Part shown: one piece after another, positions 1-64,000 of the stretch
How positions within the stretch are numbered: position 1 is the first letter of the stretch
How the letters are laid out: every line of letters begins with the position of its first letter
Assembly (NCBI GenBank): GCA_003693705.1
Contig: RBZT01000978.1
Location: 1-64,000, forward strand
DNA from: Polymyxa betae
Lineage: Eukaryota; Endomyxa; Phytomyxea; Plasmodiophorida; Plasmodiophoridae
Direction of reading: 5' to 3'
DNA: 64,000 nt
Program-made: the position numbers and the translations under genes
Notes under the pieces: generated by a model
Seen by the model: only the letters and a program-made list of their open reading frames with translations
Told to the model about the DNA's origin: nothing
The model's database searches: none

Positions 1-218
1 AGATGAGAAACGTATGAATTTTGGAGTTGATCGGAATCCTTGCGTGGAGGCCGCTCCTCGCCATTCATAGTAGGGAGACGAGGGGACCCGCGCAGTCCGT
101 GACAGTTAGGGCTCTTCCCCTATAGGAATCGTCAGCAGGGGCGCAGCCCTCTGCGCAGCCCCTCAGGAAGGGCCAGTACGACTGCCTGGTGGTCGGCTGG
201 GCGGCTGCGAGTACTGTC

Positions 219-1103
219 ATGCTCAATGGGCATGACAATCTCTCAAAATTAGGTGTGACTGAGGTCGGCGACGCTTCTACGGACCAGCCGAAATCAAGCA
301 TCGCGATGCAGCTGGAAGGTACTCCTTTTTTAAAGACCCTTGATCCACGTGAAATTATCGCTTGTCGTCACCAACTGACACGTTACCGCAGCTGTTTACC
401 AGACGCGAAGGATCAAGGTGTTACACAGTCTGATAAGCCACGTTCTTTGAAATCGATGATTGATCCTCATTTGTGGACAACTATCGAAGAATATCATTTA
501 CCTGATAGCGAGAAGGCAAATCCGACTGATAAAGTCGTTGAAACCTTCTTGGAGACACAGCAGAAGGCTGATAAGTCAGGCCTTCATGCTATAGAATTCA
601 TCATATCTTCGGGATTGAAGATGAATATTAATTTGCGACCGAAGGCTCGTATTACTGATCTTGTTACTCGTATGAATCGGTTGATTGAGGATCACCAATA
701 TTCAGAGTCTTTAGCGTCGTCTCGAGGTTCTAAAAATTATATTAATTTTTTAGTTGGTGCCTTGCGCCCAGTTCGTTTTCGTGAGGCGATGGAATCAGCC
801 TTGAAGTTTCATAAAGTTCATCTTGAGGATGACAAAAAGGCTTTTGTTAAAGAATTGTCTGACAATGTTGAACAATATGAATTGGATTTGGTACGTGAGC
901 GACAGGAACTATCACGCAAACGTCCGCGTGCTGAATCAACTTTTAATCGGGAATCTAAGAAACCGCGTGCTGGGACAGTTTGCTTAAAATTAAAATGTAA
1001 ATTTTCAGATCATCTGATGAAGACATGTCCTCATAATCCAAGTCTTGATGACCAGAGGAAATTGATCGCCCAGTATCGTTTGGCGAAAAATAATCGAGTA
1101 TAA
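219..1103 (+). CDS. Gag-like protein of a retroelement (lone ORF)
   Basis: One uninterrupted ORF of 294 codons from the ATG at 219; the frame is open a little further upstream but without an ATG. The central part (about residues 170-230) has the helical pattern seen in Gag capsid-like proteins of fungal and oomycete retroelements, including a stretch reading LVGALRPVRFREAME. Near the C-terminus there is a basic, KR-rich linker and then a zinc-knuckle-like pattern C-x4-C-x4-H-x4-C, one spacing off the canonical C-x2-C-x4-H-x4-C. No reverse transcriptase, integrase or long terminal repeat is visible downstream before the next element at 2,041. It therefore looks like an orphaned or domesticated gag, or the start of a decayed element. 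The assignment rests on pattern only; a host gene of unknown role is the alternative. Confidence 0.4.
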   Translation: MLNGHDNLSKLGVTEVGDASTDQPKSSIAMQLEGTPFLKTLDPREIIACRHQLTRYRSCLPDAKDQGVTQSDKPRSLKSMIDPHLWTTIEEYHLPDSEKANPTDKVVETFLETQQKADKSGLHAIEFIISSGLKMNINLRPKARITDLVTRMNRLIEDHQYSESLASSRGSKNYINFLVGALRPVRFREAMESALKFHKVHLEDDKKAFVKELSDNVEQYELDLVRERQELSRKRPRAESTFNRESKKPRAGTVCLKLKCKFSDHLMKTCPHNPSLDDQRKLIAQYRLAKNNRV

Positions 1104-2034
1104 TGGCTTTAGTCTTGATAAATGTCATTGATAAACATTTTGTGATTCTATATGGTGTCATTTGGACAATAGAGGGCATTTGAGAAGTAAACCGTTTAAA
1201 AAATTCAGGTCCGGCCGGACGCTTTCGAGCAATTAGTGCGCACTTTTCCCAATTATGAAAAAAAATTGCGAACATTACGGGAACTCGAAAGATGGTTTAT
1301 TCTCTGAATTGGATTCTGTCATGATTGATGGATCGATTTGCAATTATTGTATTGCTCACTCTGTTGCATATCCAATGATGCTATCGTATATGCTGCTATG
1401 CTGAAACTGTGATGTTACATTGGCGTTGCGTCTTAACTCGGCTTTCATATATTTGAATTTTTTCCTGGCCAGGGATCAGTTGCAATGTTTTTTAACTACA
1501 CACTGGGCATTTATATGAATTGACCTCTGTTGGGATGTGCGGACATTGTAATAGAGCACTTTGGCCCAGTATATACATATCAGAATACTTTGAAAGGCGC
1601 ACTTTTTTGGATGAGTTTTATCCATTTTAAGGAACGAAAGATTTTGTGAGTATACCTTTTGCCTACCTACTTTTATCCCAAAGAGGTTTTCGGGTGGGTT
1701 TTACTGGTGCTCCAAGATCATGTCGGACCTCTTCATGCTCTGCACAAGTTTAATGATAAACTTGTCTTGGTGGAGGCAGTGTATGGGATCTTGGACTGGC
1801 GCTGAACGATTCGACTACATGAACAATATTGGATGATGATTGAATATGATAATATATAAAGACAGACTATTTTAACCTTTATTAGAAAGACATCAATTGG
1901 ATTTGAGTTCGAATAGCGGCTGGAACCACACACCGGGTCAAATTCGAAACACGCAGATTCCGCGATCCGTCAGTCACGCATAAAACTTTTGCGTGCGCAT
2001 AAATAAAATTGCGACCGCAGTTTTATTCTCTGAC
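1104..2034. other. Intergenic stretch, no supported gene
   Basis: About 930 bases with only short chance ORFs on both strands. A 12-base palindrome GTCCGGCCGGAC lies at 1,209-1,220. If the upstream Gag-like ORF once belonged to a full retroelement, the missing pol part would be expected here, but no recognisable protein remnant was found. Confidence 0.5.
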
Positions 2035-2040
2035 TTTACA

Positions 2041-2949
2041 GCAGGCCTCCTTAATTTTGGTATTTACCAAATTTAATAAAAATAAGCTAATTTTGGTACA
2101 TTTATGGACCCTATTTTGTTTAATTTTGGTATTTCTGTAATGATCAAGGTTTTGCTATCTAAGCAACACGAAGAAGCCGAAATCCGTTTATCTCAGTTGT
2201 TGGAGCTGATAAAACTGCTTAGCCTGTAAAAAGCCTTCTAGTGAGATGTCTGATAATGACTCTCGATTCTCATTCTTCTCCCATCCCAAGACGGAAAAGT
2301 CGGATTCGACAGGTGAAGTATTCGGAAATACTGTAAACAAGGCCCCGGCAAACGACCGAAGTGTCGAGAATCACCGTCGCGACACTGCTGAATTGCCTGT
2401 TGCAATGCAGTGTCATTTTTGGAAGCCTTAAACAATTCCGTTTGCTCAGAGGTGATTCGATGTAAAACCGTCGCGAAGCGTTCTCGGTATCTCACAAGCA
2501 GCGGACCGAAATCTCTGCCCCGTAACTTGCACAAGAAACTTGGAAATAACGAAGGGAAGTCATCTTCGATCGGGCGATTTCCTGCGTCCCGCATCGTACA
2601 AATACGACTGACGCCATCTACGAACCCAGCGATTAATTGTCCAACCTCTCGTTTCACCAACAGCTGGTTGTCTTCAGACAAAGTTTCGACTATGTCATGA
2701 ATCCACAGTCCTTGGTCATCCAAGAAGCCGGTGATAGATTCATATGATATTGTCCAAACTCCAACAGACTCGTTATCAAGCTTTGTTTCCTGCAAAAAAG
2801 CCAGGTAGACAGCTACTCGGCAACCTCTCGACAAATCACGCAGTCCGAGAAAAAAATCAATAAAATATTTTATTTTTGGTAAATTTTCAGACCTTATTTT
2901 CGATAATTCTGGTAACTATTAATAGATTACCAAAATTAATGAGGCCTGC
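2041..2949. mobile_element. 909-bp DNA transposon-like element with inverted termini and 6-bp TSD
   Basis: The left end reads GCAGGCCTCCTTAATTTTGG (2,041-2,060). The right end, read on the minus strand from 2,949, reads GCAGGCCTCATTAATTTTGG, so about 22 terminal bases are inverted copies with one mismatch. The element is flanked on both sides by TTTACA (2,035-2,040 and 2,950-2,955), a 6-base target-site duplication. Inside the left end the motif TAATTTTGGTA recurs three times, and related TTTGGTA copies lie in the right end, typical of subterminal transposase-binding repeats. The interior holds a 198-codon minus-strand ORF with no recognised transposase motif. I cannot name the superfamily; the element could be non-autonomous. 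Confidence 0.75.
2238..2834 (-). CDS. Unrecognised ORF inside the inverted-repeat element
   Basis: A 198-codon open frame occupies most of the element interior on the minus strand. It opens at a TTG, with the first in-frame ATGs much further in, so it may be an exon piece or a fragment rather than a complete gene. The translation is mixed alpha-type and soluble, without signal peptide, membrane segments, zinc motif or a DDE/DDD catalytic pattern that I can see. It could be a captured host segment, part of a transposon-encoded protein, or a chance frame. No function is assigned. Confidence 0.25.
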   Translation of the reverse strand: MSRGCRVAVYLAFLQETKLDNESVGVWTISYESITGFLDDQGLWIHDIVETLSEDNQLLVKREVGQLIAGFVDGVSRICTMRDAGNRPIEDDFPSLFPSFLCKLRGRDFGPLLVRYRERFATVLHRITSEQTELFKASKNDTALQQAIQQCRDGDSRHFGRLPGPCLQYFRILHLSNPTFPSWDGRRMRIESHYQTSH

Positions 2950-2966
2950 TTTACAGTATAATCGAT

Positions 2967-3022
2967 ACTCTCTTATAATTGATAAAAACACCTGCCACCG
3001 ACCATATCGATTATAAGAGAGT
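2967..3022. repeat. Perfect 13-bp inverted repeat, 30-bp spacer
   Basis: ACTCTCTTATAAT at 2,967-2,979 and its exact reverse complement at 3,010-3,022 sit 12 bases beyond the right target duplication of the element at 2,041-2,949. It may be the termini of a very small relic element or simply a hairpin. The rest of the gap to 3,441 holds no gene; around 3,255-3,295 there is a short run of TTGGTC/TTGGTCAAAAA-type units. Confidence 0.6.
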
Positions 3023-3441
3023 CTACGGTAATTGCGTTTGTGAAAATGTTGAATTCGTGACGGGTTATATGGATGTCAGTGCCTGGACGTTTAACTGCCC
3101 AGCCAGTGATGAGATGAAGGAGCGAAGATTATATTAGGAATCTCTCCCGCCAGATGCTCCTCCGAAGTAACAGATTTGCTGCACCCTTGGAATCCTTTTG
3201 TGATCTCTTTGGCTTAGTGTTAAAACTTCGTGCTGGTGCCTGAATATCCCTTTGGTCAAAAAAATTGGTCGTTGGTCGAAAATTGGTCAAAAAGTGGGTA
3301 AATTTTTTATATCAAGTTCCACTCTCTGTAGATTTGTGAAATGTCCATTCTGTTAAGTAATGAGGTCATATAATGATATAGAGTAGATATAAATTTATCA
3401 GGATTCAAATATAGAAAATTGTGTATCGAGTAGATGTTGTT

Positions 3442-4119
3442 TCAAGAGAATGTATGTGGTCTGGAGGGATAGAAGTGATTCAGAGCCAAAGTCAATACAA
3501 AAGCAGAGAGACCGATCAGAATCCAGTCCTTCTTAGTCGTATTGCCCTGATCTTGATCAGATACGAGTTTGTGATGATTGGATGTGTGATGAGATTGTAT
3601 AAATGATGGTGTAGCAATATGATCTAGCTTTGCCTTGATAATGATATTGGAGAATGTCTTATTATTGGTAATATAACAAAGTACATGATTACCATGATAT
3701 ATAGTGAGATTAGGTTCTATTTCACTTGTATAGATGCTTATCTCTATCAATGGTACTGTCTGTATATTGTCACAATCGCTGCTCATATCTTCTATTGTTA
3801 GATCATCACGACCAACACCTAATCATCATTGATCATTAGCTTCAAAGATATGAGTAAGATTCTCACGAATAGTAAGAGGATTATTTCCAGGTCCTATAGC
3901 AGATATAGCTGATATTCGCTTAGATTGTTGAGATCTCCATGACAGATATGCTGATTGAATGGATCTCAATTTATCTGATGATCCTGGACTTAATCTCCAT
4001 TCATCATATGCATCAGCAACAGAACGTAGAGATTGTACTGAATCATGTATCCTATCAACAGATAGAGTACGAGATGGTTGACGTCCTGCTCTATCAAAAT
4101 CTCCAGTATAGATCACCAT
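3442..4119 (-). CDS. Hypothetical tail-anchored protein, two exons
   Basis: Exon 1 runs from the ATG at 4,119 to 3,867 and exon 2 from 3,818 to the stop at 3,442. The 48-nt intron (3,819-3,866) starts GTGAGA and ends with a CTAAT branch-like site and TTAG. Splicing gives about 209 residues. The N-terminal half is basic and helical, with Trp-containing segments. The middle (encoded after about 3,800) is beta-rich. A single hydrophobic segment of about 20 residues (around WILIGLSAFVLTLAL) lies close to the C-terminus and is followed by a short polar tail, the layout of a tail-anchored membrane protein. It is divergently transcribed from the secreted coiled-coil gene at 4,520. I do not recognise the family. 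Confidence 0.6.
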
Positions 4120-4519
4120 CAGTTCTTAACAATGAACTTTCATAGACATCAATGATATCGGAAATAGAATTCCATGGAATAATCAAATAGAATCGATCTA
4201 CAGTCGAATGATGCTTGTCAATCATGTCCTGATATTAGATACAATCTTATATGAGTTCATGTATTTCAATTTCATATTGGAAATGAAGTGAGAGATATGA
4301 AGACAAGTGTATAACTATAAGTTTATCTATACATGAATGTGTATAATATATTATTATCGTACAGATCTATATAGAACATAGTATATATAGAGTCCAGATT
4401 GCATGTAATTGCATGCCTTGAGTAGTACTAATAGATCATGTCCAATGTACATCATACTATTACATGACTAATAGATCATTATTGAGTACCCAGTGTGTAT
4501 AACCCTCATCTTTACTATC

Positions 4520-5801
4520 ATGAACTTGTCCTATCTGCTTGTCTTGTCACTTTCTATTCTCTCATCATATTCGATATCAGAATCATGGAGTCCTGCTATA
4601 GATCTACAATCTCGAGCTATCATTAAGAATCTCTATCAGCTGGCAGATCTAGCTCAGATTGAGATCCAGAAGCATGCACCTAATGACAACCTTGTGGATC
4701 AGATAGATGAGATTGAGGAGCAGATCGAGACTGAATGTCAGCAGATCGAGGATGTCTATACCAATGATATAGGTAAAGCTCAGGAACAGCTCAATGAATA
4801 TCAGCAAGATCTAGATCTCGTACAAGATCAATTATCTGATCAGAATACCAAGATTACATCTTTACATAATCAAATAACTGATCTGACACAACAAAATCAA
4901 GATCTTACATCTAAACAAGGACAAATTCAAACAGATCTGGATACATTACAATCTCAATTACAACATTCTATTGAACAATTAGAACAATTGAATAAGAAAT
5001 TTACTGATCAGATTGCTGCAGATACCAAGGGTATCTCAATGGTTAACGATTTCATTATTCTGATCAAGACGCCAAATTCAAATCCAGATCTGGAATCGAC
5101 ATGGAATCAGATTCTAAAAGTATTGAGTTCTAATCCAGCTAATGATATTCAGGCTCGATTAGGCAAGATTCAAGCTGATATTGATAAATATCGTGTTCAA
5201 GGTGCCAAAGAACGTCAAGATACCAAGTCAAGATTATTGAATTCAGCTCGACAATTGACAAATGATTTACAGAAAGATGTTACTAATCAGCAGAACACAC
5301 AAAAGAGTACAAATCAGAATCATGCACAGCAACAGACCAAATTGCAGAATGATATAGAATCACAATCGGATTTATTGGAAACTATTAGTGAACAATTAGA
5401 AGATCTCGGTGCACAGATTCAGGAATTGAATAGTGATTTAAAGGATGTACAAGACAATCTGAATGAAATTACTGGTGAAGGTCATGATCTAGAAGTAGAT
5501 ATATCTGAGATTAAGAATGGAATTACTGAACTTGAATTAAATCATAAATCTCATCAAGATACATGTTTTCAATATGAGAATCAACTTGATACCATACGTC
5601 ATTATCTAAAGGTAAGATCTGTATCTATATAATCATTATAATATTGATATATTTCAGACTCATCCACCTAATGCTCTACAGCAATCATGTAAACCAGGTG
5701 ATCAAGATTGTCCACTATGTCTATATGATTATCATTGTCCTAATGGATTACAATGTTCCAAGTTTGCTATCTGCTATAATGCTACAATAAGCAAGACCTG
5801 A
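4520..5801 (+). CDS. Secreted coiled-coil protein with six-cysteine C-terminal tail
   Basis: The ATG at 4,520 opens a signal peptide (MNLSYLLVLSLSILSSYS). Exon 1 ends at 5,611, a 46-nt intron follows (GTAAGA to TTTCAG, 5,612-5,657), and exon 2 ends at the TGA at 5,799-5,801. The mature protein, about 390 residues, is almost entirely heptad-like and very rich in Gln, Asp, Leu and Ile, so a long coiled coil is expected. The second exon adds a compact tail with six cysteines (spacing C-x6-C-x2-C-x5-C-x5-C-x5-C), which suggests a disulfide-bonded knob. No catalytic motif is seen. Such a rod-plus-knob layout would suit a cell-surface or wall protein, but the role is inferred only. No homologous family is recognised. 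Confidence 0.7.
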
Positions 5802-5933
5802 AGTTTATTAACATCTCCATGATACTATTATCATGAATAAATGTAGTGATTGGTGTTGGTCTATTGAATTGCATGAATATAGTATATGTAGATATACATA
5901 TCATGTTATATTATATCAGATAATATTCCCATC

Positions 5934-6433
5934 ATGTTCAACTATATAGTCCAATCTGGACGTCATTTTGTGTGTGCTCTAACATGTCTGAATTGGCGTC
6001 ATCCTGTAGTATTAGGAGCTGTACTGATTCAGACGTTAACCTGTGCCTTAGCATATCGTACACGTCATCATTTAGATTCACAAGCTTGTATACTGGGTGC
6101 AATAGGTCTACATCTATCTACTCTATATATATCTCTATATAACATTATTATAGGAACTATCGTCTTAACATCTCCTGTATTTGATCATATTCTCAACATG
6201 TTATCATTGAAGTTATGGCAAATTACTCCATCTACTAGTAATACTGGTAATATGTTTATGAAGCTAAATCTGCAGATATTGGCTGCTATCAGTACATGGA
6301 TTCTGGTAATATATTCCATCATATTGCATATATAACCCCTATATAACACTATGTACAGATTAATACAGGATATCGTCTATATCTTACATATAGACCACAT
6401 CAGTTATTATTACGTCGTAAGAAGATGCAATGA
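5934..6433 (+). CDS. TMEM18-like multi-pass membrane protein
   Basis: Exon 1 runs from the ATG at 5,934 to 6,305 (124 codons, phase 0). The intron is 6,306-6,358 (53 nt) and exon 2 ends with the TGA at 6,431-6,433, giving 148 residues. Three to four hydrophobic segments are visible (about residues 24-45, 54-75 and 103-128), and the C-terminus is strongly basic (LLLRRKKMQ). Length, the NWRHP motif before the first helix, the RTRHHLDSQ segment after it and the basic tail resemble TMEM18, a small protein of the nuclear/ER membrane. The usual YFDxxG motif is not clearly present, so this is a distant match. Another small four-helix membrane family is possible. Confidence 0.45.
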
Positions 6434-6627
6434 TCATCTACATACAATAATAATATCATACATGCATATCATATCTCTGTGTGTCATTCAAGCTATTCCT
6501 CCTTAGAAATATTAAATAAATCAGTTGCCAACACAAGTACTACTGGTTGATCTGCTCCTGGATCTTCAACATCTCACTTCCACCTGATTCTATCCATTCG
6601 TTTAGCATTGTGAAAATGAGAAGTTCG

Positions 6628-6639
6628 ACCCCCGGGGGT
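6628..6639. promoter_or_regulatory. GC-rich 12-bp palindrome upstream of the voltage-sensor cyclase
   Basis: ACCCCCGGGGGT is a perfect palindrome about 40 bases before the ATG at 6,681, in otherwise AT-rich DNA. It is followed directly by a second small inverted pair (TACTT-gatt-AAGTA). It could be a binding site for a dimeric transcription factor or part of the 5' leader; no direct evidence of function. Confidence 0.25.
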
Positions 6640-6680
6640 ACTTGATTAAGTATCCATAGAACAGAGCGAACTCCAGAGGA

Positions 6681-9361
6681 ATGGCATGCTGGTCCCGGTC
6701 GTGCACGCCCTCGCCTAGTTGTTATACTGTCTATATACGTGATAGATTGAGTCGATATTCAGAACATAGATGGTGGTTGATATCAATGACATTAATAACA
6801 TTAATATCACTCTATATAGATGATATTCAACAATATTACTTTACTAAATCATCAGATACAATATTCCAGGTAATATCAACATATATATTTATTATATATC
6901 TAGTCGAATTAATTCTATTATGTCTTGTACAAGCACATTATCCATTATCATTATTCTTCTTTCTAGATTTAATATCAACATTAGCTATATTTCCACATAC
7001 TTCATTCATGCCACAAGCATTATTAGGTGATGCATTCCGTTCTAATAGTTCAACAACTACAAATTTCAATCTAATGCGTGCTGCACGTGCAACTCGTGCT
7101 GGTACTCGTGCTTCACGTATATTACGTATTAGTCGTATTATTCGTATATTACGTTTAGCGAAATTATCCAAGATTGTTGTACAACGCTTACATAAGAAAT
7201 CGTCACCTACATTTAATACGAAATCAAGATATCCTCATCATAATACTGATATTGTACATTCTATCGCAACTCCATCACATACGTCGAGCAGTCATACTGG
7301 CCCGCCACTGCATCCTCAATATGGTGGAGATCAATCACGTGTTGGTGCCCGTTTAGCAGATCTAACAGCACAACGTTTAGCTGTAATGGTATTATCAATG
7401 TTATTTATAATTCCATTAATATCATATCATGATGATATACAAGCACCATTAGTTGCTTTAGATCAGATTATACAATTAAGTAGAAATCAATCAGTATCAT
7501 TACAACATGCTGCACTTCAATTTACTGAATTTCAAGATCGACATGGAGTTCAATCGTGGACTGTATTAGCTTTAAGATTACAGAGTCCAGATGCACAACA
7601 ATATTATTATGAATCTGAAGATCTTCAACTATACAGATCTAATGAGATATCTGTATATCAATATGATGATCAGAATGAAGTAGTATTTTCTATACAAGCT
7701 TTCATGCAGAATCGATCTCTATATTCTATATATCAAACAACATTTATTATCATGTTAATGGGTATTGCAGCATTGGTATTTCTTCATGATGCTGAGCATC
7801 TAATCATACGTCCTATTGAACGTATGACAAGGGTTATAGATCGATTACGTAGTAATCCATTGGCTAAGAATCAACATAGATCTGGTACTGAATCAGAACC
7901 TGAGACATTAGAGACTGCTATGCTGTAAGAATATCTCTTTAAATCATATTCAGACATCTAATCATGATTATAGAGAACATACATTGGAGAAATTAACTGG
8001 ATTATTACAGATTGGATTTGGAGAAGCTGGATCAGCGATGATACAGAAGAATATTAATGCAAATGGCGAATTAAATGCATTAGTCAATGGTGAACGTGTT
8101 CTGGCTATATTCGGGTTCTGTCATATTCGTGGATTTCAAGATATGAATGGACAACTTCATGAGAATATCATGCTGTTTGTTAATGAAATAGCCGAGATTG
8201 TACATCGACAGGTTCATGAATCTGGTGGTGCTGTTAATCGTAATCTTGGAGAGACTTTTGTCCTGGTCTGGAAGATCCCTCAGGTTCTCTTATATAATCA
8301 ATATGATGCATGAATGTAATATTGATATAACAGATAGTACGAGCTGATAGAATGGAATGGATATTAGAACATGATCCTCAAGGAATACATCCAGATACAC
8401 AATTATCTTCAATTGAACATCAAGCATTACAAGATGCACAACAGACTGCTGCTCATGCATTAGCTGCATTTATTCGTGTTATCTATCATTGCTCTAATCC
8501 ATCTCCACAATTACAGCAATTACTTAATACTTCCAACAACGTAACCACCTCCTTTCTGTTCTCTCAATCAAATTCTGTTCAATGTATTACTTATGTTGGT
8601 TATTTCAATGTGATATTGAATATTAAGGTGGATTTATGTATTCAGCAATCAACAACAGAAGGTGTGTCGGTTGGTCTTGGATTACATGTTGGATGGGCTA
8701 TTGAAGGTGCTATTGGATCTCGATTCAAGATAGATGCATCATATCTATCACCAAATGTGAATATGGCAGCCCGATTAATGGCTGCGACAAAGCAATATCG
8801 TGTACCATTACTATTTAGTAAGGAATTCTGGTATATAAACATGTCTCATATTTACATGTTCATATCTGACATTTATATAGGTCGATATTACCATTATCAG
8901 CTCGAAATCGATGTCGTCAATTAGATCGTGTAGCAGTGAAAGGCAGTAATAAACCAATAGGTTTGTATACATTCGATTTGAATACGTCATTACCATCACG
9001 ATCATCACGATCATCATCAAAATCATCAATGGCTCTCATCTCTATGACCAAATCTGCCATTGAACGACGACGACGTGAACATCGTAATAAGGCCAAGACC
9101 AGGCCTGTAGACTTTGACAATGATAAATTGCTGAACTCGTTGCAGAATGGGGTCATTGTGAAAGCCTTCCGTGAGAATCATGAAGAAGGTCTAGCTGCAT
9201 ATCTGCAAGGTGATTGGGCTAAGGCTATCAAGCTATTCGAGATGGCGTTGCGATTTAAACCATCAGATGGTCCAACTGATAATCTGATCAAGTATATTCG
9301 AGATTCGGGTGGTCATGCTCCTGAATATTGGTCAGGATATCGACCTCTATCTCAAAAATAA
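6681..9361 (+). CDS. Voltage-sensor / extracellular-loop / class III nucleotide cyclase fusion
   Basis: Exons 6,681-7,924, 7,974-8,283, 8,334-8,830 and 8,881-9,361 join in frame to about 843 residues. Residues 31-105 form three hydrophobic segments (S1-S3-like). Residues 133-161 are an S4-like helix with Arg/Lys at nearly every third position (about ten charges). No pore loop follows. Instead there is a helix at about 232-249, a roughly 100-residue outside segment, a helix at about 353-371 and a HAMP-like linker with RPIERM. The cyclase domain starts around 416 (IGFGEAG) and includes the substrate-site motif SPNVNMAARL. Both metal-binding Asp positions differ: FCHIRGF has His465 and LGETF has Glu508. 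The C-terminal 100 residues (DGPTDNL, SGYRPL) match the tail usual in protist cyclases with ion-channel-like N-termini. Residues encoded at 8,541-8,645 may be an unspliced in-frame intron. Converges on the kinesin gene with a 15-bp gap. Confidence 0.85.
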
Positions 9362-9376
9362 ATCTATTTCTACATA

Positions 9377-12300
9377 TTATTTATTTACTAGTGATGGGAT
9401 ATCTGTAGTAGGTGGTCGTGGAGATACTGATGAACTTCGAGAATGTACAAGTATAGGAGATCTCTTCCCAGAACTTGTACCAGATACAGAATCGTATTCT
9501 ATGACATTCTTCTGAAACCCTAACAATGCTTTCGATAGGGCTAGTTCAGCTGACAGATCATTATTCTCAGAGTTGAACATTTCGATCTCATTACGTAATT
9601 GTGCCAGCTGATCCAGATAACATTGATGAATGAGATCATCGTTTAACGTCATTGATAGCATAATTGTCTTACCTTGACACTATGCGCCGTATCAGATCGG
9701 ATCTTATCACGTTTTAGTTCATTAGCAGCTCTTCTAGCAGATATCTTGGTATTCTGCAGATCAGTACGTAGATCTGACATCTAAACATGGGTCCAGCATG
9801 ACCTGATCAGTTACCAGAATAGCACTAAAAGTTCATGTTTAAGCTGACCTGTTGCGATGATCTCTCAATCTGTAACTCCATCTCAGATTGTCTCTTTTTT
9901 GAAGCAATGAGATCTTGCTCTTTACAGTCTAACAAGAGCTGCAGCTGATCACGCTTACGTATTGCTTCCTAGAAATCATTATTGTTCATCAATAGGGTAA
10001 AGCAGCTCAGAAACTATGTCTGACATCAAGTTCCAATCTGATCCGATCCATGTCATTTGTTAATTGATCATGATCAAACTGAAGTTGAGTGAGGTTGTTA
10101 TCTGATTGCTCATATCGATGTTTTAAATCTTGAAGTTGATCTTGCATCTGAATAATCTGATCCTGATCCAAGTTCTGTTTCTGTGCCAGCCGATGTTGCA
10201 ATTCCTGAATTCGTGCATGACATAAATCCAATTCGCGACTTTTTTCAGTCATTCGACTGTCCACTGCCTCTTTATATTGTTGTAGCTCCTATAGCACGGA
10301 TCATATTACACATCATGACGATTAGAATGCCGACCTTGACTTCATGACGTTTCTTATCAAGATCATGTTCATATTGATCAATACGTTTCTCATCGGTTGC
10401 TAACTGACTGCGAACCTGTTTTAATCGATCACGTAACTCTTGAAGATCTCGATCATGATCTGCTGCTTGTGATGTCTTTTCATCTATCAGTAATTGAACA
10501 CGTTGTTGTAATGTCATCTCCGATTTATTTAGCAACATCCTGTTATTGAAAGCCCCATTATAAACCTGGAATCATGTATAATGTAGATATACCGATCTGT
10601 CTCCGATTGTTTCAATTGATTTTGAAGATCATCATAACGTTGTCTTTGTGTTTCATATCGATCACGAATAGTGTCGTATGCGATCATAATCTCATCATTA
10701 CGTAATTCCAATAGCCTGAGCACACAAATACACAGATCAATACGTGAACAGCCAGAGCAGCCAACATCAACGAACGTATATTTGGACTGAAGTTCAGTCA
10801 ATCGACCACTCAGGGATTGCAGCTGACGACTAAGCTCATTACTGGTAGCTTCATGTTCTTTGCTAAGACCTATACAGGAATAAGACAGATGATACCTGGT
10901 TAGGGATCAGACCTAGATATTACATTGTACTACATTTTCATGGCTCTCCTTAATTTCACTGAACCGCTGATCCGTATCAGACTTGATACGTTGAAGGTCA
11001 GAATGGCATGAATGATATTGATCTAGATAATCTTGTGATTGTTGACGTAACGTTCGTACTTCAATCTGCAATTGATCACGTTCATGAACCAGATCTTGTT
11101 CATGAACATGAATAGATTGCAGTTGATCGCGCCATTCTTCATGTTTCTTACGTAGCGATTTTATCTGATCAGATTGCTCATCATGTGTTTGTCGTAATTG
11201 ATGTTCCAGTTCTCTGGAGCACTCTAACTGCTGCATTAAATCAGATTCACGTTGTCGTAATTGTTTCAGATCATCTTGTAATGCAAGTTGACATTCTTCA
11301 CGAGCTTGTAGATCATGACGTAGATCCGCCTCCCGACTAGTTGATTCTCGTATCTGACCTTCCAGATAACATTTACGTTCATCATAACTTTCCATCTCAT
11401 TACGTAAATCAGATTCATGTTTAATCAGCGCCAGTATCTCAGCCTTCAGACCATGTTCACGCTCTTCACGAACTTGTATATCTTGATATAGATCAGCCAC
11501 ACGATTTGATAATTGCATGACCTGATCTTTCAATTGATAATTCTGAGCTTCCATCTGAATACGCAAATCTGATTCACGTTTAGTTAAGGATGAGATCTCC
11601 CCCTTCAGATCATGTTCACGTTGTTCGCGATTCTGAATGTCATGACGTAGATCAGCTTCGCGATTACATAACTGCATAATCTGATTCTCCAGATGACAAT
11701 TCTGAGTTTCCATTTCATTACGTAGATTTGATTCACGTTTAGTCAGTGCTGATATCTCCTCCATTAGGTCATGTTCACGTTGTTCACGATCTTGTATGTC
11801 ATGACGTAGACCAACCTCACGATCAGACAGCTGTTTGATCTGCTCTTCTAGATGCCGATTTTGACCTTCCAGTTCATTTCGTAGGTTTGATTCACGTTTT
11901 GTCAGGGCTGATATCTCCTCCTTTAGGTCATGTTCACGTTGTTCACAAACTTGTATGTCATGACGCAGACCAACCTCACGATCAGACAGCTGTTTGATCT
12001 GCTCTTCTGAATGCCGATCCTGAGCTTCCAACTCACTTCGTAGAATTGATTCACGCTTAGTCAGGGCTGCTATCTTCTCGGTTAAATCATGTTCGCGCTC
12101 ATCACGAATTTGTACATCATGACGTAGATCAGATTCAGTCTGACGTAATAATTGAACAATTTCCTGATTATCTGAATGACATTGTTCGAGTTCCAGCTGA
12201 CGGTCATGCAGCTGTTCGATCTCTGTATTCAACTTGATTTCAGCAGAACGTAATGTTCGTATCTGGATTTCTTGATGTTGCTGTTCCAGTAGAAGTCGCT

Positions 12301-15300
12301 GCTCACGATCGGACGCTAACTCTAATTGCTGTTCTAGACGTAATGTTGTCTCTTGTAGGTCAGCTACACGTTGCTGCTCAGTAGTAAGTTGATATCTAAG
12401 ATCAGTAATCTGATCAGATAGCGTAGCTGATGTTGCTACTAACGATGTGTTCATAGATGTAATTCTCTCTGCTTCATTCTTAAAATCACATATTTCTCTC
12501 TCTAATCTTGATTGATCTCGTAGTAGTATTTCACATTGACATTGATAACGATCACATTGTTCCTTAACCGTATAGTGTTTCTCTCTAGATACCCGCTTAA
12601 AATCACAAATGCGATTTCTTAGCTCCTGAATATCATTGACAAGTTTGTTAATAAACTGATCTGTGAATTATGGGTATCAGTACTGCTTATAAAGCATTTA
12701 AGCACTGAAGTAGACCTCTGCATAGTATAGCTGAATCATAATGCCCCATCTGTTCCTGATAATGTCTATGTATATCAAGTAGGATGCACATATGATTATC
12801 AGAAGGCGCAGCTAGCCTTTGAGCAGAAAGCAGATCTCGCACCAGTCCATGATCATAGAGTAATAGGTGGTTATGACGTTGTATTGGATCTAGATCGAGA
12901 GCAGTTATTGTATGATGTATACGTCGCAATAGAGATTGTCGTCTATTGGTATATTTGACCTATAGATGATAGAGAAGTGAGTAACACAACCATATGTTAC
13001 ATATCTCATTACTAACATGTAATGAATTAATGATACAGTTCATAGCATATACTAGATCATCATACTGTTCTATAACATTATCGCATTCATTATCACCACC
13101 AACTAATTCATACTCCTCCATTATCATCCTTCTGTCATTCATCTCATCTTTCATCTGATCCAAGATCTTTTCACGACTTTCTAGCCTGTATCACGTGCTT
13201 AAAATCGACATAACAAACGACCTCGAGCTCCCGCACCGTCTTTGCAGCATGGTCGAGTACTGCAATAAAGTCGTACAGGCCCGCTGCAGTTCATCATTGA
13301 GCTGTTTACATCTGTAATTGATACATTTGGTTAGATGTGGATCTTAACAAATGAATGCCCAATTACTGTTGCTGATTATGTAGATACTGATTATATTGTT
13401 TGATCAATACATTAATAATAGGAAGTGCATGATCTGGTATATGATCATGTTCTAAATCACTAGAAATCTGCAATCCAGAACTGAATGATTTCGTTATTGC
13501 ATTCAATACATCGATTGTATCATGCAGAGAAGTTTTTAACAGATCATGTTGATGTTGAATATGTTCTTGATCTATATACAGGCCCAGTGTTAATCCACAT
13601 TGCATGAAATGCAAGAAACACATAAATACGAGACCTTGGCGTAATAGATCTAATTGAGCAAAGTTGTCATCTTGACCTATACGATATTAGTTAACGATTT
13701 GCCATTGTTGATGAGTTTTTATAAACCTGATTTCTGATCCATTGAAACTGATATCGATGAGGAATTGCTCTCTGATAGATGCTCCTTGATACGAGGACTT
13801 CCGATTTTTGTGCTAGATATATTGACAGAATATTGATTATGAATGGTCTTGGCTAATGCAGCGAATTTCAACGAACTAATAGTCCTGAAATCAATGATGT
13901 CATATTGTTGAGAATTGGGATTGATATAATATAATACTGACTAACTCATGAATATTATGTTTAGCAGCAGATGCACATACACAAATTAATGTTCGAGAAT
14001 TCCCTCCTAATGATGGCTGTAATATTCGTGTTAACCGTGAATTTCGATATGGTATATGGCTAGACCCTAAGCAGACATCAACATATGATTGTGTTGCATC
14101 AGATATAAAATGGATTAAGACCTTGGGCTAAATGTGATACAACTGAAGTCAACGAATAGAGGGACTTATTGATATTTCCACCTTCCTTCTGTCTTACTAA
14201 TGCATCAACTGATTTATCAGTCGAATATTTCGCTATTCGTTCTGATCTGAATAAGAATATCAACCTAGACAGTATATGATCTAAATAGTCATGTCATTTA
14301 CCCAGCAAGATCGACGACATTAAGAACAGATCTCCGCCTGATTTCTGTATCATCGTGTTGACGTCTATGGCATACTTCTAACTCAATACTCATGATTGAA
14401 TGACTTCGGCTGCTTTCATGATTCCAAACAGTCGCTGCTACACTACGGTTTTGAGCACCACGTTTAAGTAAGTTATGAATCTGATTATGCAGGCCGTTAA
14501 ATATCGATATTAAACATAGACCTGTCACCTAATTACTTCTTCAATGTTCGTCACGTTCTTCTTTTCCAATCTTTCAATATACACTCCATCGCTGTTTTCT
14601 CTGATTCGCAACGATTCACCTTTCCGTGTTTTTGAGGCTAAAAGATCATAGACCTCCCTGTGCACATTCAGTGAAATAAACATATGGGTCACATACTGAG
14701 TACAAACTCGTTATAAATCTCAAAATATGAGACCAGAAGCTGATATGTGCGATTGGATAAATCTGGTTGGTTAATTTTTTGTAATATATCTTGAACTAAC
14801 ATTGTAGATACACCAGGACATGTAGATGTGCCTGTTAATGTAAATGTCTTTCCACTACCTGTAATCCTGAATGTAAACTTTAAGATAACAGAGCAGAACA
14901 TTGATTACCGGTCTGTCCATATGTCATAATGGTCCCTTAATAACATTAGTATTCTGCATCTATTAAATGTATACAGTATATGATTACCATTAACTCCAGA
15001 TAGAAATGAATCTAATAATGGTGTGACATTACATTTATATAACTCACTTGTACTAGTTCCTGCATCAAATACATGATCGAAATTATACCTCAGACCGGCT
15101 TCAGACTGTTCAAGATCGTCCCCGATTTCATCGGAATCAATGCAGATTATAGATGTAGCATCATGTGGAACTTGCCATGATGGTTGTGATTGTGGTGAAT
15201 CCAGAGGACGTACACGAACTACAACCTGAATATTCTCTGATGTACTATTCAGACTTGATAATGATGTCTGACGACGAATATGGGCTGGTTTTGGTGTTTG

Positions 15301-15306
15301 GCTCAT
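9377..15306 (-). CDS. N-terminal-motor kinesin with long coiled-coil tail
   Basis: Twenty exons can be joined in frame from the ATG at 15,306 to the stop at 9,377; the first introns are 14,936-14,987 and 14,859-14,908. The motor domain (first about 370 residues) has the P-loop GQTGSGKT assembled across an intron, the YNEEVYDLL segment, switch I (NHESSRSH), switch II (VDLAGSER, also split by an intron), NINKSL and [13 protein letters not shown]. All key ATPase motifs are intact, so an active microtubule motor is expected. The remaining 1,000 or so residues are coiled coil, including six tandem 53-residue units at 11,200-12,139, and end in a Ser-rich tail. Motor-first architecture and rod length fit a kinesin-12/CENP-E-type or unclassified long kinesin; the subfamily is not resolved. 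No PH, FHA or CH domain is visible. Confidence 0.88.
11200..12139 (-). repeat. Tandem 53-residue (159-bp) coiled-coil repeats inside the kinesin tail
   Basis: Six consecutive units begin at about 12,139, 11,980, 11,821, 11,662, 11,503 and 11,335 on the minus strand. Each carries the pattern [28 protein letters not shown], and then an E/Q/N-rich LEEQIKQLS. The first five are spaced exactly 159 bp; the fifth unit is 56 residues long. Units 2 and 3 are nearly identical in DNA, the outer ones more diverged, as expected for unequal exchange. Fifty-three equals six heptads plus one hendecad, so coiled-coil phase can be kept across units. Confidence 0.85.
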
Positions 15307-15778
15307 ATTAGATTGATAAGAATTGTGTGATCATATTCTCATTAATACATATCAATATATAAATGATGTATACAGATCAACTATAAACAGTCTTGGTCAA
15401 AAGTACTTGGAAATATCTCTCTATATGTAATATATGTCATATGAGGCCATTTACTCTATAATCGTAATAGATTATGAACTGTGAATCTCAACAATAGATT
15501 CGGATTTCTAAAGCGATAGTATTGTCTAGCCGCTTGAAGAAAATCGTCAACCATTGCTGTCTCCTTCAGCAGAAGCCTATTGCTAACATTATGACAATCG
15601 AGATGATACCTTTGCTGATAGAATATGAGAGTATAAGTACATGTATTTGAGTATAGTATGAGACATATGTAGGAGGTGAGCGGATCTCACCACTTCTATA
15701 TCACATTTATTTGTATTATTCATATTTGAACAATACTCTCGATCATATCTAATAGTTCATATTTATAATGTTATATCC
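15307..15778. other. Intergenic stretch, no supported gene
   Basis: AT-rich DNA upstream of the kinesin start, presumably holding its promoter. No ORF, RNA gene or repeat was recognised. Confidence 0.5.
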
Positions 15779-16099
15779 TCATGATTCTCCATCCAATAGC
15801 ATGTCACAGCAGACAAACATATTCCACATCTTTGTATCGAATGGAGATAACCATTCTAGCCTTCTAATTTGTATCTTTGGACTCGTATTTTCAGATTCTG
15901 CTTGATATCTTCTATTCAGTATGGATGATATATTAGATGATGATCTGCTACTGGGGTTGTATTGGTAGTTATCATGAAACCATATCCGAGTTTCTGTGTA
16001 TTTATATGTACTTAAACTGAGACTATTGCTATGTCCTTCATGATAATTAGATGATGACGAGCAGCATATGCAGTAGTTATATGACAGATCATGAACCAT
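15779..16099 (-). CDS. Hypothetical ORF, doubtful
   Basis: A 106-codon minus-strand ORF from an ATG at 16,099, rich in Ser, Asn, Tyr and Arg, with no domain I recognise. A plausible 45-nt GT-AG intron just upstream would join it to an open minus-strand frame running into, and antisense to, the secreted protein gene at 16,202. Both cannot easily be real over that overlap, and the plus-strand gene is better supported. It may be a small gene, a 3' exon, or chance. Confidence 0.2.
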   Translation of the reverse strand: MVHDLSYNYCICCSSSSNYHEGHSNSLSLSTYKYTETRIWFHDNYQYNPSSRSSSNISSILNRRYQAESENTSPKIQIRRLEWLSPFDTKMWNMFVCCDMLLDGES

Positions 16100-16201
16100 G
16101 TGACGTTCATTAACTGATTGCCATGCAGCAAGTCATGTCGTTATGGGCCAACACAGACAAGCAGGATCTTGCTGCTTTAATCCATTCTGATAAAGTTCCT
16201 G

Positions 16202-16591
16202 ATGAAGATGTTCAAGATTACCATCATGATACTGGTCTTGAGTCTGATACTGATGTTTAGTCCATCTAAATGTTATGCTGCTTCTAGTAATATAACAACC
16301 ATGATGAGATCTACAACAAGCAGAATGTCAATAATGTCATCTAACAGAACATCATCAGCATCTAATCAATCTGCAAGTTCATCTCCTACACCAACATCTT
16401 CTAATACAACCAATCATATCCATGCACTGGATATTACAGTAACTCCATCATCATCATCGTCACCATCATCATCATCATCATCTGGATCTTCTGCAATATC
16501 AACACCACCACCAACTTCATCTTCTAACAAGCTCACCATCCTTCCATTAGTTCCACCAATCCTCTGTTCAATTATTGCTCTAGCAATCTAA
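16202..16591 (+). CDS. Small Ser/Thr-rich GPI-anchored-type surface protein
   Basis: A single-exon ORF of 129 residues from the ATG at 16,202. It begins with a hydrophobic signal peptide (ITIMILVLSLILMF, then a likely cleavage after CYA). The body is low complexity: Ser, Thr, Pro and Asn, with poly-Ser runs encoded by CATCAT/TCATCA tracts, suited to dense O-glycosylation. It ends with a hydrophobic segment running right to the C-terminus (about ILPLVPPILCSIIALAI), as required for GPI attachment. This is the usual layout of a fungal cell-surface mucin-like protein. No enzymatic domain is present. Confidence is limited by the low complexity and by an open antisense frame. Confidence 0.6.
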   Translation: MKMFKITIMILVLSLILMFSPSKCYAASSNITTMMRSTTSRMSIMSSNRTSSASNQSASSSPTPTSSNTTNHIHALDITVTPSSSSSPSSSSSSGSSAISTPPPTSSSNKLTILPLVPPILCSIIALAI

Positions 16592-17259
16592 TTAATCATG
16601 TTTGATGAAATAATACAATCATCATACATTTGCTATCATAAATTGATGTACAGTAGTTAATGCAACAGTTGATATAATTATGTAAACCTGTATGCATAGC
16701 TTGTCATTTGAATATTATCATTATCAACATGGTTTGCTATTACTCCCAATATAAATATTCACTTTCCTGCTTGACAACTCTATGCTATTACTACAATATT
16801 TTCATAAGTAGTGATAGATGTTCACTCTCATATGTTTATAAACGATTCCAAATCTTTTTTACAGGTACTGGATTTTGCAAAATTCAGATTGGTAGTTCTA
16901 ACTGACTGCTGAATATATTGCGAATTATAGAGTATTAATGGATGAGATAATCGGGGAATGTTAATGTCGATATTGAATGTGACAATTATTACTGATTATT
17001 ACACAGTTCATTCTGTACAAAACAGATAAACGAGATTTGGCTAAAGCACGATCGTCTGTTTCAATGAAAATCTTGTAGCCATGGGACCTATGACGTACAT
17101 CCTGTAATGAGCTGCATCATGATGTCATGATTAATGGTCATGATGAATTTGCTGCATGCATGACGTGCAGCCATATTAATGAAAGAAATGATTCAGATCT
17201 AGATGTACCGGTATAACATCTTCATTATATCTGCACATACTCGAAATTAACCAATAATA
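16592..17259. other. Intergenic stretch, no supported gene
   Basis: About 670 AT-rich bases. One short open frame (16,708-16,905) looks non-coding in composition. Around 17,148-17,170 there is a small imperfect palindrome, GCTGCA...TGCAGC. Nothing else was recognised. Confidence 0.5.
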
Positions 17260-19122
17260 ATGATATCGAGATACATTATACTGGCTGTAATCATTGCTGT
17301 AGTAAATCATGCATGGGGATCTCGTATACAACGTCCTCCAGATGTTAAACCTCAAACATCAGCACCACCTCCAAGATTCCGACCATCAAATCCACCACAA
17401 CAAACTCCTCCAAATCTTGCTTCTCAATCATGCAAGCTCGCTCTTGGCCATCTCTATAACCAAACCACTGCTTGTTTCGGTACAATCCCATATTACAATA
17501 TCCCAATGAATCCATTATTGAATAGGCCTGATCCCTCCATCTCCTAATCAAACATTTAAGAGTAATTGGTGCTCAGATTCTGGATGTAGAGCGAATATTC
17601 GTAACCAAGTCTCAATTGTTCTTGGCCAATGCACAAAGAATGATGGTGCTCAAGACATGATCGCTACAATACAATCAAGAACTGAGAATATGGTTCAATA
17701 TTTGTGTCCAGCTCAAGATTCATGTCCTGGCAATTCTGATCTATTATCTAAAATCGCTAATCAAGGACCACCTACCACGACGATGCTGAATTCAGTCTGT
17801 CAGCCATGTGCCTTAAAAGTTGGTTCAGTCAAATTCAAGTATTCATGATTTTTCAGAGTAATTGTTCATATAGAACTTGGGACAGCAAACTAGAGATCAA
17901 ATGATGAACAGAAATGGACCTCCTGTTGATCATATCCCACAATTTAACCAGATTGCTCAAGCAAAAGCTATCTGTGACACGGTAAGAATATTGCCAATAA
18001 TCCTGGATCATCTTTAACTTATATAACAAAGGCTGATGGAGAATATTGCAGTCCTCAGATACTGAGCTTTAATGGCAGTCAACCAGAACAGTTATGCAGC
18101 CTCTGTTTCAGGAAATATTTCGCCAAAATGGCTTTTACTGGCAACAGAACTACAGAGAAAATCAATCCCTACCAAAGATTTGGAGAACTTCTTGATCAGT
18201 AATTCAGCTTCTACTGCTGGAATTTTTCGATTCTGATTATGTCGTTGCAGTGGTTGTATTCATGATGAAAACGATAAACCATGCATCAAGAGATTGGCCC
18301 TGCTACTGAGTGTATCAAATCCTGTATTAGCTAATCTTAGTGCTCAAGCACCATCTCGTCCTCTGCAACAGTGCCTTTCTGGCTGTGATCAAAATTGTCT
18401 CAGATTCCTCAATAACACTGCCACCAAAGCTGGAAACTGCTCTGCTGCGCTTAAACCTTTCGTTAAGTTCTTAGGAGTTAACCTTCCTGATACTTGTGAG
18501 TCTATTACAACTTACAACTGATGAACATCGTCTCACTGCATATCGATTTCAGGCTTCGGAAATCTGAGCATCCCTCCGCCAAGTTATTCGAAAACAATAC
18601 AAAGATTGACCTGGGTTATCAAGACCAATGATACAGCTACAAACATCTGCAACCAATTGACACTGGATATGGCAACCAACTTCGGCATGGATCGTAATAA
18701 AATTTCCTGCATGCCCCAACCAAATGCTATGTTTGCTCGGCGCTTATTATCGAACACGAGGACTGTGACCACGACATCCAGTGATTACTCAAGCGATGGT
18801 AAGATCATAATGCTGATATTGAGTAAATTTGTCAGACATCTCATATGGGGCTGTAGGTTCGTCGAGTCAGTCGACGTTTACACCAGATACTGTCAATGGT
18901 GAAGTAGTATCTGTTTCAGATGCTACCGCTACAACTATGTCACCTGGAACAGCAAATCCACAAGATGTATCTACCCCAACTACTGCCCCTACATCAACAC
19001 CATCGACCCCTACATCAACAACTCCAACACCATCGACGACTTCTACAAATTCCCCTGCTTCTAAGAGTACAAAATCCATAGCCCTGATAACACTGCCTAT
19101 CATATTCAGTCTCATTCTATAA
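17260..19122 (+). CDS. Cysteine-rich secreted protein with GPI-type C-terminus, seven exons
   Basis: Exons: 17,260-17,479; 17,526-17,818; 17,874-17,981; 18,032-18,198; 18,251-18,495; 18,553-18,798; 18,857-19,122. All joins are in frame with GT-AG introns of 46-58 nt. The protein starts with a signal peptide (MISRYIILAVIIAVVNHAWG) and a Pro-rich linker. It continues with roughly 390 residues containing about two dozen cysteines in loosely repeated blocks (C-x2-C and single Cys), and ends with a Thr/Ser/Pro-rich stalk and a hydrophobic tail (IALITLPIIFSLIL). This is typical of an extracellular, disulfide-rich, GPI-anchored surface protein. The cysteine blocks do not match a family I can name. 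It converges on the PDB1 gene, 84 bases away. Confidence 0.75.
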
Positions 19123-19206
19123 GAAATTATCTGGGACCTAAATAAATTCATACAAATTTGGATACATCTGTTAAATTAATGACTTATAAATGAAATCGAT
19201 GGAAGT

Positions 19207-20718
19207 TTAACAACCCAAAAGTCGGCAAACCGTATTAACAACATCAGTCTTATGAGGTAATGCTGCTTGCTCTAATCCAGTTGCATATGGCATTGGAACA
19301 TCAGCACCTGAAACACGACCTACTGGACCATCTAGATGATCGAATATTTCACTCTCTGCCACCATAGCAGCGATCTCTGAGCCAATACCACATACAGGCC
19401 ACCCTAATTCATATCAGACAGCTTTTAACCAGCAATGTCAATTTTTGTTACCATTTTCAATGGTAACAAGATGATGGGTTTTTTTAACAGACTCGAAGAT
19501 GGTATCCCTGTCTAAAGGTCTGATAGATCGAAGATTAATGACCTGCGAAACATTCAGCTGTTATCGTGATTGGTTTATTCAGTAACTGACCTCGCATTCA
19601 ACACCAAAATCTTTGGACAAAATTTCAGCTGCTTCTAATGCCAGTTCAACAGGTTTAGAGAATGCCACCAGTGTGACATCAGTTCCAGGGCGGGCGATAT
19701 GTGCCTTGCCAAGCGGAAGCACAAAATCTTTCGATAGGACCTCAGCACTAACATCAAAAGTTTTTCCATACCTAGCTAAGATTAGTCAAACTGAAACAGC
19801 AGACAGTAATAGACAGACATCAATTCATCTTCTAAGAACACAACAGGAGAGTCGGATCGAATTGCGGCTTTAAGTAGACCACGAGCGTCAGTTGAGTCAA
19901 AAGGAGATAGAACAATGAGGCCAGGAACAGAACCATACCTAACAGGCGAGCAAGTTAATATAAACAATAGTTTTTTATGGGACTTTTACCAAGCCGCGAA
20001 ACATTGCGAATGTTGTGCACCGACTCCAAGAGCTGGGCCGTTAGGACCTCTGAAAACGATTGGAACCTGTCAATATTAGTAGTCGTAAAATACTGAAATG
20101 AACAATATGAACCTTGATTTGCCCGCCCGACATGTAATGTGATTTGGCAGCAGAATTAACAACTTGATCGATTGCTTGCATGCTAAAATCAGAACTTAGT
20201 ACATTCCTCAAATAGCGGTTTTACTTCCATAACCTGAAATTCATCGTCATGAATTCGCAAACTGGACGTAAACCAGCAAACGCGGAACCGGTAGCAATCC
20301 CTATTGAAATGAGCGACCAAATTGATGAAACATATTTGAACATGCAACAAACCTGCAAATCCCATTTCTGTAATCGGAGTATCACGAACGCGTCGGGCTC
20401 CATACTTATCGAATAACCCTTTTGTAATCTAATTGACACTGTTTCAAAAAATTATATATAATAAGATGAAGTTCTGGACCTTGTACGCGCCATTGTATTC
20501 AGCGACCTCTTCACCAAGAATATATACTTTTTCATCGCGTTCCATTTCTTCATCCAACGCTGAATTTAAAGCCTCGCGTACTGTCATCTATTAGAAGCAT
20601 TCAGCAACACATTGGCGAGTGAGTCTCTCAGTGAGACCTGTTTGGATGCCGCATTGCTGAACAAGCGGGTGTGAATTATTCTGGATGAAAATGCAGATCT
20701 TGCCCGGCAGGTTAACAT
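19207..20718 (-). CDS. PDB1: Pyruvate dehydrogenase E1 component, beta subunit, mitochondrial
   Basis: The beta subunit pairs with E1 alpha to decarboxylate pyruvate with thiamine diphosphate in the mitochondrial pyruvate dehydrogenase complex. Exon 1 (20,718-20,638) encodes a 27-residue basic presequence ([20 protein letters not shown]...). Exon 2 starts at 20,587 with [18 protein letters not shown], the conserved start of the mature protein. Then follow [49 protein letters not shown], the AQHSQC segment, [29 protein letters not shown] and a C-terminus ending [15 protein letters not shown]. The gene is cut into many short exons; full length is about 360 residues, normal for the family. No defects were noticed. 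Convergent with the secreted protein gene at 19,122. Confidence 0.95.
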
Positions 20719-20842
20719 GGAAATGAGCAGAGAGATAAAAGAATGAGAGAAAACCCTGAACACATAGACCTTGCTCTTACGGCATAAACAAGCTACAAAC
20801 TATACTACTTAATGCAACAAGCCCACAACACAACATCATCTT

Positions 20843-23800
20843 TTACATCTTAATCATTTTATCTTTTCCTTTCACATAGGTAATGCTTTCACCAATACGG
20901 CACGGTTTCACGAAAATATTGGTCAGCGACTTATCGCTCAAAAGGATCTCGCCTGAATCGTTGGTAATTTTTATGGATGGCAAAGGCTGGAATCCAGGCT
21001 GCAATGGATAAAGTCTCCATTCCAATTTCATATTGTCATTTGCTGGAATCCAGACTGTTCTCTACATTTGCATAAACAACCTCAAAATAAACAATAAATC
21101 ATGGCAAACCTTAATCGGACCGATCAAATGATAGGTGCTTTTGGGAAATTCAACAAATATATGCACCGTACTGCTAGTCTGGAGAAAGGATTGAATCTGA
21201 ACTATTAAATTGCACGATCGCCCGATTTCGACATCTTCTGGAGCAGGAAGAAAAAGATCAGCAGAAAGTGGAGGAATCAGAACAGTGATTGCAGTTGAAA
21301 CAGGGATTGCATATGTCTGAATGCAAGACGATTTTGATCGTTTCCAATTAAATCGAATTTGTCCTGGGCATATTGAATTGCATTGTTTGATGGGAAGGAA
21401 CGCAAACTGCAGAGAAATGAAATCGCCAGGGCCGACTTCTGGAAAAAATCATTCAGTTATTTATACGCAGATCTTTAACAAACTACCTTGATTGACATCA
21501 TGTGACGGATTCTGCTTCATTTCGAGAAAGTCGGCTTCCTGACAATGAAATCAGTTAATAATGTCTATTGTATGTAAAAGCTTATACTAACATGGTCAAA
21601 GAAGACCTCAATAACATGTATACTAACCGGCGATACGTTCCGCAATAGTACATGCAGGATTGCAGGATATCCCGAACGTAATATCGATTGCAAAAGTCCA
21701 GGCTAGTCAAAAATCAATTCGTTAAAAAAACAGATAGATCAGAGCAAACTACAGACCGGATTCGGAGTACTGACCGAAAGACTGAACACGTTTTCCACGA
21801 TTTCCAACGGGTTCATGACATGCCAGTGCACTTCGTGTTCATACAATGAGACTTTGTCACCAAATAACTTTAACCACGCCTAGGGAGAATAAGCACGATT
21901 TTTTGCTGTGTATGCGGTACTTACCTGAGCGTTGCCAGAAGATAAGAAATACAATTGTGCCTTAACAGTTCTCGCAGATTGATTGGGCGAATCGGAGCTA
22001 GGAATAGGAACAGGGTCATGAAATCTGATAGGCTCGCATGTGTCTTCATCAACAATGGCATTCTCTTGGCTGCAGTTCAATGTGTAAAGCTCGTAGGCTG
22101 AACATAAAATCAGTACATGAAACAAAACCCATTATGGGGTTTCAGATCACCTTCAGAGTTTTCAATAACCAATGACAATGGGAACAATTCCTGAACAAAC
22201 ACCACAGGAGTATCGAAAGCAGATTTCACTTTGATGGTTTCACTTTTCTAGAAAGGCTGTGAGCGAAAAAAGATGTAAAGAGTAAACGAACTCGCGAAGC
22301 AGGGCCAGTATGATGGCATATAGATATTCTCACGGCCACATCTTTGATTGTCAATACAGCATATGATTGTGGAGGTAATTCTCGTTCTAGAATCAGTGAC
22401 TCTTTCCGAGATAGAGATACATCTAAACGCACGTAATCAATATTTTCTAAGGGTGAGGACGACCGTTTTAACAGACTTTGGCATAGTTCGCGCGATGCTC
22501 CAGATTCGTCATATAAAGTGACCAGGTTGCATAAAATCGCTGGTGAGAATTGGCTGGTATAACATGATGAGAGATTTTCAAGCAGGGCTTCACTTTACCT
22601 TTTGATTGCAATTTTTCCCGACTCCTGTGATAACCCAACTGAAATACACATGATTAATGCAGATCGAACATAAGGAAAAAATTTCCAACTACCAATGCCA
22701 GTCGACGATACGTCAACAACATCTTGGCATTTTGACAGATAGAACACCAATTCTTTCTGAAGAGCGGAAGTTGAACCTGTACCATCATCAGCTTATGGAA
22801 AGGGCTTTTAGCTCAAATAAGCTTACCATCTGTCGATAACGCTATTAATTCGCAGGAGTAAAGAACAATTTTTGTAATCAATTCAAGCGATATGCACGCA
22901 ACACGAGCATCACAAAGAGCAGATATTAACAGTTCAGTCCAATTTTCTTTACGAAGTAAACTTATCGCCTACCATAGTCAATTACAAAATAATTTGCAAG
23001 AACACTAAGTAAACCTTCTCAAAAAGGGGTAAGGCAGCCGTGTAATGACCATCACGATTTAGTTGCCTGGCTATGCGTAGCTCTGACAAGGCGACCTGAC
23101 GTTTTCTTTTTCTAGGATAAGCTAGCAATAAATTATGAGCGGCTGTCAGCAGTGATGTAACACTGGAAGATTGGCGATATTTTGATTCCGCTAGCAAGTA
23201 TAAGTCGAGAAAAAGAGTATTATCGGATTCAAATTCGTCATCTAAGCCATGAATATCAACCAGATAATTAGCTGGCAAAGAGGAACTGACATCGCTGAAT
23301 TTGACCGCAATAAAACGGAGTCTTCTGCATCAATTCATCTAACTGGCCCATGTAGTGTTGTTCGAAATCAGGCAGAGCGAATGAGCACTCCATTCGATGC
23401 ATGAGGGAATTTGCAGCAGAGTTCACATAACGTAGACAGAGTGCTAAGTTTCCCTGCATCAGCAATCCCATTGTGGTATACCTTCATCAAGAATAAGAAC
23501 TACATCGTCAAAGATAATAGATGTCTTACTCATGTTGAAGCCAGCTGTAAAATGTAAAACGCAGAGCTTTCATAAAAGGATCGTCAACGTTGATTTTAGT
23601 CATTGTCCTGATATGACGATCAAACTGTTCACTTGCTCCAACAAGATCTTCGCTTAAAATTAAGAGACGACAAATCTATCAACTTCTTATAAGCAGAATT
23701 TTAAGTGATGAAACTTAAAATGCGAACCAGAGCATTGATAATGAGGCCAACATCACGTATTTCAATCAGCTGAAATACGGATGAAGGCTGCATTTCAGAA

Positions 23801-24893
23801 AGATCTTTATGGGCAGCATTAAGGTACCTAAACCAATATGGCAAAGCAGTCCATGTTATAACAGAACGTACTTTTTGGCAGAATTCAAATCATGACTTAG
23901 GAAAGCATAAAACCCAAGTTTGATATGATAGCGAATCAGGGTAAAGATATGAGAATGACGGCCCAGTTTTGATCGCTTTCGCTTTAGAATCTTCATACAG
24001 TTACTATAAGAAGCGATAGCATTTTCTTTGATGTGCGATACGACAGTATCCACAGATTGAGGTAAACGAAACGATTGCACGATTATCACAGAATCTTCTG
24101 GTAGTCCCAAATCATCACGTAATGTCATAACTTGACGTTCAAGAAGAACATCATCTGGCACAACAAAAACCAATCAGCGATCAGAAATTAGAACTTAACT
24201 GGTCACCTTCAAGAGGAACAGATGCTTTAAAAATTACAACCATCAGAAACCCAGTTCTTGTACGATTGTGTTGCCTAAATTAGATGAGATGAACAAAGAA
24301 ATCATAATCGGACAGAAACCTGTGAAGTCTCCATTGTTCATTGACACACTTTCTCAATTCTGAGAAACTCTGATTCGATTCCCATTGAAATAGAAGAACA
24401 GATAAAGCTGGGACGAATGCGATCCGATTCATAAACCAAGTTGAATAAATAATGCCAGCAACAGGCTGTAATCTCATTAATAAAACTCAATAGTGCTCGA
24501 TTTGATGGCATGCCTGTGAATCTGATATAACGTCGCTCCCGTCGTCTTCATCATCGGAGCCATTACTTCGCTCTGGCAATCTCCAATCATAGTCACCACG
24601 AAGCACCTATAAGTTTCACTCATACAAATTGCAAACATTTTGAAAGTAACATTGCGGTTTCCCAATCAGAATCTCAGAAAAAGCTTCACTGATAAGAGTT
24701 TGAGTTTACAATGTGTAAATACGAGCACTACATTGAAATGAGAGAGGCAATGTTGCTGAACGATGTCGGTCAGATTTACTGGCCCATGAAAAGCGATACT
24801 TGGTTGGATAAAATCACAGGAACACAGCCAGGATAGATGTTGTGGTATAACTGCACTGAGAGCTGAACGTGCTCTGGCAGATGGAGACGCCAT
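20843..24893 (-). CDS. TRAPPC11: TRAPP complex subunit TRAPPC11 (foie gras/gryzun protein)
   Basis: TRAPPC11 is a scaffold subunit of the TRAPP III tethering complex acting in ER-to-Golgi traffic and autophagy. The ATG at 24,893 opens an N-terminus leading to VYSTWFMNRIAFVPAL-like sequence, then the foie-gras region around 23,860-24,000 (FTLIRYHIKLGFYAF, matching the family's RHQFKIAFF segment) and a helical repeat zone (23,000-23,500). The C-terminal gryzun part ends with YPLQPGFQPLPSIKI and NIFVKP, a close match to the family C-terminus. The stop is at 20,843. The gene has many short introns; I did not fix every exon border. Spliced length is roughly 1,050-1,150 residues, the usual size. 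Its 5' side faces the small membrane protein gene at 25,096-25,785. Confidence 0.85.
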
Positions 24894-25095
24894 TGGGCAC
24901 TGCTATGCCTATGAGATCTGATTCATGAGCTGAGCCTACTGTAGCTTGTATTATTAAATCCGTAATCCTCTGCTTGCTTCCTTATCTTACATCTGTCATA
25001 GACGATATTCTGGCATATGCTTCCCTCCTTTCTCGGGAACTCTTGTGATTCCTCCAGCATCTAGCTTTCAGTAAATCATTGGCTTTGCAGTTGTA

Positions 25096-25785
25096 TTACA
25101 TACGACGGGTTCTGTTATAGCGTAAATGGATATAAGAACCCAGGCAAAATTGCTGGCAGATTAAGATGACGGCGATAATGCTGTAGCGCCTCTTGCCATA
25201 CAACTTAAACAATCTCGAGTCGTCTGTAGAAAATTTACTTGGGCCAGCTTGCATCCCGCTATCTGAACTGAAACTGCTTGAGTTGACGAAAAACTCGTCA
25301 TTCAAACTCGATTCAGGCTTTCTCTTGACTACAAAAGATATAAGAGCTTGATCACATTCTTGAGCATCGAATATTGATACAGATCCGAACTGACTGAATC
25401 GCGATTTCATATCGTTTCTTGATACTCTAATGGTGTATGACATCAAAGGAAGCACCTGCCCAAGGTAGTCATATACAATGTGCATGCAATATTATCCCAG
25501 ATTGTTCACCTGAATGTTACTATGATTACAATGAAACCTAACCATATAAATGGATTCAGGAGTTAAATCATGCAATCTGAATCGATTCAATCCATCTGTA
25601 ATGGGAAAATGCTCTAGATTCGATTCACGAAACCGATGGAGGAGGTTTACGACTAGTTCGCAGGAGAAATCCATCACAGCTACAGCATAATGGACATGGA
25701 TGTCGATATGGTCTCCGCAAACCTCCATGATTGCAGACGATACAAATGGTGAATTGAATATGGTCAGGAATAGGATCCAATGCAT
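25096..25785 (-). CDS. Small type I membrane protein with beta-sandwich-like ectodomain
   Basis: Exon 1 runs from the ATG at 25,785 to 25,510 and exon 2 from 25,455 to the stop at 25,096, with a phase-0 intron of 54 nt between. The 212-residue product has a signal peptide (MHWILFLTIFNSPFVSS). A beta-rich ectodomain follows with fibronectin-III-like phrasing (LNRFRLHDLTPESIYMVRF, then a conserved-looking Tyr-rich strand). Next come a Ser/Asp-rich linker, a single membrane span (about YSIIAVILICQQFCLG) and a short basic tail ending RYNRTRRM. No function can be assigned. Its 5' end lies just before a weakly supported plus-strand ORF set at 25,847. Confidence 0.6.
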
Positions 25786-25846
25786 CACTTATCATGAGAC
25801 AATTTAGTGACGGAACCTTTCAGACCTGACTCTACATTACTAATCT

Positions 25847-26468
25847 ATGCTTATCAACAAATCTTCTGAATATGGACATCCCCCTGGTCAGCAGACGTCC
25901 CACTATCCCACCCAGACAGTTGGATGCAAGTTGGAATACAGTAATACAGCACACACACAACCGTTTATCTCATTGCGAACTCACCAAATGAAACGTTCAC
26001 AGGTTATCAAGATATCGGATGTGCAATTTTTCATGAGGCTAAAACGACAAAACATCGATTGAAAATTGTGATTCTTGCAAAAACCCATGTGATACTGTAT
26101 CTATGAGCTACCGACTATGGATTTGTTATATTGTGAGTACAGCTGGGGCCATACCCATAAATGGACATGTATGCGCAAAATGGGACTTTTATGTTAAATA
26201 CTTTCCCGACCAAATCCATCAACAAGTGATCAACCCCCGCCCCAAGCCTCCTTACTTTGTCGAAATATCCTTCATGGAAACCAACCATGCAAATTCTAGG
26301 GTGCCTGCTATTGATCGAACTTTTCTATCAGCTTTGCATGATTTTTCCAATATTCTTGCTTGCCGTTTGCCACTGCTACAGGCAAACCCAGATGATGATA
26401 CCGATATCTCGGACCTAACGCCCGAACAGAAACTGCAGCTGTCTAGATATAAAACCGTGCTCAGTTAA
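25847..26468 (+). other. Weakly supported plus-strand ORFs upstream of HPRT
   Basis: Two open frames, 25,847-26,062 (71 codons) and 26,103-26,468 (121 codons), may be exons of one unidentified gene. The second has coding-like composition, with PKPPYFVEISFMETN and an acidic segment ending LTPEQKLQLSRYK. A 33-nt GT-AG intron at its end would lead into the HPRT exon, but in a different frame from HPRT. I could not decide whether these are an N-terminal extension of HPRT, a separate small gene or chance frames. Confidence 0.25.
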
Positions 26469-26490
26469 ATCACTAATTTATTGGCTTTAG

Positions 26491-27269
26491 GATTGGCCCG
26501 TGCCCGGTTCAATGGGCTAAAAACATCTCAAAAGTTCTCTGGACTGAATGTGAAATCCAAGCTCGTGTACGTCAAATGGCGAACGAAATAAGCAAAGGTC
26601 TCGTTGCATGATTTGACAGTATAGCCAGAGCCCAATTTAACATTTCTAGACTACATGGGTGAAAACATTATTGCTGTCGGGTTATTGAATGGAGCTGTGT
26701 TATTCGCTTCGGATCTGCTACGACATCTAACTGTTCCTTACGAGCTCGATTTTATGGCACTTTCTTCGTATCATGGAACCAATAGCACTGGAACTGTAGT
26801 CTCCACAATTTCCATCATTTTGTGGAATCTTAAAAGTTGTGTTCAGATAATGTTGAAAAAAGATTTATCTATTGATCCCGAGAACCGTCATGTTTTGATT
26901 ATTGAAGATCTTATCGATACTGGGGCGACATTGTACTGGCTCCAGAAACATTTCGAACATAAAAAGGCCAAGTCTATAAGAACGGCATGCTTACTTGATA
27001 AGAAAGTACTTGTGCTTATACTACTTAGTGATTCTCTCTAAGCAGACCTAGGTTAAAAGAGTAAATGAGGTTAACGTCGACTATATCGGCTGGGAATGTC
27101 CCGATGAGTTTGTCATCGGTTATGGCATGTATGGTATATCGCTATTTGTGTGAAACCATCTGATACAATTCCGTTTAGGGATCTAAACCGTGAGTATCGA
27201 TGCCTGCCTTTTATTGGAGTATTAAATCAGGATCTTCTAAAGGCATCAGACGCTCAATCCAATCACTAA
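26491..27269 (+). CDS. Hypoxanthine phosphoribosyltransferase, bacterial-type (5' exon unresolved)
   Basis: HPRT salvages hypoxanthine/guanine to IMP/GMP using PRPP. Four introns can be removed to give a continuous domain: KVLWTECEIQARVRQMANEI, then GENIIAVGLLNGAVLFASDL, ELDFMALSSYHGTNSTGTV, the PRPP loop HVLIIEDLIDTGATL, KAKSIRTACLLDKK, DYIGWECPDEFVIGYGMD and a C-terminus with YRCLPFIGVL. The order and spacing match bacterial Hpt (about 180 residues) better than animal HPRT. The acidic pair in the PRPP loop is intact. In the PPi loop the usual L-K-G-A reads L-N-G-A, so the Lys is replaced by Asn. The coding sequence begins at the 26,491 acceptor in phase, so at least one small upstream exon with the ATG is missing from my model. 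The stop is the TAA at 27,267-27,269. Confidence 0.82.
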
Positions 27270-27373
27270 ACATTTCTTATTTTCCCTTTTTATATCATGG
27301 CAGTTGATTGCTTCAAAAATCGTAACATCGACCATTTTTCTCCCAGTCACCATATCGAGTAGGTTCTAGCCCG

Positions 27374-27818
27374 CGAGGTCTAACAAACATTCAGCTAAAG
27401 GCGTTAGATGAAAATAGATGTATCCACCCATCTACTTCGCCGGTCTCGGAAATTTGGTGTTGGTCATCAGTAGAGTCTTGTTTCGGTTCGCTTTCTATAA
27501 GCTCATCAGCCTTTGCTTTACTCTGTTCCAGGGCTATGAAGTATGCTAGATCTGGCTTTTTAGGTGCATCATGCAGTTTTCTGGATAAAGAGATGTGTTC
27601 TCCATAAATCCATGCTCTTCTGATTAATCTGCAATGCATCTTAAAGAATTATTTCAGCGCAATTTTTTACAACTTTCACAACATACCGGTACCCATTGAC
27701 AATACTTTTCTCGTACAGTATAACAGGATGCAGATCTTGATCTTTCAGAGTTCCGCAAACTGGTGTCCATGATTGTCAAACACCAGGAGCGGCCTTCTGT
27801 CAAAGCTAAAAGGACCAT
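27374..27818 (-). CDS. Small hypothetical protein, two or three exons
   Basis: Starting at the ATG at 27,818, an open frame (MVLLALTEGRSWCLTIMDTS...) continues to a GTATGT donor near 27,693. It joins in phase 0, across an intron of about 45 nt, to the frame starting ATGCATTGCAG (27,639). A further 41-nt intron with a CTAAC branch-like site would move the stop from 27,391 to about 27,374. The product is about 125-140 residues, basic at the start and acidic at the end (KADELIESEPKQDSTDD), with no domain or membrane segment I recognise. Gene structure is plausible but unproven. Confidence 0.35.
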
Positions 27819-28005
27819 GCTATGATTATATTCATGAAACTAGAAGAATTCCATCGCATTCATCAGATCTTGATCTCATAGCGCTTTAAGGTCAGCCCGG
27901 ATTTATTTTTTCTATAAAAATAAATATCAATAATAAGTTGTTTTGCTGGGCGCAATACTGTCATGCAACACCGGTAAACAAACCAGATCCAATCCGATGC
28001 ATGTA

Positions 28006-28775
28006 TTGCCGATTTCAAGAATTCTGTCCTCGCGCACTGTATAAAGCCCCATAATAAAAAACCCCGTGGCCGTATTTATTCGTCAGAGCCCTGTTTTACT
28101 ATTCGTCAAGCCTGGTTCAATTGAGTCATTGCTGACGTAGATTCACAGCAAATCTGGCCTTGGGACCCATTTTTAATCTTAAATCAGGGCTGTTTTGATA
28201 AAATCCTGCAGTTTGGCCCCATTGGAATGGGACAAATATCCCGTTTTTGGCACGCGATCCCAGGATCGCCAGAATCAGGTTTCAGTAATCCAATAAAGCT
28301 GCGAATTTGACATGTTTGGAAAGGATCTTCGCTGGCGATATTTAGTTTTGCACTATGTGTAATCGACGTCGTTAGAAAACGTGTCGTTGATAACGGTATC
28401 CTCAAGCGATGCGTAAAACGGTGAATGGCGCTCTTCGAAAAGAACGGCGTCGTCATCCCCAATGCTCCACGACAGAGGTCTGCACGATGGCCCCAAGAGG
28501 TCTATAATTTTGTTCAGCAGTTCGTGAGCAATCCTTGTTTCTATATTCAAGAATTACAGGAACAGCTATTGGAAAACTTCCCAGATGTGGGCTTCTACCT
28601 ACCATTTGCAGAGCATTACGCGACGAGAACTAATGTGAATTACTTAAAGCATTTATTCAACGATCTTTTCAATAAAATTGATTTGGCCCCATAGAAAGGC
28701 AGGACCGGGTTTTAAGAAAGTGCGTGGCCGGATATAGATGTAACCACCATAGGACAAAAATTTTGAAATCGGCAA
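28006..28775. mobile_element. Degraded Tc1/mariner (IS630-type) transposon, 770 bp, TA target site
   Basis: The left end TTGCCGATTTCAAGAATTCT... (from 28,006) and the right end, read on the minus strand from 28,775, TTGCCGATTTCAAAATTTTT..., are about 25-bp inverted termini with three mismatches. TA flanks both ends (28,004-28,005 and 28,776-28,777), the hallmark target site of this superfamily. The interior contains a transposase fragment on the plus strand (28,425-28,694). At 770 bp it is too short for a full transposase plus termini, so it is internally deleted. The region outside the fragment shows no other coding remnant. Confidence 0.8.
28425..28694 (+). pseudogene. Transposase N-terminal HTH fragment (DDE_3 / IS630-type), frameshifted
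   Basis: The ORF encodes a basic helix-turn-helix segment reading SARWPQEVYNFVQQFV, NPCFYIQELQEQL and NFPDVGFYLP, the pattern of the winged-helix start of IS630/Tc1-like transposases (WPxEVxxFVxxFVxxNPCFYxxELQ). Directly after this the expected TICRALR sequence is present, but in another reading frame, which then meets a stop. The gene is therefore broken by a frameshift and lacks the catalytic DDE part. It sits inside the inverted repeats at 28,006-28,775. Confidence 0.75.
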
Positions 28776-28951
28776 TAAATATACAATATTACTGGATATT
28801 GGTACTTGACGATGCTAGATTCCTTCTTTTCAGATAACTTGACATGTCGATGGATTTGTTTCAGATGGTCAACGGTTAAAAGGGATTCTCATGGGGCAAT
28901 GAAAGGACAATGGTAAGTTATATTTCAAAAGGTGGAAACAACAAGCGCTGA

Positions 28952-29110
28952 TTAACTTTTGTCATCCGATACCTTATCCAACAAATGGTTGCTTGGCCCA
29001 CCTGGAATTACAGCTCCTTGACATACATAATGACAATATGCTATCACCAGAAGACTGAGCATCAAAAACGGTCTGTCTGTTAATGATTGAATGGAGATGT
29101 ATTTCATCAT
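28952..29110 (-). CDS. Possible small secreted protein
   Basis: A 52-codon ORF (ATG at 29,110, stop at 28,952) with an N-terminal hydrophobic stretch (FLMLSLLVIAYCHYVCQG) that looks like a signal peptide, followed by AVIPGGPSNHLLDKVSDDKS. A GTATCG donor within the last codons could add another exon. The IPGG phrase is reminiscent of cystatin-type inhibitors, but the match is too short to claim. The rest of the 28,778-29,245 gap shows no gene. Confidence 0.25.
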   Translation of the reverse strand: MMKYISIQSLTDRPFLMLSLLVIAYCHYVCQGAVIPGGPSNHLLDKVSDDKS

Positions 29111-29245
29111 TACGACTTCTCCATATCAATTATACAGTGTAAGAACAAGCGAATGTGTCTGATAATAAAGCTCCGATATCAGACAATTAAACTTGAAGTA
29201 CAACTCTAAAACACAGGGAACAGCAAACTGCTTATACTGTAATGA

Positions 29246-29812
29246 CTAAATTTTCGAAACTTCTCTTGCAATTACAGCCATTTGAAATCCTTGAGATCCG
29301 GATAATGTCTCAATAGGTGTTAATATAGATTGAACATTAACGTCATCTTCTGGGGCATAAACCCATTTCCTGGTATTATCAACGATTTGTCGTGCAATAT
29401 CAGGATTCATTGTACGAACATATAATCGGTATGATTTGAGATCAGAATCGGAAGGTGACTGCATAACTGCTCTCAGCAGCAGCAATCGCTGCAGTATGCG
29501 TTTAATCTGGTCTTCCGCAAGGCTGGAAGGGTGAAACGTTCCTGAGAACTTGATTACATATGACTCAAAAAGCCGCTTATTTGCAATTAAGGCGACAATG
29601 ATGGAAGATACTTTGGAGCGGTAAATATATGGAGAAATGGACGATACCCAGTCATTAATATAGTTACGTGCAGCACTAAAATGTTTAGGATGTAGACCAT
29701 GCATGGGAATGCCAAGATGAGTTTCAGTAACAAAGCATTCTGCAGGGTAGACCGACCGCTGATAGAGAATCTCGTTGATGGCGACCGAGATTGAGTTCAG
29801 CAACACGTCCAT
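29246..29812 (-). CDS. REV7: REV7/MAD2L2 HORMA-domain protein
   Basis: A single-exon ORF of 188 residues. The sequence follows MAD2L2/Rev7 from end to end: LLNSISVAINEILYQRSVYP at the start (family: a helix then LYxRxVYP), MHGLHPKHFSAARNYI, a SSIIVALIANKRLFESYVIKF strand pair, IKRILQRLLLLRAV, and a C-terminus with SILTPIETLSGSQGFQM corresponding to the seat-belt strand. Rev7 is the accessory subunit of DNA polymerase zeta (with Rev3) in translesion synthesis, and in some organisms acts in end protection. Length is slightly below the animal protein (211). Mad2 itself is an alternative HORMA protein, but VYP plus the LYxR motif favours Rev7. It is one of the few intronless genes here. Confidence 0.85.
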   Translation of the reverse strand: MDVLLNSISVAINEILYQRSVYPAECFVTETHLGIPMHGLHPKHFSAARNYINDWVSSISPYIYRSKVSSIIVALIANKRLFESYVIKFSGTFHPSSLAEDQIKRILQRLLLLRAVMQSPSDSDLKSYRLYVRTMNPDIARQIVDNTRKWVYAPEDDVNVQSILTPIETLSGSQGFQMAVIAREVSKI

Positions 29813-30113
29813 ATCTGAAACAATAAACTACAGTTTAGGTCGAAAGAGCTGGGCGAATTCCAACAAAATGCAAGTTTTCATGTTGCAGATATTAAAACCA
29901 GATGTGATATACTACTACGCAAAACTTGTTGATAGTTCTCCATAGGTAAGAATCTATTAGCGCATTGTTGAATAGTCCATACACAACTGGTAGGCTTTAA
30001 GCGCATTTGTTTTCTCTCAGCAGACTTCCTACCAATACTCCTTCCTTTCTATTTCAACATTATTTTGCTGGAAAGACGATGTGAATATAGCTCGTAAATA
30101 TGAAAATAGTCTG

Positions 30114-31423
30114 TTATATTCTGTCAAAGTCGGAAACAATAATAGTTATCAAGAGGATGCCTTGGTCAAATGATATCCTCCAGATGCTATTAGCAATGAT
30201 AATGCTTCCATCTGCTGTCATCATTTCAACAGTGAATCCGGCTGAAGGCAGTATTTCAATAAAAATGTCCATTATCCAATAGATAATATCTTCCCAGGAT
30301 GTATATGGAAACAGACTGGAAATACAATTGAGATTACAAACGAGTAAATGGTATAAATGCAATTATTACCTCCAGAACATATCTTGTGTTGTCCAGTATT
30401 GATTTATATATTCTGTACACGATGATGGTTGATGTTGGTCTGGACCAAGATATCCATTTCTTATTGTGCAGTCTGAGATCGAATGTCCACCTGCTGTTAT
30501 CCATCCAAATAAATTCTCAGCAAATGGATTCATCAGAACCGTATAAAAAGCTTCCAACGGGTTTGTGTAATCAATGCTGTTATCCATCCAAATAAATTCT
30601 CAGCAAATGGATTCATCAGAACCGTATAAAAAGCTTCCAACGAAATTGTGTAATCAATGAAATATTGAATAATAGGTAAACTATTATCATGTAGTATTAC
30701 AGATCCCTACATATAGATTAGAGATTAGTTAATTACAGATATTAATAGCTATTACTTGACAAACTTGATATGCACGACGTGTCTGTTCGATATAATGCTC
30801 ACGAGCAAGATATTTTACTACTTCTTCCTCATTGCGATTTTCTCGGTCTGTAAGACTATCATATAGCCATTGCCGAATTTGCAGTCGATCATTGATATCT
30901 AATAACGAGCATGATATTTTGCTCAAATGATCCCTAGGAGCACCATTCAGAATTTCACAAACATACCAACAATATAATAAATAATTCACATGTTAACCGG
31001 AAAGGCGAAGAACTGCATTAACTGATCTTTAGAATAGCGAGAAAAACAATGCAGCATAGCCATTCGAAGTGCATTAGATAATGAGATAGGCTTATCTACA
31101 GGATTTATACAAGTATCAAGGTTAAAATCTTGACAGTTTTCATCAACTGTAACTATATTGCCAGATGCACATTCCAATCCTAACCGTACACATCGTGGAC
31201 ATGGTCGTTCAGCAGATTTACAGGATAATTTCGCCTTGCGACAAGCAAGACACGTCTCTGAGCTAGAACGTCTCCTTCTATATGTTTTCAGAATTGGACG
31301 ATCATGACATTGATCAATAATCCCACGTTGAACACATCTAGAACAAGGTCGATTCAGATCACATCTCAGCTTTGCAGCTGAACACAGCAAACAAGCAACT
31401 TTAACACGACGTGGTCGAAGCAT
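30114..31423 (-). pseudogene. Tandem Zn(2)-Cys(6) transcription factor with PAS-like C-terminus, frame broken by a duplication
   Basis: Exons 31,423-31,023, 30,933-30,765, 30,706-30,370 and 30,315-30,114 can be joined. The N-terminus carries two zinc-cluster DNA-binding domains in a row: C-x2-C-x6-C-x5-C-x2-C-x8-C, then C-x2-C-x6-C-x6-C-x2-C-x6-C, each with a basic KLRC/KLSC segment. The C-terminal half (VLMNPFAENLFGW; MMTADGSIIIANSIWRI) looks like a PAS-type sensor region as in some fungal gluconeogenesis regulators. Exon 3 contains an 83-bp tandem duplication (30,494-30,659). Because 83 is not a multiple of three, the reading frame stops inside the second copy; with only one copy the frame runs cleanly to the end at 30,114. 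It may be a recently inactivated gene, or be rescued by splicing I did not see. Confidence 0.7.
30494..30659. repeat. 83-bp tandem duplication within an exon
   Basis: Copy A is 30,494-30,576 and copy B 30,577-30,659, directly abutting. They differ only at three or so adjacent bases (CGGGTTTG against CGAAATTG), so this is not an exact assembly echo. The segment encodes part of the PAS-like region on the minus strand. Confidence 0.9.
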
Positions 31424-32385
31424 AGCAAACAGCTGCCTTGAATATTGGTATTCAAAAACACCAAATAAAAATAATAGGAAGAATTTCAGTAAAAAATGGA
31501 TGCGAGATAGGGCGGGTCCTGAGACTTGGTTATTCTTGCAAGACAGATTAATTTCATAGACCCCTAACACAACATTTTATGGAATTGAATTCCGTGATCT
31601 GATCTTGTATTATACAAGTCAAATCGTCGCCGAAATCGATTTCATTCTGTTACGATATGAGAGCTTGATTTCAACGACAATAATCCGCCCATGATGAATA
31701 AATCATATCGTTGAATATGCAATTCCACTCCAAAAGCAGTAACTTATATTTCTGCTATCTCTTTGGTGGCCGACGATACGACATACAATGTCTCATATTG
31801 ACAGCAGTTTATTTAAAACTATAAAGCCGTGATATAGATATAGTGATTGTAGACGTGGAGACGTCATTATTTGCCAAAACTGAACGACTCAACGATCTTA
31901 GTTTGGACTGCGATCAGCAACGAACCGACGCAGCTCATGGCATGGAGCATCACTGGTTTCGTCCTCAGAAGTTGAAGTATTTAGTGAATATGCGACCCGG
32001 TTATTAAGCCTACATACATTGCTAGTTATCATCAATAAGATATTGAATAGTCCAATCCATTTTTGAGCTTTGTCATACGTCAAATGTAGGTTGTAAGTAG
32101 ATGGTGACAACTTGACCATTGGGGTTAGGTACTTGTCCGTTTGTTTTAGGTGTGTTTAAGGTTGCAAATTCCTCCATTACTGATACGGTTTTCGTATCAG
32201 ACGCATGATATCGTGAGCGCGGAATACGATGGAATACGGGCTGTGTACAGATATAAGACCAAATATGTATGATAGGTAATAGGATGACTGAAATCTATAG
32301 TGATGAAGATGGTTACTGTTACTGCTGGCCTGCTGGGGCGCCCCAACATCCCATACCACTATTTGACTGCGTGATCAACTTAATA
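31424..32385. other. Intergenic region between divergent genes
   Basis: About 960 bases between the transcription factor (minus) and the aldehyde dehydrogenase (plus), presumably with both promoters. A 73-codon minus-strand ORF at 31,898-32,119 has no recognisable motif and is not called. No RNA gene or repeat was recognised. Confidence 0.5.
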
Positions 32386-34230
32386 ATGTATCGCATTCCA
32401 TCTGTCTCATCTCAATCTGTATTATTCAATAGATATGCATCAAGGATACGATCAGTATCTAACACTATCCAGGTTGATAACCCTTATACATCAAAGGCTT
32501 ATGTAGAGGTACAGGCTTTCGCCTAGTTGTGCTTGATTATTTAATGTCGACGTTAGATCGAAGAAGCCGATGAGCCGACTATGTTAAAACTTGTAGATTA
32601 TTCTGCACAAGTATATCGTAGTTGGGCGAATAGTCCTATGAGTGAAAGGATTGACCTATGCCGGAATTTTGTGAAGCATTTCCAGGCTCAAGGAAATCGA
32701 TATGCAGAACAGATCTGCAAGCAGACGGGAAAACCTTTAAATCAGGCTTTAGGAGAGATATCAACGACTATTACTCGCGCTAATAAGCTTATTGAATTAG
32801 CGGGTGTTGCTTTAGCTGATCATAAATTAAACGATGAAAATGGCGTCGAAAGAAGAATCACTCGAGAGCCAATTGGACCAGTATTACTGCTATGTCCTTG
32901 GAATTGTATATTGACAGCAACGTTCCGTTTATTCTTAATTTAAAATGGTTGTTAGATCCAATGCTATGCGCCATCAATGGCATTATCCCAGCCGTTCTTT
33001 CTGGAAATTCAGTGCTGTTAAAGCATTCAGAGCGATCCTCATTATGTGCAGATGCATTTGAAGAGAGCTTCAAGCTTGCTGGTGCTCCAAAACATCTTTT
33101 GCAAGCGTATGATCGATGCTGTATGGGAAGCCCGGCTTGTTAAAATCTGTTCATCAGTTTTCATGGATCACACGAACGTGTTGCTCATGCTATTGCTCAT
33201 CCTGCAATTGGATATGTGCAGTTCACAGGCAAAACATTTTTACAAGTTTAAAAAATTGCTCATTGCTTTACAGGATCTGTTGCCGGTGGTCAGAGCGTCT
33301 ACAAAGCAGTTTCTAATCGCTTTATCGGTAAAAACGATCAATTCCTTATCGATTTTAACAGTTGTTGTGAAGATGTTGGACTTGAGCTTGGGGGCAAAGA
33401 TGCTGCTTATATCTGTGCTGATGCTGATGTAACAGCAGCAGCAGCTGGCGCTATCGATGGTGCGTTTTACAACGCTGGACAATCATGCTGTGCAGTTGAA
33501 CGTATTTATGTTCACAAATCTGTCTATGACGTCTTTGTTCAAGAAGCACTTTCTCTGGTGAAGAGTTACAAACTTGGCGATCCAATGAAATCGGATACAA
33601 CCATTGGTCCAATGGCTCAGCCAAAAGCTCCTTCTTTTTTGCTTCATCAGATCGAGCAAGCCCGTGCAATGGGAGCTAAGATCTTGTGTGGCGGAAACCC
33701 TACTACTGATCCTGATGGAAATGTTGGCTTCATACCAGATCAGTCCTCTTCTACGCAGTCTCATCTCGCTTTAGGGACGATTTTTTGAACCAACATTGGC
33801 CGTTGAGTGCAATCATGAAATGTCACTAATGGTTGAAGAATCATTCGGACCAGGTTTTAAAGCATTCTATTTCTTTTCGTTGAAGCTCATCTGCATACAG
33901 TTGTCGGGGTGGCGGCTGTAGAATCAGACGAGGAAGCGGTCAAGTTAATTAATGACAGTCCATATGGATTAACTGCTTCTGTTTGGACTAGAGATAATGA
34001 CCATGCAGATCATTTGGTAGTATTCTATAAAAGTGCCGTTATTGCTCTGAATCATGCTTTAGATGCCCAAGCTGAATGTCGGTACAGTTTTCCAGAATCG
34101 TTGCGATTATTTGGATCCTGAATTACCTTGGTCTGGAAGGAAAGCTAGCGGAAAAGGAATTTCGTTGAGCCATCTAGCTTACAACGCTTTTACAAAAACA
34201 AAAGCATATAATCTGCGACGTTTCCAATAG
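32386..34230 (+). CDS. Mitochondrial aldehyde dehydrogenase, succinate-semialdehyde dehydrogenase-like
   Basis: NAD(P)-dependent oxidation of an aldehyde to an acid. The ATG at 32,386 opens a presequence-like segment (MYRIPSVSSQSVLFNRYASR). After the first intron come KLVDYSAQVYRSWANSP and GVERRITREPIGPVLLLCPWN. An intron of about 54 nt then restores WNYPMLCAINGIIPAVLSGN, followed by SVLLKHSERS, HPAIGYVQFTG, the catalytic Glu segment LELGGKD and the catalytic Cys in NAGQSCCAVERIYVH. Then come VEESFGPG, NDSPYGLTASVWTRD and the C-terminal ASGKGISLSHLAYN ending at the TAG at 34,228-34,230. Family length and all active-site motifs are present across about six to eight exons. Substrate is inferred; phrases such as KHSERSSLCADAF favour the bacterial YneI/SSADH-like branch. 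Confidence 0.88.
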
Positions 34231-34375
34231 GCAGCACATAAAAATTAGAGTCGATGATTACGTGAAAGATACCTCTTTCTTATAGCTTCCTGTTTCACAG
34301 TTGAACGTGCACCAGGCAGATTAGTCTCCGATCTGTGACTGAAACGGCCTACAAATCGCTTGGATTTCACATATC

Positions 34376-36925
34376 ATGATGGATGAACTGAGATCGGTTG
34401 TCAATGAACTCAATAAGCCGCCATTCTCCAAGGGGCTTACTCTTGTATCCCTCGATCAGAAGACAGCGCCTGAGCTTCTTCAGCTTATCATTGATGTTCT
34501 TTCAGAAATGGACTCTAAAATGAAGTTGAATGTCAAACATGAGCAAAAAGACGTGGCGGTGTATGCAATTACAGACTTTGTAGCGATGCTGAATTATAAG
34601 CCGGCCGTTGAGAACAGGAATGATTTTCAGGCTCAGCTCAATGAAGGTTTCGAAGTTTGATTCAGTTACAAACGAGATGCTTACTGCCAATTAGATAATC
34701 GCCGTGTTATCCATTCCCTTCTTCACTGGCTACTCCGCCCTCAGTCTATGGCCGAATTTAAGGTATTCCGAGCAGTATGATTTGAATCATGACTTGATGG
34801 TTTGTTTAGACCCGGGCTTATTTAGCTCGCTTCCTGAGAAAACTGGAGATTCCACAACAATTCATGACAAACGATGAATCAGATCCATTGAGAATTCTAA
34901 GCAAAAATCTCCAGTCGCTTCAAGAGGAATTTGTTTCGGTGCATCGAACAGTAACTAAACTCAGAAATGAGGCAGATTCGCCCAGTTCAACATTGACTGT
35001 TCCCAAAACCGTTGCGTCTTTAGCTAAAGCCATCGAGCAAATGGAATCAGAAAAGACGCAATTAGAAATGAACATATCCCGCATCCAGGCAAAAACCGCG
35101 AATGAGGCCCAGATCCAGAATCTTGATTTAAAAGCAATGCTGACTATTACAAATCAATTAAGAAAACTTCAAGAACAGCAAAACCAATTACAACAAAGGT
35201 AAACAAACTCGTGCGGCTGCGATTGTGATATAATTTCTCTATTAGTTGCAATGATCAAAATCAATTGCTGAAGAATGCTCAAAATAAATGCGATTCGATT
35301 CATCGGAGATGGCGAGACATCAAGGATAGAGAAACCGCAGGCAGGGAAGTTGGCCCATCCGAAATAGTAGAGCGACTCAAGAACGAGCTACAATCTGTCA
35401 ACGCACGTCGCAACAGAACTATTTTGGATATAGCAGAAATTCAGAAGCATGCATTGGAATCTCAGCGAATTTTAACCTCAGAGCGTTTTACTGACGATCA
35501 GGTCGGAGTACAGCGAAGTCCATGCATAATTGACAACTGAGATTTCCCGAGGTGGCTAGCATCGAGACAGAACTCGCTGAAATTCGTAGAGAAGTCCAAA
35601 CGATGGAGTCTCTAAAAGAAACAATCTATCAGAAGACTGACGATCAGTTACGGGTATTTAGAAACCAAGCAAGTGCAGTAGAGAACAAACGGAAGATGAT
35701 CATCAAAGAGGTTGGCAAATTAGTAATTTACTTCAGCTAATAAACAGAGAATTTAGGTGAGCGAAGCCGACGAAGAACTACAAGAGCTAAGAAAAGAGTT
35801 AGCCAATATAGATGCCGAACTTGGAGTGGAGGGCAACCGTCCGAAAACGCAAGCCGATATCAAACGGTAAAGGAGAAGAGCTAAAAATGAAATCAAATAT
35901 TCATTTTGAGGTCACAGATATATGAATGAGTTGCAGGCTAAAACTCAAACGTACAAAACTTTAAAACATCAGCTTCAAGAAGGCAGAAATGAGCTGGCGG
36001 TTTTAGTCCGAACGGAAGAGATTTTGAGAAGCAGGGACGACCATCTCTCTGATCTCATACAAAATATGGAACAAGAAAAAGGTCGGCACGCCTGCTGAAT
36101 GAACAAATGAACCAGAAGTAATTTTGTTTAGGAATAACTGGATATGAAAAGACGCAAGGGCAGATCGAAAAGGTATCAATGGAGAAGAGCGGAATTGATG
36201 TGGATAAAGGAGCGACATTGGAAGAAATGTCTCAAATTGTCACGCAAGTCTTAAGTGAAATCAAATCTAAAAAGCACGAACTTGGGCCTATAGTACAGGT
36301 TACTGCAACATACAATATTTGATGGAATTCCACTTAAACTGATACAATAGGAGCTGAAAGAACAACGAGACGTTTATCAGGAAGTGGAAAATAGATATAT
36401 CGAGAAGAAGCGAAAATGGGACAGCGTGGCAATCGGATTTGACAATGAGCGATCGAAACTAGAATACGAATTGGATGAAAACTCGAACGGGTTCTCTCGT
36501 GAGGAATCCCAGTTTCATTTGATCAACAGTTTGCTGTTGATCGAAGAAGAGAAATTACAACGGTTAGACCAAGAGAAGGTTCTGCTAAAGAAAAACACAT
36601 CGAACAGCCTCCTTGGGAAATACATCAGCCATAAGCACATGTTGGAAACCATGATAAAAGAGAGGGAGCAGGAATCCAGAAATTTGAGGAAGCAACAAAA
36701 AGAAATCCAGGTGAATAATAGTGAACTGGGAATTACAGCAACTGAAATATCTAGTAGACGGATCATAGCGAGAAAGTAAACCAACGCCATGCGTTTACTA
36801 TTCTGCGACAGTTGCTACAAGCCAAGATACAGCTGATGCAAGTGACGCCGGAGGACCAAGAGGAGCATAATTTCCTGAAGATATCCCAAGGCGACCAATA
36901 CCCAGGTGGCGTTCCTGTCATCTAA
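34376..36925 (+). CDS. IFT81: Intraflagellar transport protein 81
   Basis: IFT81 is an IFT-B core subunit that, with IFT74, carries tubulin along the flagellum. The ATG at 34,376 begins the CH-like N-terminal domain: VVNELNKPPFSKGLTLVSLD, LLQLIIDVLSEMD, AVYAITDFVAMLNYKP. Then come VIHSLLHWLL, RAYLARFLRKLEIPQQFM and about 500 residues of coiled coil (for example LKNELQSVNARRNRTILDI and RYIEKKRKWDSVA). The last exon ends PEDQEEHNFLKI...GGVPVI with the TAA at 36,923-36,925. About ten short introns interrupt it. Spliced length is roughly 640-670 residues, normal for the family. It is direct evidence that the organism makes a motile flagellum. Confidence 0.92.
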
Positions 36926-37079
36926 AAAGTAAACAACAACTGAATAAATGAAATGGGATCTGTGATTACTCCCAACAGAACCAGGCGCACTATTTGTTGG
37001 TAGAGCTGCCTTTGTTTGTGCTGTGACTACGTAAAGAAGTTCGGGGTCTCCCCTTCGCCCCAAAAAGGCTCCAGGCACA

Positions 37080-39475
37080 ATGGCAGGATCTTCTATAAGG
37101 ACTCCCTCCCGACCGGACCTTAACTCTATATTCAATACCAGGCAGCGTAAACCACGATCTACACAATCAAAGAATGCCAATGCCAAACAGCAACCTGCCA
37201 TCGTGCAGGGCGATCTCGTACAGCTGTATGCTGCCAAAATTGAGCAGAAACAGATTCATAATCGTGCCGATGCAGTACTTGTCAAGCGCTCTCGTGTAAG
37301 TGGTCACTGTTGCCACGACTATAACGTTGAATGCCGTTTAGTCGCCACAGGGTGCTGATGAGAGGATAACACGACGCCGAGTTGACTTGGAATCCTCTGA
37401 GGAGCACTGCTCAACGTTATCGAATTCCAAAGTTAGTCAAATATTTAGTTTAGTTGCAACGGTTGATGGACTTGTAGGATATCGATCAAACTACCTCAGG
37501 TTTACGAGAGATTGTCGTGCTTCCTGAAAGAGACAATTTAGTCGTAAATATTGCTAAAGATGGTGTACTTGAGCTCAACAAACTTCCAATCAACCTGAAT
37601 TCTGATGAACCCACTATTACTGCGCCTTTAGAACAGATCTATAATCCTGTTATCAAAGTAACCACGTTCTTGAATCTCTCAAGAGTCTCTTTAACAATAT
37701 GGTTTCAGATTTCAGAGCCTTTTAAGCGGACTGAAACAGAGTCTGCTTCAGTTGGCAGAGCAGTGAAGCTGACAAGAGCTCAGTTACTGATGAAATCTGC
37801 ATTAGCGCCCGACCGCGCTCCTAAATTTCAAGATATTCCCAAAATTCGGAACATATCTTCTGCCGGTTCACAGATCAAAAATGCAGAACCAGAAACCGTG
37901 GAAATTGTTTCTACCAGCGACATAGCAAAAGTATAGGAGGAGTTCTCAGCTGCCGCTTCTTACAGTATCTTGTCCAGGTGCGAGATGATTGGGTTTCGAC
38001 TGCCAACCGGCTGCTAACACCTGAATTGCATATTCCTGTTCGATTACAGAATTTAAAAGAGGCAATCACTCAATTGCGGCTTTCCTATTCAATGACCGGT
38101 TTACAGATCTTTAAAGCTGTTGAAACGACAATGAACGTGCACAAAGCTCGCCGTCGAATCTCTGTTCCGGTCAAATTTTTGTCACAGGAATGGCTTTACA
38201 AACTCAATATTTCGCTTAGTTACCAGAACTTTCATCTGGTGTAGAATCCATCGTTAAGAAGACATTCACAAAATCGTATCTGGCACAGATTGTTCACTTG
38301 TTTCCTGAAGGGTATTCCCTGCATAACAGGTCGATTCGTGATTCGGAATCAGGCAGAAACGGTACTAGAAATGTTCTATGGTCGCAAATATTATTCCAAA
38401 TGATGGTACAGAAAATGTTATTATGGTAACCATGGTGGAACTGCCAGGATCGAGCAGCTTGAACCAGCTGCAAAGGAATCAACACAGGCTCGACCGTTTT
38501 CACGATTGCTTACTCAAGTTTGTTTTCCGGTTTTATCTTCAATGGCTCAAAGTCTCTGCGTTACGAATCTCCTTTCGTTGCTTCATTTTGACTGTTCTCA
38601 TTAGACTAAATATCCTGAACACTATAATGAGGTGGAATCATCCGGTCTTTACCATCTTAAATCGTGGCATTCTGCGTTTCCTGTAGAACGTTGTCCTGCA
38701 GTCCCACTCTGTCAACTACCTGTACCTCCTGCGTCCGCATCGAGTAATGAGTTGGCAAGGCTTGTTGGTGTAAACGCTCCCGAACGACAGTGTCCAGTTG
38801 ATCTCAATTGCTGTAGGAAGGCGATGCCAAGCAAAAAGTAGCTGCGGAACATGAAAGCAAGGCAAAGGTCAGTGGGGTATTGTGCTTTTTTGATTTTACT
38901 CATTGACTTTAGGCTTTACCGGCAGAAGGCATTAGCAATACTGATATTCCCGAAGGACTTCAAGGCCTGCCATTGTCGCTGATTCAAAAGATTCGGTCAA
39001 AGGAAGCGGCTGCTCGCAAGCTTACTGAAGAGATAGGAACGAAGCAACAGATACAAGCAGACATGTAATTTGTACAGTGTCCTGCCCGTTTAGCTGTTTA
39101 ATATTGAGTCGCATCAGTGATTTGGATTCCTTGCCTAATTTTGTTGTGTTGGTGCATGGGATGTTCTCTGCTCTAGGGAGGCCCTCAATGCTCTTTTCTG
39201 CATTCATTGCACAGCTGAAATTCAAGCTCAAGCAACAATTCGTGTCTGAAGGTAACTTCTGAGATTAGAGTGTGACCTTGTAATGAACACCCGTAGGTTC
39301 CATCTTGAATCGAGTCAATCTTCTATTAGAGCTTCTTCCTAGCTTTTGCCAAAAAGTTGCGGATGGCCGCATAGAAGCATTTCGCATTGATTTGAGTGCC
39401 AACATTGGTCATCTAAGATCGGAGTTACGTTATAAGATCAATCAGAGCAAAAGTAAAAGGAATTCTAAAGTGTAA
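37080..39475 (+). CDS. CDT1: DNA replication licensing factor Cdt1
   Basis: Cdt1 loads the MCM2-7 helicase on origins with ORC and Cdc6. The N-terminus (MAGSSIRTPSRPDLNSIFNT then RQRKPR) is basic and disordered and includes a short segment resembling, but lacking the Gln of, a PIP degron. The central winged-helix domain is recognisable by ELHIPVRLQNLKE, IFKAVETTMNVHKARRRISV and KTFTKSYLAQIVHLFPEGYSL, where geminin/MCM-binding regions lie in the family. After a divergent part (WHSAFPVERCPAVPLCQLP), the C-terminal MCM-binding winged helix appears as GLPLSLIQKIRSKEAAARKL and NLLLELLPSFCQKVADGR. The stop is at 39,473-39,475. Many introns; a 45-nt in-frame GC-AG segment at 38,062-38,106 is probably one of them. 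Tail to tail with the cullin gene. Confidence 0.8.
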
Positions 39476-39672
39476 TTTCCTGCAAGTCTGAAACATGCAC
39501 CTATATCGTTGTCCATCAGATCTGGCGATGATTATGTGGCATAAGGGGATTCACGATTGTCATATATCATTAGACATTAGCCAACATTATTATTATGTAT
39601 GTAAATATATATATCACACTGGTTATTCCTTATTATAATGGCGTTAATCACACAAACACTACTAACTGACAA

Positions 39673-42540
39673 TTACTCAGGGTTATACCGAATAATATCA
39701 GAAGTGCCTGAATCCCGAGACAAATACTCCCTTGAGATGAGATCCACAATAATATCTGTCAACATTCCATCTTCAAGCAGAAACTGTTGTCTAGTCTTCT
39801 CGATAATTTGCGCTTTTAGTTCTTGGATCCTGAGGGTCTTCTTCATTTTCATCAATTTGACTATATATGCTTCGATAACATGCTTTCGATCCTGTATACA
39901 TTTAAAAGTAGCATGAGAAATCTAAGTGCAATCACCTCTTTTATAGTAGCAACTGATTTTCGTAGCTCATTGTCGGCAACAGGTACCTCCGCGCCTAAAC
40001 TTATACATATCTGCCTCTGAGAAGTAGAGAACTTGAAATTGACTGAAAGTACGTCTTTGGTCGAGTATGACTGCGGAGGGTCTTTCAGCAATACCTGAAC
40101 ATAGTAAATCGAATCTGAAAACCGTTACAAATTGACAGACATTGAATTTCCCAGTGCACATATGCCGCAGCGCCCGCTTGATCATGGACAAACTAAGTCC
40201 CGTTAATGCAGGCAAGTCTTTGATAGCAATAGAGTCTGTTTGGTTAAACTGCAAAAGAATGACCGCTTGAATCGAGGACAAGTGTATTTCAGGTGCAGAC
40301 CGAAAACATATAGCTGAAGGGATTAAGTGTCATAGCAGGCAGACTGAAATTTTAATACCGGTTATAATACAATTTGCTGCAGAATGAATCCATGATATAC
40401 ATCGTCCAACAGTTGCCTTTCTATAAAGTTCTTCAAGTGCAATTAAACCTGAGGAAATCCTCGGCGGAATAAGCATTCCTTTTTCGCAGTCAACTAGCGA
40501 TTTTGGCCAGGAGCCTGTTGTTAAAATGCGCCCAGAAAACTGGATATTGTCGAGTCGAGTAAACAATGGAGGATGGCGGGTAACATCAGAAATCATCACG
40601 TCCATCTGATGAGTAAATCCTTTCCCCAATAAACCACGAAGCTGTTCAACGAAAGCCTTATCCCTAAAATATCGTGTTGGTCGATATACGAACCTCATTT
40701 TAAAGTTTGTAAGTTAAGTTACCCGTTATTGTCGACATCTGAGTTCAGCAACCGATTCGCTAATCCATTGCGGAAATGGACTGAGAAGACATCTTTCTCT
40801 TGACGAAGGCAACAAACAAGAGCAACGAGGTTTTCAATTTGCTGAATGTCCCCATCTTGACAGTATATATCAGCAGTGAAAGATTATCCACACACTTTTT
40901 CAGTACCGCCTAGTAGCAGCTTGTTTAAGTAATTGCAAACAAGCTGTGCACTGTTATTAGCCGCTTCCAGGATAAACTCAAATGCGTCATGAAGGGCCCG
41001 ATGGAATCTATCGTTAAGCAATAAGCATATTATTGGGTTACAGTCAAGAACTAACCGGATCGAATTTTTGAACGCAGCTTGAATTAATTGCAATTCTGAA
41101 ATGCGAAGGGCTATGGCATTACCAATAAAGCTCTCAGGATCATTCGCTAGAAGCTTCCCTTGATTAATGATGTGCTCTTGACACAGTGTTGCTAGCATAT
41201 CAAGAGAAGCCGGATGTCCTTGATAGAGGGAATACGCTAGAGACAGATCTGGCTAGCATTAGTAAATGCCGGTGTGGGTTCCACATAAAAAACGTCTTAC
41301 CTGTAGCGGAGCGTTTAACAAACATTGCATTGAAGCCTTCGTCCTCATCAGCAAGCATAACGGGAAAATGTTTAATCAACAAGTTTGAATGCAAACATCC
41401 AGTAACAGCAGATATAGATTCCTCTAAAAGCCAGTGGCTAAAGAACGAGATCTCGTTTGAAAGAATGTTAGAAACCTATAAAGGCACAATTCTTGAGCCA
41501 AATATCACGCACTGAGGGTTGCAGAATACCCGACTTAAATAGAGAGAAGTTCCCAATTCAGAGAGAAGATCAATAGAATCATTACCACCATAGAATCGCT
41601 CTGTACCGCGAATAATAGGCCTAGAAAGAAAGTCCTCGTACAACGTTTTTGGCTAGAGAATTTTAGAAGAATATTTTAGATGGCCCAGCGCATTACGTTG
41701 CCAGGTAGCATTCTAAGTTTTAAAACGCACTTTAAAACAGTCTTAAGCAGTCTGATATCCCCATCGTAAGGCTTCATTATCGGAATGCAGGTGGATCGGA
41801 ACTGTAAAATTTCGTTTTGAATAGCAGTACTTAGTCCACTTCTGAATTCGGAGAAAACAATTGCATGAAAGCAGGATAAGCATAATTGCTCTATCGACAG
41901 ACATTGTTCCCTTTTCACATGGAATTGATTCTAAAGAAATCTTTCAGAAACCATATAGAGTAAAGATCATTCCTACCAAGTAATTATAAACACAGCTCAA
42001 ATACTTTTCCACAAAAGTGAATTCGTGGTAAAGGTTCTGGAACTGAGAAAGAGCTGAACCATAGCGGGATCTGGGAAGCAAATCGTCACGAAGCCACGTG
42101 GACAACATCTGTTCAAGCCTGGAATATATCTCTTGGCCAAATACGCAGCCTTGCTGACATAAATCGAAAACCATCCTACAAATTATACATTTCAATAACA
42201 AAAGCAAACCGCATCGAGCGAAGGCATCGAACTGCAAGCAGAAAATTAAACTCACGTATAGGCTTTAATAACCTGTAATTTCACAGGATCATTTCCATTC
42301 TTAATCGACTCGATTAACGATAAGAACTGGTCTGACAACATCCTCCAGCCAGTATCAATCGATATCCATGCTTTGGTATTATGTTCTAAATAAGTATGGG
42401 CGTGATCAGAAGCACCGAGCAGAACACGGGTATAAGCATCCATGAGATCTCCAGAAAAAATGGATTTTGAGACATCCACAAGGAGCGAAAGACAATTAAT
42501 AAAAACACCTTTGAGTGAGGTCGTCTCGAGTGAAACGCAA
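39673..42540 (-). CDS. Cullin, CUL4-like (5' end unresolved)
   Basis: Cullins are scaffolds of RING ubiquitin ligases and are switched on by NEDD8. The minus-strand exons include an N-terminal helical repeat zone (41,680-42,530), a segment RFHRALHDAFEFILEAANN matching the family's helical core, the cullin-homology block around 40,330-40,700 (GKGFTHQMDVMISDV, ILTTGSWPKS, LEELYRKATVGRCISW), a winged helix (LSSIQAVILLQFN; LTGLSLSMIKRALRHMCTGK) and the neddylation site IVKLMKMKKTL. It ends with YLSRDSGTSDIIRYNPE at 39,673. The MKMKKTL wording and ALRHMCTGK (family: LQSLACGK) are closest to CUL4. The first exon and ATG could not be fixed; the frame opens after a stop near 42,545. It diverges from the XRCC4-like gene. 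Confidence 0.8.
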
Positions 42541-42596
42541 ATGTCACGCAGACAATCCAGTCAATTAAAGAGGCCTCGCTGTCTGTTACAGTATAA

Positions 42597-43859
42597 ATGT
42601 CACTGCTCTCTATAGCACAATTTCAACACAATGATATCAGCCTGGTTCTATGGCTAACAGCTACTTCAGATACACAGCGCTATCAGCTCTCCATAACTGA
42701 TGCTGCCCGTTTATGGAACACTATAGTCGACCTTAAAGACTCACCACCCGAGTATCCCGATGCTCGTGCCTACAAGGAACTTGTATTGCGGTCCAGTGCT
42801 AGTTTGATTCGTCAATCCCCTCTCATTCGATTACAGATGCTTGGGACATCAAGATACTGGATCATTTCATTACGAGTTTGATAACCTGAAAGACTCACTT
42901 CAGGTTTGCTGATTGATGTCAGCTGGATAGCCTTTAATAATAGTAGTAAGTTATCAGTCTCCCGGTTGATAAGCACTACAGCTGGCGCTATACGAGTATT
43001 TTTGTTTATATAACCATCGCTTGAATTGATTCTTGCAGCAAGGTCTTTTCTCGACAACGTTGCAATCTAATTCTGAATGTCGAACGGAAATTATGTCCTT
43101 ACTGCTGCAATGCATCTCCAAAATCGATACACTTCGCGTAATTCGGAAATTTTGATCTTCTTTGGAGATAATTAGAAACATAGTTGGAAAGACGGAAAAT
43201 TCGCTTTGCTAACGAACGCCTTGTTAAAGAAAACGCACAGTTACAGGAATTTCACGATAAAGTAATTCAGATGTGGTAGCAACATTTCATTTATAAGATT
43301 TACATTCTATAGGCCTGCGAAGCGAAGTTGATTTCGGAAGAAGAAGTGATGCACAGCTGTGTTGCTCTAAATTTTACTCAGTTCGACACAGATAATATCT
43401 CGCATTGCTAGCTTACAAGCAAAAATAGAACGAAACTTGTTGCGGGACAGAGATGTCGTGAATTCGCATATACAGCACCAAGATGAAAGGGAACAATCTC
43501 CACCCCGCCTGTCCCAGAGTTTCTACCATCTTGCAATCTGAAAATTAGTTATTTAGTGCTTTTTAGGTCCAGTTAAGGAGGCTGTTTCTGGAGATGTTTC
43601 TGGAATCGAGGCAGCTTTAAATCAGGCTACAAAATCGGATTTAATTCAGCCTAGCATCCATAAAGGTCGCAAACGAAGAACTGCTAAAGCCGGAAATAAA
43701 GCAGTTTCAACAACGTCATCCCAACATGAAAAATCACCGCAAGGCAACAAGCGACTCAAAGCTGGGTAAGCAATATGAAGCATATCGTGTATGCACATGA
43801 TTGATTTTAAAATTTATAGTTATATTGGTTCTGAGGATCTAATCTCTCAGCTGGAATAA
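42597..43859 (+). CDS. XRCC4-like DNA end-joining protein (candidate)
   Basis: From the ATG at 42,597 the first exon encodes a beta-rich head (YQLSITDAARLWNTIVDLKD), comparable with the ITDGxxxW region of XRCC4. Later exons give a head-to-stalk transition and a long coiled-coil stalk: FANERLVKENAQLQEFHDKV, ACEAKLISEEEVMHS, SLQAKIERNLLRDRDVVN. A basic C-terminal tail (KGRKRRTAKAGNK; SPQGNKRLKAG) ends YIGSEDLISQLE at the TAA at 43,857-43,859. The overall order (beta head, Glu-rich stalk, basic tail) and size fit XRCC4/Lif1, which with DNA ligase IV seals double-strand breaks. The sequence is divergent, and other members of the XRCC4/XLF/PAXX/SAS-6 superfamily cannot be excluded. Several middle exon borders are uncertain. 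Confidence 0.5.
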
Positions 43860-44118
43860 GTGGGCAGGATCCAAGAAGCGAACTGTACAACAGGACAGCG
43901 AATATCATCAATTTAAGTGAAATAAAGTGTTTGAGTTTACAAGGTTTGCTGTGACCACAACTGCAACAGTAACTTCAAATTTGTATGTATGTGATGGAAT
44001 GCCGGTTGGCCATAATCAATCATCATGACCGGTCCTAAACCTGAAATTCGTCAGAGCTGAACTAGTGCGTGATAAAATTTCCTTTCAGAATCTTTTTGCA
44101 ATTGTTGGTCACTGAACA

Positions 44119-45406
44119 ATGTATGCCGCTCTGGACAATCTTTCTGACGGTGACAGCGATAATGAGTTAGCACTTTGTAATATCCGGCCTGTATATCGGC
44201 TATCTCCAGCAGAACTATTATGTCGACCTCTCGACATTCTAGAAGTGAGAGAAACACGGCCTCGTGGCCTTTTGAATCAGGTAACTATAATATAATCGGA
44301 TCAACCTGTTCTTATACCAGATCAGAGGAACAACTGCTATCTAAATGCTGTTCTGCAATCACTGTTTGCCTTTAATGGTTTTCGAGCAGTTCTGCAGAGG
44401 CTTAATCTTCTGTTAGATTATCTAGATGTTGATACAACCCCTGTCTGTCTTGCTTTACATATATTATACCAACAGGTATCACAGGAGCTAAAATGCCTTA
44501 TTCATTCTTTTGAAGTGCTGTTAGTGGTTGGGTGAAGAGCTCACAGATACCTCTATGTGGAGATGTCCATCGATATATCCCCAGTCTTTTGAAGAAATTC
44601 TAATCCGTTTCTCCAAGGATATCGGAAGCCATGAAGACGCTCATGAATTTTTCCATTACCTTGTTGACACAATGCACGAGGAGTTATCTAAGTTGCAAAG
44701 TGCCGAACACAATACGAACGGTCCCCAATCGTCGTTGACGGGATTCGTTGCTGTACCGTCGAGAAGAAAGAATCGTGTCGTAATCAGTCTCAATGAATCG
44801 CCTATATCTCGACTATTTTGTGGTCGAATACGATGTTTAATCGCTAAAAAGAATTCACAGCATTGCGTCCCCTTTTTCTCGTTGCAACTGTCTTTAGATG
44901 CATCGAGAACGCAACCCATTGAAAATTTGTTATCCGAATTCTCCAGGCCAACCAAACTACAGGCTCGAAAAGAAGGAAAACAAATATTTACCTCACAAAC
45001 TTCGCTTATTGACGTGTTTCCTGAAATACTAGCGCTTCATCTGAAAAGGTATTATTAGGCAGACAGCAATGTGTATCTAGGAATGACGAATGAAAACAGA
45101 TTTGCCTTTAACGGCTCAGTCGTACAGAAAGTCCATCAACATGTTCAATTTCCAGAGACTTTGACTTTCCCTGATGTTTCTTTGACAAAAGCTTTGAAAA
45201 ATTCCGGGCATACTTACATATTACGCTCTGTAATTTGTCACTTTGGGCAATCACCAGCACGAGGACATTATACTGCTTATTTTCGCCACCCCAAGTATGA
45301 ATGGGTGTGTGCTGATGACAGTAATGTCAGTCGAGTGAAATGGTCTGACGTCCGAGATCAGCAAGCTTATATCTTGTTCTATGAGCTAAATAAAAAGCAT
45401 CGCTAA
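44119..45406 (+). CDS. Ubiquitin-specific protease (USP/UBP family)
   Basis: A cysteine protease that removes ubiquitin from proteins. Starting at the ATG at 44,119, the first exon ends RPRGLLNQ and splices into RNNCYLNAVLQSLFAF, the Cys box. The usual GNTCYLN reads RNNCYLN, but the catalytic Cys is kept. Next come HILYQQ, SFEEILIRFSKDI, HEDAHEFFHYLVDTMHEEL, VPFFSLQLSLDA, DVFPEILALHLKRY and, after a small intron, the His box with PARGHYTAYFRHP and the Asp region VCADDSNVSRV, ending FYELNKKHR at 45,406. Catalytic Cys, His and Asp/Asn are all present in about 390 residues, so it is a compact, probably active enzyme, most like the USP10/UBP3 group. Substrate unknown. Convergent with TMEM184, about 70 bp away. 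Confidence 0.85.
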
Positions 45407-45476
45407 CTGCAACTTTGTGATTCGCTAAGTGAAGCTCTTCAAATAAAACATTATTATATGGAAAACATTATAGATT

Positions 45477-46867
45477 TCAGGATAATGGCGGCGATTCCGG
45501 TGACGGGTATTTCAAAGGATCTCGGGCAATAAATACAGTGGCTGTCGAAGCAACCATATCAGTTTGCTGCTCAGAGACTTTAACAGAAACTGATGACGAT
45601 ATCCCGGTGCGAATATCTTGAAACACTAGAGCGCATTATAAATACCCTGAAAAGACATAGATGGACGCATACCATCTGTGACATCAGCAGCAGACAGAAG
45701 CGATCTTAACATGGGTGGAGTGATTTGACTCCAAGGAACACCAACAGAAAAATCTGCTGAAGGAAATGCCCAGCGATGAGCATTAGCGAAAGCTACCATC
45801 TCGATGCAGATGATCAAATCTTCAAAACGTTCGATATTTCCATGAGATCCCTAAAAAGGTCATCGGAACTTTCATTACAAATCACCAAGTACACTACTTG
45901 TAAAATTCCCATAGAAACTAGAAAGGCGATTAATACGCTTTGCCAAAACGTAAAGAAGATCAATCCTTTGATGCAAAACATTTTAGGGACAGGTCGAATG
46001 TGTTTCAAGTCGTCAGCAAAGGCTAGGTATAAAATCATCAGGCAATACATTGCCTATTATGGTGGTAAGCTCAAAGACAAATTAACGAAGAGGAAATACC
46101 CATATCTGGCTGCAATTGATGACGAAAGAGACATAGGCGTAGCCTTATTGTACAATAAGTTGTGATGATTATAACTGAATGAAAAGAATTATACCTGCAT
46201 TGACAGCAATAACACCTTCCCTGTATACACCAAATGCCCCCAAAATCAAAGCAATCAGGCCCATCAAAGGCTTGACTGCAACATACTGCAGGATACCAAA
46301 CTGCACTTTAAGCAGAAAATGGGTACCCATTTTCCAGGAAGGAAGGAACTAAGCAAAGTGGAAGTGTTTAAACAGCAAACAGTAAGAAAAATCTTACACT
46401 GAAAGGAAAGAAGTGACGTTGTTGAGGTTTGGATCGCAAGAGAGATGCCATGGCATCAGTGCCGCCCAGGATTATGCTCATGAATTTGAAGAAGGAATAG
46501 ATAACGAAAGCTTCCTAAAATGCAGGATAAAATTATTAAACAATATTGTTTGAAATAAATATTTCCTACATAGCAATCACGTATAGTATCGAAATATATC
46601 GAATACCCGATGGTCGTGGAAAGGAACGATGTCCAAGCATAAACTATACGAAATCATTCGAGGAATTATCAATCGAGAGCTCTAGGTCGAACCTGGGCAC
46701 ATTAAAAGTACCCTATTCACATGGACTTTTAGAGCCGTATTTGGGTTATGTCGAAGATGGTCGCGAACTTGAAGAAATGTCAATACGGTGGCGACGACAG
46801 CACAGATAGCTGCAGCAGTCGTCGTTGACTGGCTGATTTGAATATTGATGATGATGGGAGGCGACAT
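45477..46867 (-). CDS. TMEM184 / Ost-alpha family seven-pass membrane protein
   Basis: Starting at the ATG at 46,867, six to seven introns can be removed to give about 380 residues. A first membrane span ([16 protein letters not shown]) is followed by [37 protein letters not shown] (the family's RxCYEAxVIYxF motif), [67 protein letters not shown] and a last part with [21 protein letters not shown] polar tail ends at the TGA at 45,477-45,479. The order matches TMEM184 (DUF300), proteins of the vacuolar/endosomal or plasma membrane of ill-defined transport role. The plus-strand ORF at 45,776-46,165 is only its antisense shadow. Confidence 0.85.
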
Positions 46868-47040
46868 GATGATCTAACCCTGACCATCACCTTTACGCAA
46901 ATGAAACCGTTAAAACAAATTTACCGCAGATTGAATCTGTTCTATGAAGATATGACACACAATTACAGTCGCTCTGTCGTATAGAAGACATAAATAGTTT
47001 ATTAAACAATGGATCACTCAATAATGACGTGGAGACGTCA

Positions 47041-48434
47041 TCACACCTGTGATGAAAGCTTGCCAGCACGATTCCTGTGCGGTATTCGACGTTCCATCCA
47101 GTAAACAGGGAACGCGAACATCACAATGACAAGAACTAGCTGGGATATGTTCCAAGCGGTAACACTGAGATGAAATAATGACTGAAATACCAGCCCATGT
47201 GCTAAGAATATGATTGAATTGATAAGAAACAGAACACCGATCAGCATTCCGAAGTTCTGATAGCCAAAATCGACACTCATTACGAAGAAAATCCAGGAGA
47301 AGAAGCAACTTCGACTAACAGGGTACAGCAACAGTGCAGTTAGCAATAACCCGATGCTATTGACGCAGAGAAGAAGTGCAATAGAATATCCTAATAAAAG
47401 AGACATTACCAGGACTGCAGACTTCACAATCCCGAAACGATCAATGACAGCGCCAAAGAGAGGGTTTATAATCCTAAACATATTTAGAAAAGCAAGTAAG
47501 AAAAAAAAACAGCTGGAATCATACACGCCAGTTAATAGAAGCAGTTGGCTTAAATCGGTGTAGGACTGCACAGTTTCGATACTGGCAGCCACCCCAAGTG
47601 CATTGCTAATTTGTTCTTTAGTTAGGACCAGGAAACTGTTCAGATAAAACAAAATGACGGGTAGAAACAGGGCCATGCCGAAATAGCTCGAAGTGAACAT
47701 CTGAGATCCTAGCGATTTTCGGCTCTCGAGCGCTCTCGCTCCACTTGTAATACAGAACTTGAATATGGAAGGTTGAACCTTGTCATCAATTGAGACAGAT
47801 TTGGTTCCGAACGCTTGCATAGGCCAAACCACAAAGGAGGCAATCGCAAGAGCCAGCTGTAAGCTAGCCAGTATGATTAGCAGAATCTGGAACGAGAAAC
47901 CCAAACCATAAAGATTTTTGATGAGGAGAAATAGAAGACAGGAGACCTGAAATGCCCCGATTTGCAATGAGACGACTAATCCTCGATTGTTTGGAAACAG
48001 CGCTGCCAGATGGATTGTTGAAACCTGAGTTCCAGGGCCACATAATCCAATCAGAGTACAGGCAACATACAGAGCCTGAAAATATTGCAATCCAAACGAT
48101 AGGATGAATGTTCCAAAACCCAGTAATGACATGCAAATCCCAGAGCATCGTTTAGGGCCAACTGCATCTAGTAAAAGACCACATAGAAACTGTCCTAGGG
48201 CTACAGCCATGATACCTGTCTGCCCTAATATCATAAAATTGATTTCCTTATGCATATTCTCCTCTTCTAAGATGATTCTGAGAGAGGCAAAGCCATACAT
48301 CTGGCATTATTAAGAAACCAGTGATTGAAGATTAGACTTCGACAGACCATTCCGCTGGACATAGCAATCTGAAGTAGAGATAACAATACAAGCGGCCATC
48401 GTAACTTTTCGTAATTAATATTCAATAAAGACAT
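47041..48434 (-). CDS. Major facilitator superfamily carrier, SLC43/FMP42-like
   Basis: Exon 1 (48,434-48,348, 29 codons) and the long exon 2 (48,300-47,041) join in phase 0 across a 47-nt intron, giving about 448 residues with about twelve hydrophobic spans. The N-terminus SSGMMYGFASLRIILEEEN resembles the start of the fungal FMP42 and animal SLC43 (LAT3/4) carriers, where a first helix is followed by a G-x-G-x-W/Y segment and an acidic loop. The loop GLLLDAVGPKRCSG after helix 2 matches the MFS A-motif (G-x-x-x-D-x-x-G-x-K/R). A cytosolic loop of about 60 residues separates the two halves, and the C-terminal half repeats the motif as GAVIDRFGIVKS. The predicted role is transport of amino acids or another small solute; substrate not determinable. 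Confidence 0.85.
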
Positions 48435-49042
48435 ATCGGCTTGAGAAAAAGAAAAGTGAAAAGTGAAAGAAAGCAGATCAGGGTCGCGTCATATACAAAG
48501 GACACATGAGAATTGACCTGCGCAGTAGTATAGTTAGTCAATTAATCAATTGATCTCATCCTTTATTAGTTATTGAGTCTTCGCCATACAGAATCGTAGC
48601 CGAACTGGCATTTAAATAAGTGGTGACGTTGATGTGATGATACTGTCCCAGTAGAGCTCGCTTTTCGCTGGTGTGCCAATTGCAATGTCAGAAGGACCTA
48701 TTGTTTGCGGTGATGATACTTTTGCATGTTCTAATAATATGTTGCTAGTCACGCTTGTTGAGAGGATGTCATGCAAGTTCGTTGTATGTACAAGATCCCT
48801 CCGACCTAGCTATTCTTGTCTATGTAAGACACACCTGTGATACAGATTAGTATCACGTAGCTGTCTTGTGGTAGTTCAGATTGACGTCTGATCAGAGGAC
48901 GTCGCCACCTCAATGGTGTCGGATTTCGTGCGAGCCGAGAGAGAATGAGGTCGCGTCCTGTGACCAGAACGATAGATCTCCATTACGATATTGCGATAGC
49001 AAATCAGATGAATCGGTTGTTGCGTCCTGCATTTTTCAGACC
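48435..49042. other. Intergenic and 5' leader region
   Basis: Between the divergent MFS and channel genes, and presumably carrying both promoters. The channel's reading frame is open upstream to 48,881 without an ATG, so an extra N-terminal coding exon there is possible. Nothing else recognised. Confidence 0.5.
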
Positions 49043-51139
49043 ATGACCACACGTGATCCCAACAATCTCGAATCACCATTGCTAACTGCTCACAATGATA
49101 ACAGGAAGTTCACTGTAGCGGCACTATGGCTGAAAGATGCCATGGGTTTTCGATCAGTGAATTTGAAAACATTGGATCCACCATCGCTGATTTACCTTAA
49201 CATCGATAGGAATTCGGCACTACAATTTCTATACTCACGACCTTTTCAAATTGTTCTTTTGATGGCTGTTTGCTTACATTTGATTGTACCTGTGGTTCCT
49301 GCTATCATGTTTCCATTCAAGCTGTTATGTATTATTCTTGTCTATGCAACACGTGAAGCGCTTCTGCTTTATGTTCGCCCTTTTCGGCTGCGAGTCGTTG
49401 CGAGAATATTGGCAATATTGACCATGCTCTACCTAACTATCCAGTCGGAAATTTCCACCATCTCACCTCATGACGCTGCCATGGTATGTGGCGTATTTGC
49501 TCCTCTATTTTTAATCGATGTGTTTCCTTCATTACGGTTTATGGCAACCGCTATGATTACAGCCAGTATTAGTGTCTTTCCTATTGTCATTTCTATCGCC
49601 TGTCTCGTGATTCTCTTCGGCTGTGTTGGGCATCTGTTCTTTTCAGGACATTTTTTCGGTCTCGCAGCAAATAACAACTTTCGAGACATGACCACATCGA
49701 TATTCTCAATGTTGTATTTAATGACAACTGTTAACTTCCCGGATATTATGATGCCAAATTATCATCAGAAGGGTGTCGTATTCGTATTTTTTGGCCTTTA
49801 TTTGGTGCTAACACTGCTCATGTTCGCATGGTTGTTAGCTTCCGTGTATGGTTCGTACATAGATATTCGGCTGAAACAGCTAACGGGCATGGTTTTAAAT
49901 CAGAAAGCATCTTTGGTGCGCGTATTCGATCGTATTGCTACCAATGCTGAGACATTAAGCCGGGAAGATTTCGAATGCCTGATGTCATACTATCGTCCAG
50001 ATCTAAAAGAACATTATGCTCAGGCTTTGTATACGTTAATGGATCATGATGAAGTTGGATATATATCGAAACGATGCTGGCTTGATCACGCCAATAGATG
50101 TCTTGATATTACAATTCAACAGCAGAAACATTCTGATACTAAATTCCGCCATCCGATTCACATTCTGGCTACAAGTGTTCCAGTTCTGTTAATTCGTGCA
50201 TTCGTGATCGCAATTGATGCCTGGCTACTCTTTGAACGTGCTCTGATTCCTGTATCAGAAGCACATCTGAAATCCGTTCAACTTTCCATTCGTCTTTTAC
50301 AGGGAGTCTTCTTGTTCGAGGCTATCGCGAAAATAATTTTACTTCGCGGTTTGATTCTGCAGAACAAGTTCCAGAAAATCGACATTGCTGTTATATTGGT
50401 ATCATCTGTGGGAATACTTGATTTCAAATATCACGAATATTTTCAGTTAGTCGCCATCGGGCGGGTGTTCAGCCTGATACCACTTTTCGAAAAAACGCAT
50501 TCACTGAAAAGAATATCACTTCTTCTGTCAGGCATGTTGGCCATGACTCTTTCAGTTTTTTATGTGTTTGCTTATGTCGGGGCGTTATTGTTTGCTGATA
50601 AGGTCACTGATACTCCCGAACTGAGAGCCAAAATAATGGCTGCTGATAAAGATGTTGCCAACATTTGGATTGGAGCACATTATTTCGACTTGAACTTCAA
50701 CACGTTTGCCGACGGACTCGTCATGTTGTTCGTTCTGGCTATTGTCAATAACTGGCATGTTATCACAAACGGGTATCTGATTCCGTTTCAATTTAATCGC
50801 AGCTGAATTTCTTTCTCTAGCTACATAATATTAACTGATTCCATCAACACCAGTATCTTCTTCATCAGCTTCTATTTCGTAGCGGTCGTGCTTGTATTGA
50901 ACATTGCCACAGGTCTCATTCTGGAAGAATTCATGCTGAATCGAATTCCTCGTTCCCAGTGGCAAAGCCGTCTTCTGCAAATATTAACGAAACAATTTGC
51001 AGACGTCCCAGTGACCGATTGGGTGGTCAGAAAACCAGTACATCTCCAGCTCATGCTCATGGATCATATCGATTCCGAATTGTCCACTCTAAGTCATTTC
51101 AAAACTCTGTTTCGGACAACACATTTAATGCCTGTTTAA
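49043..51139 (+). CDS. Two-pore cation channel (TPC family)
   Basis: TPCs are endolysosomal or vacuolar Na+/Ca2+ channels made of two six-helix domains. The first ATG in frame is at 49,043. Domain I has S1-S6 and the filter helix/filter SMLYLMTTVNFPDIMMP, matching the TPC pattern T-x-N-x-P-D. Domain II ends with the second filter LAIVNNWHVITNG, the diagnostic TPC VNNWHV motif. An 83-nt intron after 50,770 then joins the S6 segment FFISFYFVAVVLVLNIATGLILEEF, and the gene stops at 51,139. Between the domains lies an EF-hand-like loop (DHDEVGYISKRCW) that lacks the usual acidic residue at position 12, so it is probably a weak or lost calcium site. About 680 residues, complete. Confidence 0.88.
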
Positions 51140-51476
51140 CTTATGGTGAGCGTTGAACCAAAGTCAAATTCAATGTTTTTTAAAATCCCACTTCATAAAA
51201 AATGGTCTAGCCGGAGTTGTTCATGATAATAATTAAGGAAATTGCAAAAACACGGTTCGAAAACTCGTGCTCCAACAACAATAGTTTTGCTTTTCTCATC
51301 TGGTTTTAGTTATCTGTACTGCAGTAATCAAATACTTTTCTTAATCATTTGAATCAAGATTTCAGAGTTCAGAATTCGCACTAATTTTTTCTTGAACAAA
51401 CTACCTGTTGTTGATCATGAAGAATCTCAACATTTTAACACAATCTAGATTGGATGGCTAGATCCGAAGCTTGACC
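51140..51476. other. Intergenic stretch, no supported gene
   Basis: About 340 AT-rich bases between the convergent channel and PEX19 genes; nothing recognised. Confidence 0.5.
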
Positions 51477-52388
51477 TTACATTAATAAACAGTTAGGTTG
51501 ATCACCAGTTAGACTGGCTAACTCAGGTGGTATATCTGGCAAGACAGGTTCTCCCTCACTGTTGAACTCTAAACCAGGAACAAGTTCTTGTATAATCTCT
51601 CTAGGAGGTTGACCATATGTTTGGATTTCAGTCATCATATCCATAATTTCAGTGGAACCTGCCTCTCCGCTCTCAATCATTACACACATTCTCTTGAATA
51701 CTGCATATTGCTTCTCGTAGCTAGATCTGTCAAGTTCCACATGATTAACGTAACTCTACAGTATAACTGGGTACCGACCTTTCCGATTCGGAGAGCCTAG
51801 AGCTATGTTCCTCCAGCCAAACTGGATACCTGGCTGTAACCTACAGCAAAATGTTAACAAAGGAAACAATAATAACAGCAACAAGAAACCTGCTTAACAG
51901 GCTGTTCAAGCGCTTCTGCCGACAACATTTGAGACATTAACCTCTCCACAGATTCCTCAATATTAGATTCAGTACCAATTTGGAATTCTTCCTGCATTGC
52001 CCCATTGATTAAAAAACCGGACAGCTTAAACAATCTCATTACTGACCATCAATTTTCGAATGAGTTCGTCTTCATCTTGTTCCCTTGATGTAGCAGATTG
52101 ACCAGATTGTGTATTTATCATTCGAATCGCTTCCTCTAAAGACTCCTGCAGATTTTCTGGCCTCTTTCGGTTATCTTCATTAGGCATTGAGCGCACGAGT
52201 TTCTCGAATAAGGCAGGCAGAGTATCGTCCGCAGAATTATTCTGAGATGTGAGACCAGGGGAGCTTGCCTTCTGATTCGATTCAGCAGACCGACAATGTC
52301 TGGGAACATCCCCAGCAGGCGATTGGTCGAATTCGTCCAGAAGCGAATCGATCAAGTCATGATCGATACTATCTTGCTTCGAACCCAT
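51477..52388 (-). CDS. PEX19: Peroxisomal biogenesis factor PEX19
   Basis: PEX19 is the cytosolic receptor/chaperone for peroxisomal membrane proteins; it hands cargo to PEX3. The ATG at 52,388 opens an acidic, disordered N-terminus (DLIDSLLDEFDQSP, the PEX3-binding type helix), then LPALFEKLVRSM. Three short introns join EEFQIGTESNIEESVERLMSQ, VTARYPVWLEEHSSRL, SSYEKQYAVFKRMCVMIES, MMTEIQTYGQPPREIIQEL and VPGLEF. The protein ends in a CaaX farnesylation box, CLLM, as in other PEX19 proteins. About 255 residues, slightly short of the animal and yeast proteins but with all landmarks. It implies functional peroxisomes. Confidence 0.9.
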
Positions 52389-52837
52389 TGTGCGAATAAA
52401 CTTTGTTGCGTCCTAAATAAAAGTGTGTTTTTTATCATATGTATGTACGGGACTTCAGAGGTGTGAAAGGATTGCGTAACTGTAGCAGCATTCCAAACAG
52501 TTGGCTTTAGGTATTGACGTATTGTACTACGATCATATGACAAATTTATAGTGATTAAATACCTGCATCATTGCAAGGTTTATTCAGTACCAGGACGTAA
52601 CTGATGTTTGAAATCAGCCTTAGATCCAGCTTCGATCAGTCATGATCCTAGTGAGCATCCTTTTTGCCCACCAAAAATACTTAACTTTCGGAAGCGTCTT
52701 TTTTTCCTGTAAATATGAACCTCGATTTCAAACAATTCAAAGCAACTACCTGATGGGACAACAGACAATCATGTTTAATGTTTTCTGTTAAAACCCAGGG
52801 TAGACTCATCCAGGTTCAAACTTGATGTACTCCGATG
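52389..52837. other. Intergenic stretch, no supported gene
   Basis: About 450 bases between the PEX19 start and the 3' end of the coiled-coil gene; only a short minus-strand chance ORF. Confidence 0.5.
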
Positions 52838-53819
52838 TTAACTTGTCATCGATTTATTTATTCTCTTCACCTTTCTGGGCTTGGTTGAAGATCGAGCTGA
52901 TATTTTGACAGGAACGTCAACATATGCATCAAGAGATCCTGAACCACATCTACTTGCTCTTAGAGCTATCTCTAAGTCATCATACGCCTACAGATATATT
53001 CAGTACAGTGATCATCTTAGAAGTTAGTGTCTAATTCTCACTTTTTGTTGACTTTCTTGGGTTTTAGTCAATTCTTTCAGTAAATCCGCTTCAAGTTTCG
53101 CCATTTTCTCAATTTCTGCTTGTTTATCTTTCGCTTCGATCTGTTCCCTTTCGATACGAGAGAACACCTAAACTGCTTTAGCATCTTCTTCGCAACTAAG
53201 TAAAAGCTTCACCTGTCGTTTAACTTGTTCTCTTCTGTTTCTAATCTCTTCTTCTTTCTTTCGTCTTGCTAATTCATGCTGTCTTTGTATATCAAGTTTC
53301 TTCTGTATTGCCTGCCTTCGTTCTTCTTCTCTCTGTTGTTTAATCGCCAACAAGTTCTTCAGATGATCTTCTTTGAGTTGCTTAGCTCGATTATCTTTCT
53401 CTGCCTTTACTACAGCTAATCTTTCATCCATTGTTAATTGTGGCCCAGATTGCTTCCTTGACTGATATTTAGCCTTCGCTTCGTTATTCTGTTCGATCAC
53501 AGCTTTGGTCAGCTGAATTTTCTTCTCTAATCTTTGTTCTGATTCACGTTGTACCCGATGTATGAATTCTGTTCGTGATTTAGTCTCTTCTATTTTTCTT
53601 TGAGCTTTCTCTGTTTCTGCCTATCACCATTCACAAAAACAATCCATTATGGTGAAATGTTCCTTTTACTTTTAACAGCAGAAGTCTATTAGCGAGCATC
53701 TGAGCATCAGACTCAGCTTGTTTCCTTTGCTGTCTTGCAGCAGCTAGCTGAGATTTTAACACAGCTAGACCATCTGATTCACCAACACGATGATGATGAA
53801 GGTTGTTGTTTGGCGCCAT
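52838..53819 (-). CDS. Charged coiled-coil protein, probably cytoskeletal or flagellar
   Basis: The ATG at 53,819 (MAPNNNLHHHRVGESDGLAV) leads through three or more introns of about 48-54 nt to the TAA at 52,838-52,840. After the first about 50 residues the protein is a continuous, very highly charged helix (AETEKAQRKIEETKSRTEF, ERLAVVKAEKDNRAKQL, EEERRQAIQKKLDIQ, IEREQIEAKDKQAEIEK), rich in Lys, Glu, Arg and Gln with few hydrophobics, as in single-alpha-helix or microtubule-binding rods. It ends with KTQESQQKAYDDLEIALRA and a basic tail. The KTQxxQxxAYxxLExAL ending occurs in flagella-associated coiled-coil proteins. Position next to the dynein-docking and IFT57 genes supports a flagellar role, but the family is not identified. 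Confidence 0.65.
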
Positions 53820-54080
53820 GCCAACCCTTTCGATGTCCTTCTTCCTCGTTGGTTATCGTGGCCTTCGCATATACAACGATCTTTCTCAGGTACAGATCTG
53901 TACCTTTATCTTAAGAATCCCATATACATTTTCAAACAATTTTTTTCTTGGAAACTTAGATTGCGAATTTCTGTCAGTTATTGCCAAAGAGAAACTGAAA
54001 ACTGGAAGAGGTTCTTGTTGGGTAATCTGTAAAATACCTGAAGTGATTTAATTCAATATTATCATGTTTATTTGAGGTGA

Positions 54081-55751
54081 TTATGGAGCTGGTTTTGAGT
54101 GAGGTCGTGATTTGGTCTTGGTCGATGTCAAGAACGGAGCATGAAACTCGTCGCTATCAGAATCTTCATCAGTATTAGGTTCCCCATCGCTCCAGGCTGA
54201 CGTTGGTGGTATTAGAGCTGGTGTCGCCTCCACCAATAACACATCCTCATCAATGGCGGTTGCATCAAAATCATTCCTGACATGAACATCGTTGATGAAT
54301 GTATTCTGTTGTATCATCCATTGTTGCAGAATACGACACACTTGTTCTTCCATGAATGCAAGATGATGTACTAATGTTGTCTCTGTCACAGGTGTTATTG
54401 TCAGTGGATCCTCAACATCTCCAAACAATTTCAATATTTTCCCAATACCAGTCCTTAGGTTCGCCATGGTTCTGCCTTGATCAGCAGCCTTATCATTCAA
54501 TTCTGCTAGATCGTGCTGTACTGATGCTAACCTCTCACCAAGCCTTCCAATAGCTGATTGACTTACAAGCCGCTCACGTAGTCGCCCGTCGGTAACACTG
54601 CCTGCATCGCCATGGATTTTGGCGTCAGATAATGCATCAGCTTGCAGACGAATTTCGTCGAGTTTATCATCGAGGTCATCAATATCGTCATTTAGAAGAT
54701 TCACGATCTGAAATTTTTGGAAGTTCCTGTCTTCACTTGTCTCAAAGACGGCAATGAGATCATCAAATGTCTCAACACCAATTGCCTGCCGAAGTCGATC
54801 AAACTGGTGACGATATGCATCAACTCTAGCTCTTGTCATTCTGATACAAGCTTTATCTTTAGCAATATCCCATGCTCCTGCTGTTAGCACCGTTCGCAAT
54901 TCAGATTCTTGTGCTTGAGCCCATTTCTCTTTCTCTTTCACGAGTTTACGATCACTTAACAATCCGATGAAGCCAACAATCTTATCGTTGTAAGACACGA
55001 GACGACCCAGTTCACGCCATTGGTCTTGGAACTGACGATGTTCTCGATCAGCCGTATATTTTAATTCGGCAACCAGAGCTGTTGAAGCATCTCTTGTTGC
55101 CGCTAAAGCATTGGTTCGTTCAACAACTTGAGTTATTTGTGTGACATGTTTGTTGGTTTGACGAAGTATGTGACCAATCATACGTTCCACCATAATACGA
55201 TCAACACGAAGTTCATGAATAGTTTGACGCATGCTTCGATTTGAGGTTATTCGTCTATTGAAATCAATTCGTGCCCGATGTAACCGATGCTCCAAAATCT
55301 GGAATTGTTTCAGATCCCGATCTCGTGCTTCCTTGCTAGCATAAATGCCACCCTCCGCCTTCCTTCTCTCCATAATACCAAAATAGAACTCTTCAGCTAA
55401 ACGTTCCAATCTATCAAGACGTTCTTGTTTATCTTGTGCGACAGCATTAAACCATTCCTCTTGAGTATCATCAGTCTCATTTGTTTCAATCTCAGCGCAA
55501 GCTTTCTGTTCTGTCAGCCATGCAAGACTTGCTGAGTCGCTTGTCAGCTGCTTCTGCATTTTGTTATTGGCTGATTTCATCTTTTCGATTTGTGAATGCA
55601 TGAGTCGGCTGACAGAAGGTGTGAAATTAATCAATGGGACGCTGCGAGACTCGAGCTGTCGTGTCTTCTTGACAAGACCTTCGAGTCCATCTGTAACAGC
55701 TTTTGTCGTGTCATCTTCATAATTAAGTGTCTTATCTCGGAATAAGCCCAT
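54081..55751 (-). CDS. Outer dynein arm docking complex protein, CCDC63/CCDC114 (ODA1/DC2)-like
   Basis: A single large exon; the first ATG in frame is at 55,751 (MGLFRDKTLNYEDDTTKAV), and an acceptor-like site just upstream suggests a 5' UTR intron or a short extra exon. Almost the whole 555-residue protein is coiled coil. The segment LEHRLHRARIDFNRRITSN, MRQTIHELRVDRIMVERM, VVERTNALAATRDASTALV, FQDQWRELGRLVSYNDKI follows the block order of CCDC63/CCDC114 and Chlamydomonas DC2, which fix outer dynein arms to doublet microtubules. The C-terminus is acidic then basic (DEDSDSDEFHAPFLTSTKTK). It implies a motile axoneme with outer arms. Downstream of, and on the same strand as, IFT57. Confidence 0.75.
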   Translation of the reverse strand: MGLFRDKTLNYEDDTTKAVTDGLEGLVKKTRQLESRSVPLINFTPSVSRLMHSQIEKMKSANNKMQKQLTSDSASLAWLTEQKACAEIETNETDDTQEEWFNAVAQDKQERLDRLERLAEEFYFGIMERRKAEGGIYASKEARDRDLKQFQILEHRLHRARIDFNRRITSNRSMRQTIHELRVDRIMVERMIGHILRQTNKHVTQITQVVERTNALAATRDASTALVAELKYTADREHRQFQDQWRELGRLVSYNDKIVGFIGLLSDRKLVKEKEKWAQAQESELRTVLTAGAWDIAKDKACIRMTRARVDAYRHQFDRLRQAIGVETFDDLIAVFETSEDRNFQKFQIVNLLNDDIDDLDDKLDEIRLQADALSDAKIHGDAGSVTDGRLRERLVSQSAIGRLGERLASVQHDLAELNDKAADQGRTMANLRTGIGKILKLFGDVEDPLTITPVTETTLVHHLAFMEEQVCRILQQWMIQQNTFINDVHVRNDFDATAIDEDVLLVEATPALIPPTSAWSDGEPNTDEDSDSDEFHAPFLTSTKTKSRPHSKPAP

Positions 55752-56091
55752 GGTTGCGATTAGCAAGCTTTGGACCCTGTCAATATGGCGAAATTACAAG
55801 GTACTGTACTCAATACGATCGATTCTGGCTCTACCCTCTTGATAAATTATGCAACATTTATGGACTTCGCTGATGATGTTAATCGAGCCAAAAGTTGAAG
55901 TGTTTTCTCATCAACAGCTGTTAAAATTTGGTACTGTTGGCAAATCAGGGGAAGAGTCAGTCGTATCCGTTCTTCCAACGAGCGCTACCAGCATGGCTAG
56001 CCTGAAACCGGAGCCGAATAATGTGAGATTAGAATTCTACAGAATATTGAATGTTGATTTCAATCTGGCTTGTTTGAAAATCTGCAATATA

Positions 56092-57534
56092 TTATAATCT
56101 GGTCTGCAACACTCGATGTCTCAAGACACCAATATGTAATTCCATCATACGAATCTCATTACGTAATTCGACGAGAGCTCCACGAATACGTCTTAATGGG
56201 CTCATATCAGTCATGGAATCATTACGGCTATCAAGTTGACGCTTGGAAGATTCCAATTCTTCAGTCTTGGATGCCAAACTCTCATTTAACACATTCACCT
56301 CACTTGACAACCGACTGTACTCTTTCTTCATATCTTCAATCTACAAATCGATCAGTAAAATTCCCGAGAAGAAGTCAATAGAACAACACGAAATTACTTA
56401 CAGCGGAATGCTGCTTCTGAAAATCTCCCACGAGATGAGAGAACTTCTCTTGAATATGCCTCTCTTGTGACTGAATTCTGCTTGTAATTTCAGCCATTTG
56501 AGTTCCGATTTTATTCAGCAACGTATTGAGATCTGGTGTTAACTCTCTCAGCAGCTGATCATGCTTCACCATTGAATCAAGATGCGTGCGCCATTCCTTC
56601 GCTGCTCCCATTATCTTCATCTTTAACAGAGGTGCTACACGCTCCATCTCCAATTTCCATTCTGCAGGATCCACCTATAGATCGCCAACATTCAGATTTG
56701 TCTCAGAGATAGCAAATATCTTACACTGGATTGCATAATAACGGCAGGCTTTAATTCACCATCGTTGCCAGGTTCTAGGACGGGCTCACTGGCATAAAAG
56801 GCATCATATTGAGCATCGTCGTCATCATTATCACTTCCGCGATCGTCGTCCTCTATGTCACCACCAATTCGGAAATCGTCATCGATCTCGGTGCCAACCT
56901 TAACAATGGTGATTATCAGCAGACACAAAATAAAATCCAGATTACACTGTCTGAAGCATTGTTTTGCTCTCTTGTCAGATGGTCGTACGACGGCTTTCGA
57001 ATGCGAATGCTTTTGGCTCGTAGAGCCCGATCGATGACAAATTTTAGCAACGACAACACATGAATGCCATAACCAGGTTTCAACTGATTAAAACAGGTTA
57101 AAAATGAAGAAAATTCAAGAGGATTACTGCCTCACTTTTGAAGCAGGAAAGTCGGCAGTAAAACCAAGCTTTGTGATTTCCAACAAGATGTTATTTGATG
57201 CTGTTGATGGATCATCGAACTCCCAATCGAGAAAATCGGCTTGACAGATTTTGAGAGCCCATGCGACTACAGCAGCAAAGCAAGGAAATGGTGAGATCTT
57301 GCCCGGCACCAAGAATATCGAATGGTCAAAGACAGGAAAGGATTTAGCAGAACAGAACGAGGATTCATAATCTAATAGTTTCAGCTTGTCAATGATCTGG
57401 TCCATGAGAACATAACATTGACCATCGGGCCAATCTCCAGTAGCTGAACCACGACGCCGACCAGCAGGGGTGGGTCGCTGCTGATCATCTTCGTCCTCCA
57501 TTTTTATGTCCCAATCTCTGTGATCGACATTCAT
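56092..57534 (-). CDS. IFT57: Intraflagellar transport protein 57
   Basis: IFT57 is an IFT-B peripheral subunit paired with IFT20 and linked to kinesin-II. Start at the ATG at 57,534. The N-terminal CH-like domain reads MDQIIDKLKLLDYESSF, FPCFAAVVAWAL, WEFDDPSTASNNILLEITKL and FTADFPASKV. Then, over introns, come GYGIHVLSLLKFVIDRAL, an acidic linker (DDDRGSDNDDDDAQYDAFY), VDPAEWKLEMERVAPLLK, AAKEWRTHLDSMVKHDQLL and coiled coil. The hallmark C-terminus is MTDMSPLRRIRGALVELRNE...MELHIGVLRHRVLQTRL, stop at 56,092. All parts of the family are present in about 400 residues, six exons or so. Confidence 0.92.
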
Positions 57535-57802
57535 GATCAGTACGGCACACAGGTCACACAAGCGTATTGCAAAGACTCATTGAAAATTCTTATCTAAACA
57601 ATGATTTAGACTTCAGTTATCAGGTCTGAATGCGATTGAGCTTGCTTCTTTAATCAAGAGTTCGATCTGACGTTGTAAGTTTTCAAAATGCTTGAGAAAA
57701 AGAAAGTTGATCCCCAAGAAAAGAGGAATGACAGAGAGTGGAGAAGAAAGATATACCTCGCAGCGGCGTAGCTTTCTAGAATCATCAACAAGATTGCAAA
57801 CA

Positions 57803-57842
57803 GATGTCCAGCTAATGTACCGGGCAACAGGTCCACTTTAAG
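57803..57842 (+). repeat. About 40-bp direct repeat flanking the uS12m fragment (copy 1)
   Basis: GATGTCCAGCTAATGTACCG... at 57,803 is about 80% identical to GATGTTCAGCTAACAAACCG... at 58,021-58,059. Both contain CCGGGCAACAGG/CCGGGCACAGG and end in CACTT(A)TAA. Spacing is 218 bases. Confidence 0.6.
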
Positions 57843-57844
57843 AA

Positions 57845-58059
57845 AAGCTTCGGAAGGTTATTCGTGTTAAACTAACAAAAATAATGTAGAAGTTACAGCC
57901 CATGTTCCGGGAGAAGGGCATAATATACAAGAGTACTCAATTGCATTAGTCAGATCAGGTCGAGGAAGGGATTTACCTAGTATACGATATAAAGTTACTA
58001 AAAGGAAATATGATGCAATAGATGTTCAGCTAACAAACCGGGCACAGGTTCACTTATAA
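57845..58059 (+). pseudogene. Mitochondrial ribosomal protein uS12m C-terminal fragment, frameshifted
   Basis: [11 protein letters not shown] at 57,845-57,880 and, in another frame, [38 protein letters not shown] and KRKYDAIDV to about 58,029 match the second half of uS12m (bacterial: LRKVCRVRLTN, GGEGHNLQEHS, RGGRVKDLPGVRYH). The two frames are separated by a run of A where one base more would restore continuity. The first half of the protein (KPNSA region and before) is not found upstream. The end runs into a repeat (58,021-58,059) whose sister copy lies at 57,803-57,842, and stops there instead of in the usual RSKYG-K tail. It is thus a partial, probably non-functional copy, unless introns and an assembly error hide a real gene. 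Confidence 0.6.
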
Positions 58060-58484
58060 AAGGGAGCCTTCTCCTCTAGCCTGGAGGGATAACATAATTA
58101 AAGCACACCTATGCCACTAGAAGAGCTGAATCGGGGCGACCTCGAAATGGGGCTTGAATGCTTTTCCTCTATGTCGATTCACCAAGTTGGGTACTTATTG
58201 AACCTCATGCTATAACGACAATTTGTAAAGTATGCGATGTTCGACTCCGATTTGGTTGCTAGTGGTTTCGAAGCGAATGTCGGGTGATGAATTTGAGAAA
58301 AGAGCGTCTTTTGTTGGGACAAAGTTTTCACTCATAAAACCGGTCTCGAATTTCCAGAAGAACAAGAATTAGTAACCAGTAAAAAATTGAACATAGCCAA
58401 AAGAATGAACTGTTCGGGAATCCCCAATCGAAAATAACAATGATATAGACAATTCTGTTTAGTGAAAAATGATATTGCAAATTA
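58060..58484. other. Intergenic stretch, no supported gene
   Basis: About 425 bases between the uS12m fragment and the 3' end of the 2-oxoglutarate dehydrogenase gene. A weak inverted pair CTCTAGCCTGGAGG lies near 58,074. Nothing else recognised. Confidence 0.5.
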
Positions 58485-61400
58485 TCAAGCATAAACAGAT
58501 GACACGATATTCTCGAATTCCTTTTGGTGGACACTAGCGAAACCAGTCGCAGGCGCAGCAGCAGTTGGTCGCCCGGCGTATTTCTAGAAATGAAGTCAGT
58601 ACAAAAAGGACCAAATAAAACCGGATTACAATTTGCTGCCGTCCGATGGAGCGGAAAGCAGTTTGTAAGCGAGGCTTGACGTAACTCCAAGCACCCATAT
58701 TCTTGGGCTCCTCTTGAGCCCAAATGATCTCCGCTTGTTGGTATCGATTAGCCTCATCAAGAACCAAGTCGAAAGGGAACGGGGAAATTTGTTCGATTCT
58801 GCAAAGGGCGACATCCGTTCTAGATTCCCCTTGCTCAAGCAGATCGTAATAAACCTTTCAACAAAAGCCATTAGAATATACGAAAGACAAACTGAAACGC
58901 AATGGCAAACCTTTCCTGAGCAAAATACAAGTTTCTTAACAGCCTCTGGATTCTGGACAATTTGTGGACGGGATTCTTCGATGACCCTTCTAAACGTAGA
59001 ATCACCTGACATCTCCTCTAGTGTTGATACGGCTCTCTTGTGACGAAGCAGGGATTTGGGATTCATCACAATCAGCGGTTTGCGGAACTGACGATGAATT
59101 TGTCGTCGGAGCACATGGAAATAATTTGCAGGAGTTGAGGGCATCACGACCTGCCAGTTGTTTTGTTGGATCTGTTTTCTCAGCTCGTCCTTCATCTCAG
59201 GAACTGTATCTTCGTCTTCAGCAGACATTTGAAGAAATCGTTCCAATCGTGCAGAACTATGTTCAGGGCCCTGGCCTTCATATCCATGAGGTAAGAGAAT
59301 TACCAAACCAGATTGCCTAAGCCATTTTGCTTCTCCACAGGAAATAAACTGATCGAAAATAATTTGAGCACCTACAACCTCATAGGTAAGAGAGTAGAGC
59401 AGTAAAATCTGACCGTTGACCGTTTGCGAAATCTCCAAATTGAGCTTCCCATAACACCAATGCGTTAGGATTCTCAAGTGAATACCCCAACTCAAAGCCA
59501 AGAACTCCAAATTCACTCAAACTGGAATTGGAAACCGAAAAAGCGGCCTGGTTCGGAGATAAGTTCGCTAAGGGGATATAAGGCTGACGATTGCCATCGA
59601 TTTGGTCATGGAGCACAGCATGACGGTGAGAGAAAGTCCCACGCTCGACATCCTAGACACGCTATAAGAGAGGTGGGCAGTAAATGGCGGGCACATACCT
59701 GCCCACTCAAGCGCACATGACACTTTTCTAACAGAAGGCTACCGAATGCTAACGCCTCAGCAGTACCCCAGTCAAACCCTTGTTTAGTCTCAAACATTTT
59801 GGCTTTGGCATTGAGAATGTTTGAAAGTCGCCGGTGAATGTTGAAGTCTCCAGGAACAGAGCATAACCTGCAGAAAATAAACAAGATGTTCTTAAAAAAA
59901 ATGTCATTACTTCTGGCCGATATTTTCTAAATCAGAACCTGAGACTCCAGTACTCTGAGGCTGGGAATGTTGAGAAGACCTCAAGAAACCTTCCCAGTTA
60001 GACGATAGCCAGTCAGAGGCGACAGAAACTCGTTCACGTGACTGTTCAAATGCTTCATCGAGTTTCGTGCGTGCTCTGACAGATATCTAAACATGGTTCA
60101 GCAAAATAAACAATAGGAGAAACAAAATCGAACAGCATCGGCCTCATCAGCAGAAACAATGTTTCGAGTTTCCAAATTCTTTCTGTAAGTATCCAATACA
60201 GAGCTCATTTGGCCAATCTGACGGTACATCAGAGGCTGGGTGAACCTGAAAATGCTCAGTTTAATGATGGAGAGGACTTTCAATGCTTACATGGGTTCGT
60301 CAATTTCGTTATGACCGAACTTTCGGTAGCAAACCACGTCAATAACAACATCACGGCCAAATCTAAAAAAAAAAATGTTAAACTGGCAAGCGATTTAAGA
60401 GATAAACTACTTCTGGCGCCAGGCTGCAGCAAGCTGATGCACTCGCGTAACCGCCTCAACGTCGTTTCCATTCACATGAAAGACAGGAGCATTAAATGCT
60501 TTGGCTAAATCGCTGCAATAGGCAGATGAACGCGACCTACAGTAGTTACAAATTGAGAAATGATCCAAAGCAGAGCACAGAGATGTACTTGGTAGGGTCT
60601 GTGGTAAACCCAATTTGATTGTTGACAATGATGTGGATCGTGCCGCCAACAGAATAACTGGGCAGATCAGTAAAACCCATCGTTTCATAAACAACTCCTT
60701 GTCCAGCGAAAGCAGCGTCACCATGAAGAAGTAAGGGTAAGACTTTGGACTTGTCTAGAAATAAGTTAAGATAAACTTCTTAAAAAGAAGCAGAGTAACA
60801 ACCCATATTAAACTTATAGAATTGCTTGGCACGAGCTTTGCCCATAACAACAGGATTGACAGCTTCAAGATGAGAGGGATTTGCAAGTAAACTGAGATGG
60901 ACATTTCCACCGCCAATGACAGGCCGATTAAATGACATCCCTAAATGATACTTGACATCACCGCTTCCTGAGCCTGAATAAGATAAAAGAAATGGAGCAT
61001 AAATGTTTAAACCTTCAAATTCAGAAATTGAGCCGCCTCCAGAGAATTCAGCAAAGATCTGCTTAAGTGGTTTCCGAACAACGTTCGCAAGCACATTCAG
61101 ACGTCCTCGATGGGGCATTCCCATAACGACATCAGTTACCCCTAACATCAAATAAAATAAATTTTAGCGAGAAAAGAGCATTTAACCAAACCGTTATGAT
61201 GCGCATGGTCGATCAATTGCTTCATTCCAGGAATAACCGCCTCTGCACCTTCCAGGCCAAATCGTTTAGCCGTCGACCATTTGTTAGCCAAAAAACGCTC
61301 GAAATGATCCGCCCAGATCAAGCGATCCAAAATCCGCTCACTTTCCGACTTTGTGAATGCAAAGGGTTCGGCCAGCTCGATATTGTCGCGGATCCAGTTG

Positions 61401-62168
61401 CATAGGTCTAAGCAAGCACGTCACTCACAGCCCAACGGCAAGATATTTGCAAAAATATACCTGTGCTTGGAATATGCATGTACTCGAAGCCAATATGCCT
61501 CGTATATGCGTCTTTCAGTTGTTGGAGCAGAGTTTTTAGCTTGATAGGAGGACGTGCAGGATCGTGGAATCCTGAATCCAACACTTATGGAGAGAAAAAT
61601 TTTACAACTGTTTCCCCAACCTTTCAGGCCCTTCACGCGAATATCAACCACACGATCAAGATCGCTTTCGGAAATCCCAAAGCGGGCAAGATTGAACTCG
61701 TTCTGAGCAATTATCTTCCGGTCAATGCCATGCTGTGTTAAGCCCAATGGATCTACCAAATCTAAAAAAAGGAAGAGAAATATGAACAAGCATTGAAGAC
61801 CTAGCTTCGCCGAATAATGTCCACGAACTTGATAAGCCCTGATCAATTGTGTTACTTTAACAGCAAGATCATCAAACGAACGGTCAGTGGGGACAGGGGC
61901 TAGGAAGAAAATTCATTAATCTGAGGCATGGGCGATTTCCATATGTCTAACTCTGATTCTTTCCAGAAACCGGTGCGATTGCAAACTGGCCAGTTCTGAA
62001 GTATGCATCCCAAGAAGCATGAACTGAATTCGGGTCCTTTTTCCAGCTCTCGAACATTGCTTCCATGTAAGTAGCATTCCCTCCCTGAAATACTGACAGA
62101 AGCCGGCGGCCGGCAACGGCACGATATGACGCCTTTCGTATCCACATAATACTAGCGAGGATCGTCAT
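58485..62168 (-). CDS. KGD1: 2-oxoglutarate dehydrogenase E1 component, mitochondrial
   Basis: E1o decarboxylates 2-oxoglutarate with thiamine diphosphate in the TCA cycle. The ATG at 62,168 (a second lies seven codons on) opens a basic targeting segment ([20 protein letters not shown]), then [16 protein letters not shown] and [12 protein letters not shown]. Further exons give [71 protein letters not shown], the ThDP/Mg segment with GDAAFAGQG and [67 protein letters not shown] and a C-terminus with [13 protein letters not shown] ending at 58,485-58,487. Length of about 1,000 residues and all active-site blocks are as expected; about twelve introns. Confidence 0.93.
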
Positions 62169-62735
62169 TCGGCCTGTCTGTCTTCCCAGGAAGCACTTTG
62201 GCTTTCTGTAATTTCAGAGATAACTTTGGCAGAAAAGAGGAATGACAGAAAGCCGGGGAACGAGACAGGATCGGCGTAGCCTCATCCCCGGCACATCAGT
62301 CATCATGTAAACTCGAGTGAGGTAACATAATCATGTTTCATGACCACATCTATCTCATCCATATTCTCTCCATCTACAAAAGTCCTTTTTCCTGTTGTAT
62401 GCTGATGAAAATTGAGAGACTTACGGGAATCATGAAATATCCTGGCAATGAAGCTTAAAATTGATTTTTGTCCCGCAAGCCTGATTACGACTCTATACAG
62501 ACTTTGAAATTTCGATAAAAATTATGTTTGAATGCACAATAATAACATTGAATAGAGATTGCGGTTGTGCCTTACTTCATTCCATGATGACAATATTTTA
62601 TGTTTCACTTAACCTGAAAAAAAACTGATCCAGCATGAATCTGTAATAGAGCCTGATCCACTTTCTATCCATCAGGTAACCATTGTGTTTTCCGGTCTCG
62701 GCCTTCAGCGCATAATCCAGTGAAGTGTGAACCTC
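62169..62735. other. Intergenic region with a short dispersed repeat
   Basis: Holds the promoters of the divergent KGD1 and EMC6 genes. AGAAAAGAGGAATGACAGA at 62,231-62,249 is identical to 57,718-57,736, and both copies are followed about 25-30 bases later by CGGCGTAGC. A GC-rich pair CCGGGGA/TCCCCGG (around 62,253 and 62,286) can form a small hairpin. No gene recognised. Confidence 0.5.
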
Positions 62736-63104
62736 ATGGATCATTGTCAGCACCCAAACGAGATCGTCGACGATGTCAACCTAGCATTCAACCAGCAAGC
62801 GTATACGTCGATCCAGGTCTTAGTTTCGATTGTGTCTGGATGCTTGTGCGGTTTGCTGGGTCTAACAAGTTTGCTGGGGCTTGCGTTCTTCATCGTCACC
62901 TATCTAATCACATCGCTCTACGTTATCTTGCATACAGGACCGAATTTTCACAAGTACTTTTTGTCAATACTGTCAATGATAAAATCGGGAATTTCGCAAT
63001 CTGCAATGGTACGTCTCTTTCAAATGAAGTTCTTCGTTTTAATTACCTCATAGACGTTTGTCTTGTTCTGGACTTTAATATTTAATATGATCTATGTCTA
63101 CTAA
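62736..63104 (+). CDS. EMC6: ER membrane protein complex subunit 6
   Basis: EMC6 is a small core subunit of the ER membrane complex that inserts tail-anchored and multi-pass proteins. Exon 1 is 62,736-63,008 (ATG inside CCTCATGGAT), the intron is 63,009-63,053 (45 nt, GTACGT to TAG) and exon 2 is 63,054-63,104. The 107-residue product has a polar N-terminus, two or three membrane spans (LVSIVSGCLCGLLGLTSLLG, then AFFIVTYLITSLYVIL), a loop HTGPNFHKYFLS and a final span encoded by exon 2 (TFVLFWTLIFNMIYVY). The G-x-L-G-L-T motif and the C-terminal FVLFWTLxxxMIYVY are diagnostic, and length equals the family norm (about 110). Reading exon 1 through the intron would lose the last span, which supports the splice. 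Confidence 0.92.
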
Positions 63105-63487
63105 ATATCTTAGACTATTAATCACTGTAAGATAATATAATTACGAGTTTACAGCAACGATGGCGTCAGCTCTAGTCGCTCATCCGTGAGAATAACGGCT
63201 TAGGTCGATATTATCTCTCTGACAGAAATTTGGCATCCTTCTTATCGTTGCTAGTATCGGTTTCGGTAATCGTACAACTATAGATAGAATGTGCCGAGAT
63301 TTAGGTGTTCATCTGCAGCGATGCCACCGAATCATGGCGCTTCCCGTCTCAGATCCAGAGTACTCGAGATCATCCTCGACGACCCATCAAACTCTCTACT
63401 GATATTTCTCTCAGACTCCGTCACGAATGACCAATCTTGACTCTCTCAATAGCGATATATTTATTTTGATAAGTCTATTTCTTAGTG

Positions 63488-64000
63488 ATGAGGTGGATGG
63501 CTTTTGGATTTGCGTGCGATTGTCGTTTAACGGTTGTTCAGGAAGTGTGTGCTTTGTTCCAATCAAGTCGGGCAGTTGAAAGATTGAGCAGATTACCAGG
63601 CTTTTGGAAGGTTAAAACTCCCATGATTGTAATATGTTTTCACAAGGTTGCAGGCACGATCGTTAGTTTTCATGCCGGCTCTGCAATCATCAGCCATAGT
63701 CAGTGTTTTTCATCGAGAGATTGTTATCGATGGATTCCCTCTGGCTCCTTTTTATTGGCGCGATCGATATCGCTCAGCACGAATGCTACAGCCAAAAGGA
63801 CTGCTAGTTTCGTCCGATCTCCTCTCCTGGTTCGACGTATCAAATTTGCCAGAATCAACTCTTTCGAAACCGCCACTAAAATCCGACCCCGAATTAGATT
63901 CAGAGTTAGGTGAAGGTTCGGAACAAAACGCTCCTGGTGCTTTCTTACAACACTTTTTGCACCGAATCTTGCACCCGAACGACGATGCGATGGCAATTAA
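63488..64000 (+). CDS. Unidentified gene, cut by the window end
   Basis: From the ATG at 63,488 an exon (RLTVVQEVCALFQSSRAVER, LPGFWK) ends at a GTTAAA donor. A 46-nt intron ending TTGCAG joins in frame to ARSLVFMPALQSSAIVSVFH, REIVIDGFPLAPFYWRDRYR, LSWFDVSNLPESTLSKPP and an acidic part, still open at base 64,000. The product is soluble and mixed in character; I do not recognise it. The true start may lie further upstream, since 63,105-63,487 contains no clear promoter or stop barrier I could define. That gap holds no other gene. Confidence 0.45.

What the first reader, a model, noticed from the sequence alone, without database searches (positions are those of the whole stretch)
6681..9361. 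Voltage-sensor cyclase without a pore and with both metal-binding Asp replaced
Seen: S1-S4-like helices with an unusually long arginine ladder (R133 to K161, near-perfect R-x-x-R), then helix, about 100-residue outside segment, helix, HAMP-like linker and a class III cyclase domain with the channel-cyclase signatures IGFGEAG and SPNVNMAARL. The first metal Asp (usual FCDIRNF) is His465 and the second (usual GDA/GDT) is Glu508. Known: class III cyclases need both Asp for two-metal catalysis, and fused channel-cyclases exist in protists. Inference: a voltage- and ligand-sensing protein that either uses altered metal chemistry, works as a regulatory pseudo-cyclase in a heterodimer, or signals by binding only.
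Basis: partly seen in the sequence, partly recalled or inferred. Interest (0 to 1): 0.85.

Follow-up and report, generated by a model that had tools for sequence, protein, structure and literature searches.

The report
Voltage-sensing cyclase missing its metal site
A protist, probably a relative of the clubroot organism, carries a membrane protein that joins a voltage sensor to a cyclic-nucleotide-making domain, but the two acidic residues that normally hold the catalytic metals are replaced while the rest of the domain is kept, so it probably signals without making the messenger by itself.

Summary
A five-exon gene (6681-9361, +) encodes 808 aa: voltage sensor S1-S4, two more membrane helices around a ~90-residue outer segment, a class III cyclase domain and a TPR-like tail. 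His465 and Glu508 stand where most relatives have the two metal Asp. It is the only copy found in this genome of the known protist 'adenylyl cyclase/ion channel fusion' family; the best match is a full-length Plasmodiophora brassicae protein (47%) that keeps both Asp. The long S4 ladder and lack of a pore loop between S5 and S6 are ordinary for the family. The metal-site loss is not: His occurs at site 1 in 0 of 224 relatives, and both Asp are replaced in 6 of 224. Of 71 conserved cyclase positions it departs where P. brassicae does not at three, two of them the metal Asp. The domain does not evolve detectably faster than the orthologue's and keeps Asn626, Arg630 and Asp617. I read it as a voltage-driven pseudo-cyclase. 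A related group shows the mirror image (metal Asp kept, Arg lost, S4 eroded in most), hinting at voltage-sensing heterodimers; that partner was not found in this genome.

The parts
6681..7924 (+). exon 1: residues 1-414 plus two bases (voltage sensor, S5, outer segment, S6, neck)
   Evidence: homology to P0001
6768..7202 (+). voltage-sensor domain, residues 30-174 (S1 30-53 with Asp48, S2 56-83 with Tyr73/Glu76, S3 91-106 with Asp96, S4 126-174 with R133-K161)
   Evidence: AlphaFold helices, conserved charges, structural match to channel and Ci-VSP voltage sensors
7338..7421 (+). fifth helix, taken as membrane helix, residues 220-247
7422..7694 (+). outer segment, residues 248-338: two helices and four strands in the model
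7695..7853 (+). sixth membrane helix and helical neck, residues 339-391
7925..7973 (+). intron 1 (49 nt)
7974..8283 (+). exon 2: start of cyclase domain, carries both replaced metal positions
8014..8031 (+). GFGEAG motif (residues 429-434), the GXG motif after helix 6 that was proposed as an atypical K+ pore in the family
   Evidence: PMC3283738 passage
8122..8124 (+). His465 (CAT) at the first metal Asp
8239..8241 (+). Arg504 at the base-selecting Lys; also Arg in P0001, P0002, P0179 and 8 other rows of 224
8251..8253 (+). Glu508 (GAG) at the second metal Asp
8284..8333 (+). intron 2 (50 nt)
8334..8540 (+). exon 3
8541..8645 (+). intron 3 (105 nt; an acceptor at 8627 would make it 87 nt)
8646..8830 (+). 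exon 4: GLHVGWAIEGAIGSRFKIDASYLSPNVNMAARL
8733..8735 (+). Asp617, base-selecting Asp, kept
8760..8774 (+). Asn626 and Arg630 of the NxxxR motif, kept
8831..8880 (+). intron 4 (50 nt)
8881..9361 (+). exon 5: end of cyclase domain and TPR-like tail (TPR_2 match at residues 749-777, 21.4 bits, under its cut-off of 27), stop at 9359-9361

Best explanation
The gene encodes the (probably phytomyxean) member of the known voltage-sensor/class III cyclase fusion family. In this lineage the cyclase domain has lost its two metal ligands while keeping its sequence otherwise, its NxxxR residues and its rate of change. Most likely the protein no longer makes cAMP as a homodimer and acts as a voltage-driven pseudo-cyclase that regulates rather than catalyses. 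Proposed steps: membrane potential moves S4 (inferred from conserved charges); S5, outer segment, S6 and the neck pass this to a dimeric cyclase domain (inferred from the models); the domain, which may still bind nucleotide, controls a partner or effector through its interface or the TPR-like tail (inferred, no partner shown).
For: Collinear homology over 98%. Asp at the first metal site in 210 of 224 and at the second in 203 of 224 relatives (recounted); none of 224, nor of 58 short fragments, has His at the first. Of 71 cyclase positions conserved in at least 90% of 221 rows, this protein departs where P. brassicae keeps the residue at 3: 465, 474 and 508; the chance that 3 random picks of 71 include both metal sites is 0.0012. 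The cyclase domain is the most conserved part against P. brassicae (67%, versus 44% for the voltage sensor, 35% for S5-outer-S6, 51% for the tail). Changes unique to this protein versus unique to P. brassicae, with P0002 as outgroup: 25 versus 19 in the cyclase domain, p 0.45, so no relaxation detected. Asp617, Asn626, Arg630 kept. Voltage-sensor charges D48, E76, D96 and the 10-charge ladder kept.
Against: No activity, expression or partner is shown. Glu at the second site occurs with an intact first Asp in 9 of 224 relatives, so Glu508 alone may be tolerated, and His can in principle bind metal. If the domain were purely regulatory, NxxxR would be free to drift; its retention could mean that the loss is recent or that the site is still used. 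At the 95% threshold neither metal site is in the conserved set, so the test works only at 90% and below. The rate test rests on 44 changes and cannot exclude mild relaxation.
Confidence: 0.55

Rival explanations
1. It is still an active cyclase that uses His465 and Glu508, perhaps with another metal (Mn2+, Zn2+ or Fe2+) or with a single metal.
For: No relaxation of the cyclase domain detected; NxxxR kept; Glu at site 2 recurs with Asp at site 1 in 9 of 224 relatives; His and Glu are both possible metal ligands (general knowledge).
Against: His at site 1 is found in none of 224 relatives and 58 fragments; the two Asp are described as critical for metal binding (PMC12264004 passages; for the class at large recalled).
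Confidence: 0.2
2. It is the NxxxR-supplying catalytic half of an obligate heterodimer whose metal-supplying partner is another kind of cyclase or a gene missing from the assembly.
For: It lacks metal ligands but keeps Asn626, Arg630 and Asp617, the residues that one protomer gives to the other's site. A related group of 11 proteins is the mirror image: metal Asp kept and Arg lost in 11 of 11, three or fewer of the first five S4 charges in 8 of 10 readable rows. Precedent: NeoR gives the Asp and lacks NxxxR, RGC1 gives NxxxR (PMC12264004 passages).
Against: A query with a member of that group finds only the window gene in the genome; the two patterns and the P. brassicae query give no second family member. 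Two of the genome's other cyclase genes carry two cyclase stretches in one reading frame and would not need it. Over the family, metal loss and Arg loss are not exclusive (both in 6 rows).
Confidence: 0.15
3. It is mainly an ion channel: the GFG motif after helix 6 forms a K+ pore and the cyclase domain only gates it.
For: The family was described as AC/K+ channel fusions with a GXG motif after helix 6, and a purified native Paramecium AC was reported to have K+ channel properties (PMC3283738 and PMC5746546 passages); the motif is kept here.
Against: In the P. brassicae model the motif lies between two helices just before the cyclase domain, with no further long hydrophobic helix after S6 (pLDDT there only about 58-77); channel activity of Plasmodium AC-alpha was reported as unconfirmed; [quoted passage not shown]
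Confidence: 0.05
4. Decaying gene or sequencing error.
For: Single assembly, no transcript evidence; the S5-outer-S6 part changes unusually fast (36 versus 11 unique changes, p 0.0003).
Against: No frameshift or stop in 2427 nt of coding sequence, splice signals canonical, no relaxation of the cyclase domain detected, departures at 90%-conserved cyclase positions not shared with P. brassicae limited to 3 of 71.
Confidence: 0.05

Closest known systems
Plasmodiophora brassicae 'guanylate cyclase domain-containing protein' (P0001, 812 aa)
   Same: Full-length relative with the same 10-charge S4 ladder, outer segment, cyclase domain, Arg at the Lys504 position and tail
   Different: Keeps Asp at both metal positions as well as NxxxR
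Adenylyl cyclase/K+ channel fusion family of Paramecium, Tetrahymena and Plasmodium (AC-alpha); Weber et al. 2004 not read, as reported in PMC3283738, PMC5746546 and PMC10651576 (passages)
   Same: Six predicted membrane helices with S4, GXG motif after helix 6, single C-terminal class III domain
   Different: AC-alpha is reported to have all canonical catalytic residues and cyclase activity; here both metal Asp are replaced
Phytophthora parasitica PPTG_13136/PPTG_13761 (PMC12223298, passages)
   Same: Voltage sensor plus guanylate cyclase domain, no pore helix region; PPTG_13136 seen mainly on one zoospore flagellum
   [quoted passage not shown] catalytic residues not compared here
NeoR/RGC1 heterodimeric rhodopsin-cyclases of chytrids (PMC12264004, passages)
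   Same: Works-like comparison: a sensor fused to a cyclase half, one subunit supplying metal Asp and the other NxxxR
   Different: Light sensor, guanylyl specificity, both subunits known and both still with the Asp pair; no homology outside the cyclase domain was looked for
Ci-VSP voltage-sensing phosphatase
   Different: Enzyme is a lipid phosphatase; no S5/S6-like helices or outer segment (recalled)

Membership tests
Voltage-sensor/class III cyclase fusion family (AC/ion channel fusions) | N-terminal S1-S4 with an S4 arginine ladder | tested here: met
   10 of 10 ladder sites charged; D48, E76, D96 kept
Voltage-sensor/class III cyclase fusion family (AC/ion channel fusions) | two further membrane helices and a GXG motif after helix 6 | tested here: met
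   helices 220-247 and 339-391, GFGEAG at 429-434; membrane insertion itself is inferred
Voltage-sensor/class III cyclase fusion family (AC/ion channel fusions) | collinear full-length sequence homology including the C-terminal tail | tested here: met
   98% coverage, 47% identity, E 1.7e-216 to P0001; about 30-34% over 96-99% to many others
Voltage-sensor/class III cyclase fusion family (AC/ion channel fusions) | K+ conductance | not testable with these tools
   needs electrophysiology
Catalytically competent class III nucleotide cyclase | class III cyclase sequence profile and fold | tested here: met
   PF00211 29.5 bits over cut-off 21.9; fold tested on the orthologue P0001 only, best match OaPAC, E 2.0e-9
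Catalytically competent class III nucleotide cyclase | two metal-binding Asp | tested here: not met
   His465 and Glu508
Catalytically competent class III nucleotide cyclase | NxxxR transition-state motif | tested here: met
   Asn626, Arg630
Catalytically competent class III nucleotide cyclase | adenine-selecting Lys/Asp pair | tested here: inconclusive
   Asp617 kept; Lys replaced by Arg504, as in 11 of 224 relatives including P0001, P0002 and P0179
Heterodimeric cyclase (NeoR/RGC type of arrangement) | a partner gene that supplies metal Asp | tested here: inconclusive
   no gene of the mirror group found; five other loci with cyclase domains exist, pairing untested

The most novel reading that the evidence does not exclude
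Around this gene lies a split voltage-sensing cyclase: one subunit type (window, P. brassicae, P0002, P0179) carries the full voltage sensor and NxxxR and is losing the metal Asp, the other (11 relatives of P0007/P0044 type) carries the metal Asp but has lost the Arg and, in most, much of the outer S4. They would be heterodimers with one sensing and one metal-donating half. In the window's lineage the sensing half has lost the last metal ligands and works with a different cyclase or as a pure voltage-gated regulator.
Probability: 0.2. Interest if true: 0.75.

Novelty: new variant of a known kind. Interest (0 to 1): 0.5.

Why it matters
Voltage-sensing cyclases have been studied in few protists, and whether they are channels, enzymes or both is still open. 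This gene and its relatives show that the enzyme half can lose its metal site repeatedly while the sensor stays, and that a related group has lost the complementary residue. That makes a clean test possible: do these proteins pair as sensing and metal-donating halves, and can a voltage sensor signal through a cyclase domain that makes no cyclic nucleotide?

Tried and rejected
Considered and rejected. (1) A private oddity of one gene: rejected, replacement of one or both metal Asp recurs (14 of 224 at site 1, 21 of 224 at site 2, both in 6 of 224); on a tree of 44 rows that I chose and enriched for such cases at least 5 changes at site 1, 7 at site 2 and 3 at the Arg are needed. (2) A His/Glu clade: rejected, the nearest relatives are Asp/Asp and Thr/Asp. 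(3) An unusually long S4: rejected. (4) Intact paralogue in the genome: not found (the P0001 query gave two further weak matches, E 0.19 on contig C30 and E 0.95 at the C500 cyclase). Limits: searches are exon by exon, only best candidates are scored, and the PF00211 search did not list the window gene itself, so intron-rich cyclases can be missed. (5) Strict mutual exclusion of metal loss and Arg loss: not true family-wide; 6 of the 14 rows without the first Asp also lack the Arg. (6) Eroded S4 as a general companion of Arg loss: not so; of 16 other rows with both Asp and no Arg most have 9 or 10 ladder charges. (7) HAMP domain: no Pfam match at E <= 1. (8) A known fold for the outer segment: the structure comparison of exon 1 was filled by voltage sensors (residues 15-174), so the outer segment is barely tested; Foldseek alone gave no match at E <= 0.001 for exon 1 (best 0.10, a NaV1.7 sensor chimera). 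(9) A PH domain in the L002 gene: the piece tried has no Pfam match. (10) Rfam and tRNA scans of the window: nothing. (11) A published account of Asp loss in this family: not met in ten library searches, which cover only openly licensed PMC papers and were not all aimed at this point.

Rows and choices: the 120 rows are the listed best of 984; the 224 are those 120 plus the 104 new ones among the 120 listed of 144 (609-1741 aa; not all complete, P0182 lacks the voltage sensor). The 58 fragments were tallied apart, 41 of them readable at site 2. For S4 of the mirror group P0182 is left out; P0185 and P0188 have alignment gaps there. Reference rows leave out the window, P0001, P0002 and P0179. 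Trees: one search used 52 rows of 121, one search used 44 of 225.

Full report
What is there. The interval holds one gene of five exons on the + strand. Three-frame translation and splice joining give 808 residues with four short GT-AG introns; only the acceptor of intron 3 is ambiguous (8627 or 8645). The first ATG after an in-frame stop is at 6681 and the protein ends at 9361 with LSQK, where the family consensus ends in LTEK. The genome is a 24.4-Mb assembly of 541 contigs. That is an inference from this gene alone.

What is ordinary. The S4 ladder is a family trait: ten R/K in S4 is the commonest count (97 of 224). I recognise no pore loop between S5 and S6 in the 18-row alignment (by eye). 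The family has been known as adenylyl cyclase/K+ channel fusions of Paramecium, Tetrahymena and Plasmodium, with a GXG motif after helix 6 (passages of PMC3283738; PMC5746546; PMC10651576). [quoted passage not shown] one was located mainly to a zoospore flagellum (PMC12223298 passages). The hits here extend the family to P. brassicae and, by the source names, to green algae (P0189, P0218); a liverwort protein (P0262) also matches over 97% but has no ion-transport domain listed.

What is not ordinary. In 224 relatives the first metal site is Asp in 210 and never His; the second is Asp in 203 and Glu in 13. Both are replaced in 6 of 224. In 58 short fragments the first is Asp in 48 and never His; four of them (P0126, P0144, P0150, P0151) have lost the first Asp and have Glu at the second. 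Across the 224, Glu at site 2 is commoner when Asp 1 is lost (4 of 14 against 9 of 210, Fisher p 0.005, which ignores relatedness). So loss of the metal site recurs in the family, and the window's His/Glu pair is its own version.

Is the loss specific? Of 71 cyclase-domain positions conserved in at least 90% of 221 relatives, the window departs at 10 and P. brassicae at 8. The window departs where P. brassicae keeps the residue at 3: 465, 474 and 508. Both metal sites among 3 random picks of 71 has probability 0.0012; thresholds of 85% and 80% give 0.0010 and 0.0007, but at 95% neither metal site is in the set and the test cannot be made. The domain is 67% identical to the orthologue, against 44% for the voltage sensor, 35% for S5-outer-S6 and 51% for the tail. 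With P0002 as outgroup, changes unique to the window against changes unique to P. brassicae are 25 and 19 in the cyclase domain (p 0.45), 18 and 15 in the voltage sensor (p 0.73), 6 and 9 in the tail (p 0.61), but 36 and 11 in S5-outer-S6 (p 0.0003); P0179 as outgroup gives the same picture. The cyclase domain therefore shows no sign of decay, and S5-outer-S6 is what changes fast.

The mirror group. A profile search from four relatives brought in P0179 and nine further proteins like P0007 and P0044. On the cyclase domain with the six catalytic columns removed, window and P. brassicae form a clade (100/97), P0002 and P0179 join it (100/99), and the 11 P0007-like rows form their own clade (100/99); the join of the two groups is not resolved there. 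A quick full-length tree joins window, P0001 and P0002 with P0007 and P0044 (SH-aLRT 99). The 11 rows all keep both metal Asp and have Ala or Thr for Arg630. In the 10 with readable S4 the first five ladder sites carry 2, 1, 1, 1, 5, 3, 2, 1, 4 and 1 charges, against 5 in each of the window's four-member group and in 135 of 210 other relatives (33 of those 210 have three or fewer); two of the 10 have alignment gaps there. P0002 and P0179 keep Arg and have Thr at the first Asp. This looks like two complementary halves. The published NeoR/RGC1 heterodimer works that way: NeoR supplies the metal Asp and lacks NxxxR, RGC1 supplies the base-selecting residues and has NxxxR, and removing a metal Asp of RGC1 at the non-catalytic site raised activity ninefold (PMC12264004 passages). 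Against it: elsewhere in the family the two losses are not exclusive (6 rows have both), other Arg-less rows mostly have 9 or 10 ladder charges, P. brassicae keeps everything, and I could not test whether the two groups occur in the same organisms.

The genome. Queries with the window protein, P0001 and P0007 find only the window gene of this family; P0007 finds it at E 7.7e-38, so a true P0007-like gene should have been seen if assembled (P0001 also gave two weak matches, E 0.19 and 0.95). The degenerate KIDASYLSP pattern occurs once, in the window, and the FGFCDIR pattern nowhere; an intron inside a motif would hide it. PF00211 finds five other loci. Three of them (L003/L004, L005, L006/L007) have the metal motifs ALFADVSGFT or VLFADISGYT and FAGDA intact by eye; two of these three were scanned and have two cyclase stretches in one reading frame. 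I call them soluble-AC-like from recall of that arrangement. L001 has a PH domain and Asn at its first metal position; L002 has a cyclase domain only as far as scanned. Cyclic-nucleotide-binding domains (35 matches, 27 marked over the cut-off) and class I phosphodiesterases (16 matches) are present, counted by exon. Cyclic nucleotide signalling thus has other likely sources.

Mechanism and verdict. Shown by sequence: gene structure, homology, voltage-sensor signature, replacement of both metal Asp, retention of NxxxR and Asp617, no detected relaxation of the cyclase domain, no second family gene found. Inferred: the protein senses voltage and forms a cyclase-domain dimer that is not an autonomous cyclase. 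I give 0.55 to a regulatory voltage-driven pseudo-cyclase, 0.15 to the NxxxR half of a catalytic heterodimer, 0.2 to altered-metal catalysis, 0.05 to a primary channel role and 0.05 to decay or error. It is a new variant of a known kind.

Noticed in passing
window 7338-7835 (residues 220-385): S5, outer segment and S6 have about three times as many unique changes here as in P. brassicae (36 versus 11, p 0.0003), while voltage sensor, cyclase domain and tail do not differ: the outer segment may have changed its ligand or partner.
   Followed up: partly
L001 (G000:C345:144670-145341, -): A PH-domain cyclase in the same genome reads FTNIQDS, with Asn at its first metal position, and by eye keeps the second Asp and NxxxR.
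   Followed up: partly
L002 (G000:C272:168916-169416, -): Another cyclase locus reads VHLTSR, with His for the Asn of NxxxR; its first metal exon was not located.
   Followed up: no
L003/L004, L005, L006/L007: Three loci with intact metal motifs in the first cyclase domain, likely sources of cyclic nucleotide; two scanned ones have two cyclase stretches in one frame.
   Followed up: partly
P0007, P0044, P0180-P0188: Related group with both metal Asp kept, NxxxR Arg lost in 11 of 11 and three or fewer of the first five S4 charges in 8 of 10 readable rows.
   Followed up: partly
window 54081-55766 (-): ORF with an ODAD1 coiled-coil match (E 2.9e-30); ODAD1 belongs to outer dynein arm docking (recalled), which suggests a flagellated organism.
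   Followed up: no
window 48881-50806 (+): 641-residue ORF with an ion transport domain (E 1e-19), a separate channel-like gene in the same window.
   Followed up: no
window 4493-5632 (+) and 10913-12454 (-): Long ORFs on both sides of the gene that look like coiled coils; the first has weak matches to many coiled-coil families, the second none, and the second shows near-repeats by eye.
   Followed up: no
window 47041-48300 (-) and 58626-59516 (-): MFS transporter ORF, and an ORF matching the transketolase pyrimidine-binding domain and the 2-oxoglutarate dehydrogenase C-terminus.
   Followed up: no
P0202, P0262: Relatives with extra listed domains: P0202 carries PF14890 (an intein family, recalled), P0262 from Riccia fluitans carries a phosphodiesterase domain PF00233 with the cyclase.
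   Followed up: no
P0205, P0215, P0230, P0232, P0233, P0243, P0263, P0270, P0272: Nine relatives keep the first metal Asp but have Glu at the second; worth an activity test as natural Asp-to-Glu variants.
   Followed up: no
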